Source: Acidobacteriota bacterium
GTDB taxonomy: Bacteria; Acidobacteriota; Terriglobia; Acidiferrales; UBA7541
Assembly (NCBI GenBank): GCA_003154775.1
Contig: PMES01000034.1
Coordinates: forward strand, 1-45,263
Direction of reading: 5' to 3'
DNA: 45,263 nucleotides
Both the position numbers and the translations under genes were made by a program. Position 1 is the first letter of the stretch. Each line of letters opens with the position of its first letter. Of this stretch, positions 1 through 45,263 are shown in pieces. The notes beneath the pieces were generated by a model, which worked only from the letters and a program-made list of their open reading frames with translations, was not told the DNA's origin and ran no database searches.

Positions 1-19
1 CTCTTAGTGACGAAGATGG

Positions 20-40
20 GCTGGACCCCATCTCGGCAAC
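20..40. repeat. 21-bp dispersed repeat, copy 1
   Basis: The 21 bases here recur exactly at 21334-21354, where they include one arm of a long palindrome. This copy lacks the second palindrome arm, so it is a partial or diverged member of the element. It lies upstream of a small plus-strand gene, in DNA with no convincing ORF. Confidence 0.7.
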
Positions 41-53
41 CCATTTAGCCTCC

Positions 54-128
54 GTCATCCCGAACGGAGTCCGCGGAGTGAGGAATCTCTCTTCTTGCCG
101 CTGGGCCACAGCATTTCCCCAGGATGAC
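54..128. repeat. Intergenic element bounded by GTCATCC / GGATGAC
   Basis: A roughly 75-bp non-coding element opens with GTCATCC and closes with its inverted complement GGATGAC. Its first part (GTCATCCCGA, then an AG-rich stretch ending GAGGAATCT) resembles the sequence at 12155-12180 (GTCATCCCGAGCG, then GAGGGATCT). I read it as a member of a dispersed intergenic repeat family. Function is unknown; a transcript would fold with the termini paired. Confidence 0.55.
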
Positions 129-244
129 ATTTAGCAGGATTTTTCAGTAGCCCGCGAAGTTCCTCATGCTCTCCGGTAATCCTTGTATGGCGAATTGCAA
201 GAATTGGGTATAGCATGGCCGCGACCGGAAAAGGAGACACGCTC

Positions 245-442
245 ATGGCCAAAAAAGACAGGCTCAAGGAAGTCAGCGTAAAAATCGGAACCGCAATGGG
301 CAAGGCGGACAAACAAGCCCGCAAGTTCAAGGAAGCGGGCGCGGTAGCCAAGGAAGAACTGCAGGCCATCTCCAAGCAGATTGACGCGATGAAGAAGCAG
401 CTGCACAGGACCACCAGGCGCCTGAAAGACGCCTTGCGCTAA
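245..442 (+). CDS. Small basic coiled-coil-like hypothetical protein
   Basis: This is a 65-residue protein rich in Lys, Arg, Ala and Gln, with regularly spaced hydrophobic residues typical of one long amphipathic helix or short coiled coil. It has no signal peptide or membrane segment. The start at 245 is preferred over an in-frame ATG at 215 because AAGGAG (231-236) sits 8 bases before it. I do not recognise the family. The high positive charge would be compatible with nucleic-acid or membrane-surface binding, but that is inference. It stands alone on the plus strand, convergent with the minus-strand atp/nuo operon, with that operon's terminator between them. Confidence 0.65.
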   Translation: MAKKDRLKEVSVKIGTAMGKADKQARKFKEAGAVAKEELQAISKQIDAMKKQLHRTTRRLKDALR

Positions 443-473
443 CCCTGTCTTCTTGGAGGGGTCCTGGCAGGGA

Positions 474-507
474 CAAAAAAGCCCGCCCAGGTTTCCCCGA
501 GCGGGCT
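474..507 (-). terminator. Rho-independent terminator of the nuo-atp operon
   Basis: AGCCCGC (480-486) pairs with GCGGGCT (501-507). Read on the minus strand, the hairpin is followed directly by a run of six T. It lies about 30 bases past the atpE stop codon, so it closes the long minus-strand operon. On the plus strand no T-run follows, so it is directional. Confidence 0.85.
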
Positions 508-533
508 CAGTTCCCTATCAATTCTTCGCGGCC

Positions 534-839
534 TTAGACCTTGGCGAAGATGATTGCCAGCGTAAACAGCGCCAGCGTCTCAATAAAGACCAATCCCAGA
601 ATCATGGCCGTCCGGATCGCGGCAGAAGCTCCCGGATTCCGCGCCATGCCTTCGCAAGCCGACGCCGCCACTCTGCTCTGCCCCAAAGCGCCGCCAAAGG
701 CTGCCAGCGCCATGCCAAACGCGGCCGCAATCGCCAGCGTTCCTTTGCCGCTCACCGCTCCTGCTTCCTGCGCAAACGCGGCCGGCGCAAACAGCGCGAC
801 CGACGCGAGCGCTCCCATCAACATCGCTGCTTTCTTCAT
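534..839 (-). CDS. atpE: ATP synthase F0 subunit c
   Basis: This 101-residue proteolipid forms the rotor ring of F0. Residues 1-23 look like a cleavable signal peptide (Lys-Lys, hydrophobic core, AFA-QE); two transmembrane helices follow, joined by the polar loop ARNP. The ion-binding carboxylate is Glu87 in helix 2, followed by Thr88; helix 1 carries Gln54, exactly 15 residues before the loop proline. Gln plus Glu-Ser/Thr is part of the sodium-binding signature, but the usual Thr at the next position is Leu and the conserved Tyr is Phe92, so ion choice is uncertain. The ATG at 839 is preferred over upstream in-frame starts because AGGAGG precedes it closely. It is the last gene before the terminator. 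Confidence 0.93.
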   Translation of the reverse strand: MKKAAMLMGALASVALFAPAAFAQEAGAVSGKGTLAIAAAFGMALAAFGGALGQSRVAASACEGMARNPGASAAIRTAMILGLVFIETLALFTLAIIFAKV

Positions 840-930
840 TACTGCCTCCTTGAAATTACCGCCAGTTGGTGGTTCCCGGCCCTGCGCCCTGCAACCGGTC
901 TCACACTGGAACGGCAAACTCGAACTTGTC

Positions 931-1752
931 CTAGTGCTCTTCCGCCACGGCCTGCCCGATATAAATCGAAGGCAGCACGGTGAACACATAAGTCTGAATG
1001 ATGGACACGAATATATGCAGGCCGATAAAGAGAATGGGGATCAGTACCGGGAAGATGCCCAGGAGCACCCCCAGCACCGGACTCTTCGACCAACCCCACT
1101 GCGCCGGCCCGATCAGCAAGCCGAGAAAAATCACGTAGATCAGATCGCTGGCGAAAATGTTGGCCCAGAGACGAACGGTGAGCGAGAGGATGCGCGCCGT
1201 GGCGCTGATCATCTCCACGGGGGCAATCAGCCACGACAACCACCACACCGGCCCGGCAAACGTCTTCAAATAGCGAAACGGCCCGAGATGCCGCAACCCC
1301 TGCCAGTTGAAATAGAGGAAGGTGAGCAGCGCGCAGCCCAGCGGCACGATGGGAAGCTTGCCACCGGTCGGCGAACTGAATGCCGGGATCACGCCAAGCA
1401 GGTTGGCCAGAAGAATAAAGACGGAAACGGAGCCGGTGAAAGCAATGAACTTGTGGCCCTCGTGCCCGACGTTTTCTTCCAAAAGGTCCTTGATGCCGAA
1501 ACCCAGAGGATTGGTTAGAAGCATTTCGGCAGCCTGCTGCAGGCCCCCGGGACGTTCCACGGAGAGGCGCGACCTCACGAGCAGCGCCAGCACCGTGCCA
1601 ACAATTAGAACGACCACCGACATCACCAGATACTCGGGGATGGGATGGTGGGGGTCTATGGGTTGCACATGGAACGCGTGCAGGATACCTCGGGCGATGG
1701 GTCCGAGCACGTGATTCACCCACTCTGTCAGCCGGCTTAGATGTTCTTCCAT
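931..1752 (-). CDS. atpB: ATP synthase F0 subunit a
   Basis: This 273-residue polytopic membrane protein is the stator channel that passes ions to the c-ring. The essential arginine is visible as Arg194 in LTVRLWANIF, matching the E. coli Arg210 region. Several hydrophobic helices and a conserved C-terminal helix pair follow. Its ATG abuts the atpI stop codon directly, a strong sign of coupled translation, and atpE follows 91 bases later. Length is normal for the family. Confidence 0.95.
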   Translation of the reverse strand: MEEHLSRLTEWVNHVLGPIARGILHAFHVQPIDPHHPIPEYLVMSVVVLIVGTVLALLVRSRLSVERPGGLQQAAEMLLTNPLGFGIKDLLEENVGHEGHKFIAFTGSVSVFILLANLLGVIPAFSSPTGGKLPIVPLGCALLTFLYFNWQGLRHLGPFRYLKTFAGPVWWLSWLIAPVEMISATARILSLTVRLWANIFASDLIYVIFLGLLIGPAQWGWSKSPVLGVLLGIFPVLIPILFIGLHIFVSIIQTYVFTVLPSIYIGQAVAEEH

Positions 1753-2172
1753 TTATCGGTCCGCGGGTTGCAGGATTTCGTGCACACTCACCGCCATTGT
1801 GGCCGCTCCCAGAGAGCACAGTCCAAAAATCATGCTCAATACGGGAACATGCAGATACTTAAAAATAACATACACGGCCAGGGCTATCAACACGTAGCGA
1901 AACACCGCGCGAAAATAGGTGCCCACGGGCACCTTCGCTTTGGGGCGCTCAGCTTGCGCCGTGGCCGCTTCCGTCAGCGCGTCCAGGCCCTCTTTCAGCC
2001 AGCGAAAGTTGAGCCAGGCCAGCGCTGCGCCGATTAAGATTCCCGAGCCCCAGCGCCAACCGTGGAAATAGCCGACAGGCAGAGCCGCCAGCGCGCCCAG
2101 AAGCAAAGTCAGCCAGGAGATCCGGCGCTCGGAGGCAAGATATCTCGAAATGTCAATGCTTGGACTTTCCAT
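1753..2172 (-). CDS. atpI: ATP synthase subunit I-like membrane protein
   Basis: A small protein of about 139 residues with four hydrophobic segments, in the position and size expected for AtpI, which helps assemble the c-ring in other bacteria. The N-terminal part is short and polar, with a Lys/Arg-rich loop in the middle (AERPKAKVP). I start it at the Met at 2172, which overlaps the end of atpZ by 20 bp; a start at 2202 in the same frame is possible. Assignment rests mainly on context and topology, since this family is poorly conserved. Confidence 0.75.
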   Translation of the reverse strand: MESPSIDISRYLASERRISWLTLLLGALAALPVGYFHGWRWGSGILIGAALAWLNFRWLKEGLDALTEAATAQAERPKAKVPVGTYFRAVFRYVLIALAVYVIFKYLHVPVLSMIFGLCSLGAATMAVSVHEILQPADR

Positions 2173-2428
2173 CGTCGTCTGCGGGAAGACGCCGCAGCAC
2201 ATCGCGCAAGCCGCCGAAGAACCCCAGAAAGCCCAGGACCAGCATTAAGACAGGCTTGGTATGCAGCCAGCGATCCAGAAAATAGCCGATCAGGCCGCCA
2301 ACCGCCACTGCCGCCACAAGCACAAACGGCAGCTCCATGGCCATGGCGAACTGCTGCGAAAATCCCTTGGCCTGCTTCTCCGCGGGAGTCAATTGCTCGT
2401 CGCGTTTTTCGTTATGGTCCGAAGGCAT
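2153..2428 (-). CDS. atpZ: AtpZ/AtpI family small membrane protein
   Basis: The 91-residue product has a charged N-terminus (about 25 residues, many Lys/Glu/Gln) and two transmembrane helices. The pattern GGLIGYFLDRWLHTKP is typical of the AtpZ/AtpI family linked to F0 operons, some members of which form a cation pathway with AtpI. Its start overlaps the end of nuoN by 17 bp, tying the F0 genes to the complex I genes, and its 3' end overlaps atpI. Confidence 0.8.
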   Translation of the reverse strand: MPSDHNEKRDEQLTPAEKQAKGFSQQFAMAMELPFVLVAAVAVGGLIGYFLDRWLHTKPVLMLVLGFLGFFGGLRDVLRRLPADDDGKSKH

Positions 2429-3932
2429 AGCGCGCCAGACGTGCGAACGGCTCAGGATAAATTCCCGCCGCGAGCGTTACGAACAGGGCCGCGCCCAGCG
2501 CCACGGCTTGTGCGCTGCTCATGTGCGGCGCCGGCGCCTCGCCCGGCTTCTTCATCCAGGCATGCACGACCACGCGGAAATAGTAGTACAGCGCGGGCAC
2601 GATATACAGCGCCGCGAAAACCGCCAGCACCGGGTGATGCGATTCGATCAGCGCCTGGAAAATGAAATACTTTGCCATGAAGCCCGCGGTCGGCGGGATA
2701 CCCGCAAGCGACAACATGAAAATCAGCAGCAGCAACGCAACCGCGGGGCTCCGCTGGTACAGCCCATCCAGATCGTCCAGTTCATCGCCGATCAGCCCGC
2801 GCTGGCGCATGACGATCACCACGGCGAACGCGCCGATGGTCATGAAGGCGTACGCGATCAGGTAATACATGATCCCCACAAGCCCCGTCTCATTCCACGC
2901 CACCAGGCCCAGCAGGACGTAGCCCACATGCGAAATCGAGGAATACGCCAACAGCCGCTTCATATTGGTCTGCGTCAGCGCCGCCAGGTTGCCCCACGTC
3001 AGCGAAGCGATCGCGACGCCGGAGATGATGTACACCCAGGTGGTTTGCGAATCCCCGAAGACGTTGATCATCAGCCGCAGGAGCATCGCAAAACTCGCCG
3101 TCGTCGAGGCCACGCTGACGTACGCGGATATGGGCGTGGGCGCTCCTTCGTACACATCCGGGGCCCACTGGTGGAACGGCACCGCCGCCACTTTGAAGAA
3201 CATGCCCGCGGCCACGGTGACAAACGCCATGATCGCCAGCCAATCGGTGATGCCGTTCGATGAGGTGTATGCAAAACGGCGGCCCAGGATGTTGCCAATC
3301 TCCGCGATATTCGTCGAACTGCTCATCCCGTACAGCAACGAGAATCCGTAGGCGAGAATCCCGGTGCTAAACGCGCCCAGCAGCAGGTATTTCATCGCCG
3401 CTTCGTTAGAGCGCTTCTCGCGGCGCAGGAAACCCACCATTGCGTAGAAGCTCAGCGCCATCGTCTCCAACCCAAGGAACAGCACAATAAGGTCAATGCC
3501 CGAGGCCATGAACATCATGCCGATGCAGGAGAACAACAGCAGCGCATAATATTCGCCTTCCTGCTCCTTCTCGATATTCAAATACCGGACGGAGAGCAGA
3601 ATCACCAGCGCGGTGGCGGCAAGAAAAATCATCGCGAAGACCAGGGAGAAGCCGTCCACGATCGCGGTGTTGTGGAAACCGATCAGGACGGGCGGTCCTA
3701 TCTGGCTGACGCGGACATCCCGGTACTTCTGAAACTGCATGAATAAGCCGAGACCGCTGGCCGCAACGCCCACGAGGGCCAGAAACGCGTTCAGGTGCTT
3801 CTCTCGCTTCTCCAGCAGAAAATCAAAAATCAGGATGCCCAGCGCGAACAGGAGCAGCTCCATCTGCGGCAAGACGACCAGGCCGTCGCCGTGGATGTAA
3901 TTCAGGATCGGGTCGAGGAAGGAAAAGTGCAT
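2412..3932 (-). CDS. nuoN: NADH-quinone oxidoreductase subunit N
   Basis: A 506-residue antiporter-like membrane subunit of complex I, with about 14 hydrophobic segments and the conserved core region (NEAAMKYLLLGAFSTGILAYG, residues roughly 175-195, and NMKRLLAYSSISHVGYVLLG further on). It carries one of the proton channels of the membrane arm. It is the last nuo gene; its stop lies inside atpZ. It starts 9 bases after nuoM ends. Confidence 0.95.
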   Translation of the reverse strand: MHFSFLDPILNYIHGDGLVVLPQMELLLFALGILIFDFLLEKREKHLNAFLALVGVAASGLGLFMQFQKYRDVRVSQIGPPVLIGFHNTAIVDGFSLVFAMIFLAATALVILLSVRYLNIEKEQEGEYYALLLFSCIGMMFMASGIDLIVLFLGLETMALSFYAMVGFLRREKRSNEAAMKYLLLGAFSTGILAYGFSLLYGMSSSTNIAEIGNILGRRFAYTSSNGITDWLAIMAFVTVAAGMFFKVAAVPFHQWAPDVYEGAPTPISAYVSVASTTASFAMLLRLMINVFGDSQTTWVYIISGVAIASLTWGNLAALTQTNMKRLLAYSSISHVGYVLLGLVAWNETGLVGIMYYLIAYAFMTIGAFAVVIVMRQRGLIGDELDDLDGLYQRSPAVALLLLIFMLSLAGIPPTAGFMAKYFIFQALIESHHPVLAVFAALYIVPALYYYFRVVVHAWMKKPGEAPAPHMSSAQAVALGAALFVTLAAGIYPEPFARLARYAFGP

Positions 3933-3941
3933 CGGGGTTCC

Positions 3942-5534
3942 TTACTTGACCTCCAGACTTGCCGGAGCGGATGGCGCAACAACCGGCGCAGCGGGCGGCA
4001 ACGCCCTATTGGCTTGCTCGTAAAACTTCGGATTCACCTGCTGGACGATTTTCTCCACCGGCTTGTCAATGTAAGCGAAGAAAGGCTTCGGATAAATGCC
4101 GATCCAGAACGCCAGGGCAACCAGCGGCAGCAGCACCGCGTATTCCCGCACGCTCAGGTCTGGCAGCGTCTTGTTCACGTCGTGCGTCACGTTTCCGAAC
4201 ATCACCCGCTGGTACAGCCACAGCAGATAGGCAGCGCCCAGCACGATGCCCAGCGTGCCCCAGGCCGCCCAGGCTTTGTTCACCACGAACGCGCCCTGCA
4301 AAATCGTGAATTCCCCGATGAACCCGTTGAGGATGGGCATGCCCAGCGAACTTAGCGTAATGATCAGATAGATTGCCGCGAAATTCGGCATTGGCGTGGC
4401 CAACCCGCCGAATTCGGAGATCAGGCGCGTGTGCCGCCGTTCGTAGAGCATGCCAACCAGCAAGAAGAGCGCGCCCGTGGAAATGCCGTGATTGATCTGC
4501 TGCAGCACGCTCCCGGAAAGCCCCTGCGGCGTCAGCGCGAAAATGCCCAGCGTACAGAAGCCCAGGTGGCTGACCGAACTGTACGCGATCAGGCGTTTCA
4601 TGTCCTTCTGCATCAGGCAGACTATCGCGCCATAGATGATGCCGATCAGCGAAAGCAAGATGAGGATATGAATGATCTTTGCGCGCAGGACAGCATCCGC
4701 CGGCAGCAACGGCAGCGAGAAGCGCAGGAAGCCGTACGTGCCCATTTTCAGCAAAACGCCGGCCAGGATGACGGAGCCCGCGGTGGGCGCTTCCGTGTGC
4801 GCATCCGGCAGCCAGGTGTGAAATGGAAACATCGGCACCTTGATGGCAAACGCGAAGAAGAATCCCCAGAAGAGCCAAACCTTCAGCGAATCGGGAAAAT
4901 GCTGCGCCGCGGCCAGCAGCGCGGGCACGTCGAACGTCGGCACGCTCCCCGGCACCTTTGCGGCATTGAAGTACAGCGCCAGGATGCCCAGCAGCATGAT
5001 GACGGAGCCCGCCAGCGTGTACAGAAAGAACTTGATCGCGGCATACAGCCGCCGCTCGCTGCCCCACACGCCGATCAGGAAGTACATGGGCACCAGCATC
5101 ACTTCCCAGAACACGTAGAACAGGAAGAAATCGAGCGACATGAAGACGCCAAGCATGCCCGTCTGCAGCAGGAGCAGCAGAATGTAGTACTCCTTGGTGC
5201 GCGTATGGATGGCGGTCCACGAGGAAGTAATCGCGATCATGCCGAGCAAAGTGGTGAGCATAACCAGCAGCAGGGTGATGCCATCAATGCCCAGCGCGTA
5301 TTTCGCGCCGATGGAAGGAATCCAGTTCGCGGTTTCGCGGAAGGCGTAGTCATTGCTGCCCACTGGGAAGTGAATCACCAGCGGCACGGAAACCAGAAAG
5401 CCGAGCACGCCAAAGAGATTGCCGACGACGCGGTGGAGCATCTGCGCGTCGCGTGGAATGAATAGCAGGAGCATCGCGCCCACCAGCGGGGTGAACAGCA
5501 CCACGCTCAGGAGATGATCATGAAAAAGCCCCAT
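3942..5534 (-). CDS. nuoM: NADH-quinone oxidoreductase subunit M
   Basis: A 530-residue antiporter-like subunit of the membrane arm. Conserved parts seen include FYVFWEVMLVPMYFLIG (with the key channel glutamate), PMFPFHTWLPDAHTEAPT, and DMKRLIAYSSVSHLGF. The C-terminus ends in a low-complexity Pro/Ala tail of about 20 residues after the last helix, which is not part of the conserved core. ATG at 5534 follows a short GAAAGG motif. It lies between nuoL and nuoN with gaps of about 10 bases. Confidence 0.95.
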   Translation of the reverse strand: MGLFHDHLLSVVLFTPLVGAMLLLFIPRDAQMLHRVVGNLFGVLGFLVSVPLVIHFPVGSNDYAFRETANWIPSIGAKYALGIDGITLLLVMLTTLLGMIAITSSWTAIHTRTKEYYILLLLLQTGMLGVFMSLDFFLFYVFWEVMLVPMYFLIGVWGSERRLYAAIKFFLYTLAGSVIMLLGILALYFNAAKVPGSVPTFDVPALLAAAQHFPDSLKVWLFWGFFFAFAIKVPMFPFHTWLPDAHTEAPTAGSVILAGVLLKMGTYGFLRFSLPLLPADAVLRAKIIHILILLSLIGIIYGAIVCLMQKDMKRLIAYSSVSHLGFCTLGIFALTPQGLSGSVLQQINHGISTGALFLLVGMLYERRHTRLISEFGGLATPMPNFAAIYLIITLSSLGMPILNGFIGEFTILQGAFVVNKAWAAWGTLGIVLGAAYLLWLYQRVMFGNVTHDVNKTLPDLSVREYAVLLPLVALAFWIGIYPKPFFAYIDKPVEKIVQQVNPKFYEQANRALPPAAPVVAPSAPASLEVK

Positions 5535-5546
5535 GCGGTTCGCCTT

Positions 5547-7694
5547 TCAGCGCAAATTGCGCACAATCATATGCATGTGGTGGCCGTAATAGCCTAATAA
5601 GATCGCCAGGCCCAGCAGGATCAGCACGGCGTAACTCGAAAACACGCCGGTCTGGAACATGCGCACCGGCACGCTCAGCCCATTGGTGATCTTGCCGGCC
5701 AGGTTCACCAGGCCGTCAATAACCCACTTATCCCACCACATCGAAATCCGGGAAATCACGCGCGCCAGCCACCCCGCGCCATCCACGCCGACACCATCGA
5801 TCAGCTTGGCATCCACGACGCCGAATGCCGTGCTCAAATCTTTGACGCGGTTCACAAATAGCGCGTCGTAAATTTCGTCCACGTAGTACTTGTTGATCAG
5901 CAAATTGTGCAAACGCGGCCACGCTGCGGCGACCTTGGAATGCAGCTTCGGGTACTGCAGATAGAGGCGATACGCAAGCCATATGCCCAGCGTGGCGATA
6001 CCGACGGAGGCCATCATCAGCAAATATTCCTTGAACAAAGTGTGGTGCCCAACTTCGACGCCACCGATTTCGTCCTTCACGCCCCTCAACGCCGGCTCCA
6101 GGAATGTGCCAAATGTGTTGTTCTCCCCCCAAAGCACCGGAAGCGCAAACCAGCCGCCACAGATCGAAAGAAACGCCAGGATCATCAGCGGCACCGTCAT
6201 GGACTTCGGCGACTCGTGGATGTGCTCTTCCAACTCCGTCGCGACACGCGAACGGCCCCGAAAAACCTGAAAGAACAGCCGGAACATATAGAACGCGGTG
6301 ATCCCCGCCGTAACCACTCCAATCGCCCAGAGAAACAGGTAGCGATCCATGATCAACGACTCGTTGTGGCGATTAAACACGTGGCCCAGTATTTCGTCCT
6401 TACTGAAAAAGCCCGCCAGCGGGGGGATGCCGGCGATGGCCAGCGTGGCAATCAGAAAGGGCCGCGAGGTGGCCGGAATGGTGTTCCACAGTCCACCCAT
6501 CTTGCGCAAGTCCTGTTCACCGGATAGCGCGTGAATCACACTGCCGGCCCCGAGGAAGAGCAGGGCTTTAAAAAAAGAGTGGGTCATCAAGTGGAAAATG
6601 CCGGCCGAGAACGCGCCAACGCCCAGCGCCAGAAACATGTAGCCGAGCTGGCTGATGGTGGAATACGCCAGAACCTTCTTGATGTCGTTCTGCGCCACGG
6701 CCATGGAAGCGGCGAAAATGGCCGTCGTGGCGCCGACGATTGCGACCACATCCATCGCCACCGGCGCCAATTGGTAGATCGCGCTCATGCGCGCCACCAT
6801 GTACACGCCCGCGGTCACCATCGTCGCCGCGTGGATCAACGCGCTCACCGGCGTGGGGCCTTCCATCGCGTCGGGCAACCAGACGTACAGCGGCACTTGC
6901 GCGGATTTTCCGGTAGCTCCGACGAAAAGCAACAACGCAATGCCGGTAAGAATCGGCGCGCCATAGGCCAGGCGTCCCTGGTCCACCATCGCCCGCAGCG
7001 TTTCCAGGATTCCCGCATACGCGACCGGATCGCTCAGCATTTGCGAAGTGAACCGTACCGTACCAAATGTCGTGGCGATCAGGAAAATACCAAGCAAGAA
7101 ACCCGTATCGCCAATGCGATTGACGATGAAAGCTTTCTTTCCCGCATCCGCGGCAGATTTCTTCAAAAAGTAGAAACCAATCAGCAGGTAGCTGCAGAGC
7201 CCCACGCCTTCCCAGCCCACAAAAAGAAGCAGGAGATTATTCGCCAGCACCAGCGTCAGCATCGAAAACATGAACAGGTTCATGTAGCCGAAGAACCGGT
7301 AGTAACCGCCCTCGTGGCCCATGTACCCGATCGAATAGACGTGGATCAGAAAGCCCACGCCGGTCACCACCAGCACCATCACGCAAGAGAGCGGATCGAG
7401 GAGATAGCCCCAATCGGCCACGAAGTTGACCAGGCCGCCGGGTCCGGGCATCGCTCCCGGCGTGATCCATTCAAAAAGAATCTGCTGGTAAACGCGATTC
7501 TCCGGCGCGACTGCAAGGAGCTGGAAAACCGCGCCCGCCGCGTGCACAAACGAGAGGAAGACGCTGCCCACGCAGAAGAAGCTCACCGCCGAGCGCGGCA
7601 AGCGGCGGCCAATCAGCAGCATGAGCGCAGCGGTCACCAGCGGAAAAAGCGGGATGAGCCAGAGATGCTCGAGGAAGTAGCCGGAGGGAGTCAT
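5547..7694 (-). CDS. nuoL: NADH-quinone oxidoreductase subunit L
   Basis: The largest antiporter-like subunit, about 715 residues from the ATG at 7694, which has GGGAG about 9 bases upstream (an in-frame GTG at 7727 is less likely). Conserved blocks include FVGWEGVGLCSYLLIGFYF, KSAQVPLYVWLPDAMEGPTPVSA and NDIKKVLAYSTISQLGYMF. The C-terminal part contains the long lateral helix region and a final transmembrane helix (about residues 520-715). It pumps protons and braces the membrane arm. Gap to nuoK is 58 bases. Confidence 0.95.
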   Translation of the reverse strand: MTPSGYFLEHLWLIPLFPLVTAALMLLIGRRLPRSAVSFFCVGSVFLSFVHAAGAVFQLLAVAPENRVYQQILFEWITPGAMPGPGGLVNFVADWGYLLDPLSCVMVLVVTGVGFLIHVYSIGYMGHEGGYYRFFGYMNLFMFSMLTLVLANNLLLLFVGWEGVGLCSYLLIGFYFLKKSAADAGKKAFIVNRIGDTGFLLGIFLIATTFGTVRFTSQMLSDPVAYAGILETLRAMVDQGRLAYGAPILTGIALLLFVGATGKSAQVPLYVWLPDAMEGPTPVSALIHAATMVTAGVYMVARMSAIYQLAPVAMDVVAIVGATTAIFAASMAVAQNDIKKVLAYSTISQLGYMFLALGVGAFSAGIFHLMTHSFFKALLFLGAGSVIHALSGEQDLRKMGGLWNTIPATSRPFLIATLAIAGIPPLAGFFSKDEILGHVFNRHNESLIMDRYLFLWAIGVVTAGITAFYMFRLFFQVFRGRSRVATELEEHIHESPKSMTVPLMILAFLSICGGWFALPVLWGENNTFGTFLEPALRGVKDEIGGVEVGHHTLFKEYLLMMASVGIATLGIWLAYRLYLQYPKLHSKVAAAWPRLHNLLINKYYVDEIYDALFVNRVKDLSTAFGVVDAKLIDGVGVDGAGWLARVISRISMWWDKWVIDGLVNLAGKITNGLSVPVRMFQTGVFSSYAVLILLGLAILLGYYGHHMHMIVRNLR

Positions 7695-7752
7695 GGCCGC
7701 CGTCTCCCAAAGAAGCGGGGCTCGCACTGCACTCGCGATGATGGCGCGCGCT

Positions 7753-8055
7753 TCACCATTTCAGAAGATCCATTTCATCCTCAAGCACCGTTTCGCGGTT
7801 GCGGAAGAAGGCGATGATAATGCCGAGCCCCACCACTGCTTCCGCGGCGGCGTCCGCGATAATGAACAGCGCAAAAACCTGCCCGGCAACGTCCCCAAAA
7901 ATCCGCGAAAACGCCACCAGGTTGATGTTCACGGCATTCAGAATCAGCTCGATGGACATCAGCACCACGATCACGTTGCGCCGCGTAATCACGCCGATGG
8001 CGCCGATCAGAAAGAGCGCCATGCTCAAAAACAGGTAGTAGCCGATAGGCATCAT
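7753..8055 (-). CDS. nuoK: NADH-quinone oxidoreductase subunit K
   Basis: A 100-residue protein with three transmembrane helices, the usual length. The two buried glutamates needed for proton transfer are at Glu36 (MSIELILNAVN) and Glu72 (DAAAEAVVGL), the same numbers as in E. coli NuoK. It begins with two Met codons; the first is used here. It follows nuoJ by 6 bases. Confidence 0.96.
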   Translation of the reverse strand: MMPIGYYLFLSMALFLIGAIGVITRRNVIVVLMSIELILNAVNINLVAFSRIFGDVAGQVFALFIIADAAAEAVVGLGIIIAFFRNRETVLEDEMDLLKW

Positions 8056-8061
8056 CGCGTT

Positions 8062-8580
8062 CTAGGTCCTTTTCTTGGCCATCACCACGGCTCCCACCAT
8101 GGCCACCAGCAGCAAAACACTGGCAATCTCAAACGGCAGCAGGTACGCATCGAACAAGCGGCCCGCCAGCGCTTCGGTATTCGGCGGCAATTTTCCTGCC
8201 GGCACGGCGTTGGGCAGCAAGAAGCCCTGGCCGGGAACCTTGCGCGACGACCACAGCATCACCCCCACCTCCAGGGCGAGTGCCAGCGTCACGAGCAGCG
8301 CCACCCATTTTTGCCGCGAAAACTGAATCTGGTGCAGGGCCACATCCAGCCGCACCAGCATGATCACGAAAACAAACAGCACCATGATCCCGCCGACATA
8401 CAAAATGATCTGCGCGATGAAAATGAATTCCGCGCGCAGTTGCAGGAAGATGCCCGCGGTGGCCAGCAGGGTGGTAATCAGGAACACGGCGCTGTGAATG
8501 GCGTTGCGCCGCGTCACCATCAGCCCGGCGCTGAGGATCGCCACACCGGCGAAGAAAAAGAAGATGACCTTATCCAGCAT
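8062..8580 (-). CDS. nuoJ: NADH-quinone oxidoreductase subunit J
   Basis: A 172-residue membrane subunit with five hydrophobic helices. The signature FIFIAQIILYVGGIMVLFVF, including the helix that forms the pi-bulge in known structures, is present at about residues 52-71. A longer polar loop (about 112-140) precedes the last helix. Its start overlaps the end of nuoH by 11 bp. In most nuo operons nuoI lies between H and J; here there is no room for it. Confidence 0.95.
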   Translation of the reverse strand: MLDKVIFFFFAGVAILSAGLMVTRRNAIHSAVFLITTLLATAGIFLQLRAEFIFIAQIILYVGGIMVLFVFVIMLVRLDVALHQIQFSRQKWVALLVTLALALEVGVMLWSSRKVPGQGFLLPNAVPAGKLPPNTEALAGRLFDAYLLPFEIASVLLLVAMVGAVVMAKKRT

Positions 8581-9931
8581 AGGAGTCCTCAGTCGAAGGC
8601 TCTTCCGGTGGCGGCGCCGCCGAAGAAGCCGCCGCTGCGCGCTTGTCGTTCAAACGCAGCAGGAAAAGCGCCGTGGCCAGTGTGATCACCGTAGTCAGCA
8701 GCATCGCCAGCCAGCGGTTCCAGCCATATTCCATTTCCAGAATCATGGCCACGCCCACGGCCAGCACGTTCACGATCGCCAGTGGAATCAGAATGTACCA
8801 GCCCAGGTGCATCAACTGGTCGAAGCGGTAGCGCGGCAGCGTAAAGCGCAGCCACATAAACAGGTAAATGTAAGCGCTGATCTTCAGCAGAAACCAGAAT
8901 GCGCCGTGCAGCCCGGGCACCAGGAACTTCAGCGGCGCCACCAGCAGCGGCACGGCCAGGATCAGCGCCACCACAAAACACGCCAGCGCCACTCCCCACA
9001 TGAACCATGTCTGCACGCGCACCGGTTGCTTTCCTGCACGGTATACGCAATACGCGCCCACCGCGGCCGTGAATAGCGCGGGCAAAGCATCCAGCCAGTT
9101 CATCCAACGCACATTCGGGAACGGCCGCAGCCAGCCGCCCAGAAACAGCGTCGTCGCCACGGCGCCAACCACGATCATGTTGGCATACTCGCCAAGAAAA
9201 TAAAGCGCCCAGCGGAAGCCGCTGTATTCGGTCATGTAACCGGCCACGAGCTCCGATTCCGCTTCCGGCAAATCAAACGGTGCGCGATTCGTTTCCGCGA
9301 TCGAAGCCACCACGTAGATAAAGAAAGCCACCGGTGCAAGGAACACGAACCACACGCCAAAATGCTGCTGAGCGTCCACGATGGCGCGAATCTTCAGCGT
9401 TCCCGCCAGCAGCAAGCCGCTGACCAGCGCCAGCCCCGCCGCGGTTTCGTAGCTGACCAACTGCGCCGTGCTGCGAAGCGCGCCCATGATTGAATAGTGG
9501 CTGTTCGACGCCCAACCGCCCAGCACAATGCCAAAGATTCCCAGCGAACTGACGCCGATCACAAAAAGCAGACCCACGTTGATATCGCGCGCCACCTGAA
9601 ACGCCGGCCCAAACGCAATCGCTCCCATCGATGTTAGCGCCGCCGTCATGGACACCACCGGCGCAATCCAGAACACCACTTTGTCCGCGTTATCCGGGAT
9701 GATGTCTTCCTTGATCAGCAACTTCACCGCGTCGGCAATGGGCTGCAACAATCCGTGCGGCCCCACGCGCATCGGCCCAAGCCGCGCCTGCATGTCGGCC
9801 ATCAGCTTGCGTTCCATGAGAACGATGTAGCCGGCAACAAGCGGTACCACGGCGACAATGACGACGCCGGAGACCAGTTCGACCCACCACGTCTGCACGA
9901 ACGCCAGCACGGCTTGAAGCGTGGGACTCAT
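8570..9931 (-). CDS. nuoH: NADH-quinone oxidoreductase subunit H
   Basis: This 453-residue subunit links the membrane and peripheral arms and forms part of the quinone chamber. Conserved features include MERKLMADMQARLGPMRVGPHG near the N-terminus and the acidic quinone-side loop AETNRAPFDLPEAESELVAGY with ETEYSG-like continuation. The ATG at 9931 lies 4 bases after the nuoD stop; the longer in-frame reading to 10087 runs into nuoD and is rejected. An alanine/proline/glutamate-rich tail of about 25 residues follows the last helix. nuoE, F and G, which often lie between D and H, are absent. Confidence 0.95.
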   Translation of the reverse strand: MSPTLQAVLAFVQTWWVELVSGVVIVAVVPLVAGYIVLMERKLMADMQARLGPMRVGPHGLLQPIADAVKLLIKEDIIPDNADKVVFWIAPVVSMTAALTSMGAIAFGPAFQVARDINVGLLFVIGVSSLGIFGIVLGGWASNSHYSIMGALRSTAQLVSYETAAGLALVSGLLLAGTLKIRAIVDAQQHFGVWFVFLAPVAFFIYVVASIAETNRAPFDLPEAESELVAGYMTEYSGFRWALYFLGEYANMIVVGAVATTLFLGGWLRPFPNVRWMNWLDALPALFTAAVGAYCVYRAGKQPVRVQTWFMWGVALACFVVALILAVPLLVAPLKFLVPGLHGAFWFLLKISAYIYLFMWLRFTLPRYRFDQLMHLGWYILIPLAIVNVLAVGVAMILEMEYGWNRWLAMLLTTVITLATALFLLRLNDKRAAAASSAAPPPEEPSTEDSYAG

Positions 9932-9935
9932 GGCG

Positions 9936-11063
9936 TTAGCGATCCACCTCGCCAAGAACGATGTCCAGCGTGCCGATGATGGCCACCACGTCGGCCACCA
10001 AATGTCCGCGCGCCATTTTGTCCAGCGCCTGCAAGTTGATGAATGACGGCGGCCGAATACGCACGCGATACGGCTGCGTCGTACCATCGCTCACAATGTA
10101 ATAGCCCAGGATGCCCTTGGGCGCTTCAATGGAGTGATAAATCTCGCCAGCGGGCGGCTTCAACACTTTGCCCACCTTGCCCATGATCGGCCCTGCGGGA
10201 ATATTTTCGATCGCTTGCAGGCAGATCAGCCGTGATTGCCGCATCTCCTCCATGCGCACCATGTAGCGGTCGTAAGTGTCGCCGTTGGTGCCCACGGGAA
10301 TTTCAAATTTGTACTGGTCGTAGGCGGCATAGGGCTGCGCTTTGCGGAGGTCCCATTTCACGCCGCTGGCGCGCAGCACGGGCCCTGAAGCGCCCAGCGC
10401 GATGCACTCCTCGGCACTAAGCACGCCAACGTTCCGCGTGCGCCCGATCCAGATGCTGTTGCCGGTCAGGAGATCCACGTACTCCTGTATGCGGCGCTCG
10501 AAATCCTTGCAGAAGCGCTCCACATCTTTTTCAAACGAGTCGTAGGCTTCGTACTGCAGCCCGCCGATGCGGAATGCGTGCGTGGTCAGGCGCGCCCCGC
10601 AATACTTCTCGAAGATCTTCAGGATCTCTTCGCGTTCGCGCAAGCAGTAAAACAGCGGCGTCAGCGCCCCAATGTCCAGCGCGTGCGTGCCCAGCCAAAT
10701 AAGGTGGCTGGCGATGCGCTGCAATTCCGTCATGATCGTGCGGATGACTTTCGCGCGCGGTGGCGCTTCCACGTTCAGCAGTTTTTCCACCGCTTCGCAG
10801 TAGCCCAGCCCGTTGCTCACCGCCGCCACGTAATCCATGCGGTCCACGTACGGCGCAAATTGCTGGTACGAGCGGTTTTCCGCGATCTTCTCCACACCGC
10901 GGTGCAGATACCCGATGACACACTCCGTGCCGCGCACGCGTTCGCCATCCAGCTTCAACTTCACACGCAGCACGCCGTGCGTGGAAGGATGCTGCGGCCC
11001 CATGTTGAGGACCAGTTCGTCGGCGCCCAGTAGCGTCTGATTTTGCGCTGCGTCGTCTTGCAA
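9936..11063 (-). CDS. nuoD: NADH-quinone oxidoreductase subunit D
   Basis: The 49-kDa subunit that forms the quinone site with Nuo[11 protein letters not shown] near the N-terminus contains the conserved quinone-site histidine; the protein ends in [12 protein letters not shown], the family's invariant C-terminus. Length (375) is short of some homologues but complete. The only nearby start is TTG at 11063, preceded by GGAAGG with a short spacer; no ATG is available upstream in frame, so the start is less sure than the gene. nuoC ends 54 bases upstream. Confidence 0.95.
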
Positions 11064-11117
11064 AGTACCTTCCAGGTTCGTGCTGCCGAATCGCTCTCGC
11101 GTTCGCCTGCTCTGCTG

Positions 11118-11795
11118 CTACTGCCCGCTCGCGATCCCCAGATTTTCCCGGACCCAGGCGGTGTCCTGCTGCAAAATGTCGTAATCCTTGCGCAGTGGAT
11201 GCCCCTGCCACTCCTCGGGCAGAAGAATGCGCTTCATATCCGGATGTCCGTTGAAGGAAATGCCGAACATATCGAAAATTTCGCGCTCCAGCCAATTCGC
11301 GGTCGGCCAAATCTCCACAAGACTAGCCGCCGTTTCGTCGGCCGCCAGCGGAATCTTCAGCCGCAGCCGCATGTTGTGCGGAAACGAATAGAGAATGGCG
11401 ATCAGATCGAAACGCTTCTCGCGGCGCGGCCAATCCACGGCCGTGTAGTCTTCCAGAAGATCGAATTTCTCGACGTCGCGCGAGTAGCGCGCAATTTCCG
11501 CCAATTGCGTTGCGGCAATGACCAGGTACGGCTGCTTGCGGTCCTCAATGGCGTCCAAAATCGCGGCGCCAAATTGCTCCCGGTAACGTTTCGTTAAATC
11601 GTTGTCCAGCGGAATCTGCATAACTACGGGCGGCTTCGGAGGCGGCGGCGCGGGCCTGGCGGGTGCGGCAGGCTTTGCCGCTGGAAACGGGGCAGCCTCG
11701 GCGCTCGCGGGCGCAGTGGGCGGCGCCGACTTAGCGCCAGCACTATCAGGCTTGGGACTTTCGGGCGACTGGGGTGCCTTGGGCTCGTCTGCCAT
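11118..11795 (-). CDS. nuoC: NADH-quinone oxidoreductase subunit C with Pro/Ala-rich N-terminal extension
   Basis: The 30-kDa subunit of complex I. The core (from about residue 58) contains the conserved run WLEREIFDMFGISFNGHPDMKRILLPEEW in full and KDYD near the end. Ahead of the core is a 58-residue tail made almost only of Pro, Ala, Lys and Ser, which is absent from typical NuoC and probably disordered. Start taken at the ATG at 11795; another ATG at 11810 is possible and neither has a strong ribosome site. A good sigma-70-like promoter lies 185 bases upstream, so nuoC may begin its own transcript. Confidence 0.93.
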   Translation of the reverse strand: MADEPKAPQSPESPKPDSAGAKSAPPTAPASAEAAPFPAAKPAAPARPAPPPPKPPVVMQIPLDNDLTKRYREQFGAAILDAIEDRKQPYLVIAATQLAEIARYSRDVEKFDLLEDYTAVDWPRREKRFDLIAILYSFPHNMRLRLKIPLAADETAASLVEIWPTANWLEREIFDMFGISFNGHPDMKRILLPEEWQGHPLRKDYDILQQDTAWVRENLGIASGQ

Positions 11796-11979
11796 GGACC
11801 CTGGGACCATTGGGCTGCAAAGTGGGGGCTCATCAGAACCGAAAGAAGCCCCGATTCATTCCCCTGAGAATGACCGCAAATAAGGCCGCGCGCAAAAGGA
11901 AGGAGCGAGAACGCGCAAGCCAGTCTGCAGGCGGACACACTCATTGGCGACCTGGCTGCCAACAGGATCGCTCCCTGCG

Positions 11980-12008
11980 TTTCTAACACACGCAGTGAGA
12001 GCAGTCAA
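11980..12008 (-). promoter_or_regulatory. Predicted sigma-70 promoter for nuoC onward
   Basis: On the minus strand TTGACT (12003-12008) and TAGAAA (11980-11985) are separated by exactly 17 bases. The site is in the 418-base space between nuoA and nuoC, oriented toward nuoC, and implies a 5' leader of about 180 bases. The rest of this space (11796-12213) shows no believable gene; in particular I find no trace of a nuoB remnant. Confidence 0.5.
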
Positions 12009-12154
12009 TGCGCGCCGCCACATGCGTGAAAAACATCCTGAAGTTCTCCGTTACCGGAAAGCTCCCGTCAGGACTCGCTTTCACGGTTTGCTGAAAAAGG
12101 GCAATTTGTTGTTATTCCGCTTGCTCCGAGTGTTTGGCGGACCCCAGTTCGCTT

Positions 12155-12180
12155 GTCATCCCGAGCGCAGCGAGGGATCT
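12155..12180. repeat. GTCATCCCGAGCG-type dispersed repeat
   Basis: The sequence starting GTCATCCCGAGCG and ending GAGGGATCT lies just downstream of nuoA on its transcribed strand. It resembles the first part of the element at 54-128. Repeats of this form are widespread between genes in several bacterial phyla, including Acidobacteriota; that is remembered knowledge rather than a search result. Confidence 0.55.
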
Positions 12181-12213
12181 GCTTTTCGCAAGAGTTATTG
12201 AATGAGGCAGGTT

Positions 12214-12588
12214 CTAAGCCCAGTCAAGCGCGCCCTTTTTATACAACCACGCGTAGCCAACCAGCAGGATGCCCAAAAAGACGAACATGGAAACCAGCGC
12301 GAACGCGCCCATGTGGTTCACTACCCAAGAGCGATACAGAATCGCCCACGGAAACAGGAACATCGTTTCCACGTCGAAGATTACGAAAAGCATGGCCACC
12401 ACGTAGAACCGCGCCGAATAGCGGCCGCGGGCGTTGCTTTCCGGCGGAATGCCGCACTCATAAGGCTGCAATTTGGCCGGGCCGCCCCGCGATTCCGGGC
12501 GAATCAATTTGAAAATCAGCAGCGCGAGAACGGGGAACGACAGAACCAGCAACGCAAAAATGAGAACCGGGATGTACGCCTCAGGCAT
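12214..12588 (-). CDS. nuoA: NADH-quinone oxidoreductase subunit A
   Basis: A 124-residue three-helix membrane subunit. Conserved PYECG (with the flexible-loop cysteine) and FYVVAMLFVIFDVETMFLFP are present. ATG at 12588 is preceded by GAGAGG six bases upstream; the longer in-frame start at 12615 lacks this. It is separated from nuoC by 418 non-coding bases, and nuoB, its usual neighbour, is missing. proC lies 108 bases upstream on the same strand. Confidence 0.95.
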   Translation of the reverse strand: MPEAYIPVLIFALLVLSFPVLALLIFKLIRPESRGGPAKLQPYECGIPPESNARGRYSARFYVVAMLFVIFDVETMFLFPWAILYRSWVVNHMGAFALVSMFVFLGILLVGYAWLYKKGALDWA

Positions 12589-12696
12589 GGCATGCCTCTC
12601 CGGGCATCGTACCACAACTCCTCACAAAGTGAGTTCCAGGCGCGCGGGCCACGCAAGTCTTGCGGTGCGCTTTTTGTGCTGCGATTTGCGACGCGT

Positions 12697-13524
12697 CTAT
12701 TTCTCGAACAGCAATTCGCCGGCGCGCTGGGTAGCTTTTACCACCGCCTTGATCAGCGTCACGCGCAGCTTCCCTTCCTCAAGTTCGAGTATGCCGTCGA
12801 TGGTGCAGCCGGCCGGAGTCGTCACCGCGTCTTTCAACAAGGCGGGATGATCGCCCGTCTCGAGCACGACGCTGGCCGCGCCCTTCATCGTTTGCGACGC
12901 CAGCAGCGTGGCGATGTCGCGCGGCAAACCCACCTTCACCCCGGCTTCGGCGAGCGATTCCAGAATGATGTAGGCAAACGCGGGGCCGCTGGCGGAAAGG
13001 CCGGTGACCGCATCCATGTTTTTCTCGTCAACCACCACCGTGCGGCCCACGGCATTGAACATGGCTTCCGCAATTTCCAGGTGCTCGGCGGAGGCGTGCG
13101 CGCCTCGGCAGATACCGGTCATGCCGCAGCCCACTGCGGAGCAAGTATTGGGCATGGCGCGCACTACGGCAGTCTTGGCGCCGGCGCGCTGTTCGATGTA
13201 CGCGGTGGGCACGGAAGCCGCCACCGAAATGATCAGCGTGTCCTTGCCAAGTTCTGGCGCAATTTCCTTTAGGACGTCGCCAACCACCTGCGGCTTCACG
13301 GCCAGAAGCACGATGTCCGCACCGTGGACGGCTTTGCGATTGTCTGTTGTGCCGTTGACGCCCAGCCCTTTTGCAAGCGCCGCGGCCTTTTCCTCGTGGC
13401 GCACCGTGGCGGTTACGCGCTTCGGCGCGAACAGCCCTTGCTTAAGATAGGCGCGCAACAGGATGCTGCCGAGCTTACCGGTGCCAAGTACGGCGAGAGT
13501 CTTGTCTGAAAGTTTCGTAGGCAT
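12697..13524 (-). CDS. proC: Pyrroline-5-carboxylate reductase
   Basis: Last step of proline synthesis: NAD(P)H-dependent reduction of pyrroline-5-carboxylate. The 275-residue product has an N-terminal Rossmann motif (VLGTGKLGS, about residues 12-20), the AVKPQ motif, and the C-terminal dimer signature DAVTGLSASGPAFAYIILE followed by KDAVTTPAGCTIDG. The Met at 13524 matches the family start; the reading to 13590 adds an unrelated leader. No strong ribosome site is seen. It sits between mogA and nuoA on the same strand with gaps over 100 bases, so cotranscription with either is unproven. Confidence 0.94.
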   Translation of the reverse strand: MPTKLSDKTLAVLGTGKLGSILLRAYLKQGLFAPKRVTATVRHEEKAAALAKGLGVNGTTDNRKAVHGADIVLLAVKPQVVGDVLKEIAPELGKDTLIISVAASVPTAYIEQRAGAKTAVVRAMPNTCSAVGCGMTGICRGAHASAEHLEIAEAMFNAVGRTVVVDEKNMDAVTGLSASGPAFAYIILESLAEAGVKVGLPRDIATLLASQTMKGAASVVLETGDHPALLKDAVTTPAGCTIDGILELEEGKLRVTLIKAVVKATQRAGELLFEK

Positions 13525-13647
13525 GATGCAAACATTGTTACGGACGCAACGAAAACCGTCAACAAGCGAATCGTGGGGGCAGGCCTGCAAAGGAAGACCG
13601 ATCCGTCCCGTGCGGATGTTACGAAACCCTGCTCAGGCAATCGTCTG

Positions 13648-14124
13648 CTAATCGTGGCGCGCGCCGTGCAGCACTTCCAGCGCGTGGGGCAGCAGGTGCG
13701 CGATGGCGTCCAGCGATTCGACCGCGCCTTTTGGGCTGCCCGGCAAATTCACAATGAGAGTGCGGTGCCGCGATACCACAATGCCCCGCGACAATAGCGC
13801 CGTGGGCGTTTTCTCCACGCCCCTGCGCCGCATCTCTTCGGCCAAGCCGGGAATGTTATGTTGCGCAACGTCGAGCGTCGCTTCCGGGGTATTGTCGCGC
13901 GGCCCCAGCCCCGTGCCGCCGGTGGTCAACAGCAGATCGACCCGCCGCGAGTCCGCCAGCTCGCGCAGTTGGCTGCGCACATTACCCGGGTCATCCGAGC
14001 ACCGCAACGTCGCATTCACTTCCCAGCCAAGTTCGCGGCAGCGCTGCACCAGCGCCGGCCCGGAGAGGTCCAAGCGTTCACCGCGCGCAACGGAATCGCT
14101 GATCGTCAGGATGGCAACACGCAT
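13648..14124 (-). CDS. mog: Molybdopterin adenylyltransferase (MogA/MoaB family)
   Basis: This 158-residue enzyme would adenylate molybdopterin with ATP, preparing it for molybdate insertion by MoeA. The substrate-binding signature LLTTGGTGLGPRDNTPEA is complete, and NLPGSPKGAVE matches the second family motif. It lies 7 bases after the REC-DUF4388 gene and belongs to the run moeA-moaC-regulator-mog. MogA and MoaB proteins cannot be told apart by sequence alone here. Confidence 0.88.
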   Translation of the reverse strand: MRVAILTISDSVARGERLDLSGPALVQRCRELGWEVNATLRCSDDPGNVRSQLRELADSRRVDLLLTTGGTGLGPRDNTPEATLDVAQHNIPGLAEEMRRRGVEKTPTALLSRGIVVSRHRTLIVNLPGSPKGAVESLDAIAHLLPHALEVLHGARHD

Positions 14125-14131
14125 GGCAGGA

Positions 14132-14890
14132 TTATTTACTCTCGACGGCGTCGCGATTGGCTTCGTCCAGCAGGCGCATCGCTTCCATCAGGAGGCCGGT
14201 GGTACTGCGCGTAGTGGTCGTGGTAGTAGATGCGCTGGCGGCGTTGAAGTCAATCTCAAACTCACCCTCGGTCCACAAAACCACCTTGAACACCGCGTCA
14301 TCGCCCTGGATTGTGCCGATCTTCGCGTCGCGGCACTGCCCGTTGGCAAAATACAGCTCCGCTTGTTGCTCGCCCTTTCGCACCACCAAGCGGCACGATT
14401 TCTGACCTATTTCCAGCGATTGCATCAGGTCGGTCATGTTCATTTCTTCCAGGCGGCCTTGAATCACGCCGGGACGCGAAGCGAGCTTCTGGAGTTTTTC
14501 GAGGTGCAGCCGGTCCACCACCTTCTTGGCGGAGCGCACCAGGTCTTTCACCAGGAACGGCTTGGCGATGAAGTCTTCCACTCCATCCACGAGCGGCCGC
14601 AAACGCTCTTCGATGTCCGCGCGGCTGGCCATGAAGAGAAAGGGAATGTGGCGGGTGGACTCCCGTCCGCGTAACTTCTCAAAAAGTTGCCGGCCATCCA
14701 GACCAGCCATCTTGTAGTCGCAGAGAATCACGTCGGGCAGCTCATCCACCACTCTGAGCAACGCATCGGCGCCATCAGCCGCGATCATGACCTCGCAATA
14801 GGGATCAAGCGCCTTGGAAACGAGGGCCCGCACCAGCGGATTGTCCTCTGCCAGCAACAGCTTAACGGTCTTGCCCGGGGCCGCTGTCAT
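14132..14890 (-). CDS. Response regulator: REC domain plus DUF4388 (PATAN)
   Basis: The 252-residue protein opens with a receiver domain (about 8-125): acidic pair Glu15-Asp16, phosphoacceptor Asp58 (VILCDYKM) and Lys110 (IAKPF). A linker leads to a DUF4388/PATAN domain (about 142-216: GRLEEMNMTDLMQSLEIGQK), a module often fused to receivers in soil and gliding bacteria. A run of six Thr (222-227) precedes the C-terminal helix. There is no DNA-binding domain, so output is probably protein-protein. Its ATG overlaps the moaC stop (ATGA), and GGAG lies upstream, so it is translated with molybdopterin genes. No histidine kinase is nearby; its partner is unknown. Confidence 0.85.
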   Translation of the reverse strand: MTAAPGKTVKLLLAEDNPLVRALVSKALDPYCEVMIAADGADALLRVVDELPDVILCDYKMAGLDGRQLFEKLRGRESTRHIPFLFMASRADIEERLRPLVDGVEDFIAKPFLVKDLVRSAKKVVDRLHLEKLQKLASRPGVIQGRLEEMNMTDLMQSLEIGQKSCRLVVRKGEQQAELYFANGQCRDAKIGTIQGDDAVFKVVLWTEGEFEIDFNAASASTTTTTTRSTTGLLMEAMRLLDEANRDAVESK

Positions 14891-15387
14891 TTGTGCGCTC
14901 TCCGCGTTTTCTTCCCTCGCGCGCGCCGGTAGTCGCCGCTTTTTCCACCCGTCTTTTCCAGCAGGTACACGTCGGCGATCTCTATCCCTTTGTCGAGAGC
15001 TTTGCACATATCGTAGACCGTCAGCGCCGCACAAGCAGCGGCGACCAGCGCTTCCATCTCCACGCCTGTTTGCGCCGTGGCTGTTACCCGGGATTGAATT
15101 TCCACTCCATCTTTGCATAGGCGTGCGGTCACAGCAATGTGCGTCAGGGGCAGCGGGTGACAAAGAGGTATCCACTCCGCGGTGCGTTTGGCTGCCGCGA
15201 TCCCCGCTATCCGCGCCACTTCCAGCGGATTGCCCTTGGGATTTTTCAAATGCCGGACCGCCCGCACCACGCTGGGCGCCATGCGCACAAAAGCGTGTGC
15301 CACCGCCGACCGCGTGGTGACCGATTTCGCGGAGACGTCCACCATGCGCACTTCGCCGCCTTTGCCGTAGTGGGAGAGTTTTGCCAT
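14887..15387 (-). CDS. moaC: Cyclic pyranopterin monophosphate synthase
   Basis: MoaC makes cyclic pyranopterin monophosphate from the MoaA product in molybdenum cofactor synthesis. The 166 residues show MVDVSAK, the active-site motif PLCHPLPL, and EMEALVAAACAALTVYDMCKA with the conserved Lys/Asp. The Met at 15387 aligns with the usual MoaC start; an upstream GTG at 15435 would add 16 residues. No moaA lies in the window. The stop codon overlaps the regulator's start by 4 bp. Confidence 0.94.
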   Translation of the reverse strand: MAKLSHYGKGGEVRMVDVSAKSVTTRSAVAHAFVRMAPSVVRAVRHLKNPKGNPLEVARIAGIAAAKRTAEWIPLCHPLPLTHIAVTARLCKDGVEIQSRVTATAQTGVEMEALVAAACAALTVYDMCKALDKGIEIADVYLLEKTGGKSGDYRRARGKKTRRAHK

Positions 15388-15484
15388 TCGTTTCAGGTCC
15401 GAAGACGAGTATTTTTCTGGCCCTTCGGGCACCACCGAAGCCCCGCCCCCGAAAATACCAAATCACACACTATAGAAGTAAGCC

Positions 15485-16696
15485 CTAGAGTACGTCGCTG
15501 CGCGGCAAAACGGAAACCCTCTCTCCCGCCGCAATGTCCTGACGGTCAGCGGGCACCACCAGGAAACAGTTCGCGCGGCTGAGCGCCGCAATGTCACCGG
15601 AGCCTTGCCAGCGCAGCGGCCGCACCTCGGCCGATTCGCCTCTCCATTCGACGCGCGCAGGCAGGAAATGCGTCATCCCGGCCTTTTCCTTCAGGGATTC
15701 CCCCAGCTTGGCTTCCAGCAACGGGAGAGGACGGGCCGGCGCGCCGCTCAATAGATCGAGCGCAGGCACAACGAATAAGAGAAACGTCACCATCGTGGAA
15801 ACGGGATTGCCCGGCAGCCCAAACACAAAAGCGTCGCGGCAGCGCGCAAACACCGTTGGCTTTCCCGGGCGGATGGCCACTGCGTCAAAGAAAAACTCCG
15901 CGCCCATGGCCTGCAGCACGGATTCGACCAGGTCATACTTGCCCATCGAGACCCCGCCCGATAGCACCAGCACGTCTTCACGCAGACCTTGCTCGATTTT
16001 TGCGCCGAGGTCGTCGCTGCGGTCCAATGCGTTGCCAAGCAACACCGGCTCGCCGCCGGCCAGCCGCACCTGCGCAGCCAGCGAAATGCTGTTGCTGTTG
16101 CGAATATGGAATGGCCCGGGCGTCTCACTGATCGGCACAACCTCGTCACCCGTGGAGAGAATTGCCACTCGCGGCTTGCGCTTGCATAGGAGCTGCGCCG
16201 CGCCAACCTGCGCGGCAATCGCCAATTCCGCAAATCCCAGGCGCAGCCCCGGGTGCAAGGCCACATCGCCTGCATGCGCTTCACTGCCGCCCGGCACGAT
16301 GTTCTGCCCGGGCAGCGCGGCTCGTTGGAAAGTAACGGCATCGCCATCGCGGGAGGTGAATTCGATCATGACTACAGCATCCGCGCCGGGCGGCACCGCC
16401 GCGCCAGTCATGATTTGCACGCAACTTCCCGTGGCCAACGGCAAGGTGACGCTGTCCCCGGCCTTGATCTCGCCTGCGCAGCGCAACTTCGCTCCTGCTG
16501 CCGCTTCGCCGGCGCGTACCGCGTAGCCATCGCGCGTGGAGCGGTCGAACGGCGGGTACTCGCGGTCCGTCCGGATCTCCTCTGCCAGGACGTAACCCAG
16601 CGCCTCCCCAACGTTCAGCTTGGCAGTGGCCACAGCGCGCGGCCGGCTGCCAGCTTGCGTGATCACAATTTGCCGGGCTTCGTCGTAGCGCAGCAT
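15485..16696 (-). CDS. moeA: Molybdopterin molybdotransferase
   Basis: MoeA inserts molybdate into adenylated molybdopterin. The 403-residue product shows PPFDRSTRDGYAVRAG in domain 1, ILSTGDEV and the catalytic-region motif VLSGGVSMGKYDLVE in the molybdopterin-binding domain, and GLPGNPVS. ATG at 16696 follows GGGGA; the longer start at 16714 is less likely. It heads the run moeA-moaC-regulator-mog, 54 bases downstream of purA. The gap to moaC is 97 bases. Confidence 0.94.
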   Translation of the reverse strand: MLRYDEARQIVITQAGSRPRAVATAKLNVGEALGYVLAEEIRTDREYPPFDRSTRDGYAVRAGEAAAGAKLRCAGEIKAGDSVTLPLATGSCVQIMTGAAVPPGADAVVMIEFTSRDGDAVTFQRAALPGQNIVPGGSEAHAGDVALHPGLRLGFAELAIAAQVGAAQLLCKRKPRVAILSTGDEVVPISETPGPFHIRNSNSISLAAQVRLAGGEPVLLGNALDRSDDLGAKIEQGLREDVLVLSGGVSMGKYDLVESVLQAMGAEFFFDAVAIRPGKPTVFARCRDAFVFGLPGNPVSTMVTFLLFVVPALDLLSGAPARPLPLLEAKLGESLKEKAGMTHFLPARVEWRGESAEVRPLRWQGSGDIAALSRANCFLVVPADRQDIAAGERVSVLPRSDVL

Positions 16697-16750
16697 GAAG
16701 AGTCCCCGCCCCACTCAGACTAACCACCACATCGCTTTTTTGGAAATGGT

Positions 16751-18049
16751 TTATAGCCAGCGCGCCAGCAGCGTGCCGGGCTGGATGATGGTGGCGTCGC
16801 GCTCCGGCCCCGTGGAAATCATGCCGATCTCCACCTGCAGAAAATCGGACACAAAGCGCAAGTAATCCAGCGACGCCTTCGGGAGTTTCGCCGCGTCCTG
16901 CACCCCGTAGGTCTTCTCGCACCAGCCGGGCAGCGTCTTGTACACCGGCGTAACGCGTTCATATTCTTCCGCGGAGGCGGGCATTTCCTTCAGCTCCGTG
17001 CCCTTATATTGGTAGCCCACGCCGACTTTGATTTCGCGCTGGGTATCAAATACGTCGAGCTTGGTGATCGCCAGCGTATCTATGCCGTTGATCATCTTCG
17101 CGTAGCGCAATTCCGCCAGGTCCAGCCAGCCGCAGCGCCGCGGACGTCCCGTCACCGCGCCAAATTCCTTGCCGCGCTCGCGCACTTCCTTCGCTTCCAG
17201 GTCCGGCATTTCCGTGGGAAACGGCCCGCCGCCAACGCGCGTCGTGTACGCCTTGGAAACGCCGAGGACATTGCGGATTTTCGTGGGAGGCACGCCCATG
17301 CCCGTGGTGGCGCCCCCGGACGTCGCGCTGGAAGACGTGACGAAAGGATAGGTGCCATGGTCAATGTCCAGCATGGTACCTTGCGCGCCCTCGAAGAGCA
17401 CCGATTTGCCTTCATCCAGCGCGCGGTTGGTCAATTCAGCGGTGTCGCAGATGTAGCTTTTGATCTTCTCGCCCAGCCTCAGCATCTCTTCCACTTCGCT
17501 CGAAAAATCGATGCTCGCGCCGTAGGCCCCTTGCGCGATGCGGTTTTTCTCCGCTACCACGCGCGCCGCCTTTTCGCGGAAGAGTTCCGGCGTCAGCAGG
17601 TCCACCATGCGCAGCCCACGCCGCGCCATTTTGTCCTCATAGGCCGGCCCGATGCCGCGCGAGGTCGTGCCGATCTTGTTGGCGCCGCGCGCCGTTTCCG
17701 CGGCTTTATCAAGTTCGCGGTGATAGGGAAAAATCAGGTGCGCGCGATTGCTGATGTGCAGCCGTCCGGCTACGCTGATCCCGCCTTTGGCCAGCATTTC
17801 GATTTCACCAACAAGCGCCGACGGATCAACCACCACCCCCGGACCGATAATGGCGTGCTGCTTCGGGCGCAGGATACCGCAAGGAATCAACTGCAGCACG
17901 TGACGCTCTTTGCCGATGATTACCGTGTGTCCCGCGTTGTGGCCGCCGGCTACCCGCGCAATGTAATCGAACGAACCCGCCAGGTAATCGACGACCTTGC
18001 CTTTGCCTTCATCGCCCCACTGCGCGCCAACCACTACCACCGATTTCAT
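16751..18049 (-). CDS. purA: Adenylosuccinate synthetase
   Basis: First committed step from IMP to AMP: GTP-dependent joining of aspartate to IMP. The 432-residue sequence has the P-loop-like VGAQWGDEGKGK at its start, GGHNAGHT, the IMP loop GTTSRGIGPAYEDK, FEGAQGTMLDIDHGTYPFVTSS, and TTTGxGxP. ATG at 18049 is preceded by AGGAGA eight bases upstream; the longer in-frame reading to 18121 is not needed. It lies downstream of the restriction-modification operon but is separated by about 290 bases. Confidence 0.96.
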   Translation of the reverse strand: MKSVVVVGAQWGDEGKGKVVDYLAGSFDYIARVAGGHNAGHTVIIGKERHVLQLIPCGILRPKQHAIIGPGVVVDPSALVGEIEMLAKGGISVAGRLHISNRAHLIFPYHRELDKAAETARGANKIGTTSRGIGPAYEDKMARRGLRMVDLLTPELFREKAARVVAEKNRIAQGAYGASIDFSSEVEEMLRLGEKIKSYICDTAELTNRALDEGKSVLFEGAQGTMLDIDHGTYPFVTSSSATSGGATTGMGVPPTKIRNVLGVSKAYTTRVGGGPFPTEMPDLEAKEVRERGKEFGAVTGRPRRCGWLDLAELRYAKMINGIDTLAITKLDVFDTQREIKVGVGYQYKGTELKEMPASAEEYERVTPVYKTLPGWCEKTYGVQDAAKLPKASLDYLRFVSDFLQVEIGMISTGPERDATIIQPGTLLARWL

Positions 18050-18343
18050 GCAAACGTTCTCCTGACCGAAGACCCTGCCGCGCCACACCATTTGCACCAG
18101 CCGCCACAAGACAGTGGTCAATACTGCAAATTACACCTGAAGCACCAATCTGAAATCGTACGATGCCCTCCCGCTGAACGCAAGCTCCAGTCAGCGTCTC
18201 GACTGTCTATGTCGAAGCGCACACAAATGCCCACCACCACACAGCGGAACTCTACGGTATTGAATACCTTGGTTCATTTGGCTAAGCATCATGGTATACA
18301 ACCCATCATTTGCTTCATGACAGAAATACACTGACGCTGGCAT
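18050..18343. other. Intergenic space between restriction gene and purA
   Basis: About 290 bases with no credible gene. The stretch nearer the restriction gene is rich in A and T compared with purA, which marks the edge of the lower-GC block. No attachment-site repeat, tRNA or mobile element end could be seen. A purA promoter is expected here but I could not identify one with confidence. Confidence 0.5.
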
Positions 18344-19189
18344 CTACAAAGTCAGTAATGTCTTCTCAGAAATCTTTGATTCAAGTTGATGAACAATCAT
18401 AACAAGCTCTACTTTGGCGTTAGCCTGCAAACCCAGACACATCGCTACGCCAGCTGCGTCAGTGCTTGAACGTTCCCTCAAGTGAAGCCGAAAGTTAGAG
18501 CCGCGCGGATCGAGCCCGTATGAATGAATGTGCATGGGGTCGCCTAGACGCGCAGGGTTCCGGAGATGGCCGAAGGAAAACTCACCCCGCATATAGTCAA
18601 GAAGGTGATCTTGCACTATCAAGGCAAGATGCTTGTTGAAGTGCTCGAAGGTTTGTATCTTGTGATGAATCTGAACAAGAATTGTCTTCGCAGTCATCTT
18701 CCAGTTCATGCCGAACGATTTTGGGTTGTCAACGTCTTTCCGCCTCACTTTGACGCCCGCGGTTGCCAGAAAGCGCTGGCGATCTGGCCAGACCGTTCCA
18801 GTTGTGTCGAGGGTTTGAAATTCAATGCCGACAAAATCCATGACCTTTCTGTTTTTCGCGGAGACCAAGAAATAATCAACGCTTCCGCCCGGAATCGTGA
18901 TCTCCCCAACAATGTGGAGCTCGTTCCCCGGCTCATGGAGTGTGAGAAGATGAAGGCAATCTGTGAAGACCTGCCGCCGCTCTAGGAGACGGGACGGACA
19001 GATGATGATGTTTTCGTCGCCATATCTGACAGTGCAAGTCCCAATCGCAATGTCAGCTTGGCTCTTTCTGATCTTCCAACACTTTCGGTCAATGTAAGGG
19101 CAGTGTTGCTCGGCCACGATTTCGGCCCAATCCAGTGAAGACTCAGCTACGGCGGGATGACCGAAAAGTTCAACTATTGTCTTTTTCAT
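18344..19189 (-). CDS. NotI-family type II restriction endonuclease
   Basis: A 281-residue protein resembling NotI: ELFGHPA at the N-terminus, four spaced cysteines (Cys30, Cys37, Cys52, Cys64) matching the rubredoxin-like metal knuckle of NotI, then a PD-(D/E)XK core with Asp105 (GGSVDYF) and Glu123-Phe-Gln125 (GIEFQTLD), the same Glu-X-Gln arrangement as NotI. It would cut unmethylated DNA; the target cannot be read from sequence, although NotI itself cuts a GC-only 8-bp site. It is shorter than NotI (383 residues). Its ATG overlaps the methyltransferase stop by 4 bp. Base composition is lower in GC than neighbours, suggesting transfer. Confidence 0.82.
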   Translation of the reverse strand: MKKTIVELFGHPAVAESSLDWAEIVAEQHCPYIDRKCWKIRKSQADIAIGTCTVRYGDENIIICPSRLLERRQVFTDCLHLLTLHEPGNELHIVGEITIPGGSVDYFLVSAKNRKVMDFVGIEFQTLDTTGTVWPDRQRFLATAGVKVRRKDVDNPKSFGMNWKMTAKTILVQIHHKIQTFEHFNKHLALIVQDHLLDYMRGEFSFGHLRNPARLGDPMHIHSYGLDPRGSNFRLHLRERSSTDAAGVAMCLGLQANAKVELVMIVHQLESKISEKTLLTL

Positions 19190-20253
19190 AAGAGGAGGTG
19201 GCAGCGAGCCTTGGCATCCTGTATATAGTCGGGTGCTAAATCGATACCAATCGACTTCCTCTCAAGATGAAAAGCGACGGCCATTGTGGTCCCTGTTCCA
19301 CAGAACGGATCGAGGACAATGCCATCTTTGGGGCAGGTTGCCAGGATGGGAATCTTACAAAGATCCTCGGGATAGGGCGCGTAGTGCCCACCCCTCCCTT
19401 GCGTGTCCTCCGGCATAATATCCCACACGTCCTTTGGCTTGCTGCCATTGGGATCGTACTTGAGAAAATAAAATCCCCTCTCCGCAATCTCCTTAGCTCT
19501 TCCGGATACCCGAGCAGAGTCTGAATGTGTGGTACGCTGCTGCCCCTTGATGATCATCCTGAAATCAGAAAGTCGTCCCATCCTCACGTCGTTTAAAATG
19601 TCTTCTAACGCCGAAAAAGCAGCCTTCTTCTGATTGTCGTTCAGCACGGTCGAAAGCTCTATTTGTCGCTTGTAGCGCACCCCCGACACACCAGTCGCTG
19701 AGATGACTGAACCATTTTCGACTCTCGCTTTCTGCGGCGTAGAACGAATGGCGTCTACATTATAGTAATACCTTGTCTGTTTAACGAAGTGGAATACATG
19801 TTCGTAGACATTCCGGAGCTTGTCACTTGCATTGTCCGGGCCGCCCTTCACCTTATGCCAGATGACACTGTTCCGCAGAATCCAACCCTGCCGATCAGTC
19901 ATTTCAATTGCAACACGCCAGGGAATACCAACAAGATTCTTACTTTGATAGCTATCGCCTATATTCAACCAAAAAGATCCTTCGGGCTTCAGTACGCGCT
20001 TCACTTCTGCCGTGATTGCGCATAGATGTTCGACGTAATTGCGCCAATCCGATTCTAGGCCAATGCCCTCCTCCGAATACTGCCGGTGCCCCCAATAAGG
20101 TGGTGAGGTCATGCAGAAATCAATCACGCTGCTAGGAAAAAACTTGAGAACGTGAGCAGAATCACCGTGCAAGAAGAGTGGACGAACAGAGTCACCCGAA
20201 AGGTAATCGGCGATTTCGTGCCACCTCAGCTGTGTTTGTGTGGCTACTGACAT
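19186..20253 (-). CDS. Beta-class DNA methyltransferase of the NotI-type system
   Basis: A 355-residue SAM-dependent amino-methyltransferase with motif IV first (TSPPYWG, residues 49-55) and motif I last (DPFCGTGTT, from residue 315), the beta-class order. The TSPPY form is typical of N4-cytosine enzymes, so cytosine protection is likely but not proven. A variable region of about 150 residues between them holds the target recognition domain. It is the first gene of the operon, so methylation is made before the nuclease, which begins within its stop codon. Low-GC relative to the surrounding genes. Confidence 0.9.
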   Translation of the reverse strand: MSVATQTQLRWHEIADYLSGDSVRPLFLHGDSAHVLKFFPSSVIDFCMTSPPYWGHRQYSEEGIGLESDWRNYVEHLCAITAEVKRVLKPEGSFWLNIGDSYQSKNLVGIPWRVAIEMTDRQGWILRNSVIWHKVKGGPDNASDKLRNVYEHVFHFVKQTRYYYNVDAIRSTPQKARVENGSVISATGVSGVRYKRQIELSTVLNDNQKKAAFSALEDILNDVRMGRLSDFRMIIKGQQRTTHSDSARVSGRAKEIAERGFYFLKYDPNGSKPKDVWDIMPEDTQGRGGHYAPYPEDLCKIPILATCPKDGIVLDPFCGTGTTMAVAFHLERKSIGIDLAPDYIQDAKARCHLLL

Positions 20254-20262
20254 TAAGAGTTC

Positions 20263-20301
20263 TTGAAGTTTGAGATTACTTCAACGTGGCCAAGCAAGCA
20301 A
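20263..20301 (-). promoter_or_regulatory. Restriction-modification promoter with overlapping palindrome (operator?)
   Basis: On the minus strand TTGCTT (20296-20301) and TAATCT (20273-20278) are spaced by 17 bases and point at the methyltransferase start at 20253. A perfect inverted repeat, TTGAAG-N10-CTTCAA (20263-20284), encloses the -10 box. Such placement is typical of a repressor operator. No controller (C) gene is present, so the methyltransferase or a host protein would have to bind. Confidence 0.5.
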
Positions 20302-20493
20302 CTCAGCCCTCCAGCTTGCACCGGTTGGCAACTCGAACTTCGGCTGTCCTCGCAAAGTACCATTGGCGCTTTTGCAGCGCTTCTCGCCTGTTTCCTTGCA
20401 TCCCGGCGCGCCCTCCGTTAGCGTCAGAGTGATGGGGTGCCTCCCCCCTCCACAACGCGATAGGCAGCTCAAAGTCTTCAAAGGGAGAGTGTC

Positions 20494-21288
20494 TTGACGA
20501 CTCCAATCATTACCCTGACGACCGACTACGGCACCAACGACCATCTTGTGGGCGTGCTCAAAGGCGTCATTCTGAAAATCAATCCGGACGCGCAGATCAT
20601 CGATATCACCCATCAGGTCACCGCATTCGACCTGCTCGACGGCGCGCTGTCCATCGCCTTCGCGTATTCCTACTTTCCGCCGCGCAGCATCCACGTAGTA
20701 ATCGTGGATCCCGGCGTGGGTACGGAACGCCGCCCCATACTCGTCAGCGGGCAGAATCACTATTTCATTGCGCCGGATAATGGCGTGCTCTCCGGCGTTT
20801 ACGAAAAGGAGCACCCCGTTGTGGTTCGGCATATCACTTCCGAACACTATTTTCTGCAGCCGGTGAGCAAGACCTTTCATGGCCGCGATGTTTTCGCTCC
20901 CGTTGCCGCGTGGCTTTCTAAAAACTGGCAGCCCGCCAGCATGGGCGAGGAGATTGCCGACTTCAGGCGATTCGCCATGCCCAAGCCGAAGGAAGCCGAC
21001 GGCCTGCTGAAGGGCGTGGTGCTGAAGGTGGATGCCTTTGGCAATTTGATTACGAATTTCCGCGTGGATGATTTGCCCGCCGATGCGCTGGAAAAGGGCG
21101 AAGTGCGGCTGCAAATCGGCAGCCATCCCGTCACCAAGTTCGTGCCGACCTTTGCGCACGGCGCGGCTGGCGAAGCGGTCGCCTACATCGGCTCTAGCGG
21201 CTTCCTGGAAGTCGCCATGAACAAAGGCAGTGCCGCCCGCACACTGGGCCTCGGCCGCGGCACACCCGTCCTGCTCACCAAAAGCTAG
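20494..21288 (+). CDS. SAM hydroxide adenosyltransferase (DUF62 family)
   Basis: A 264-residue enzyme of the duf62/fluorinase-like superfamily, which splits S-adenosylmethionine to adenosine and methionine using hydroxide. Characteristic parts: TDYGTNDHLVGVLKGV, IVDPGVGTERRPI, APDNGVL, TFHGRDVFAP, and the C-terminal DAFGNLITN and GSSGFLEVAMNKGSA. TTG at 20494 has AAGGGAGAG a few bases upstream. No halide-specific loop typical of the longer fluorinases is obvious, so the hydroxide version is preferred. Transcribed away from the restriction system. Confidence 0.88.
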   Translation: MTTPIITLTTDYGTNDHLVGVLKGVILKINPDAQIIDITHQVTAFDLLDGALSIAFAYSYFPPRSIHVVIVDPGVGTERRPILVSGQNHYFIAPDNGVLSGVYEKEHPVVVRHITSEHYFLQPVSKTFHGRDVFAPVAAWLSKNWQPASMGEEIADFRRFAMPKPKEADGLLKGVVLKVDAFGNLITNFRVDDLPADALEKGEVRLQIGSHPVTKFVPTFAHGAAGEAVAYIGSSGFLEVAMNKGSAARTLGLGRGTPVLLTKS

Positions 21289-21321
21289 CCCGAATTTCGC
21301 TTAAGAATTTCGTCCCCCGTA

Positions 21322-21354
21322 GGGGTCCAGCATGCTGGACCCCATCTCGGCAAC
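21322..21354. repeat. 22-bp perfect palindrome joined to the 21-bp repeat
   Basis: GGGGTCCAGCA at 21322-21332 is followed by its exact complement to 21343, a perfect palindrome with no loop. Its right arm runs into the 21-bp sequence also found at 20-40. It lies between convergent genes (SAM adenosyltransferase and dppC) and could stop or protect both transcripts, though no long T-run follows. Confidence 0.7.
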
Positions 21355-21390
21355 ACGTAAGCGCCTGCGGCCTTTCTCTCCAGCGCCGGT

Positions 21391-21405
21391 GAAAAATCCG
21401 CCCTA
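21391..21405 (-). repeat. TAGGGCGGATTTTTC repeat starting at the dppC stop
   Basis: Read on the minus strand, the 15 bases TAGGGCGGATTTTTC begin with the dppC stop codon. The identical 15 bases begin with the lysA stop codon at 31405-31419. The repeat therefore supplies the stop codon of two unrelated genes. Confidence 0.75.
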
Positions 21406-22272
21406 CCGGCTCTGTTCCACCGCACCCATCTGCGAGCGCGTGCGCGGGTCCAGCCAATCCCTCCACGCATCGCCAAGCAAATTGAACGCGAGCACCGCCA
21501 GGACAACCGCCAGCGCGGGGAAGACCACCATGTGCGGCGCGTCAAATAAATGGTTTCGCGCGTCGCTCAGCATCGCGCCCCAACTGGGAATCGGCGCGAG
21601 CACGCCCAAACCCAAAAAGCTGAGTGTCGCCTCCGCCAGAATCGCTCCGGCCATCCCGATGGTGGCCTGCACCAGCACCGGTTGAATCATGTTCGGCAAT
21701 AGATGCCGAATCATAATGCGCAGTGGAGAAGCGCCCAGCGACCTCGCCGCCAGCACGAATTCGAGCTCTTTGGTCTTCAGCACTTGTGCGCGCGCCAACC
21801 GGGCGTAGCCCGCCCAGCCGGTAATGATCAGTGCCAGAATCACTTTGCCGATGCCCGGGCCGAAAAACGCCGCGAAGGCAATCGCCAGCAGCACCCCGGG
21901 AAACGAAAGAAACGCGTTGATCAGCAGCAGGTTTACGATGCGGTCAAAAACTCCGCCGCTATACCCGGCCAGCAGGCCCAGCGTCAAGCCAATCGAGCCG
22001 CAGCCCAGCACCACGCAAATGGAAACGAACAGCGACACGCGCGCGCCGTACAGAATGCGTGTGAGGATGTCGCGGCCCAGTTCGTCCGTGCCCATCCAGT
22101 GAGAGAGCGACGGCCCTTGCAGCCGCACGGCCAGATTTTGTGCGGCTGGCTTCGCGGGCGAAATCCAGGGGGCCAGCAGCGCCAGCAGCACCAGCAGGCA
22201 CACAATCGCGAAGCCGATGCGCGCCAGCAGGCTCTGCCGCAGGAATGCCCGCAATGGCTCGCCGGATTTCAT
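21403..22272 (-). CDS. dppC: ABC transporter permease, DppC/OppC type
   Basis: A 289-residue inner-membrane permease for peptides or related solutes. It has an N-terminal helix, a periplasmic segment with MGTDELGRDILTRILYGARVSL (the DppC/OppC N-terminal signature, about residues 53-75), and the EAA loop (KTKELEFVLAARSLGASPLRIMIRHLLPN region) that contacts the ATPase. It starts inside the dppB stop codon (ATGA). No binding protein or ATPase gene is nearby, so the substrate is unknown. Its stop lies on a dispersed repeat. Confidence 0.9.
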   Translation of the reverse strand: MKSGEPLRAFLRQSLLARIGFAIVCLLVLLALLAPWISPAKPAAQNLAVRLQGPSLSHWMGTDELGRDILTRILYGARVSLFVSICVVLGCGSIGLTLGLLAGYSGGVFDRIVNLLLINAFLSFPGVLLAIAFAAFFGPGIGKVILALIITGWAGYARLARAQVLKTKELEFVLAARSLGASPLRIMIRHLLPNMIQPVLVQATIGMAGAILAEATLSFLGLGVLAPIPSWGAMLSDARNHLFDAPHMVVFPALAVVLAVLAFNLLGDAWRDWLDPRTRSQMGAVEQSR

Positions 22273-23189
22273 GACAGCCGCACCCGCGGATCGATCAGCG
22301 AATAGAGAAAATCGGTCAACAGGTTGACCAGCACATAGGAAAGCGCGATCACTAGAATGCAGCCCTGCAACAGCGGATAGTCGCGCGCGGAGATGGCTTG
22401 CACGGTCAGCCGCCCGATGCCCGGCCAGGAAAAAATGGTTTCCGTGACAATCGCTCCCGCCAGCAGAGTTCCGAACTGCAATCCGATGATGGTGGTGATG
22501 GGAATGAGCGCGTTGCGCAGCGCGTGCCGCACGAGTACTGCCGATGTCCGCAGGCCCTTCGCGCGCGCGGTTCGCACGTAATCGCTGGAAAGTTCCTCCA
22601 GCATCGCCCCGCGTACCATGCGCGTCAAAATTGCGGCCAGCGCCGCGCCCAGCGTCACCGCCGGCAGGATGTAGTTCAATGCCCCGCCCCGCCCGGAAAC
22701 GGGCAGCCACCCCAATTCAATCGAAAACAGCGCGATCAGCAGCGGCCCCAGCGCCAGGTTGGGCACCGCCAGCCCAAACAATGTCAGCACGCCAACGGCG
22801 CGGTCCGCCGCTGTCCCCCTGCGGTGCGCCGCCAGCACGCCCGCGGGAATCGCAATCGCCATGCACACCAGCAACGCCAGCAGCGCAAGCTGCAGCGTGG
22901 CCGGATAACGCTCGAAAATCACTCGGCGCACCGGCGCCTGGAATTTGAACGATTGCCCGAAATCGCCGCGCGCCACCTGCCAAAGATATTTTCCGTACTG
23001 GACGATCAGTGGCCGGTCAAGGCCAAGTGTGTGCCGCAATTCCGCCGCTTGTCCCGGCGCGGCGCTCTCCCCCAGCATCTGCTCCACGGGGTCGCCCGGC
23101 ACGATGTGGATCAGCAGGAAGACCATCGTCAGCACCAGCCATAGGGCCGGCAAGGTCAACAGGAAGCGGTGTAAGAAGTAGCGCGCCAT
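22269..23189 (-). CDS. dppB: ABC transporter permease, DppB/OppB type
   Basis: A 306-residue permease, partner of DppC. N-terminal helix (MARYFLHRFLLTLPALWLVLT part), IHIVPGDPVEQMLG signature of the DppB family, six hydrophobic segments, and an EAA loop (SSDYVRTARAKGLRTSAVLVRHALRNALIP region). It begins 12 bases after the CBS-domain gene ends, so the three may form one transcript. Nickel or peptide transport are both possible for this family; sequence alone does not decide. Confidence 0.9.
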   Translation of the reverse strand: MARYFLHRFLLTLPALWLVLTMVFLLIHIVPGDPVEQMLGESAAPGQAAELRHTLGLDRPLIVQYGKYLWQVARGDFGQSFKFQAPVRRVIFERYPATLQLALLALLVCMAIAIPAGVLAAHRRGTAADRAVGVLTLFGLAVPNLALGPLLIALFSIELGWLPVSGRGGALNYILPAVTLGAALAAILTRMVRGAMLEELSSDYVRTARAKGLRTSAVLVRHALRNALIPITTIIGLQFGTLLAGAIVTETIFSWPGIGRLTVQAISARDYPLLQGCILVIALSYVLVNLLTDFLYSLIDPRVRLS

Positions 23190-23201
23190 TCGCCCGGAAA
23201 C

Positions 23202-24605
23202 TCAGTGCTCCTTTTTTGCGGCTTTTGCTTTTGGGGACTCCACCGCCGCACCTGTTTCACTCTCCGGCTCTTTCTCCGCCGGGCGCAGCCGCTGTATTTT
23301 CACACGCGCCACGCGCCGCCCATCCATCTCAACCACGGAGAAGCGGTAGCCGCCGAACTCAAAGCTCTCGCCGCCGCGCGGGATGAACCCCAATTGGTCC
23401 ATCACAAAACCGCCCACCGTCGCATACGCCGGATCCTCCGGCAATGAGATGTTGTACTGCGTATCGAGGTCCCGCACATTCAGCGCCGCGTCAAACACCA
23501 CCGCGCCATCGGCAAGCGTCAGCGGCCGCTCCACCACATCGAACTCATCGTGAATTTCGCCCACGAGTTGTTCCAGCAGGTCTTCCTTCGTGACCAGGCC
23601 CAGAATGCTGCCAAACTCGTCCACCACCATCGCGATGCCCACACGCCGCGCTCGCAATTCCAGCAGCAATTCGCTGGCCGGCTTCGTCTCCGGCACAATC
23701 AGCACTTCCCTCAGCACCCGCCGCAAATCAAACGGCGGCGCCGGGGGCAGGTTTTCCTCCAGGCGGCGCTCGCGATCCAGCAAGACCCACATCATGTCCT
23801 TGATGTGTACGAACCCCAGCACGTGATCTTCGGTATCGCGATAAACCGGAATCCGCGAGCGCTGCGTCGTGGCGAACACGCGCATCACTTCGTCCAGCGT
23901 GGCTTCCACGGGAAGTGTGTGCATATCCGGCCGCGACACCATGATTTCCCGCACCTGCAGTTGGCTTAAATCAATCGCGCTGAGAATGAATTTCTCTTGC
24001 CCGGGCGCCAGCAATCCGCGTTCGCGCGCCTGCTGAATCTGAATCTGCAGTTCCTCCGTGGAATGCGCAACGCCGTGGCCCGTCGGCGCGGCCACACCCA
24101 GCGCTTTTACGACCGCACCTGAAATGCCATCCAGAAGATCAATCGCCCAGCGAAATGTATTCAGGAACCACTGGAAGGGCCGCGCCACCATTAACGCGAC
24201 GCGCCCGGCACGCGCCAGGCTGATGCTCTTCGGCACCAACTCGCCAAACACCACATGGATTGCACTAAGGAAAAGGAAGGCGATGGTCAGCGCGACACCG
24301 TGCACCAGCAGGAGCATGCGCACACTGCCTTCCGCCGGCATCACCTGCTGCACCAGTTTCGCCAGCGTCATTTCGCCCAGCGCGCCAATCGCCAGGCTGC
24401 TGAGGGTGATGCCCACTTGCACGCCGGAAACCACGCGGTGCAAGTCGCTCAGCAAGTGTTCGACGATGCGTGCCTGCGCATTGCCCTTGGCCACCAATTG
24501 CCGCACACGCGATACCCGGACCGTCACCAGCGAAAATTCCACCGCGGCGAAAAAGCCGTTCAACGCCACCAGCACGAACACGCCAATCAGCCGCACCAGG
24601 AACAT
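23202..24605 (-). CDS. CorC/HlyC-type CBS-domain membrane protein
   Basis: A 467-residue protein with domains in the order DUF21/CNNM membrane domain (about 1-190, with the NGFFAAVEFSLVTVR start and FGELVPKSISL motif), two CBS domains (about 210-345) and a C-terminal CorC/HlyC domain (about 355-440), then a charged tail. Family members bind adenine nucleotides with the CBS pair and are linked to magnesium/cobalt efflux; 'hemolysin' names are historical. ATG at 24605. Divergent from the acylase gene. Confidence 0.9.
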   Translation of the reverse strand: MFLVRLIGVFVLVALNGFFAAVEFSLVTVRVSRVRQLVAKGNAQARIVEHLLSDLHRVVSGVQVGITLSSLAIGALGEMTLAKLVQQVMPAEGSVRMLLLVHGVALTIAFLFLSAIHVVFGELVPKSISLARAGRVALMVARPFQWFLNTFRWAIDLLDGISGAVVKALGVAAPTGHGVAHSTEELQIQIQQARERGLLAPGQEKFILSAIDLSQLQVREIMVSRPDMHTLPVEATLDEVMRVFATTQRSRIPVYRDTEDHVLGFVHIKDMMWVLLDRERRLEENLPPAPPFDLRRVLREVLIVPETKPASELLLELRARRVGIAMVVDEFGSILGLVTKEDLLEQLVGEIHDEFDVVERPLTLADGAVVFDAALNVRDLDTQYNISLPEDPAYATVGGFVMDQLGFIPRGGESFEFGGYRFSVVEMDGRRVARVKIQRLRPAEKEPESETGAAVESPKAKAAKKEH

Positions 24606-24760
24606 TCGCTTGCGAACTCCCCAGCCGCATTGTAGCAGCAGCTATCCTGCCCGTGGGGCCGGCGTCAAAAGGAGTTGCCTCGGCTACGATTTTACGGGCG
24701 AAGCATCCTCAATCGCCGTTACCAGGGCTGCATCAGCACGCGATTCATCTTTTCGCCAGG

Positions 24761-24789
24761 TTGCGCACGTTTCCCGGCTCCACTAAACT
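24761..24789 (+). promoter_or_regulatory. Predicted promoter of the acylase gene
   Basis: TTGCGC (24761-24766) and TAAACT (24784-24789) are 17 bases apart on the plus strand. Transcription would start near 24796, leaving room for GAGGTGG and a TTG start at 24820, but very little for the alternative GTG at 24808. Confidence 0.45.
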
Positions 24790-24819
24790 TAATTCCTCAG
24801 CTTTGAGGTGGAATTCGAC

Positions 24820-27273
24820 TTGCGCATCATCCTGCGTCTTCTCTCTTGGCTTTTCGCCGTTGTGGTCCTCGCCTTCGCCGCCACCATCTGGTGGTTCGTC
24901 TATCGCCCGCTTCCCCAATTGGACGGCACCGCGCCGCTCCCCGGCCTGCAGGCCAGCGTCACCGTCGAGCGCGATAACTGGGGCGTGCCGCACATCCGTG
25001 CCACTTCCATCGAAGATCTGGCCGAAGCCCAAGGCTACGTCATGGCCCAGGACCGCCTTTGGCAGATGGATCTGCTTCGGCGCGCCGCCCGCGGCCAGCT
25101 CTCCGAAATTCTCGGCTCCGCCACACTAAAGATTGACAAGGAATTCCGCGTTCTGAACTTCGGCCGCACCGCGCAACGCGAAGTGCAACAGATGGACCCC
25201 GACCACCGCCGCATCCTCGAAGCCTACGCCCAAGGCGTCAATCGCTTCATCGAGCAGCATTCCTCCAAACTGCCAATGGAGTTCACGCTGCTCAAGTACA
25301 AGCCGCAGCCCTGGCAAGTCTCGGACTCCCTGGTCATCGGCGGTTACATGTATCGCACGCTCACCTACACCTGGCCGCATAAGCTAGATCGCGCCATCGT
25401 CATCGAAAAGGCCGGCCCGGAACTCGCCAAGGATCTTTACTGCGATGATGCCGCCCTGGACCACTTCGTCGTTGGCGACCCGAACGCCAAGGAAAATGGC
25501 CGTGACGCCTCGCAAGCCGATGCCGACGACGATGATGATGACGATGAGATGGATAGCGACGACGTGCTGAAAGCCGGGCGCGAACTCCATGTCCCTCCCG
25601 ATCTCGCCAGCCAGCCGGACCTGACTTCCGCGCTCGCCGCCAGCGTGCAGGACTGGCTGCTCGATTCGCAGCGCGATATCCGGCGTTCGCTCGGCAGCAA
25701 CAATTGGGTGGTCAGCGGCGCGCACACCGCCACGGGCAAGCCGCTCTTGGCAAACGATATGCACCTGGAGCTGACGCTGCCCCCGATCTGGTACGAAGTG
25801 CACATCACCGCGCCCGGCTGGAACGTCAAAGGCTTCGCCCTCCCCGGCTCACCGCTCGTCGTCGTGGGCCACAACGACCGCATCGCCTGGGGCTTCACCA
25901 ACAATGGCGCCAGCGTGCAGGACCTCTACCTCGAAACGTTTAATCCCGCAAATCCCGAGGAATATCGCGTCAACGGCCAGTGGAAAAAGGCCGATGTTTT
26001 CGATGAAGTCATTCGCGTGAAGGGCGCTCCCGACGAGCACCTGAAGCTGATCGTCACGCGCCATGGGCCTGTGATCCACCCGGACGACGGCAAAAGCTAC
26101 GCCATCCGCTGGACCGCGCTCGAACCCGGTGCGCTAGCCAACACCTATTTGTGGCTTGGCAAAGCGCAGAACTGGCGCGAATTCCTGGAGGTGATGAAGC
26201 GCGTGTGGGGCCCCGCACAAAACGCAGTTTACGCCGACGTGAACGGTAACATCGGCTACGTCATGGCCGCGCGCGTCCCCATACGCAAAAAGGGCCACGG
26301 CGAAGTGCCCGTGCCCGGCGATACTGATGATTACGAGTGGACAGGCTATATTCCCTTCGACCAGTTGCCCCGCAGCTACAACCCGGAAAGCGGCCTCATC
26401 GTGACCGCGAATGCGCGCGTCGTGGGCCCCGGCTACAAGCCATATCTCACCGATGATTGGGAAGAGCCGTACCGCACCGCGCGCATCTACGACTTGTTGC
26501 ACGACAAGCACGACCTCCGGCCCGAGGATATGCTCAAAGTGCAAACCGACGCGTACAGCTACCCGCACGCCTTTCTCGCGGAGCAGCTTGTGGCTGCCGC
26601 GCAAGTCGCGCCACCGAAAGATCCTCGCGCGAAAAAGCTTATCGAGCAGGCCAAGGATTGGAACGGCATCGCCGACCCCAACTCCGTGGTCGTCTCTTTC
26701 CTGAACGCAGCGCTGTACCGCGCGCTCGATCTCATCCTCGAACCCCATCTTGGCCAGGACACGGAGCTCTACCATTGGCGCAAACTGGCTTTTCTGCAGC
26801 GCGTCCTTACCGAGCGCCCCGCGCGGTGGCTCCCAGCGCAGTTCAAGAATTATGACGAACTCCTGAGCGCCGCCGCCGATCGCGCCGTCGAGCGCTTGGA
26901 AAAACGCACCAATAAATCCGACCCCGAAGACTGGCAATGGAAGCGCTTCAACTATCTGGATATGCTGCATCCCCTCGGCCGCGAAGGCTTTCTGAAAAAG
27001 CTCTTTAGCCTTTCCGATCAGCCCCAGGCCGGCACCGCTTTCAGCCCCCGCGCCGCCAGCCGCAACCATGGCCCCTCCGAACGCTTTGTGGCCAATCTTG
27101 CGGATTGGGATCGTTCCATCCTTCTGATCCCTGGGGGACAATCTGGCCAGCCCGGCAGCGAGCACTACACCGACCAGTTTCATTACTGGCTCGAGGGCAA
27201 ACCGATTTACGCGCCCTTCAGCAACGCTGCCGAAGCCAAAGCCAAAAAACACACGTTAACTCTGAAGCCTTGA
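24820..27273 (+). CDS. Penicillin acylase family N-terminal nucleophile amidase
   Basis: An N-terminal-nucleophile hydrolase of about 817 residues that should self-cleave into two chains. A transmembrane/signal helix covers about residues 3-30. The alpha chain has VERDNWGVPHIRA and AQGYVMAQDRLWQMDL; the beta chain begins at the catalytic Ser (about residue 293) in LGSNNWVVSG, followed by GKPLLANDMHLEL and GFTNNGASVQDLY. Just before the cut site the linker holds a run of seven Asp in a strongly acidic stretch (about 232-249), which is unusual. Start at TTG 24820 is preferred over GTG 24808 because GAGGTGG lies 8 bases before it. Substrate may be beta-lactams or acyl-homoserine lactones; not resolvable here. 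Confidence 0.9.
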   Translation: MRIILRLLSWLFAVVVLAFAATIWWFVYRPLPQLDGTAPLPGLQASVTVERDNWGVPHIRATSIEDLAEAQGYVMAQDRLWQMDLLRRAARGQLSEILGSATLKIDKEFRVLNFGRTAQREVQQMDPDHRRILEAYAQGVNRFIEQHSSKLPMEFTLLKYKPQPWQVSDSLVIGGYMYRTLTYTWPHKLDRAIVIEKAGPELAKDLYCDDAALDHFVVGDPNAKENGRDASQADADDDDDDDEMDSDDVLKAGRELHVPPDLASQPDLTSALAASVQDWLLDSQRDIRRSLGSNNWVVSGAHTATGKPLLANDMHLELTLPPIWYEVHITAPGWNVKGFALPGSPLVVVGHNDRIAWGFTNNGASVQDLYLETFNPANPEEYRVNGQWKKADVFDEVIRVKGAPDEHLKLIVTRHGPVIHPDDGKSYAIRWTALEPGALANTYLWLGKAQNWREFLEVMKRVWGPAQNAVYADVNGNIGYVMAARVPIRKKGHGEVPVPGDTDDYEWTGYIPFDQLPRSYNPESGLIVTANARVVGPGYKPYLTDDWEEPYRTARIYDLLHDKHDLRPEDMLKVQTDAYSYPHAFLAEQLVAAAQVAPPKDPRAKKLIEQAKDWNGIADPNSVVVSFLNAALYRALDLILEPHLGQDTELYHWRKLAFLQRVLTERPARWLPAQFKNYDELLSAAADRAVERLEKRTNKSDPEDWQWKRFNYLDMLHPLGREGFLKKLFSLSDQPQAGTAFSPRAASRNHGPSERFVANLADWDRSILLIPGGQSGQPGSEHYTDQFHYWLEGKPIYAPFSNAAEAKAKKHTLTLKP

Positions 27274-27299
27274 GTTTCTAGCGGGTTGATGAAATGGCC

Positions 27300-27365
27300 T
27301 TTAGGAGGCCGGGGCTTCAGCCCCGGCGTAAAGCCCCTTAGAGGGATGGGCTTTGGCCCCTGAAG
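27300..27365. repeat. 66-bp double-hairpin repeat, copy 1
   Basis: The first 29 bases (27300-27328) are identical to 37949-37977 and include the hairpin GCCGGGGC-TTCA-GCCCCGGC. A second part, ATGGGCTTTGGCCCCTGAAG, differs by one base from 37995-38014. The middle is less conserved. A diverged third copy is at 31287-31345. No coding potential. Confidence 0.85.
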
Positions 27366-27399
27366 AAAGTATGTTCTGGTGAGCAACGTCTGAACACGC

Positions 27400-28239
27400 A
27401 TGCCCGAACTTCCCGAAGTCGAAGCCGTAACGCGCAGCTTGCGCCCGCTCGTCCAGGGCCGCCGCATTCGTTGCGTGCACATCCTTCATCCCATCGCCAC
27501 CAAGCCGCAATCTCCCACACGCCTCGCGAACTTCGCCGAGGGACGCCGCATCCTCGATGCCTCGCGCCATGGCAAATATCTCCTGCTCGTGGTCGACCGC
27601 GGCTTGATTGAAATGCATTTCCGCTTCGCTGGCCAGCTAATCTGGTTTCGTAGCGCCAGTGAGCTTCTTCGCCGCGCCAATCAATCGCCCGATGGCGTGC
27701 ATGTGGACGCTGCGCTCGAACTCGACAAGGGCGTGCTGGGCTTTGCCGACCAGCGCCATTTTGGGCGTGTGCACCACTGGGAGTCTTTTGAAGCCTGCCC
27801 TTCCCTCCGGTCTCTCGGCCTCGATGCCCTTTCGCGCGAATTTACGCCTTCCTTTCTGCACGCGCGTCTCTCCGTTTCACGCCGCCCTTTGAAGGAATTT
27901 CTTCTCGATCAATCGAAAATCGCCGGAATCGGCAACATCTATTCCGCGGAAGCGCTCTGGCACGCCCGGCTGGACCCGCGTCGCCCGGCGAATTCCCTTA
28001 GCCGCACGGATTCCGCAAAACTCCATAAAGCGATTGTGTCCGTTCTCCACCGTGCTTTAGAATGCTGTCTGGACCCGCCGCCCGACTTTCGTGATCCGCA
28101 GTGGTGGTTCCAGGGGCTCGAAAAAATCCTGCGCGTCTACCAGCGCGAAGGATTGCCGTGCCGCTGCTGTGGGCGTGCCATCCGGCGCATCCAACAGGGC
28201 GGACGTTCCACGTACTGCTGTTTGCATTGCCAGAAGTAG
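27400..28239 (+). CDS. mutM: Formamidopyrimidine-DNA glycosylase family
   Basis: A base-excision repair glycosylase/AP lyase for oxidised purines. It has the N-terminal PELPEVE (catalytic Pro1 and Glu2 after Met removal), HGKYLLL with the conserved lysine, a helix-two-turn-helix (DQSKIAGIGNIYSAEALW), and a C-terminal zinc finger (Cys254, Cys257, Cys274, Cys277). The strand usually reading HLGMTG is HFRFAG, so the damage specificity may differ from standard Fpg, and a related Nei-like role is possible. 279 residues, usual length. It heads a plus-strand run leading into xseB 20 bases later. Confidence 0.88.
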   Translation: MPELPEVEAVTRSLRPLVQGRRIRCVHILHPIATKPQSPTRLANFAEGRRILDASRHGKYLLLVVDRGLIEMHFRFAGQLIWFRSASELLRRANQSPDGVHVDAALELDKGVLGFADQRHFGRVHHWESFEACPSLRSLGLDALSREFTPSFLHARLSVSRRPLKEFLLDQSKIAGIGNIYSAEALWHARLDPRRPANSLSRTDSAKLHKAIVSVLHRALECCLDPPPDFRDPQWWFQGLEKILRVYQREGLPCRCCGRAIRRIQQGGRSTYCCLHCQK

Positions 28240-28259
28240 GAGTTCGCTGAGGAAACGCC

Positions 28260-28532
28260 GTGAATCAAACTGCTCCGAAAAAGCTGGAACCTCCCAAGAA
28301 GCCAGATTTTGAGCGCTCCCTGGTGCGCCTTGAAGAAGTCGTGCGCAGGCTCGAAAGCCCGCAACTCTCTCTCGACGATGCCATGAAGCTGTTTGAGGAA
28401 GGCGTGGGGCTTTCCCGCGAATGCCAGAAGCAATTGGAAGAAGCCGAGGCCCGCGTGGAAATCCTGCTGAAGAAAGCCGATGGCAAGCTCGCCGCCGAAC
28501 CCTTCGAGCCCGAAGGAGAGAGCAACGCGTAA
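28260..28532 (+). CDS. xseB: Exonuclease VII small subunit
   Basis: A 90-residue helical protein, with FERSLVRLEEVVRRLESPQLSLDDAMKLFEEGV region matching XseB (about residues 17-50). It regulates the XseA nuclease, which is not in this window. GTG start at 28260 has GAGG 7 bases upstream. Lies between mutM and ispA with short gaps, as part of one transcript. Confidence 0.9.
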   Translation: MNQTAPKKLEPPKKPDFERSLVRLEEVVRRLESPQLSLDDAMKLFEEGVGLSRECQKQLEEAEARVEILLKKADGKLAAEPFEPEGESNA

Positions 28533-28571
28533 CGCTTCCGCAACTCCGCCGACAGGAACTCTTTCATCCCG

Positions 28572-29453
28572 ATGAAACTTCCCGCCTTTTTTGAAGAAGA
28601 CCGCGTCGCCGTTGACGCCCATCTGGACCGCCTGATGCCCGGGGACTCCGTCCAGCCGCCCTCGATTCATCAGGCCATGCGCTATTCCGTTTTTGCCGGC
28701 GGCAAGCGCATCCGTCCCATCCTGTGCCTGGAAACGGCACGCATCTTTGACGCCGACGTTTCGCCTGCCTTCTATCCCGGCTGCGCCATCGAATTCATCC
28801 ACACCTATTCCCTGATTCACGACGATTTGCCTGCGCTCGATAACGACGATCTGCGCCGCGGTAAGCCTACCTGCCACAAGAAATTTGGCGAAGCCTCCGC
28901 GATTCTCGCCGGCGATGCTTTGCTGACACTGGCCTTTGAAACCATTGCCGCTTCTCCAGGCCCAGCCGATCGCCGCGTCGCCATCATTACGGAAATCTCC
29001 TCCGCCGCCGGCACCATCAACGGCATGGTCGGCGGACAGGTTGCCGACCTCGAAGCCGAAGGCCGGCGCGTCGGCCCCGAAACACTTGAATACATTCACC
29101 GCTCAAAAACTGCTGCGCTGATTCGCGCTTCGATCGCTTCCGGCGCGCTTTCCGCAGGTGCACCCCCCGACGATGTGGCGCGCCTGCGCCGCTTCGGCGA
29201 AACTATCGGCTGGGCCTTTCAGGTCACCGACGACATCCTCGACGTCGAGGAATCCTCCGCCGCGCTCGGCAAAACCGCCGGAAAAGATATCGCCCAACAG
29301 AAGGCCACCTATCCCGCGGTCTTTGGCCTGTTCCGCTCCCACGAAATCGCTAATGAACTGGCCAACAAGGCCATCGCGGAATTGCAGCCCTATGGCGAGC
29401 GCGCCGAATGCCTCCGCGCCATCGCCGAATTCCTGGTCCTTCGCCGCACCTAA
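28572..29453 (+). CDS. ispA: Polyprenyl (farnesyl/geranylgeranyl) diphosphate synthase
   Basis: A trans-prenyltransferase of 293 residues that condenses isopentenyl diphosphate with allylic diphosphates. The first Asp-rich motif DDLPALDNDDLRRG and second motif DDILD are intact; GGKRIRP and the GGQVADLE helix are also present. The DDxxxxD form of the first motif is the bacterial FPPS type. Chain length cannot be set exactly from sequence. The xseB-ispA order is common in bacteria. Confidence 0.92.
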   Translation: MKLPAFFEEDRVAVDAHLDRLMPGDSVQPPSIHQAMRYSVFAGGKRIRPILCLETARIFDADVSPAFYPGCAIEFIHTYSLIHDDLPALDNDDLRRGKPTCHKKFGEASAILAGDALLTLAFETIAASPGPADRRVAIITEISSAAGTINGMVGGQVADLEAEGRRVGPETLEYIHRSKTAALIRASIASGALSAGAPPDDVARLRRFGETIGWAFQVTDDILDVEESSAALGKTAGKDIAQQKATYPAVFGLFRSHEIANELANKAIAELQPYGERAECLRAIAEFLVLRRT

Positions 29454-29498
29454 GATTTTCAGTTTCCGGCGGCGCCCCCGCATTCCGAAAGAAACGCA

Positions 29499-30260
29499 AT
29501 GCCACCCAAATCCCCACGCAAGCGGCTCGACCTTCTCCTCGTCGAGCGTGGCCTCGCCGAATCGCGCCAGAAAGCGCAAGCGATGATCCTGGCGGGCGAG
29601 GTCACCGTCGATGCCAAGCGCGCCGAAAAAGCTGGTCAACCTGCCGCGGAGAATGCGCACATCGAAGTTCACAGCCGCCTGCAGAAATATGCCAGCCGCG
29701 GCGGCTTCAAGCTCGAAGGCGCACTGGAAGATTTTCGCGTCAGCCCGCAGGGGAAAGTCTGTCTCGACGTGGGTTCCTCCACCGGCGGCTTCACTGATTG
29801 CCTCCTGCAGCAAGGCGCGGCGCGCGTCTACGCAGTGGACGTTAATACCGATCAACTCGCCTGGAAATTGCGCGAAGACCCGCGCGTGATTGTCCTCAAG
29901 AAGAACGCCCGTGAATTGGCGCCCGGCGATCTTCCCGAACACGCTGACCTCGTCGTCATTGATGCCTCTTTCATTTCCGTCACCAAGATTCTTCCCGGAG
30001 CCGTCGCCTGCTGCAAGCCCGGCGGCAAGCTGCTCATCCTCATCAAGCCGCAATTTGAACTGGAGCGCGCCGACATCGGCAAGGGCGGCATCGTGCGCGA
30101 TGCCAAGCTCCATGAAAGGGCCATAGCCAGTGTCCGCCGCGCCGCCGAATCCCTCCGCCTCACCGGCCTAGAAGTCTCTCCCAGCCGCCTCCCCGGCGCG
30201 GAGGGCAACCAGGAGTATTTCCTTCACGCGGTGAAACCCCCTACGGTAGAATCGCTCTAG
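29499..30260 (+). CDS. tlyA: TlyA family rRNA 2'-O-methyltransferase
   Basis: A 253-residue protein with an N-terminal S4 RNA-binding domain (about 8-65, RLDLLLVERGLAESRQKA) and a FtsJ-like SAM methyltransferase domain (LDVGSSTGGFTDCLLQ, about 88-104). TlyA of mycobacteria methylates cytidines in 16S and 23S rRNA and controls capreomycin sensitivity; 'hemolysin' is an old label. It is followed by nadK after only 3 bases. Confidence 0.92.
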   Translation: MPPKSPRKRLDLLLVERGLAESRQKAQAMILAGEVTVDAKRAEKAGQPAAENAHIEVHSRLQKYASRGGFKLEGALEDFRVSPQGKVCLDVGSSTGGFTDCLLQQGAARVYAVDVNTDQLAWKLREDPRVIVLKKNARELAPGDLPEHADLVVIDASFISVTKILPGAVACCKPGGKLLILIKPQFELERADIGKGGIVRDAKLHERAIASVRRAAESLRLTGLEVSPSRLPGAEGNQEYFLHAVKPPTVESL

Positions 30261-30263
30261 TCC

Positions 30264-31139
30264 ATGCAGCCTACTTCTCCCTTCAAGACGATCGGCATTA
30301 TCTCGCGGCCCCGGCGTACCAACTTGGCCGAGGTCATCCCTGGGCTGTTGCGCTGGCTCGAAGAGCGCGGCGTAACGCCTATCTACGATCCCGAAACCGC
30401 CAGTTGCCTGAAGGACGGAGCGCTCGGCACCACGCGCCACAAAATCGCTGAGGAATCTGACCTGCTGCTCGTTCTTGGCGGCGACGGCACCTTACTCGCC
30501 GCGGCCCGCGAAGCCGCCGCGCGCGCCGTTCCCGTGCTCCCCATCAACATGGGCAGCCTTGGCTTTCTCACGAGTTTCACAGTCGAGGAACTTTATCCTG
30601 CGCTTGAAAATGTGTTGGCGGGGCGCGCGACGATCAATGAACGCGTGCTGCTGCTCGTCGAGCGTGTAAACGCCGGCCAGATCGTTACGCAACAACGCGT
30701 CTTGAACGACGCTGTCGTTCACAAGGGCACGCTGGCGCGCATGATCGAGCTTGAGCTTTTCATCGATGAAGGCTTCGTCTGCCGCTACCGCGCTGACGGC
30801 TTGATTGTCGCCACGCCCACGGGCTCCACGGCCTATTCCATGTCCGCCGGCGGACCCATCGTCCACCCCGCCGTGGAATCCATCCTCATCACGCCCATCT
30901 GCCCGCACACGCTGAGCGATCGGCCCGTCGTCGTGCGCGACACTTCAAAAGTCGAGTTGCGTCTCTCGGAAAGCGCGGATTCCGTGTTTCTCACCCTCGA
31001 TGGCCAAACCGGCGTGCCCATGCAGCGCGGCGATCGTGTGCGCATCACCCGCGCCGCCGAACGCCTCAGGCTCATCCAGCCGCCCAACAAAACCTACTTC
31101 GAGATTCTCCGCAGCAAACTCAAATGGGGCGAAGCCTGA
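30264..31139 (+). CDS. nadK: NAD kinase
   Basis: Phosphorylates NAD to NADP with ATP or polyphosphate. The 291-residue protein has LVLGGDGTLLAAAR (catalytic GGDGT), INMGSLGFLT, the NE/ND region LNDAVVHKG, and ADGLIVATPTGSTAYSMSAGGPIV. It is the last gene of the mutM-xseB-ispA-tlyA-nadK run; a hairpin repeat follows within 20 bases. Confidence 0.95.
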   Translation: MQPTSPFKTIGIISRPRRTNLAEVIPGLLRWLEERGVTPIYDPETASCLKDGALGTTRHKIAEESDLLLVLGGDGTLLAAAREAAARAVPVLPINMGSLGFLTSFTVEELYPALENVLAGRATINERVLLLVERVNAGQIVTQQRVLNDAVVHKGTLARMIELELFIDEGFVCRYRADGLIVATPTGSTAYSMSAGGPIVHPAVESILITPICPHTLSDRPVVVRDTSKVELRLSESADSVFLTLDGQTGVPMQRGDRVRITRAAERLRLIQPPNKTYFEILRSKLKWGEA

Positions 31140-31154
31140 GCCTCAACCCAGCCT

Positions 31155-31178
31155 GTGGCACAGTCACTCCTGACTGTG
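31155..31178. repeat. CACAGTCA-N4-TGACTGTG hairpin repeat, copy 1
   Basis: An 8-bp inverted repeat with a 4-base loop sits just after nadK. GTGGCACAGTCACTCCTGACT here recurs with one change at the end of the window, also just downstream of a plus-strand gene. It could act as a terminator-like or mRNA-end structure for nadK, though no T-run follows. Confidence 0.75.
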
Positions 31179-31194
31179 CTCTTGGGTCTACTCC

Positions 31195-31219
31195 TGTAGT
31201 GGCCGATCTTTAAATCGGT
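31195..31219. repeat. TGTAGTGGCCGATCTTTA repeat, copy 1
   Basis: The 18 bases TGTAGTGGCCGATCTTTA are identical to 37287-37304. In both places the end forms a small inverted repeat (here CCGAT-ttttaa-like core-ATCGG). Intergenic, between convergent nadK and lysA. Confidence 0.75.
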
Positions 31220-31286
31220 TTCCATGTAGCGCAGCGCGGGCTTGCACGCCATCGGCCAGCTCTTGGGTTTGGTTTTTTCTTCACGG

Positions 31287-31345
31287 GGTCGGAGCTTCAG
31301 CTCCGACATCACGCTAGCCCCCAAATTGCGCTTCAGCCCCTGAAG
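31287..31345. repeat. Double-hairpin repeat, diverged copy
   Basis: GTCGGAGC-TTCA-GCTCCGAC forms a hairpin with the same TTCA loop as the elements at 27300 and 37949, and it is followed by GCTTCAGCCCCTGAAG, matching their second part. The stem bases differ but pairing is kept, which indicates selection on the structure or common origin with compensating changes. Confidence 0.65.
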
Positions 31346-31404
31346 ATTCTGCCTCGTGCGTCCGCCGGTCCTCAGATCGCCTCTTTCTCTTATTCCACTC
31401 TGTC

Positions 31405-31419
31405 GAAAAATCCGCCCTA
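31405..31419 (-). repeat. TAGGGCGGATTTTTC repeat starting at the lysA stop
   Basis: This 15-base sequence on the minus strand starts with the lysA stop codon and matches 21391-21405 at the end of dppC. It lies in the 277-base convergent gap after nadK, which holds four different repeat families and no gene. Confidence 0.75.
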
Positions 31420-32763
31420 AAACAACGCATCCGTCCGCAAAACATCGTCCTGCGTTTCGCGCCGCCGGATCAAGCGCGCGCGCTTCCCTTCCACCAGAAC
31501 CTCCGCGGGACGCCCGCGTCCGTTGTAATTCGAGGCTTGCACCATGCCGTAAGCGCCTGCGGCCCACAGCGCTACCACATCCCCGGGCGTGACCTCGCCC
31601 AACGGCCAGCCTTGCAGGAAACAATCGCCCGTCTCGCACACCGGGCCAACCACATCCACTCGTTCTCTCGCGCGGCTCTGCGCTTTCTTCTCGCTGACCC
31701 GTGTGACCGGGTGCGGCGCATCATAAAGCACCGGCCGGATCAGATCATTCATGGCCGCATCTATCACCACAAACGATTTGCGCGAATTCTCCTTGGTATA
31801 GACCACGCGCGATAGCAGAATCCCCGCCTGCGCGATAATCGAGCGCCCCGGTTCCAGCAGCAGCTCCACTCCGAGCGGATGCACCACCTTTGCAACCATC
31901 CGCGCGTAGGCCCTTCGCGATGCGGGTTGCTCCTTCGTGTACCGCACGCCCAGCCCGCCGCCAAAATCCAGGTACTTCAGCGCGATTCCCTGCTTCCGCA
32001 AGTCCAGCAGATAACCCGAGAGCCGCTCCAGCGCTTCACGAAATGGCCCTAGCCCCACAATCTGTGACCCAATGTGCGCGCTGATTCCCTGCCATCGGAT
32101 ATGTCTCGCATTGCGCTGCGCCAGATACATCGCACGCGCTTCCTTCCAGCTCACTCCGAATTTGTGTTCGTGGAGACCCGTCGAGATGTGGGGATGTCCC
32201 CCCGCCTTCACATCGGGATTCACGCGCACCGAAACGCCCGGCACAACGCCCTGCCGCGAAGCCTCTTCGGCCAGCACTTCCAATTCCGCCGCCGACTCCA
32301 CGTTGAACTGCAGGATTCCCGCCGCGCTCTTCCGGCCGCCCTTGTACTTCAGGGCCGCGCGAATTTCCTCGCGCGTTTTTCCCACACCCGAAAACACGAT
32401 GCGCTCCCCGCGCACCCCGATGCGCCCCAGGTGGTCCAGCTCGCCGCCCGAAACAATGTCGAACCCGCTGCCCCGCTGCGCCAGCAGCTTCAGAATCGAC
32501 AAATTGCCGTTCGCCTTTACTGCAAAGCACAGCAGGTGCGGCATACGTCCCAGCCCGCTTTCCAGTTCGTCAAACGCCTCTTCGATGGCCCGGCGGCTGT
32601 ACACGTACGTTGGCGTCCCGAAACGCTTGGCAATCTCCGTCAGCACCACACTCTCGCAACACACCTCTTTGGCCGCGCCGTGAGCTTTCCACGCAAAATG
32701 CGGCGTGAACCGCGCCGGGTCCACGTACTCCAGATTCTTCCGGGCCTGCTCAGGATTGCTCAT
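31417..32763 (-). CDS. lysA: Diaminopimelate decarboxylase
   Basis: PLP enzyme for the last step of lysine synthesis. The 448-residue protein has the PLP lysine at Lys83 (CFAVKANGN), HIGSQI, the phosphate-binding FGGGLG and EPGRSI, and the cross-subunit CETGD motif. The N-terminal 30 residues before the core are longer than in E. coli LysA. Its ATG overlaps the stop of the GAF-PP2C gene (ATGA), so the two are translated together. The far longer frame up to 33060 runs into that gene and is not real. Confidence 0.94.
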   Translation of the reverse strand: MSNPEQARKNLEYVDPARFTPHFAWKAHGAAKEVCCESVVLTEIAKRFGTPTYVYSRRAIEEAFDELESGLGRMPHLLCFAVKANGNLSILKLLAQRGSGFDIVSGGELDHLGRIGVRGERIVFSGVGKTREEIRAALKYKGGRKSAAGILQFNVESAAELEVLAEEASRQGVVPGVSVRVNPDVKAGGHPHISTGLHEHKFGVSWKEARAMYLAQRNARHIRWQGISAHIGSQIVGLGPFREALERLSGYLLDLRKQGIALKYLDFGGGLGVRYTKEQPASRRAYARMVAKVVHPLGVELLLEPGRSIIAQAGILLSRVVYTKENSRKSFVVIDAAMNDLIRPVLYDAPHPVTRVSEKKAQSRARERVDVVGPVCETGDCFLQGWPLGEVTPGDVVALWAAGAYGMVQASNYNGRGRPAEVLVEGKRARLIRRRETQDDVLRTDALF

Positions 32764-34532
32764 TTCACTTTGGCGATGACCAGCGTGCGGTCGTCGGAAA
32801 GCGGCGCGCCCTGCGTGAACCAGTCCACTTCCTGCAGGATCTGGTCGGCCATTTCCGCCGCGGTCATTTCGTGATGCTGTTCGATGAAGCGCAGCAAGCG
32901 CGTGGTGCCGAAGAACTGGCCGTCGCTGTTCGTCGTTTCCGCGATACCGTCCGAGTGAAACACCAGGATGTCGCCGGCCTGCAGCGTCACGCCCCATTCG
33001 TCGTACTGCGTCTCCTCGAAGATTCCCAGCGGGAACCCCGTCAGGTCGATGCGCTCGCAACGCCCATCCTTATACAAGAGCGGCTGCGACTGCCCCGCGT
33101 TCGCCACCCGCAGCTTCTGCCGGCCCTTCTGCCACGTGGCAAAACATGCTGTCATGAACCGCCCTTCAATCCGCCGCTCGCCCACCAGATGGTTCATCTG
33201 CCGCAGCATTTCCGCGGGCTGCAACTTCTGCGGCGCCAGGCTGCGCATGATGCCGATGGCCACCGCGCCATACAACGCCGCCGCTGTGCCCTTCCCGCTG
33301 ACGTCGCCCAGCGCAATGCCCAATTGCTGCGGCCCGTAACGCAGAAACTCGTACAAATCGCCGCAAACTTCCCGCGCGGAAAGATATCGCGCCGCAACAT
33401 CCAACCCGTAGTCATCCGTCGGCACCGGCCGCAATAGCGCGCCTTGAATCCTCTTCGCCGCCTGCACTTCGCGGTCGAGTCGCGCTTCGTCCTTCGCCAC
33501 CTGCTCATACAGCCGCGCGTTTTCCAGCGACACCGCAAGATTGGACGCCAGGATCGACAGCGTCTGCACGTGGTCGGCGTTGAAATAATTGAGTTGCGGG
33601 CTTTCCAGATCGAGCACGCCAATCACCTTGCCCTTGTGCATCATGGGAATCGCCAACTCCGACCGCGTCTCCGGATTTATCATCAGGTAGCGCTCATCCT
33701 TGGTTACATCGGGCACCAGCACGGGCTCCCGCAGCGTCGCCGCCGCGCCCACAAGTCCTTCGGTCGCCGCCACGCGCATTTTGCCTTGCACTCTCTGCCC
33801 GTGCTTCACATCCACTCGGTGCCGGAAAATGTGCTGCTCTTCGTCGTACAGCATGATGCTCAATATCTGGTAATCGATGACCCGCTTCACCTGTTCCGCC
33901 GCGTGGCGTAACAGCTCTTCCACATCCAGGATCGAGCTGATCTCCCGGCTCACCTCATTCAGCACCAGCAGCGTTTCCGCCTGCGCGCGCACCTTCTGAA
34001 ACAGCCGCGCATTTTCGATGGCTACCGCCAGGCGGCTCGCCAGCAGCGCCAGTATGCGCTGCTGATCTTTCGTGAAGTAGTCCAGGTGCTGGCTCTGGAT
34101 ATCCAGCACGCCCACGCACTTCCCGCGGAACATCAGCGGCACCGCCAATTCGGAGCGCACGCTCTCTATCGCATTGATGTAGCGCGGATCCTGCGAAACG
34201 TCGCTCACCCGCACCGGATGGCCCGTCGCCGCCGCCGTTCCGGTAATGCCCTGCCCGATCGGCACGCGCAAATTCTCCGCCAGCCCCGGCGGATAGCCGA
34301 TTGCGAACCGGTGCGTCAGGTACGCGCCCTCTTCATCGGCCATCAGCACGCCGAATAGTTCGTAGTCGATGTGCCGCTTGATCAGCACGGCGGTGTGCGC
34401 CAGAACCTCGTCCAGGTCCAGCGACACATTCACCTCATCCCCGATTTCCGCAAACGTCGCCAGCACTTCGGCGGAAGTCTCCGGGTTCTCTGCAGGTGGA
34501 GCTGTTTGTAATTTGGGATCCGTGGCTTCCAT
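32760..34532 (-). CDS. GAF-GAF-PP2C (SpoIIE-type) phosphatase
   Basis: A 590-residue cytoplasmic signalling protein: GAF 1 (about 25-175), GAF 2 (about 195-345), a short coiled linker, and a SpoIIE/RsbU-like PP2C domain (about 370-590). Metal-binding acidic residues are visible in CGDLYEF, GDVSGKG, HSDGI and the final DDRTLVI. Such proteins dephosphorylate anti-sigma-factor antagonists in response to ligands or oxygen/redox cues sensed by GAF. No anti-sigma or antagonist gene is next to it; instead it is coupled to lysA. Confidence 0.9.
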   Translation of the reverse strand: MEATDPKLQTAPPAENPETSAEVLATFAEIGDEVNVSLDLDEVLAHTAVLIKRHIDYELFGVLMADEEGAYLTHRFAIGYPPGLAENLRVPIGQGITGTAAATGHPVRVSDVSQDPRYINAIESVRSELAVPLMFRGKCVGVLDIQSQHLDYFTKDQQRILALLASRLAVAIENARLFQKVRAQAETLLVLNEVSREISSILDVEELLRHAAEQVKRVIDYQILSIMLYDEEQHIFRHRVDVKHGQRVQGKMRVAATEGLVGAAATLREPVLVPDVTKDERYLMINPETRSELAIPMMHKGKVIGVLDLESPQLNYFNADHVQTLSILASNLAVSLENARLYEQVAKDEARLDREVQAAKRIQGALLRPVPTDDYGLDVAARYLSAREVCGDLYEFLRYGPQQLGIALGDVSGKGTAAALYGAVAIGIMRSLAPQKLQPAEMLRQMNHLVGERRIEGRFMTACFATWQKGRQKLRVANAGQSQPLLYKDGRCERIDLTGFPLGIFEETQYDEWGVTLQAGDILVFHSDGIAETTNSDGQFFGTTRLLRFIEQHHEMTAAEMADQILQEVDWFTQGAPLSDDRTLVIAKVK

Positions 34533-34640
34533 GTATCCCTTAATTATAGCAGGCGTTTCCGGAAGGTTCCGCTGGAGCGGCTCACATCCCGTGCAAATCG
34601 ATTGCGCGGCCGGGTATTACCGCACGAATGGAAGCGTCCG

Positions 34641-35240
34641 TTACTCGTTCTTTGTTTTTCCGCGCGACCCCAGCTGCAGCACGCACACATCCGGCAAATT
34701 CCGGTAGCGCTCGTCAAAATCCAGCCCGTAGCCCACCACAAATTCATTCGGGATCGGGAACCCCGTGTAATCGGCTTTCACGTCCGCAATGCGGCGCTCC
34801 ACCTTGTCCAGCAGCACCGCCACGCGCAAGTGCCTCGGTTTCCGCTCTTCAAACAATTTCAACAGGTATTTGAGCGTCAGTCCGGTGTCCAGGATGTCCT
34901 CGACAATCAGCACCGTGCGCCCCTCAATGCCGACGTCGAGGTCCTTGGTCAACTTCACTTCCCCCGTCGAATCCGTGCCCTTGCCGTAACTCGATACCCC
35001 GAGAAAATCGAAGGACACCTCGCCGCCCAATTCCCTTGCCAGATCCGCCAGAAAAAAGATCGACCCTTTCAGCACGCCGATCAAGTGCAGGGTGTCATCC
35101 GGGAAACCCCGCCGGATTTCCCGCGCCATCTCCGCAACCCTCGCTCGGATTCGCGCATGCGAAATCAGCACGCGCAGCGCTTCACCCGGGCGGTGTCCTT
35201 CCTGTTCTTTCGCTGTCTTCCGATTGCGGATTTTGCTCAC
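34641..35240 (-). CDS. hpt: Hypoxanthine phosphoribosyltransferase
   Basis: Purine salvage: makes IMP/GMP from hypoxanthine/guanine and PRPP. The 199-residue protein has the PRPP motif VLIVEDILDTGLTL, GVLKGSIFF and the C-terminal DFDERYRNLPDVCVL. The first 20 residues are polar and variable. It lies 108 bases upstream of the GAF-PP2C gene; whether they share a transcript is unclear. Confidence 0.93.
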   Translation of the reverse strand: MSKIRNRKTAKEQEGHRPGEALRVLISHARIRARVAEMAREIRRGFPDDTLHLIGVLKGSIFFLADLARELGGEVSFDFLGVSSYGKGTDSTGEVKLTKDLDVGIEGRTVLIVEDILDTGLTLKYLLKLFEERKPRHLRVAVLLDKVERRIADVKADYTGFPIPNEFVVGYGLDFDERYRNLPDVCVLQLGSRGKTKNE

Positions 35241-35434
35241 AGCCGGCTGCTCACCGAGGTTGCCGATCGGTCTTTCATGAAATGTGAATTCCCTTCTCTG
35301 AAGTCAATCTCTCTGCTCCAAATTTCCATCAATCGTATGTTCTGCCCACGATGCTGTCAATTCAGCCGTTTTCTTGCCGCCGGCTATCTCGCGCATTCCG
35401 CGCTTCGTCGGCTATACTTCTTCTCTGTCAACTC

Positions 35435-36100
35435 ATGTTCCCCATCGCTAAATCCAGCATCCTGGTTGTCTCCGCGCTCTTCCCGATCGTGAATCCGCTC
35501 GGTGGCGCACCGATTTTCCTTTCCCTCACTCACTACTACTCCACCATCCAGCGCAAGCTCCTTTCTCGCAATATCGCTATCAACAGCTTCCTGCTTCTCC
35601 TCGGATCCTACTTCATCGGCACGCACATTCTCGCGTTCTTCGGAATTTCGCTGCCCGTAGTGCAGGTCGGCGGCGGCCTCGTCGTTATGGCCGCGGGCTG
35701 GAACATGCTCAAGCAAAAAGAAGGAGACGAAACCCGCGGCAACGTTCAGCAGTCCGTGGATCCCCGCGATCTCTCCAGCCGTGCTTTCTACCCTCTAACC
35801 CTTCCGTTGACCGTTGGCCCTGGTTCCATTTCCGTGGCCATCACGCTCGGCGCCAACGAACCCCATCATGGAGCCAGCATTCTCTTTTCCATCATTGGCG
35901 CCGTCATCGGCTCGCTGCTCATCGCCGTCAGCGTCTATTTCTGCTATGCCTTTGCAGACCGTCTCGCGCAAATTCTCGGCCCCACCGCCATGACGGTGAT
36001 CATGCGGCTCACCTCATTCCTGCTCGTTTGCATCGGCGTGCAAATATTCTGGAACGGCTTTTCCGCGCTGTTGAGCTCCCTCCCCGCGATGGCCCGCTGA
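35435..36100 (+). CDS. MarC/YchE family integral membrane protein
   Basis: A 221-residue protein with six hydrophobic segments, of the MarC family (function not settled; early links to antibiotic resistance were withdrawn). Typical pieces are FPIVNPLGGAPIFLSL at the start, GGGLVVMAAGWNML, and FYPLTLPLTVGPGSISVAI. The Met at 35435 fits the family; an in-frame ATG at 35351 adds a non-conserved leader. A TATACT box at 35413-35418 would give a leader of only about 10 bases, so translation may be nearly leaderless. Confidence 0.85.
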   Translation: MFPIAKSSILVVSALFPIVNPLGGAPIFLSLTHYYSTIQRKLLSRNIAINSFLLLLGSYFIGTHILAFFGISLPVVQVGGGLVVMAAGWNMLKQKEGDETRGNVQQSVDPRDLSSRAFYPLTLPLTVGPGSISVAITLGANEPHHGASILFSIIGAVIGSLLIAVSVYFCYAFADRLAQILGPTAMTVIMRLTSFLLVCIGVQIFWNGFSALLSSLPAMAR

Positions 36101-36121
36101 CTTTTGCGCCCCGTCTTTTCC

Positions 36122-37228
36122 TTACTTCCAATCCGGCAACGCTCTTCTTCCCAAAATCGCCTCTGCCGCCCAGCATCCCAAATAGACCGATTGCGCCACG
36201 CCATGGCCTGAGTACGCTCCCAGCACAATCGCGTTTTCGCTTGCCGGATGCCGCTCAAACACCGGTTTCCATTCCCACGTCATGCAGATTGGTCCGCCCC
36301 AGCGGTGCGTGATCTCCACGTCTTTCAACGCCGGATGCAGCCCATGCACGCGCCTCTCAAGCTGCGTGAACAATCCCGCGGCCTCACCACGCTCGATATC
36401 CAGCGTCCCCAATTCACGCCAATCCTGCAGGAATACCAACCCGCTCCCGAAAACCACCTGATTCTCCGCCAGCAGCCGTCCCCACAGGTACGGCAAGTCC
36501 ACCGTGTAAAACGGCTTTCGCTCTGCCAACCCAATCTTTTGTAGTTGGTCGTCTGTCAAAGATTGCGTTGCCACAGCAAGCGTGAATGCCGCTCCCGCCC
36601 TCTCATTTAATCCGGTCATTTCCAGCGCAAACGCATTCGTCGCGAACAGGACTTTTCCTGCCTGCACCACGCCGCTTTTCGTCCGTAACTCCACCTCTCT
36701 GGCAAACCGCGCCTCCTCCACGCCACCTTCCTCAAACAGCATCGCGCCCGTGCGCTCCGCCGCCCGCGCCAAACCGCTTACCATCTTTCCTGGATTGATC
36801 GTGCCGCCCGGCACTTCCTTCACAGCGCAAAGTTCCCCCGAATCCCTCCACCGGATCGGCGAATTCTCAAGTGGCGCCGCTCTCCCCAATTCGTACGCAC
36901 CCGGCAGCGACACTTCGCCCTCCACTTCCAACTCCTGCAGAATTTTCTGATATCCCCCGAGCACATCGCCCAGCCCCTCCAACTCGCCGGCCGCGCTTTC
37001 CGCCAGCGCCACGCCTCCCGTGTACCCACTCGATCCCGCGCCAAATTGCCCCGCCTCAAACAGCGCCACGCTTTTCTCCGGCGCCAGACGCTTCAACCAC
37101 GCTGCCGCCGCCAATCCCGTGAACCCGCCGCCCACCACTGCAAAATCCATTGCCGCCGGCAGCGCTCGTGGCGTCGCCCGGAACTCTACTGTCCACGGCC
37201 GTCTTCCCCAATTCTTGTTTCCACTCAT
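36122..37228 (-). CDS. FAD-dependent oxidoreductase (DAO family)
   Basis: A 368-residue enzyme of the D-amino-acid/glycine oxidase superfamily. The dinucleotide-binding motif is VVGGGFTGLAAAAWL (about residues 31-45), GAGSSGYTGG follows, and GAYSGHGVAQSVYLG near the C-terminus closes the FAD site. There is no signal peptide. Substrate unknown: amines, amino acids and gamma-glutamylputrescine are all possible for this group. It stands alone, convergent with marC and divergent from ybaK. Confidence 0.87.
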   Translation of the reverse strand: MSGNKNWGRRPWTVEFRATPRALPAAMDFAVVGGGFTGLAAAAWLKRLAPEKSVALFEAGQFGAGSSGYTGGVALAESAAGELEGLGDVLGGYQKILQELEVEGEVSLPGAYELGRAAPLENSPIRWRDSGELCAVKEVPGGTINPGKMVSGLARAAERTGAMLFEEGGVEEARFAREVELRTKSGVVQAGKVLFATNAFALEMTGLNERAGAAFTLAVATQSLTDDQLQKIGLAERKPFYTVDLPYLWGRLLAENQVVFGSGLVFLQDWRELGTLDIERGEAAGLFTQLERRVHGLHPALKDVEITHRWGGPICMTWEWKPVFERHPASENAIVLGAYSGHGVAQSVYLGCWAAEAILGRRALPDWK

Positions 37229-37286
37229 GCTGCCCTCTCTCGCTCTTCTCCACTCTATACCCGCCTCTCTCCGCGCTCCCTCCTTT

Positions 37287-37311
37287 TGTAGTGGCCGATC
37301 TTTAGATCAGC
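37287..37311. repeat. TGTAGTGGCCGATCTTTA repeat, copy 2
   Basis: Identical over 18 bases to 31195-31212. It ends in GATCTTTAGATC, a near-palindrome. It lies between divergent genes, about 40 bases before the -10 box of ybaK. Confidence 0.75.
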
Positions 37312-37342
37312 TCTGTTCCTTTCCCTCTTCTTCGCGCAGGTC

Positions 37343-37348
37343 TATAAT
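37343..37348 (+). promoter_or_regulatory. Consensus -10 box (TATAAT) of ybaK
   Basis: TATAAT lies 35 bases before the ybaK start codon, with no good -35 box (TTTCCC at 17-base spacing). A transcript would start near 37355 and include the strong AAAGGAG ribosome site. Confidence 0.5.
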
Positions 37349-37382
37349 CCGCCTGTAGGTCTTGGGCGAAAGGAGTACGCCC

Positions 37383-37850
37383 ATGAGTATTTCCTCGCGT
37401 TTGAAGTCTTTCCTGGATAGCAAGCAGATCCCCTACGAATCGCTCTCTCACTCGACTTCGTACACCGCTCAGGGTGTGGCTGCGGTCATGCAAATCTCCG
37501 GCAAAGAGATGGCCAAGACCGTCGTGTTGCGCGCTGGCGAGCGAGGCGATGAAACGATTCTGGCGGTTCTGCCGGGCCCCCGGCATGTGAAACTCGACAA
37601 ACTGTCCGCGGCCATCGGCAAGCCGGTGCGTCTGGCCACTGAGTTGGAGTTCAGCACTCTCTTCCCCGATTGCGAACTCGGTGCCATGCCGCCATTCGGC
37701 TCGTTGTACGATTTGCCCATCTACGTGGATGAGTCGTTGGCTCAGGACGTCGAAATCGTCTTCAACGCTGGTACGCACCACGACGCCGTGCGCTTGCGCT
37801 ACGACGACTTCCTGCGTCTCGCGAATCCGACCGTCTGCTCCTTCGCATGA
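37383..37850 (+). CDS. YbaK/EbsC-type aminoacyl-tRNA deacylase
   Basis: A 155-residue YbaK/ProX domain protein. Family members hydrolyse mischarged tRNA (for example Cys- or Ala-tRNA-Pro) in trans. Visible features: GKEMAKTVVLRAG with the conserved catalytic lysine, and the glycine-rich GAMPPFGSLYDLPIYVDE loop. ATG at 37383 has AAAGGAG seven bases upstream; the start at 37362 does not. Which tRNA it edits is unknown. Confidence 0.88.
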   Translation: MSISSRLKSFLDSKQIPYESLSHSTSYTAQGVAAVMQISGKEMAKTVVLRAGERGDETILAVLPGPRHVKLDKLSAAIGKPVRLATELEFSTLFPDCELGAMPPFGSLYDLPIYVDESLAQDVEIVFNAGTHHDAVRLRYDDFLRLANPTVCSFA

Positions 37851-37948
37851 CGCTCGCTCGCCGCTCCGTGCCTTCGCCTGTGCAACGATTGTTGTGTGCC
37901 CTGGCGCGTCCCACTCGTCCCTACCAGCGTGCCGAGTGATTATCTTTC

Positions 37949-38014
37949 TTTAGGAGGCCGGGGCTTCAGCCCCGGCGCAAAACCTCTTGGGTGAATGGGC
38001 TTTAGCCCCTGAAG
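37949..38014. repeat. 66-bp double-hairpin repeat, copy 2
   Basis: Matches 27300-27365: the first 29 bases are identical, and ATGGGCTTTAGCCCCTGAAG differs by one base. It occupies the middle of the 310-base convergent gap between ybaK and msrA (37851-38160), which otherwise holds only a terminator. Confidence 0.85.
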
Positions 38015-38107
38015 GGAACCTTTTCTGTGATTCTCAGCAATCTTCTGCACTTCCCTCCGCACTTCCGCACCCAATAAGGCCGTGGTATCCGGCCCCACAT
38101 CCCCAAT

Positions 38108-38137
38108 AAAAAAGGAGAGGGCCGCCCCTCTCCTTTT
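38108..38137 (-). terminator. Rho-independent terminator after msrA
   Basis: AAAAGGAGAGG (38110-38120) pairs with CCTCTCCTTTT (38127-38137), an 11-bp stem with a 6-base loop. On the minus strand a T-run follows, 25 bases past the msrA stop. The plus-strand side ends in TTTT as well, so it may serve ybaK too. Confidence 0.85.
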
Positions 38138-38160
38138 GCCATTTCAATTTTTCTTCCTTC

Positions 38161-38634
38161 CTAAATGTGGCAGCTTTCCTGTCCTCTCTTCTCCAAATAC
38201 CGCTGGTGGTACTCTTCCGCGCGCCAGAAAGTTCCCGCCGGCGTGATCTCCGTCGCCACCGGCCGGTGAAACTTTCCGCTTGCTTCCAGCGCTTGCTTGG
38301 ATTTCAACGCCATCGCCTGCTGTTCTGGCGTGTGGAAGAAAACCGCCGTGCGGTACTGCTTCCCGAAGTCGGGCCCCTGCCGGTTCACTTGCGTGGGATC
38401 GTGCACCTTCCAGAACAGCTCCAGCAGTTGCTCGTAGCTGACCTTCGCCGGATCGAACGTCACCTGCACGACTTCGGCATGGCCCGTCTGATCGGAGCAC
38501 ACTTCCTTGTACGTGGGGTTCTCCGTCCGCCCGCCGCTGTAGCCAGACGCCGCATCCACCACTCCCGGCACGCGCCGGAAGGCCGCCTCCACTCCCCAGA
38601 AGCATCCTGCACCAAATGTGGCGATCTCAGTCAT
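38161..38634 (-). CDS. msrA: Peptide-methionine (S)-S-oxide reductase
   Basis: Repairs oxidised methionine (S-form) in proteins. The 157-residue protein has the active-site motif GCFWG near the N-terminus, [17 protein letters not shown], and GHAEVVQV. Start at 38634 with GGGAGGAG just upstream, three bases away; the alternative 38664 is not conserved. The C-terminal cysteine in GQESCHI may act as resolving cysteine. Confidence 0.94.
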
Positions 38635-38716
38635 GCTCCTCCCCCCCGAATCGTCGTTACACACCTGTATCCGCTCTCTTGGATGCGCCAGCCGTGTTTT
38701 TCGATTCGCTGCGTAG

Positions 38717-39880
38717 TTACTGAGGCTTCCGCTTTGGCGCGGGCTTTAAGGCACTTAGTTCCTTCGCCTTTTCCGCGGCTGTTTCCTTGTATGGCGAATC
38801 CACGGAAGCGGCATCCGTGAACGCCTGAATCGCTTCCGGCTTCTTCTTAAGGTTCACGTAGGCAAATCCCAGCCGGTACTGATTTCGCGCATAGTTCGTG
38901 GCATCAGCCTTCAGCAGGGGCGCCGCGCTCAAAAGATTCTTCACCGCCGCGGCACTGTCCTTTTTCTGCAGGCTCACTTGCCCGAGCGCGCTTAACGCCA
39001 ACCCCTTCTGCAGGTCATTTTGTTTCTTCCACTCTTCAGCGCTCACATTTTCCGGCTTCTTCGCCGTATCGCAGAGCGCACTTACTTTCTTCGCATACTC
39101 CTCCGCTTTGTCCAATTGCGTGCCCGCTTGGCTGTAGTAATCCGCCAAGACCAGCAGCATCCCGACGTTGTTCGGGTCTTTCGCCAGGACCCCATTCCCC
39201 AGGTCCAGCAACTTCCCCGTGTCCTGCGCTTGCTGATAAGCAAAAACCGCATCAATCAGCGCGTGTTGGGCATTCGGCGAATCGGGAAAGATCTTCGCAA
39301 AACGCGCCAGGAAATCCGCCTTCTTCGCCGGCTCCTTCGGCTGGTACGCCGCGTTCAGCATTGACTGCTCAATGTAATCCTGGCTCTCCTTCACCTGTTC
39401 CAGCTTCCGCGTCTTCTGCTCGTCCCAATAATCCGCCGCTGTTCCTGCTGGTGCGGGTGCCCCTCTGTAGCGCTGCAGGATCCCGGCCGTCTTTTCGCCA
39501 TAGGCAAACACGCGTTCCGTGTCTCCCTTCTCACTCGCCGCACGCACCATGTTCACTCCGTTGGAATAGTTCTCCGGGTCGCGTGCCCACAGCTTGTCGC
39601 CATACTCGAAGGCCTTGTCGTATTGCTTCGCGTTGATGTAATAGTTCACGTACTGCTCATCCGCGATGATCTGAAAATCATCGTCGGAATGCGCGTTGGA
39701 AAATTCGTCAATTAGCTTTAGCTTCTCCGCAGGGTCGGTCGCCGCGTTGATCGCCGTGAGCTGGTGGTCCTCATCCGAACCTGTGGAGATCGGAACAGTT
39801 TTGCCGAGTTGTGCCATGCTGGCGGGAGCGATAATCGCTAGGAGCAATAACAGGCCAGTAAGAAATCGTGCGCGTGCCAT
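38717..39880 (-). CDS. Exported TPR-type repeat protein
   Basis: A 387-residue protein with a signal peptide (residues 1-23, ending SMA-QL) and helical repeats resembling tetratricopeptide units across about 65-370 (for example [22 protein letters not shown] and [25 protein letters not shown]). A lysine/proline tail ends it. It likely sits in the periplasm and mediates protein contacts; partner unknown. ATG at 39880 has AGGAGGT upstream. It is followed by msrA after 82 bases. Confidence 0.82.
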
Positions 39881-40262
39881 GCTTACCTCCTGTGCCTTTG
39901 AAAAGCTTTCTTCCGCATTCTATCTTACATCGCATCTTACTTCCCTGCGGCCCTCCGCGCAAACCCTTTCGCTTCCCTTGCCCAGCGGCCATCCTTCCGC
40001 CAGCCGAACGACCGTCAGAAGGCGCGTGAGATTCCGATCACCCGGGTTACAGGGAGCGAGTCTACCTGTCTGGCAGAAGATGATCGGTCGGTTTTGTTTG
40101 GATGGATTGACGTCGCACAAAAAGAGACTCCAACTAGCCTGACCGGATGAGTTGCACGCCTCGCAACCCGGAAGTGGCCAAACGCTTTGCTTCAGTTGCG
40201 CAAAACTTCTGAAGTGTTGCCGATTCTGCGCCCAGTTTGAACAGAATTCATTCTCTCGTGCC
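39881..40262. other. 382-base intergenic space, no gene seen
   Basis: Between the GH127 gene and the TPR gene, both on the minus strand. No ORF here has a credible start and composition. An inverted repeat CTTCAG (40190-40195) / CTGAAG (40209-40214) lies past the GH127 stop but has no T-run. The promoter of the TPR gene should be here; only weak matches are visible. Confidence 0.5.
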
Positions 40263-42320
40263 TCAAGATTTGAGCAGCGGCGTCCAAACGACCATAGGAG
40301 TGGGCGCGCGGTTCGCCCATGCGTAATACGGGATGAAGGTGAGTGGCACTTTGGTAGTTTTGCCTGCAGCGGCAGATGAAGGGAAATAGAGCGCGCGGCG
40401 GGCATCAGAAGCATGCACCGCGGCTCCCTCGTGATGCAGGACGACAACTCCGTCGAGGAGGCCCTTCTCAAACGAATCAGAAAAGCCCTGCTCCGGTTTT
40501 GCACTGTCCGTCAACAGGGCGACCTCGGCGAGAGCCACGCCCGCAGGCTGATCCAGTTGCTCCAAGCAATAAACCAGAGGACCGCGCTGGACGGCAACGC
40601 GCCCATTGTCTTCGACCACGCGCGCGTTTGCTTCCAGAATTTGCGGCGACATTTCGAGATCGAGATGAATCACATCGCCCGAAGTCCAGCGCCGACGCAG
40701 GGGAAGATAGCGGCCGGACTCGCCTCCCGGAACTGGCTTACCGTTGACGGTAACCGAGCACCGCCCGCTCCACCCGGGAATCCGAAGATAAATCGTGAAT
40801 TCGGCGGGCGAAGAGGGACTCACCTCGATCTCCACCACGCCCTGCCACGGATAGTTCGTCTTCTGAACGACTTTCAGCGACGTCCCATTTCTCAGGTGCC
40901 AGTTCAGTTCTGAATTGTGGAAGAGGTGAACGTACAGGCCGTCCCGGCTCGTGCTGTAGAAATAACCGGGCAACGATGCGAAGGTGCGCTCGAGGTTCGG
41001 CGGGCAGCATGTGGTGTCGTACCACTCGTTGCGGATTTTGTCGCCGTTTTCCGGATCGAAGGCCAGCGGATTGCGATAACAATAGAGCGTCCCGCTCAGA
41101 GACATCCCGGAATTGATGCCGTTGTAAAGCGCCCGCTCGATGACGTCGGCGTAACGCGCATCGCCGGTGGCCGCAAGCATGCGCCAATTCCACATCATAT
41201 TGCCGATGGCAGCGCAGCTCTCGCCATAGGCCTGAGCATTCGGGAGTTCGTAATGTTCGCCGAAGGCCTCCCCGTCGCTGCGCGCGCCGACGCCTCCGGT
41301 GATGTACATCTGCCTGGAAACGAGATCGCTCCAGAGCGTATTCAGCGTTTTCCAGTAGGAGTCATCGCCGGTTTCCAGGTAGTAGTCCGCAGCGCCGCAA
41401 CACGCGTACATCGCGCGGACGGCGTGGCCTTCCAAATGGGTTCGCGAGGTGAAGGGCTTGCCACAGAAGTGATAGACATAATCTCGCTTCTCGAGGGCGA
41501 TGCGGTCGTCACCGTTAAGAACGTACTCCGCGAGGCGGAGCTGGCGCTTATCGCCAGTCATGCGATAGAGCTCCACAAGGGCGAGCTCGATCTCCGGGTG
41601 GCCGGAAAAAATCGGTTTCTTATCCGGGCCGGGGCCGTACGCGGGCAGAAGAAAATCGTTCACAAAGCGAATCCCGGCGTCCAGCAATGTGCGCTCCCCC
41701 GTGGCGCGGTAGTACGCCGTCGCTCCCTGGAGCAGGTGGCCGATGTCGTAGAGTTCGTGACCCCATTGCTGCGTCCGCGGCTCCATCCGCTCGGAAGCGA
41801 GTTTGCCGGCAAAGTAGGTGTTCAGATAGCCGCCGGGCTCCTGCGCCGCAACCACATCTTTAATCATGGATTCGGCAATGGCACGAAGCTCCGGGCGATC
41901 GCCAGACTGCAAGGTGAAGCCAACCGCCTCCAGCCATTTGTAAACATCCGAATCGGAATAGACCGGGCCGCGCTGCGGGGCATTGCTCTTGCCCGTCAGC
42001 CGGCGGAAGTTGTCCATGCGGCCGTTGGCTTCCAGCAATTTCCCCATGGAAGGAATACTGTTTTCGACGTTGGCCGTGCGGCGCGACGCCCAGAAACCCG
42101 TGTCAATTCTGACCGCGTGAACAGGGATGTTTTTCAATTTGGCGTAGGGCGAATTTGCCAGATTCAAGATGCCCTGTTCGTTCCAAGGCGGATTGGCCGT
42201 CAGTGCAACGCCCGTCGTTTGGTTCGGGAAAAATGAGGATAGGGGCTGGGGCATATTTGAAAGGACAGCAACGGAAGCGGCGGCCGACACAAATTGCCGG
42301 CGGGTTACTCTTGCGGACAT
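40263..42320 (-). CDS. GH127 beta-L-arabinofuranosidase, Tat-exported
   Basis: A 685-residue glycoside hydrolase of family 127, which releases beta-linked L-arabinofuranose from plant glycans such as hydroxyproline-rich proteins. The N-terminus TRRQFVSAAASVAVL is a twin-arginine signal. The zinc-thiolate catalytic set is visible: Glu367-x-Cys369 (GESCA) and Cys438-Cys439 (TTCCPPNLER), with one cysteine as nucleophile in the known enzyme. The alpha/alpha barrel spans about 60-480, followed by beta-sandwich domains. ATG at 42320 has AAGGAG nine bases upstream. Divergent from the M1 peptidase, with a good promoter of its own. Confidence 0.9.
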   Translation of the reverse strand: MSARVTRRQFVSAAASVAVLSNMPQPLSSFFPNQTTGVALTANPPWNEQGILNLANSPYAKLKNIPVHAVRIDTGFWASRRTANVENSIPSMGKLLEANGRMDNFRRLTGKSNAPQRGPVYSDSDVYKWLEAVGFTLQSGDRPELRAIAESMIKDVVAAQEPGGYLNTYFAGKLASERMEPRTQQWGHELYDIGHLLQGATAYYRATGERTLLDAGIRFVNDFLLPAYGPGPDKKPIFSGHPEIELALVELYRMTGDKRQLRLAEYVLNGDDRIALEKRDYVYHFCGKPFTSRTHLEGHAVRAMYACCGAADYYLETGDDSYWKTLNTLWSDLVSRQMYITGGVGARSDGEAFGEHYELPNAQAYGESCAAIGNMMWNWRMLAATGDARYADVIERALYNGINSGMSLSGTLYCYRNPLAFDPENGDKIRNEWYDTTCCPPNLERTFASLPGYFYSTSRDGLYVHLFHNSELNWHLRNGTSLKVVQKTNYPWQGVVEIEVSPSSPAEFTIYLRIPGWSGRCSVTVNGKPVPGGESGRYLPLRRRWTSGDVIHLDLEMSPQILEANARVVEDNGRVAVQRGPLVYCLEQLDQPAGVALAEVALLTDSAKPEQGFSDSFEKGLLDGVVVLHHEGAAVHASDARRALYFPSSAAAGKTTKVPLTFIPYYAWANRAPTPMVVWTPLLKS

Positions 42321-42334
42321 GGCGATGCACTCCT

Positions 42335-42383
42335 TCGACCTGGAACTGGGGTCGATACTAACGTGAGGAGACTCCCCATACAA
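42335..42383 (-). promoter_or_regulatory. GH127 promoter with overlapping inverted repeat
   Basis: On the minus strand TTGTAT (42378-42383) and TAGTAT (42355-42360) are 17 bases apart. Just downstream an inverted repeat TCGACC (42335-42340) / GGTCGA (42350-42355) covers the expected transcription start, a typical place for a repressor site. The rest of the space to 42594 holds no other clear element. Confidence 0.5.
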
Positions 42384-42594
42384 CTGAATCGACCATTCTC
42401 TGGCAGATCGCCCAAGCCGATATCCCTGGAACCGCCCGCTCCCCAGCGCATTTGACGCAACTCTCCCTTTCGCGAGAAAATTGAGCGTTTGAAAAGCATC
42501 CCCAATCAAGACTGTGGGCCACTGAGCAGCGGCAGCAGCCGTAGCCCTCATCCAAATTGATGCGAGTGTTTTCATGAACCAAGGAGACTGCGGA

Positions 42595-45228
42595 ATGATA
42601 AACCGAATCATCGGCGGGACACCCAGGCGCGCAGGTTTCATCCCTTTGCTGGGCCTTTTCCTGGTTTCACTGGCCGCAACTCCGCTTTTACACGCCGATG
42701 AGCCTTTCGCCCGCAGCAAGGATTACGACCTGGAGCACTCCCGCATCGCTTTGCGCTTTGACCTGCAGCAAAAAAAGGTTATCGGAGACGTCACCCACAC
42801 GCTCACGATTCTGCGCGATACCCAACGCATCACCTTCGATTCCGTCGGCCTTCAGATCCAGAGCGTCACCCTGAATAAAGCCGCAGCTACGTTCGAGAAC
42901 TCCGAGGACAAGCTCCACATTACCCTTCCCAAACCCGCCAAACCCGGCGAGAAATTCACCGTCGAGATCAAGTACGAAGGCAAGCCCACCAAGGGCCTCT
43001 ACTTCATCCTTCCCGACAAGGACTATCCCCATCGCCCCAAACAGGTTTGGACGCAGGGCGAATCGGAGGACACGCGCTACTACCTGCCCACCTACGACTA
43101 CCCGAATGACCGTCTCACCACGGAAACGATTCTCACCGTCCCTGCCGACTGGCTCACCGTCTCCAATGGAAAACTCATCAGCGTTACCGATGCGGGCAGC
43201 GGACTGAAGACCTGGACGTGGCGCGAATCGCAGCCCAGTTCCACCTATCTCTTCACCGTCGTTGCCGGCGAGTTCGCCGAAGCCAAGGATACCTGGCGGA
43301 ACATCCCCGTTACCTACTATGCGCCCAAGGATCGCGGCGACCGCCTCACCGTCAACTACGCCCGCACTCCCGCGATGATTGACCTCTTCAGCAAAAAACT
43401 TGGCGTGGATTATCCCTGGGAGAAATACGCGCAATCGATAGTTGATGATTTTGTCGCCGGCGGCATGGAAAACTCCAGCGCCACCACCAATGCCTCCAGT
43501 TCGCTTCGCCATCCGAAACTGGTCCCCGAATACCCACAGGACGAAGATCCGCTCATCTCGCATGAACTAGCCCACCAGTGGTTCGGCGACCTGGTCACTT
43601 GCAAGGATTGGGGCAACATCTGGCTGAACGAGGGTTTCGCCACCTTCATGGAATCTGTCTGGACCGAAGCGCATTTCGGAAGAGATTTCGCGGACTATGA
43701 ACGCTGGGAAACTTCACGCCAGTGGTTCTCAATGCAGGGGCTCTATGCCAAGCCCATCGTGCGCCACGATTTTGACGATTCCAGTGAATTTGACGGCAAC
43801 GCTTACGCCAAGGCCGGCTGGGTCCTCTACATGCTTCGCCACGAGCTTGGCGAGGACGCCTTCTACGTCGGTTTGAAACATTATCTGGAGGTCAACCGCG
43901 GCAAAAATGTGGTCACCGCGGACTTGACCAAGGCCATCGAAGAGGCCACGCACACAAACGTCGACCAGTTCTTCAGCCAGTGGATTTACGGATCCGGCGC
44001 ACCGAAGCTCGACGTCAGCTACACCTACGATGAAACCAAAAAGCAGGTGGTGCTCACCGTCAAGCAAACCCAGAAGCGCGAGGGGTACGTAGGCCTCTTC
44101 CGCTTTCCGGTGGACCTCGAAATCACCAATGCCGCCGGCCCGAGGCTCTACAACATCCTCGTGTCCAAAGAGTCGGAGAGTTTTTCCCTGCCCTCGGAGA
44201 CAGCCCCGCGCATGGTGCTCTTTGACAAGGGCACCCAAATCTTGAAGTTCGTCGAGTTCAAAAAAGACAAAAAGGAATGGCTCTTCCAATTAAAGAACGC
44301 TTCCGAACTGGCCGATCGCGCGGATGCTGCCGTGGCGCTTGGCAAGCTCAAGAACGATGACGAAGCTGCCGCGGCCCTCGGCGAAGCTCTGCGCACGGAC
44401 AAAACTGACGGCGTGCGCATCACCGCGGCCAAGGCTCTCGGTGAACTCGGCAGCGCTGTTGCTTCCAAGCAACTCCTGGATTCACTTTCCTCCGTCACAC
44501 AGCCCTGGGTTCGTTACCGCATTGTGGACGCGCTAGGTAACTTCAAGGATGACGCGGCAATCAAGACAAAGCTGGAAGCCATCGCCCGCGAGGATAGCTC
44601 CTATCGCTCACGCGCTGCCGCTTTGCAGGCCATTGGCCACATGAAAACTCCCAATGCCTACGACGCCCTAACCGCCGCGGTGAACGGCGATTCCCCCGAC
44701 GGCTTTCTCCGCGACGCCGCTCTACGTGCCTTCGGCCCGCTGGGCGACGACAAGGCTGTGCCCCTCCTCCGCGAGTGGGCCGTCCCCGGCAAAAACATGG
44801 AGGCCCGCGAAGCCGCCATCAGCAGCCTGGCGCGTCTGCAGAAGGACAACGAGGAAATCACCAATCAGATTGCCGGTTATCTCTCGGAACCGCACTTCCC
44901 CATCCGTATTTCGGCGATCTTCGCTCTCGGCTCCCGCGGCGATGCCTCCGTGATTCCCGCGCTCGAGGCGCTTCTGAAGAGCAACGACTTGAGCATCGAA
45001 ATGGCCCCGATGATCAAAGGCCAGATCGAGCGTCTGAAAAATCCCAAGGCGAAAGGCAGGGTTCCCAGCCCGTTCGAAGAGGAGGAAGACGGCGCCGATG
45101 CCGAAGAAGTGAGCCCACAACCCACGGAAGATCAGCGGCTGAGCCATCTCGAACAACTAGTCCAGGAAATGAACGAGCGCCTGAAGTCCATGGAAAGCCG
45201 CTTGCCTCCGCCCCCACCAAACAAGTAA
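42595..45228 (+). CDS. Secreted M1-family aminopeptidase with C-terminal HEAT repeats
   Basis: An 877-residue zinc metallopeptidase. A signal peptide covers about the first 34 residues (ending LLHA-DE). The M1 core includes the GGMEN exopeptidase motif (289-293; usually GAMEN) and HELAHQW (323-329) with the third zinc ligand Glu346 in NEGFAT. After about residue 560 come HEAT-like helical repeats (about 575-815), then an acidic segment, a heptad-like helix and a Pro-rich end. ATG at 42595 has AAGGAG (42581-42586) 8 bases upstream; the ATG at 42574 lacks one. It would trim N-terminal residues from peptides in the periplasm. Confidence 0.92.
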   Translation: MINRIIGGTPRRAGFIPLLGLFLVSLAATPLLHADEPFARSKDYDLEHSRIALRFDLQQKKVIGDVTHTLTILRDTQRITFDSVGLQIQSVTLNKAAATFENSEDKLHITLPKPAKPGEKFTVEIKYEGKPTKGLYFILPDKDYPHRPKQVWTQGESEDTRYYLPTYDYPNDRLTTETILTVPADWLTVSNGKLISVTDAGSGLKTWTWRESQPSSTYLFTVVAGEFAEAKDTWRNIPVTYYAPKDRGDRLTVNYARTPAMIDLFSKKLGVDYPWEKYAQSIVDDFVAGGMENSSATTNASSSLRHPKLVPEYPQDEDPLISHELAHQWFGDLVTCKDWGNIWLNEGFATFMESVWTEAHFGRDFADYERWETSRQWFSMQGLYAKPIVRHDFDDSSEFDGNAYAKAGWVLYMLRHELGEDAFYVGLKHYLEVNRGKNVVTADLTKAIEEATHTNVDQFFSQWIYGSGAPKLDVSYTYDETKKQVVLTVKQTQKREGYVGLFRFPVDLEITNAAGPRLYNILVSKESESFSLPSETAPRMVLFDKGTQILKFVEFKKDKKEWLFQLKNASELADRADAAVALGKLKNDDEAAAALGEALRTDKTDGVRITAAKALGELGSAVASKQLLDSLSSVTQPWVRYRIVDALGNFKDDAAIKTKLEAIAREDSSYRSRAAALQAIGHMKTPNAYDALTAAVNGDSPDGFLRDAALRAFGPLGDDKAVPLLREWAVPGKNMEAREAAISSLARLQKDNEEITNQIAGYLSEPHFPIRISAIFALGSRGDASVIPALEALLKSNDLSIEMAPMIKGQIERLKNPKAKGRVPSPFEEEEDGADAEEVSPQPTEDQRLSHLEQLVQEMNERLKSMESRLPPPPPNK

Positions 45229-45241
45229 TCCGTCGCAGCCC

Positions 45242-45263
45242 GTGGCACAGTCACTCTTGACTG
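45242..45263. repeat. GTGGCACAGTCACT hairpin repeat, copy 2 (cut by window end)
   Basis: Matches 31155-31176 with a single difference (CTTG for CCTG). The hairpin's right arm runs past the window edge. Like copy 1, it lies within 20 bases downstream of a plus-strand gene. Confidence 0.75.

What the first reader, a model, noticed from the sequence alone, without database searches (positions are those of the whole stretch)
2412..12588. Complex I cluster lacking every flavin and iron-sulfur subunit
Seen: nuoA, C, D, H, J, K, L, M, N are present and intact; nuoB, E, F, G and I are absent. The joints are tight (D-H 4 bases; H-J overlap 11 bp), so E/F/G and I were not simply missed, and the 418-base A-C gap is smaller than nuoB and shows no remnant of it. 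Known: B, E, F, G and I are exactly the subunits that carry FMN and Fe-S clusters. The split follows the cofactor line rather than the usual module line (NuoEFG only). Inference: the redox subunits are in a second locus, perhaps regulated with Fe-S supply, or the complex uses a different electron-input arm.
Basis: partly seen in the sequence, partly recalled or inferred. Interest (0 to 1): 0.68.

Follow-up and report, generated by a model that had tools for sequence, protein, structure and literature searches.

The report
Second, NADH-module-less complex I, split genes
This soil bacterium carries a second, smaller version of the respiratory enzyme complex I that lacks the part that takes electrons from NADH; two of its missing genes lie elsewhere in the genome, so the odd gene list is real but is best explained by a known kind of enzyme whose genes have drifted apart.

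Summary
In detail: nuoA, C, D, H, J, K, L, M, N are intact at 2412-12588; B, E, F, G and I are absent. The genome also carries a canonical nuo cluster (contig C146: A, C, D, fused EF, G, H, J-N), itself without B and I, plus two stand-alone nuoB and two stand-alone nuoI genes.

Across 121 genomes of the class, window-type NuoD, one nuoB type (contig C20 here) and one nuoI type (C9) occur in the same 59; the other 62 have none of the three. In 36 of the 59 that nuoI lies in the cluster; in 4 that nuoB does too. So the window encodes nine subunits of an 11-subunit complex I without NADH module, completed by remote nuoB and nuoI. The "cofactor line" is a coincidence of two histories: E/F/G were not found inside any window-type cluster examined, whereas B and I left separately.

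The electron donor is unproven. Low-potential ferredoxin is most likely (PFOR/OFOR family in 56 of 59). A borrowed NADH module stays possible: canonical clusters often adjoin, but genome G011 seems to have only this complex I.

Leads: a Rieske ferredoxin gene follows this nuoB in 31 of 59; NuoC has a Pro/Ala-rich tail.

The parts
12214..12588 (-). nuoA (ORF extends to a GTG at 12615)
   Evidence: PF00507 114 bits; ORF
11118..11795 (-). nuoC, with a Pro/Ala-rich N-terminal tail of about 60 residues (ORF extends to 11810)
   Evidence: PF00329 141 bits; tail compared
9936..11063 (-). nuoD, short-loop type (lacks about 25 positions of PF00346 that the C146 NuoD has)
8570..9931 (-). nuoH (longest ORF starts at 10087; the start at 9931 gives the 4-base gap to nuoD)
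   Evidence: PF00146 380 bits
8062..8580 (-). nuoJ
   Evidence: PF00499 127 bits
7753..8055 (-). nuoK
   Evidence: PF00420 101.6 bits
5547..7694 (-). nuoL (ORF extends to a GTG at 7727)
   Evidence: TIGR01974 720.7 bits
3942..5534 (-). nuoM
   Evidence: TIGR01972 606.6 bits
2412..3932 (-). nuoN
   Evidence: TIGR01770 423.3 bits
11796..12213 (.). A-C gap, the place of nuoB in relatives L140-L143; no nuoB remnant seen; holds CCTCGCTGCGCTCGGGATGACA at 12154-12175 (minus strand)
534..2428 (-). atpZ, atpI, atpB and atpE (F-ATP synthase a and c subunits) after nuoN; in three relatives these lie between two convergent nuo clusters
   Evidence: Pfam; synteny
12697..13590 (-). proC, neighbour upstream of nuoA, not part of the complex
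   Evidence: TIGR00112 273 bits

Best explanation
The window encodes nine subunits of an 11-subunit complex I that has no NADH-oxidising module (NuoEFG). The two remaining subunits, the Fe-S proteins NuoB (N2 cluster) and NuoI (N6a and N6b), come from unlinked genes in the same genome: nuoB at C20:12989-13555 and nuoI at C9:33181-33672. The assembled complex would take electrons at NuoI from a soluble low-potential carrier, most likely reduced ferredoxin, pass them through N6a, N6b and N2 to menaquinone, and pump protons through NuoL, M and N. It stands beside a separate canonical complex I (contig C146) that oxidises NADH. Shown here: gene content, strict co-occurrence, intact cysteine motifs in NuoB and NuoI, and relatives with B and I in place. 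Inferred: assembly of the complex, ferredoxin as donor, menaquinone as acceptor, and proton pumping.
For: Window-type NuoD, C20-type NuoB and C9-type NuoI occur in the same 59 of 121 genomes and in none of the other 62 (tallied). The three vary together within genera: G094 alone of the nine sampled members of g1 lacks all three; in g5 G116 has all three while G041, G074 and G104 lack them; in g15 G013 has all three while G004, G073, G081, G103 and G118 lack them. This nuoI lies 12-1762 bp after nuoD on the same strand in 36 of 59; this nuoB lies upstream of nuoC in 4 of 59. L140 and L141 read A-B-C-D-H-I-J-K-L-M-N with no E, F or G inside. Among 80 related NuoD loci, nuoI of this type is inside in 27, and nuoB, EF and G are found in none (many loci are cut by contig ends). 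NuoI (C9) keeps both CxxCxxCxxxCP motifs and NuoB (C20) its CC, C and C (sequences printed; meaning as ligands recalled). NuoD keeps the aligned HPxxHG and DRxDYV segments of solved 49-kDa subunits (meaning as quinone site recalled). PF01855 (PFOR/OFOR) is in 56 of 59 carriers and 47 of 62 non-carriers; this genome has four PF01855 matches, one in a 1,229-aa protein of PFOR type. G011 (99% complete) has one NuoD match, of window type, and its one NuoF homologue stands beside an ORF that I read as formate dehydrogenase.
Against: Nothing shows that the proteins assemble or are expressed together. Co-occurrence is not corrected for relatedness; the identity thresholds were set after seeing the scores; NuoI calls in G078 and G092 rest on fragments, and NuoD in G116 and G006 is partial. 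C9-type NuoI scores 112.4 bits against the curated NuoI cut-off of 113.05, and the window NuoD 513.4 against 522 for PRK12322 while it passes the general NuoD model TIGR01962 (497.7 against 459.35). G055, G060 and G085 carry the complex but have no PF01855 match. No ferredoxin gene was seen in the window cluster. Clusters with NuoEFG adjoin the window type in many relatives: canonical nuoD lies 22-25 kb away on the opposite strand in 15 of 59 carriers (my reading of the rows), and in G092 a 14-gene cluster precedes it in tandem.
Confidence: 0.8

Rival explanations
1. The window's 11-subunit core borrows the NADH module (fused NuoEF plus NuoG) of the canonical cluster, so one N-module serves two membrane arms.
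For: 44 of 59 carriers have a C146-type NuoD among the listed rows (retyped, counted). In G005, G090 and G110 the two clusters converge; in 15 of 59 the canonical nuoD is 22-25 kb away on the opposite strand (rows); in G092 a 14-gene cluster and in L119 a C146-like cluster directly precede the window-type one. 14 of 59 carriers have exactly one NuoF-family match.
Against: G011 shows no second NuoD, and its one NuoF homologue sits beside a formate-dehydrogenase-like ORF; G085 has no NuoF over the cut-off and only the window-type NuoD, though its assembly may be incomplete. NuoE and NuoG were not searched in G011 and G085. The two complexes keep separate, type-specific NuoB and NuoI.
Confidence: 0.15
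2. A soluble Rieske [2Fe-2S] ferredoxin, encoded directly after this nuoB, is the dedicated electron partner of the complex.
For: The gene follows C20-type nuoB on the same strand at 36-437 bp in 31 of 59 carriers from six families, including this genome.
Against: It is adjacent in 0 of 25 carriers of families f3, f4, f6 and f9. Relatives of the protein occur in genomes without the complex, such as G094 at 66% identity. Dioxygenase-type Rieske ferredoxins are recalled to be near -150 mV, weak for full proton pumping into menaquinone. Gene order may simply be inherited from one relocation of nuoB.
Confidence: 0.1
3. A hydrogenase diaphorase (HoxEFU-like; contigs C109 and C66) serves as the N-module, as has been proposed for cyanobacteria.
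For: This genome has two further NuoE/NuoF homologue sites beside genes that I read as hydrogenases. Two or more NuoF-family matches occur in 44 of 59 carriers against 25 of 62 non-carriers.
Against: 15 of 59 carriers have at most one NuoF-family match, so it cannot be general.
Confidence: 0.05
4. The cluster is a degenerating spare copy, or the missing genes are an assembly artefact.
For: The genome is a 150-contig draft and the cluster lies 2.4 kb from a contig end.
Against: All nine genes are intact; the same kind of cluster stands in 80 loci of other genome records, and its B and I partners accompany it in 59 of 59 carriers.
Confidence: 0.02

Closest known systems
[quoted passage not shown] recalled also for Bacillus)
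   Same: Core without NADH module, soluble donor unknown. PMC11238625 reports that a search for a donor conserved in all such bacteria failed, and favours PFOR and ferredoxin. The window NuoD scores best against PRK12322 (513.4 bits, cut-off 522), recalled as a Bacillus-type model.
   Different: Here nuoB and nuoI are unlinked from the other nine genes and a canonical complex I is present in the same genome. The gene order in Desulfitobacterium was not looked at.
Canonical NADH:quinone oxidoreductase of the same genome (contig C146)
   Same: Homologous A, C, D, H, J-N; its nuoB and nuoI are also not in the cluster.
   Different: Has a fused NuoEF and NuoG; its NuoD scores best against TIGR01962 (556.5 bits); canonical NuoC lacks the Pro/Ala-rich tail in the 4 copies measured.
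Photosynthetic NDH-1 of cyanobacteria
   Same: No NuoEFG; accepts electrons from ferredoxin (PMC9414918, passages read); dispersed genes (recalled).
   Different: Has NdhS, NdhO and NdhV for ferredoxin binding according to the same paper; not looked for here. The window NuoD scores lower against PRK07415, the NdhH-type model (384.9 bits), than against PRK12322.
Campylobacter-type complex I fed by flavodoxin (named in PMC12361115, section 10 read)
   Same: Works without a functional NADH module, on a soluble carrier.
   Different: Not compared by sequence here.
F420H2 dehydrogenase (Fpo) of methanogens
   Same: FpoD aligns with the window NuoD in one stretch.
   Different: The Fpo models listed all score under their curated cut-offs; FpoF was not sought.

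Membership tests
11-subunit complex I (no N-module) | Subunits A, C, D, H, J, K, L, M, N present and intact | tested here: met
11-subunit complex I (no N-module) | NuoB and NuoI that belong to the same complex | tested here: met
   59 of 59 co-occurrence and 62 of 62 joint absence; both genes inside the cluster in L140 and L141. Physical membership is inferred.
11-subunit complex I (no N-module) | No NuoE, F, G inside the cluster | tested here: met
   0 of 80 related loci and none inside the window-type clusters; E/F/G occur in neighbouring canonical clusters
11-subunit complex I (no N-module) | Intact ligands of N2, N6a and N6b | tested here: met
   Cysteine motifs read from the C20 NuoB and C9 NuoI sequences; motif meaning recalled
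11-subunit complex I (no N-module) | Assembled, quinone-reducing and proton-pumping enzyme with a non-NADH donor | not testable with these tools
   Needs biochemistry
Canonical 14-subunit NADH:quinone oxidoreductase | NuoEFG as part of the complex | tested here: inconclusive
   No E/F/G in the cluster, and G011 has no NuoF homologue except one beside a formate-dehydrogenase-like ORF; borrowing from the canonical cluster is not excluded
Canonical 14-subunit NADH:quinone oxidoreductase | NuoD passes the general NuoD model | tested here: met
   TIGR01962 497.7 bits against 459.35, but in two stretches (one against PRK06075, PRK12322 and FpoD); the C146 NuoD matches TIGR01962 in one. It does not separate the two kinds by itself.
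Cyanobacterial NDH-1 | NdhS/NdhO/NdhV ferredoxin-docking subunits | not tested
   No search made

The most novel reading that the evidence does not exclude
A soil lineage runs two complex I enzymes in parallel. The second is fed not by NADH but by a dedicated small carrier, the Rieske ferredoxin co-encoded with its NuoB, docked with the help of the Pro/Ala-rich NuoC tail: an electron-input arm of complex I that I did not find described in the paper searches made.
Probability: 0.08. Interest if true: 0.75.

Novelty: new variant of a known kind. Interest (0 to 1): 0.42.

Why it matters
What feeds complex I when it has no NADH module is an open question (stated for the 11-subunit enzyme in PMC11238625). 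This lineage makes it testable by genomics: 59 of 121 sampled genomes carry the complex and 62 do not, the two states differ within single genera, and at least one genome (G011) seems to have only this complex I. The case also shows that 'absent from the operon' is not 'absent from the complex': a survey that groups subunits by gene distance (250 bp in PMC12361115, passages read) would be expected to file this as a partial complex I.

Tried and rejected
Fe-S or cofactor line as the rule of the split: rejected, because E/F/G stay in the C146 cluster while B and I are outside both clusters. C119-type nuoB lies within 20 kb of the C146-type nuoD in 0 of 69 genomes listed for both, and C78-type nuoI in 0 of 47. 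For that count I used the listed rows only (the lists are truncated by the tool) and left out rows of other types: 15 NuoB rows with 54-61% identity that belong with a third kind of NuoD (46-51% identity over its whole length) in families f8 and f10, the 14 NuoD rows of that kind, and 16 NuoI rows of 42-50% identity. In G092 one such further type is a 14-gene cluster with B and I in place, so dispersal of B and I holds for the C146 type, not for every NADH-oxidising complex I of the class.

Spare or decaying copy: rejected (intact, conserved, with co-inherited partners). NuoB remnant in the A-C gap: none seen. Consensus promoter in the A-C gap: none found by the scan.

HoxEFU, a second NuoF, or PFOR/OFOR as universal donor: each is missing in some carriers. 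Conserved neighbours of the relocated nuoI: it sits before a gene that I read as galT-like in 11 of 14 loci fetched, no redox partner seen. A first neighbourhood script lost the bait in 12 of 21 nuoB loci and 4 of 14 nuoI loci because it kept the longest ORFs; one search replaced it. The relative L141 printed no ORFs in the B-C range and was not reread.

Literature: searches gave no paper that, in the listings, describes this complex in Acidobacteriota or a nuoB-Rieske pair. I read passages of PMC12361115 (and its section 10), PMC11238625, PMC8407424 and PMC9414918; the rest only as listings. The library lacks most subscription journals, so this is weak evidence of absence.

Changed after checking against the calls: the G092 and L119 neighbourhoods raised the borrowed-module rival from 0.12 to 0.15 and lowered the best explanation from 0.82 to 0.80.
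Full report
What is there. The nine nuo genes at 2412-12588 are real, intact and tightly packed on the minus strand: nuoA, C, D, H, J, K, L, M, N (ORFs; families). Upstream lies proC; downstream lie atpZ, atpI, atpB and atpE. Profile searches put no NuoB, NuoE or NuoF on this contig and only a weak ferredoxin-motif match for NuoI; NuoG was not searched by profile. By the nearest named records the genome is an Acidobacteriota MAG close to Candidatus Acidiferrum typicum (98% identical NuoD, L044).

The rest of the genome. Contig C146 carries a second nuo cluster: A, C, D, a fused NuoEF of 604 aa, G, H, J, K, L, M, N. It too lacks B and I. Two nuoB genes (C119 and C20) and two nuoI genes (C78 and C9) stand apart from any nuo cluster in the stretches fetched. 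The other NuoB-family, NuoE and NuoF homologues lie beside genes that I read as hydrogenases (C109, C66, C87, C138). So the genome holds the genes for two complexes, one with and one without an NADH module, and both have B and I at remote loci.

Which B and I belong to the window cluster. Three searches over the same 121 genomes of the class answered this. Window-type NuoD (68% identity or more) is in 59. C20-type NuoB (68% or more; at least 267 bits against at most 227 for the rest) is in 59. C9-type NuoI (62% or more; fragments only in G078 and G092) is in 59. The three sets are identical, and 62 genomes have none of the three. Fisher's test gives 5e-36 for NuoD and NuoB, without correction for relatedness; but the state also varies within genera g1, g5 and g15, always for all three genes together. 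Two NuoD calls are partial (G116, G006). Seven carriers show two rows for this NuoI (G043, G054, G061, G067, G068, G078, G080); in G043, G067, G068 and G080 one row is in the cluster and one on another contig, which looks like relocation by copying.

Gene order confirms it. C9-type nuoI lies 12-1762 bp after nuoD on the same strand in 36 of 59, and C20-type nuoB begins 3.6-5.3 kb before the end of nuoD in 4 of 59 (L140-L143). L140 and L141 hold A-B-C-D-H-I-J-K-L-M-N in one place. In L140 a Methyltransf_28 gene (PF02636) sits between B and C, and similar ORFs stand there in L142 and L143; L141 was not read there. Among 80 related loci from named genomes nuoI is inside in 27, and nuoB, EF and G in none (several loci are short). 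By family, nuoI is in the cluster in f6 15/15, f5 8/9, f4 6/6, f9 3/3, f10 2/4, f2 1/1 and f3 1/1, and in none of f1 (17 genomes, including this one), f7 (2) or f11 (1).

Therefore the five absences have two causes. E, F and G were not seen inside any window-type cluster examined. B and I were members and left, separately. The match to the list of flavin and Fe-S subunits is a coincidence. What remains unexplained is that the C146-type complex also has B and I outside its cluster: C119-type nuoB is within 20 kb of C146-type nuoD in 0 of 69 genomes listed for both, and C78-type nuoI in 0 of 47 (rows of other types were left out, see Tried and rejected). This is not true of every NADH-oxidising complex I in the class: G092 has a further type with all 14 genes together.

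How it probably works. The C20 NuoB keeps the CC-C-C cysteines and the C9 NuoI both CxxCxxCxxxCP motifs, so the path N6a-N6b-N2 should exist. NuoD aligns with solved 49-kDa subunits, including the HPxxHG and DRxDYV segments, and lacks about 25 positions of PF00346 that the C146 NuoD has. PRK12322 fits it best (513.4 bits, cut-off 522); it also passes the general model TIGR01962 (497.7, cut-off 459.35) but in two stretches, while PRK12322, PRK06075 and FpoD align in one. Electrons would enter at NuoI. Reduced ferredoxin is the best candidate on energetic grounds (recalled) and by precedent (PMC11238625, passages read): PF01855 is in 56 of 59 carriers and 47 of 62 non-carriers, and this genome has four PF01855 matches, one in a 1,229-aa protein of PFOR type. 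But three carriers (G055, G060, G085) have none, so no tested donor family is universal.

Could it borrow an NADH module? Clusters with NuoEFG are often neighbours. C146-type NuoD is listed in 44 of 59 carriers (from the rows). In 15 of 59 it lies 22-25 kb from the window-type nuoD on the opposite strand (rows). In L119 a C146-like cluster and in G092 a complete 14-gene cluster directly precede the window-type one in tandem. Against borrowing as a general rule: G011, 99% complete, shows one NuoD, of window type, and a single NuoF homologue beside a 949-aa ORF that I read as formate dehydrogenase; G085 shows one NuoD and no NuoF over the cut-off. A dedicated second NuoF is also not general: 14 carriers have one NuoF-family match and one has none. 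NuoE and NuoG were not searched in those genomes.

Two leads. First, the relocated nuoB is followed after 36-437 bp on the same strand by a gene for a soluble Rieske ferredoxin (PF00355 in the three copies scanned) in 31 of 59 carriers: f1 16/17, f2 1/1, f5 7/9, f7 2/2, f10 4/4, f11 1/1, and 0 of 25 in f3, f4, f6 and f9. Of the three exceptions in f1 and f5, two have nuoB 299 (G022) and 108 (G044) bases from a contig end (coordinates). In this genome the pair is at L015 6990-7556 and 6566-6868. Against a functional reading: relatives of the Rieske protein occur without the complex (G094, 66%). Second, window-type NuoC has a Pro/Ala-rich N-terminal tail: 82 of 87 copies have ten or more prolines before the core, against 0 of 4 canonical NuoC. 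Copies whose frame ran off the locus were dropped, length was counted from the first ATG or GTG of the open frame, and some loci are the same record, so the 87 are not fully independent.

Synteny. In G005, G090 and G110 the two nuo clusters converge on each other with atpZ, I, B and E between them. In this genome C112 begins with those atp genes and C146 begins with the end of the canonical nuoN, so the two contigs probably adjoin. E, F and G of the other complex would then lie some 7-11 kb, plus an unknown gap, beyond the window's edge, inside their own cluster.

Verdict. I rate it a new variant of a known kind, of moderate interest; the value lies in the clean set of carriers and non-carriers for finding the electron donor.

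Noticed in passing
L015:6566-6868 (-), beside nuoB at L015:6990-7556: Soluble Rieske [2Fe-2S] ferredoxin gene directly after the relocated nuoB in 31 of 59 carriers, six families.
   Followed up: partly
window 11118-11795: NuoC has a Pro/Ala-rich N-terminal tail, present in 82 of 87 measured window-type copies and 0 of 4 canonical ones.
   Followed up: partly
G000:C146:1-13462 and C119, C78: The C146-type complex I also has nuoB and nuoI outside its cluster (0 of 69 and 0 of 47 within 20 kb of its nuoD), and NuoE and NuoF are fused in this genome.
   Followed up: partly
L198, L199 (G092:C108): A third, divergent nuo type with all 14 genes including B and I directly precedes the window-type cluster in tandem.
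   Followed up: partly
L140:3770-4759: A Methyltransf_28 (PF02636) gene lies between nuoB and nuoC in L140; similar ORFs stand there in L142 and L143. Human NDUFAF7 methylates NDUFS2, the NuoD homologue, and is needed for assembly (PMC3829151, abstract in listing); that NDUFAF7 belongs to the same family is recalled.
   Followed up: no
L144, L147, L148, L151: Convergent nuo2 - atpZ/I/B/E - nuo1 superlocus: two complex I clusters with ATP synthase a/c genes between them.
   Followed up: partly
L081, L082, L098 and others: nuoA was not detected in 33 of 80 loci (some are cut by contig ends), among them loci in which nuoI directly follows nuoD and nuoH has moved to the end of the cluster.
   Followed up: no
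G043, G067, G068, G080: Two copies of C9-type nuoI, one in the cluster and one elsewhere: possible intermediates of the relocation.
   Followed up: no
window 12154-12175: The A-C gap holds CCTCGCTGCGCTCGGGATGACA, one copy in the window; I recall similar stretches as dispersed intergenic repeats in Acidobacteriota, not tested.
   Followed up: no
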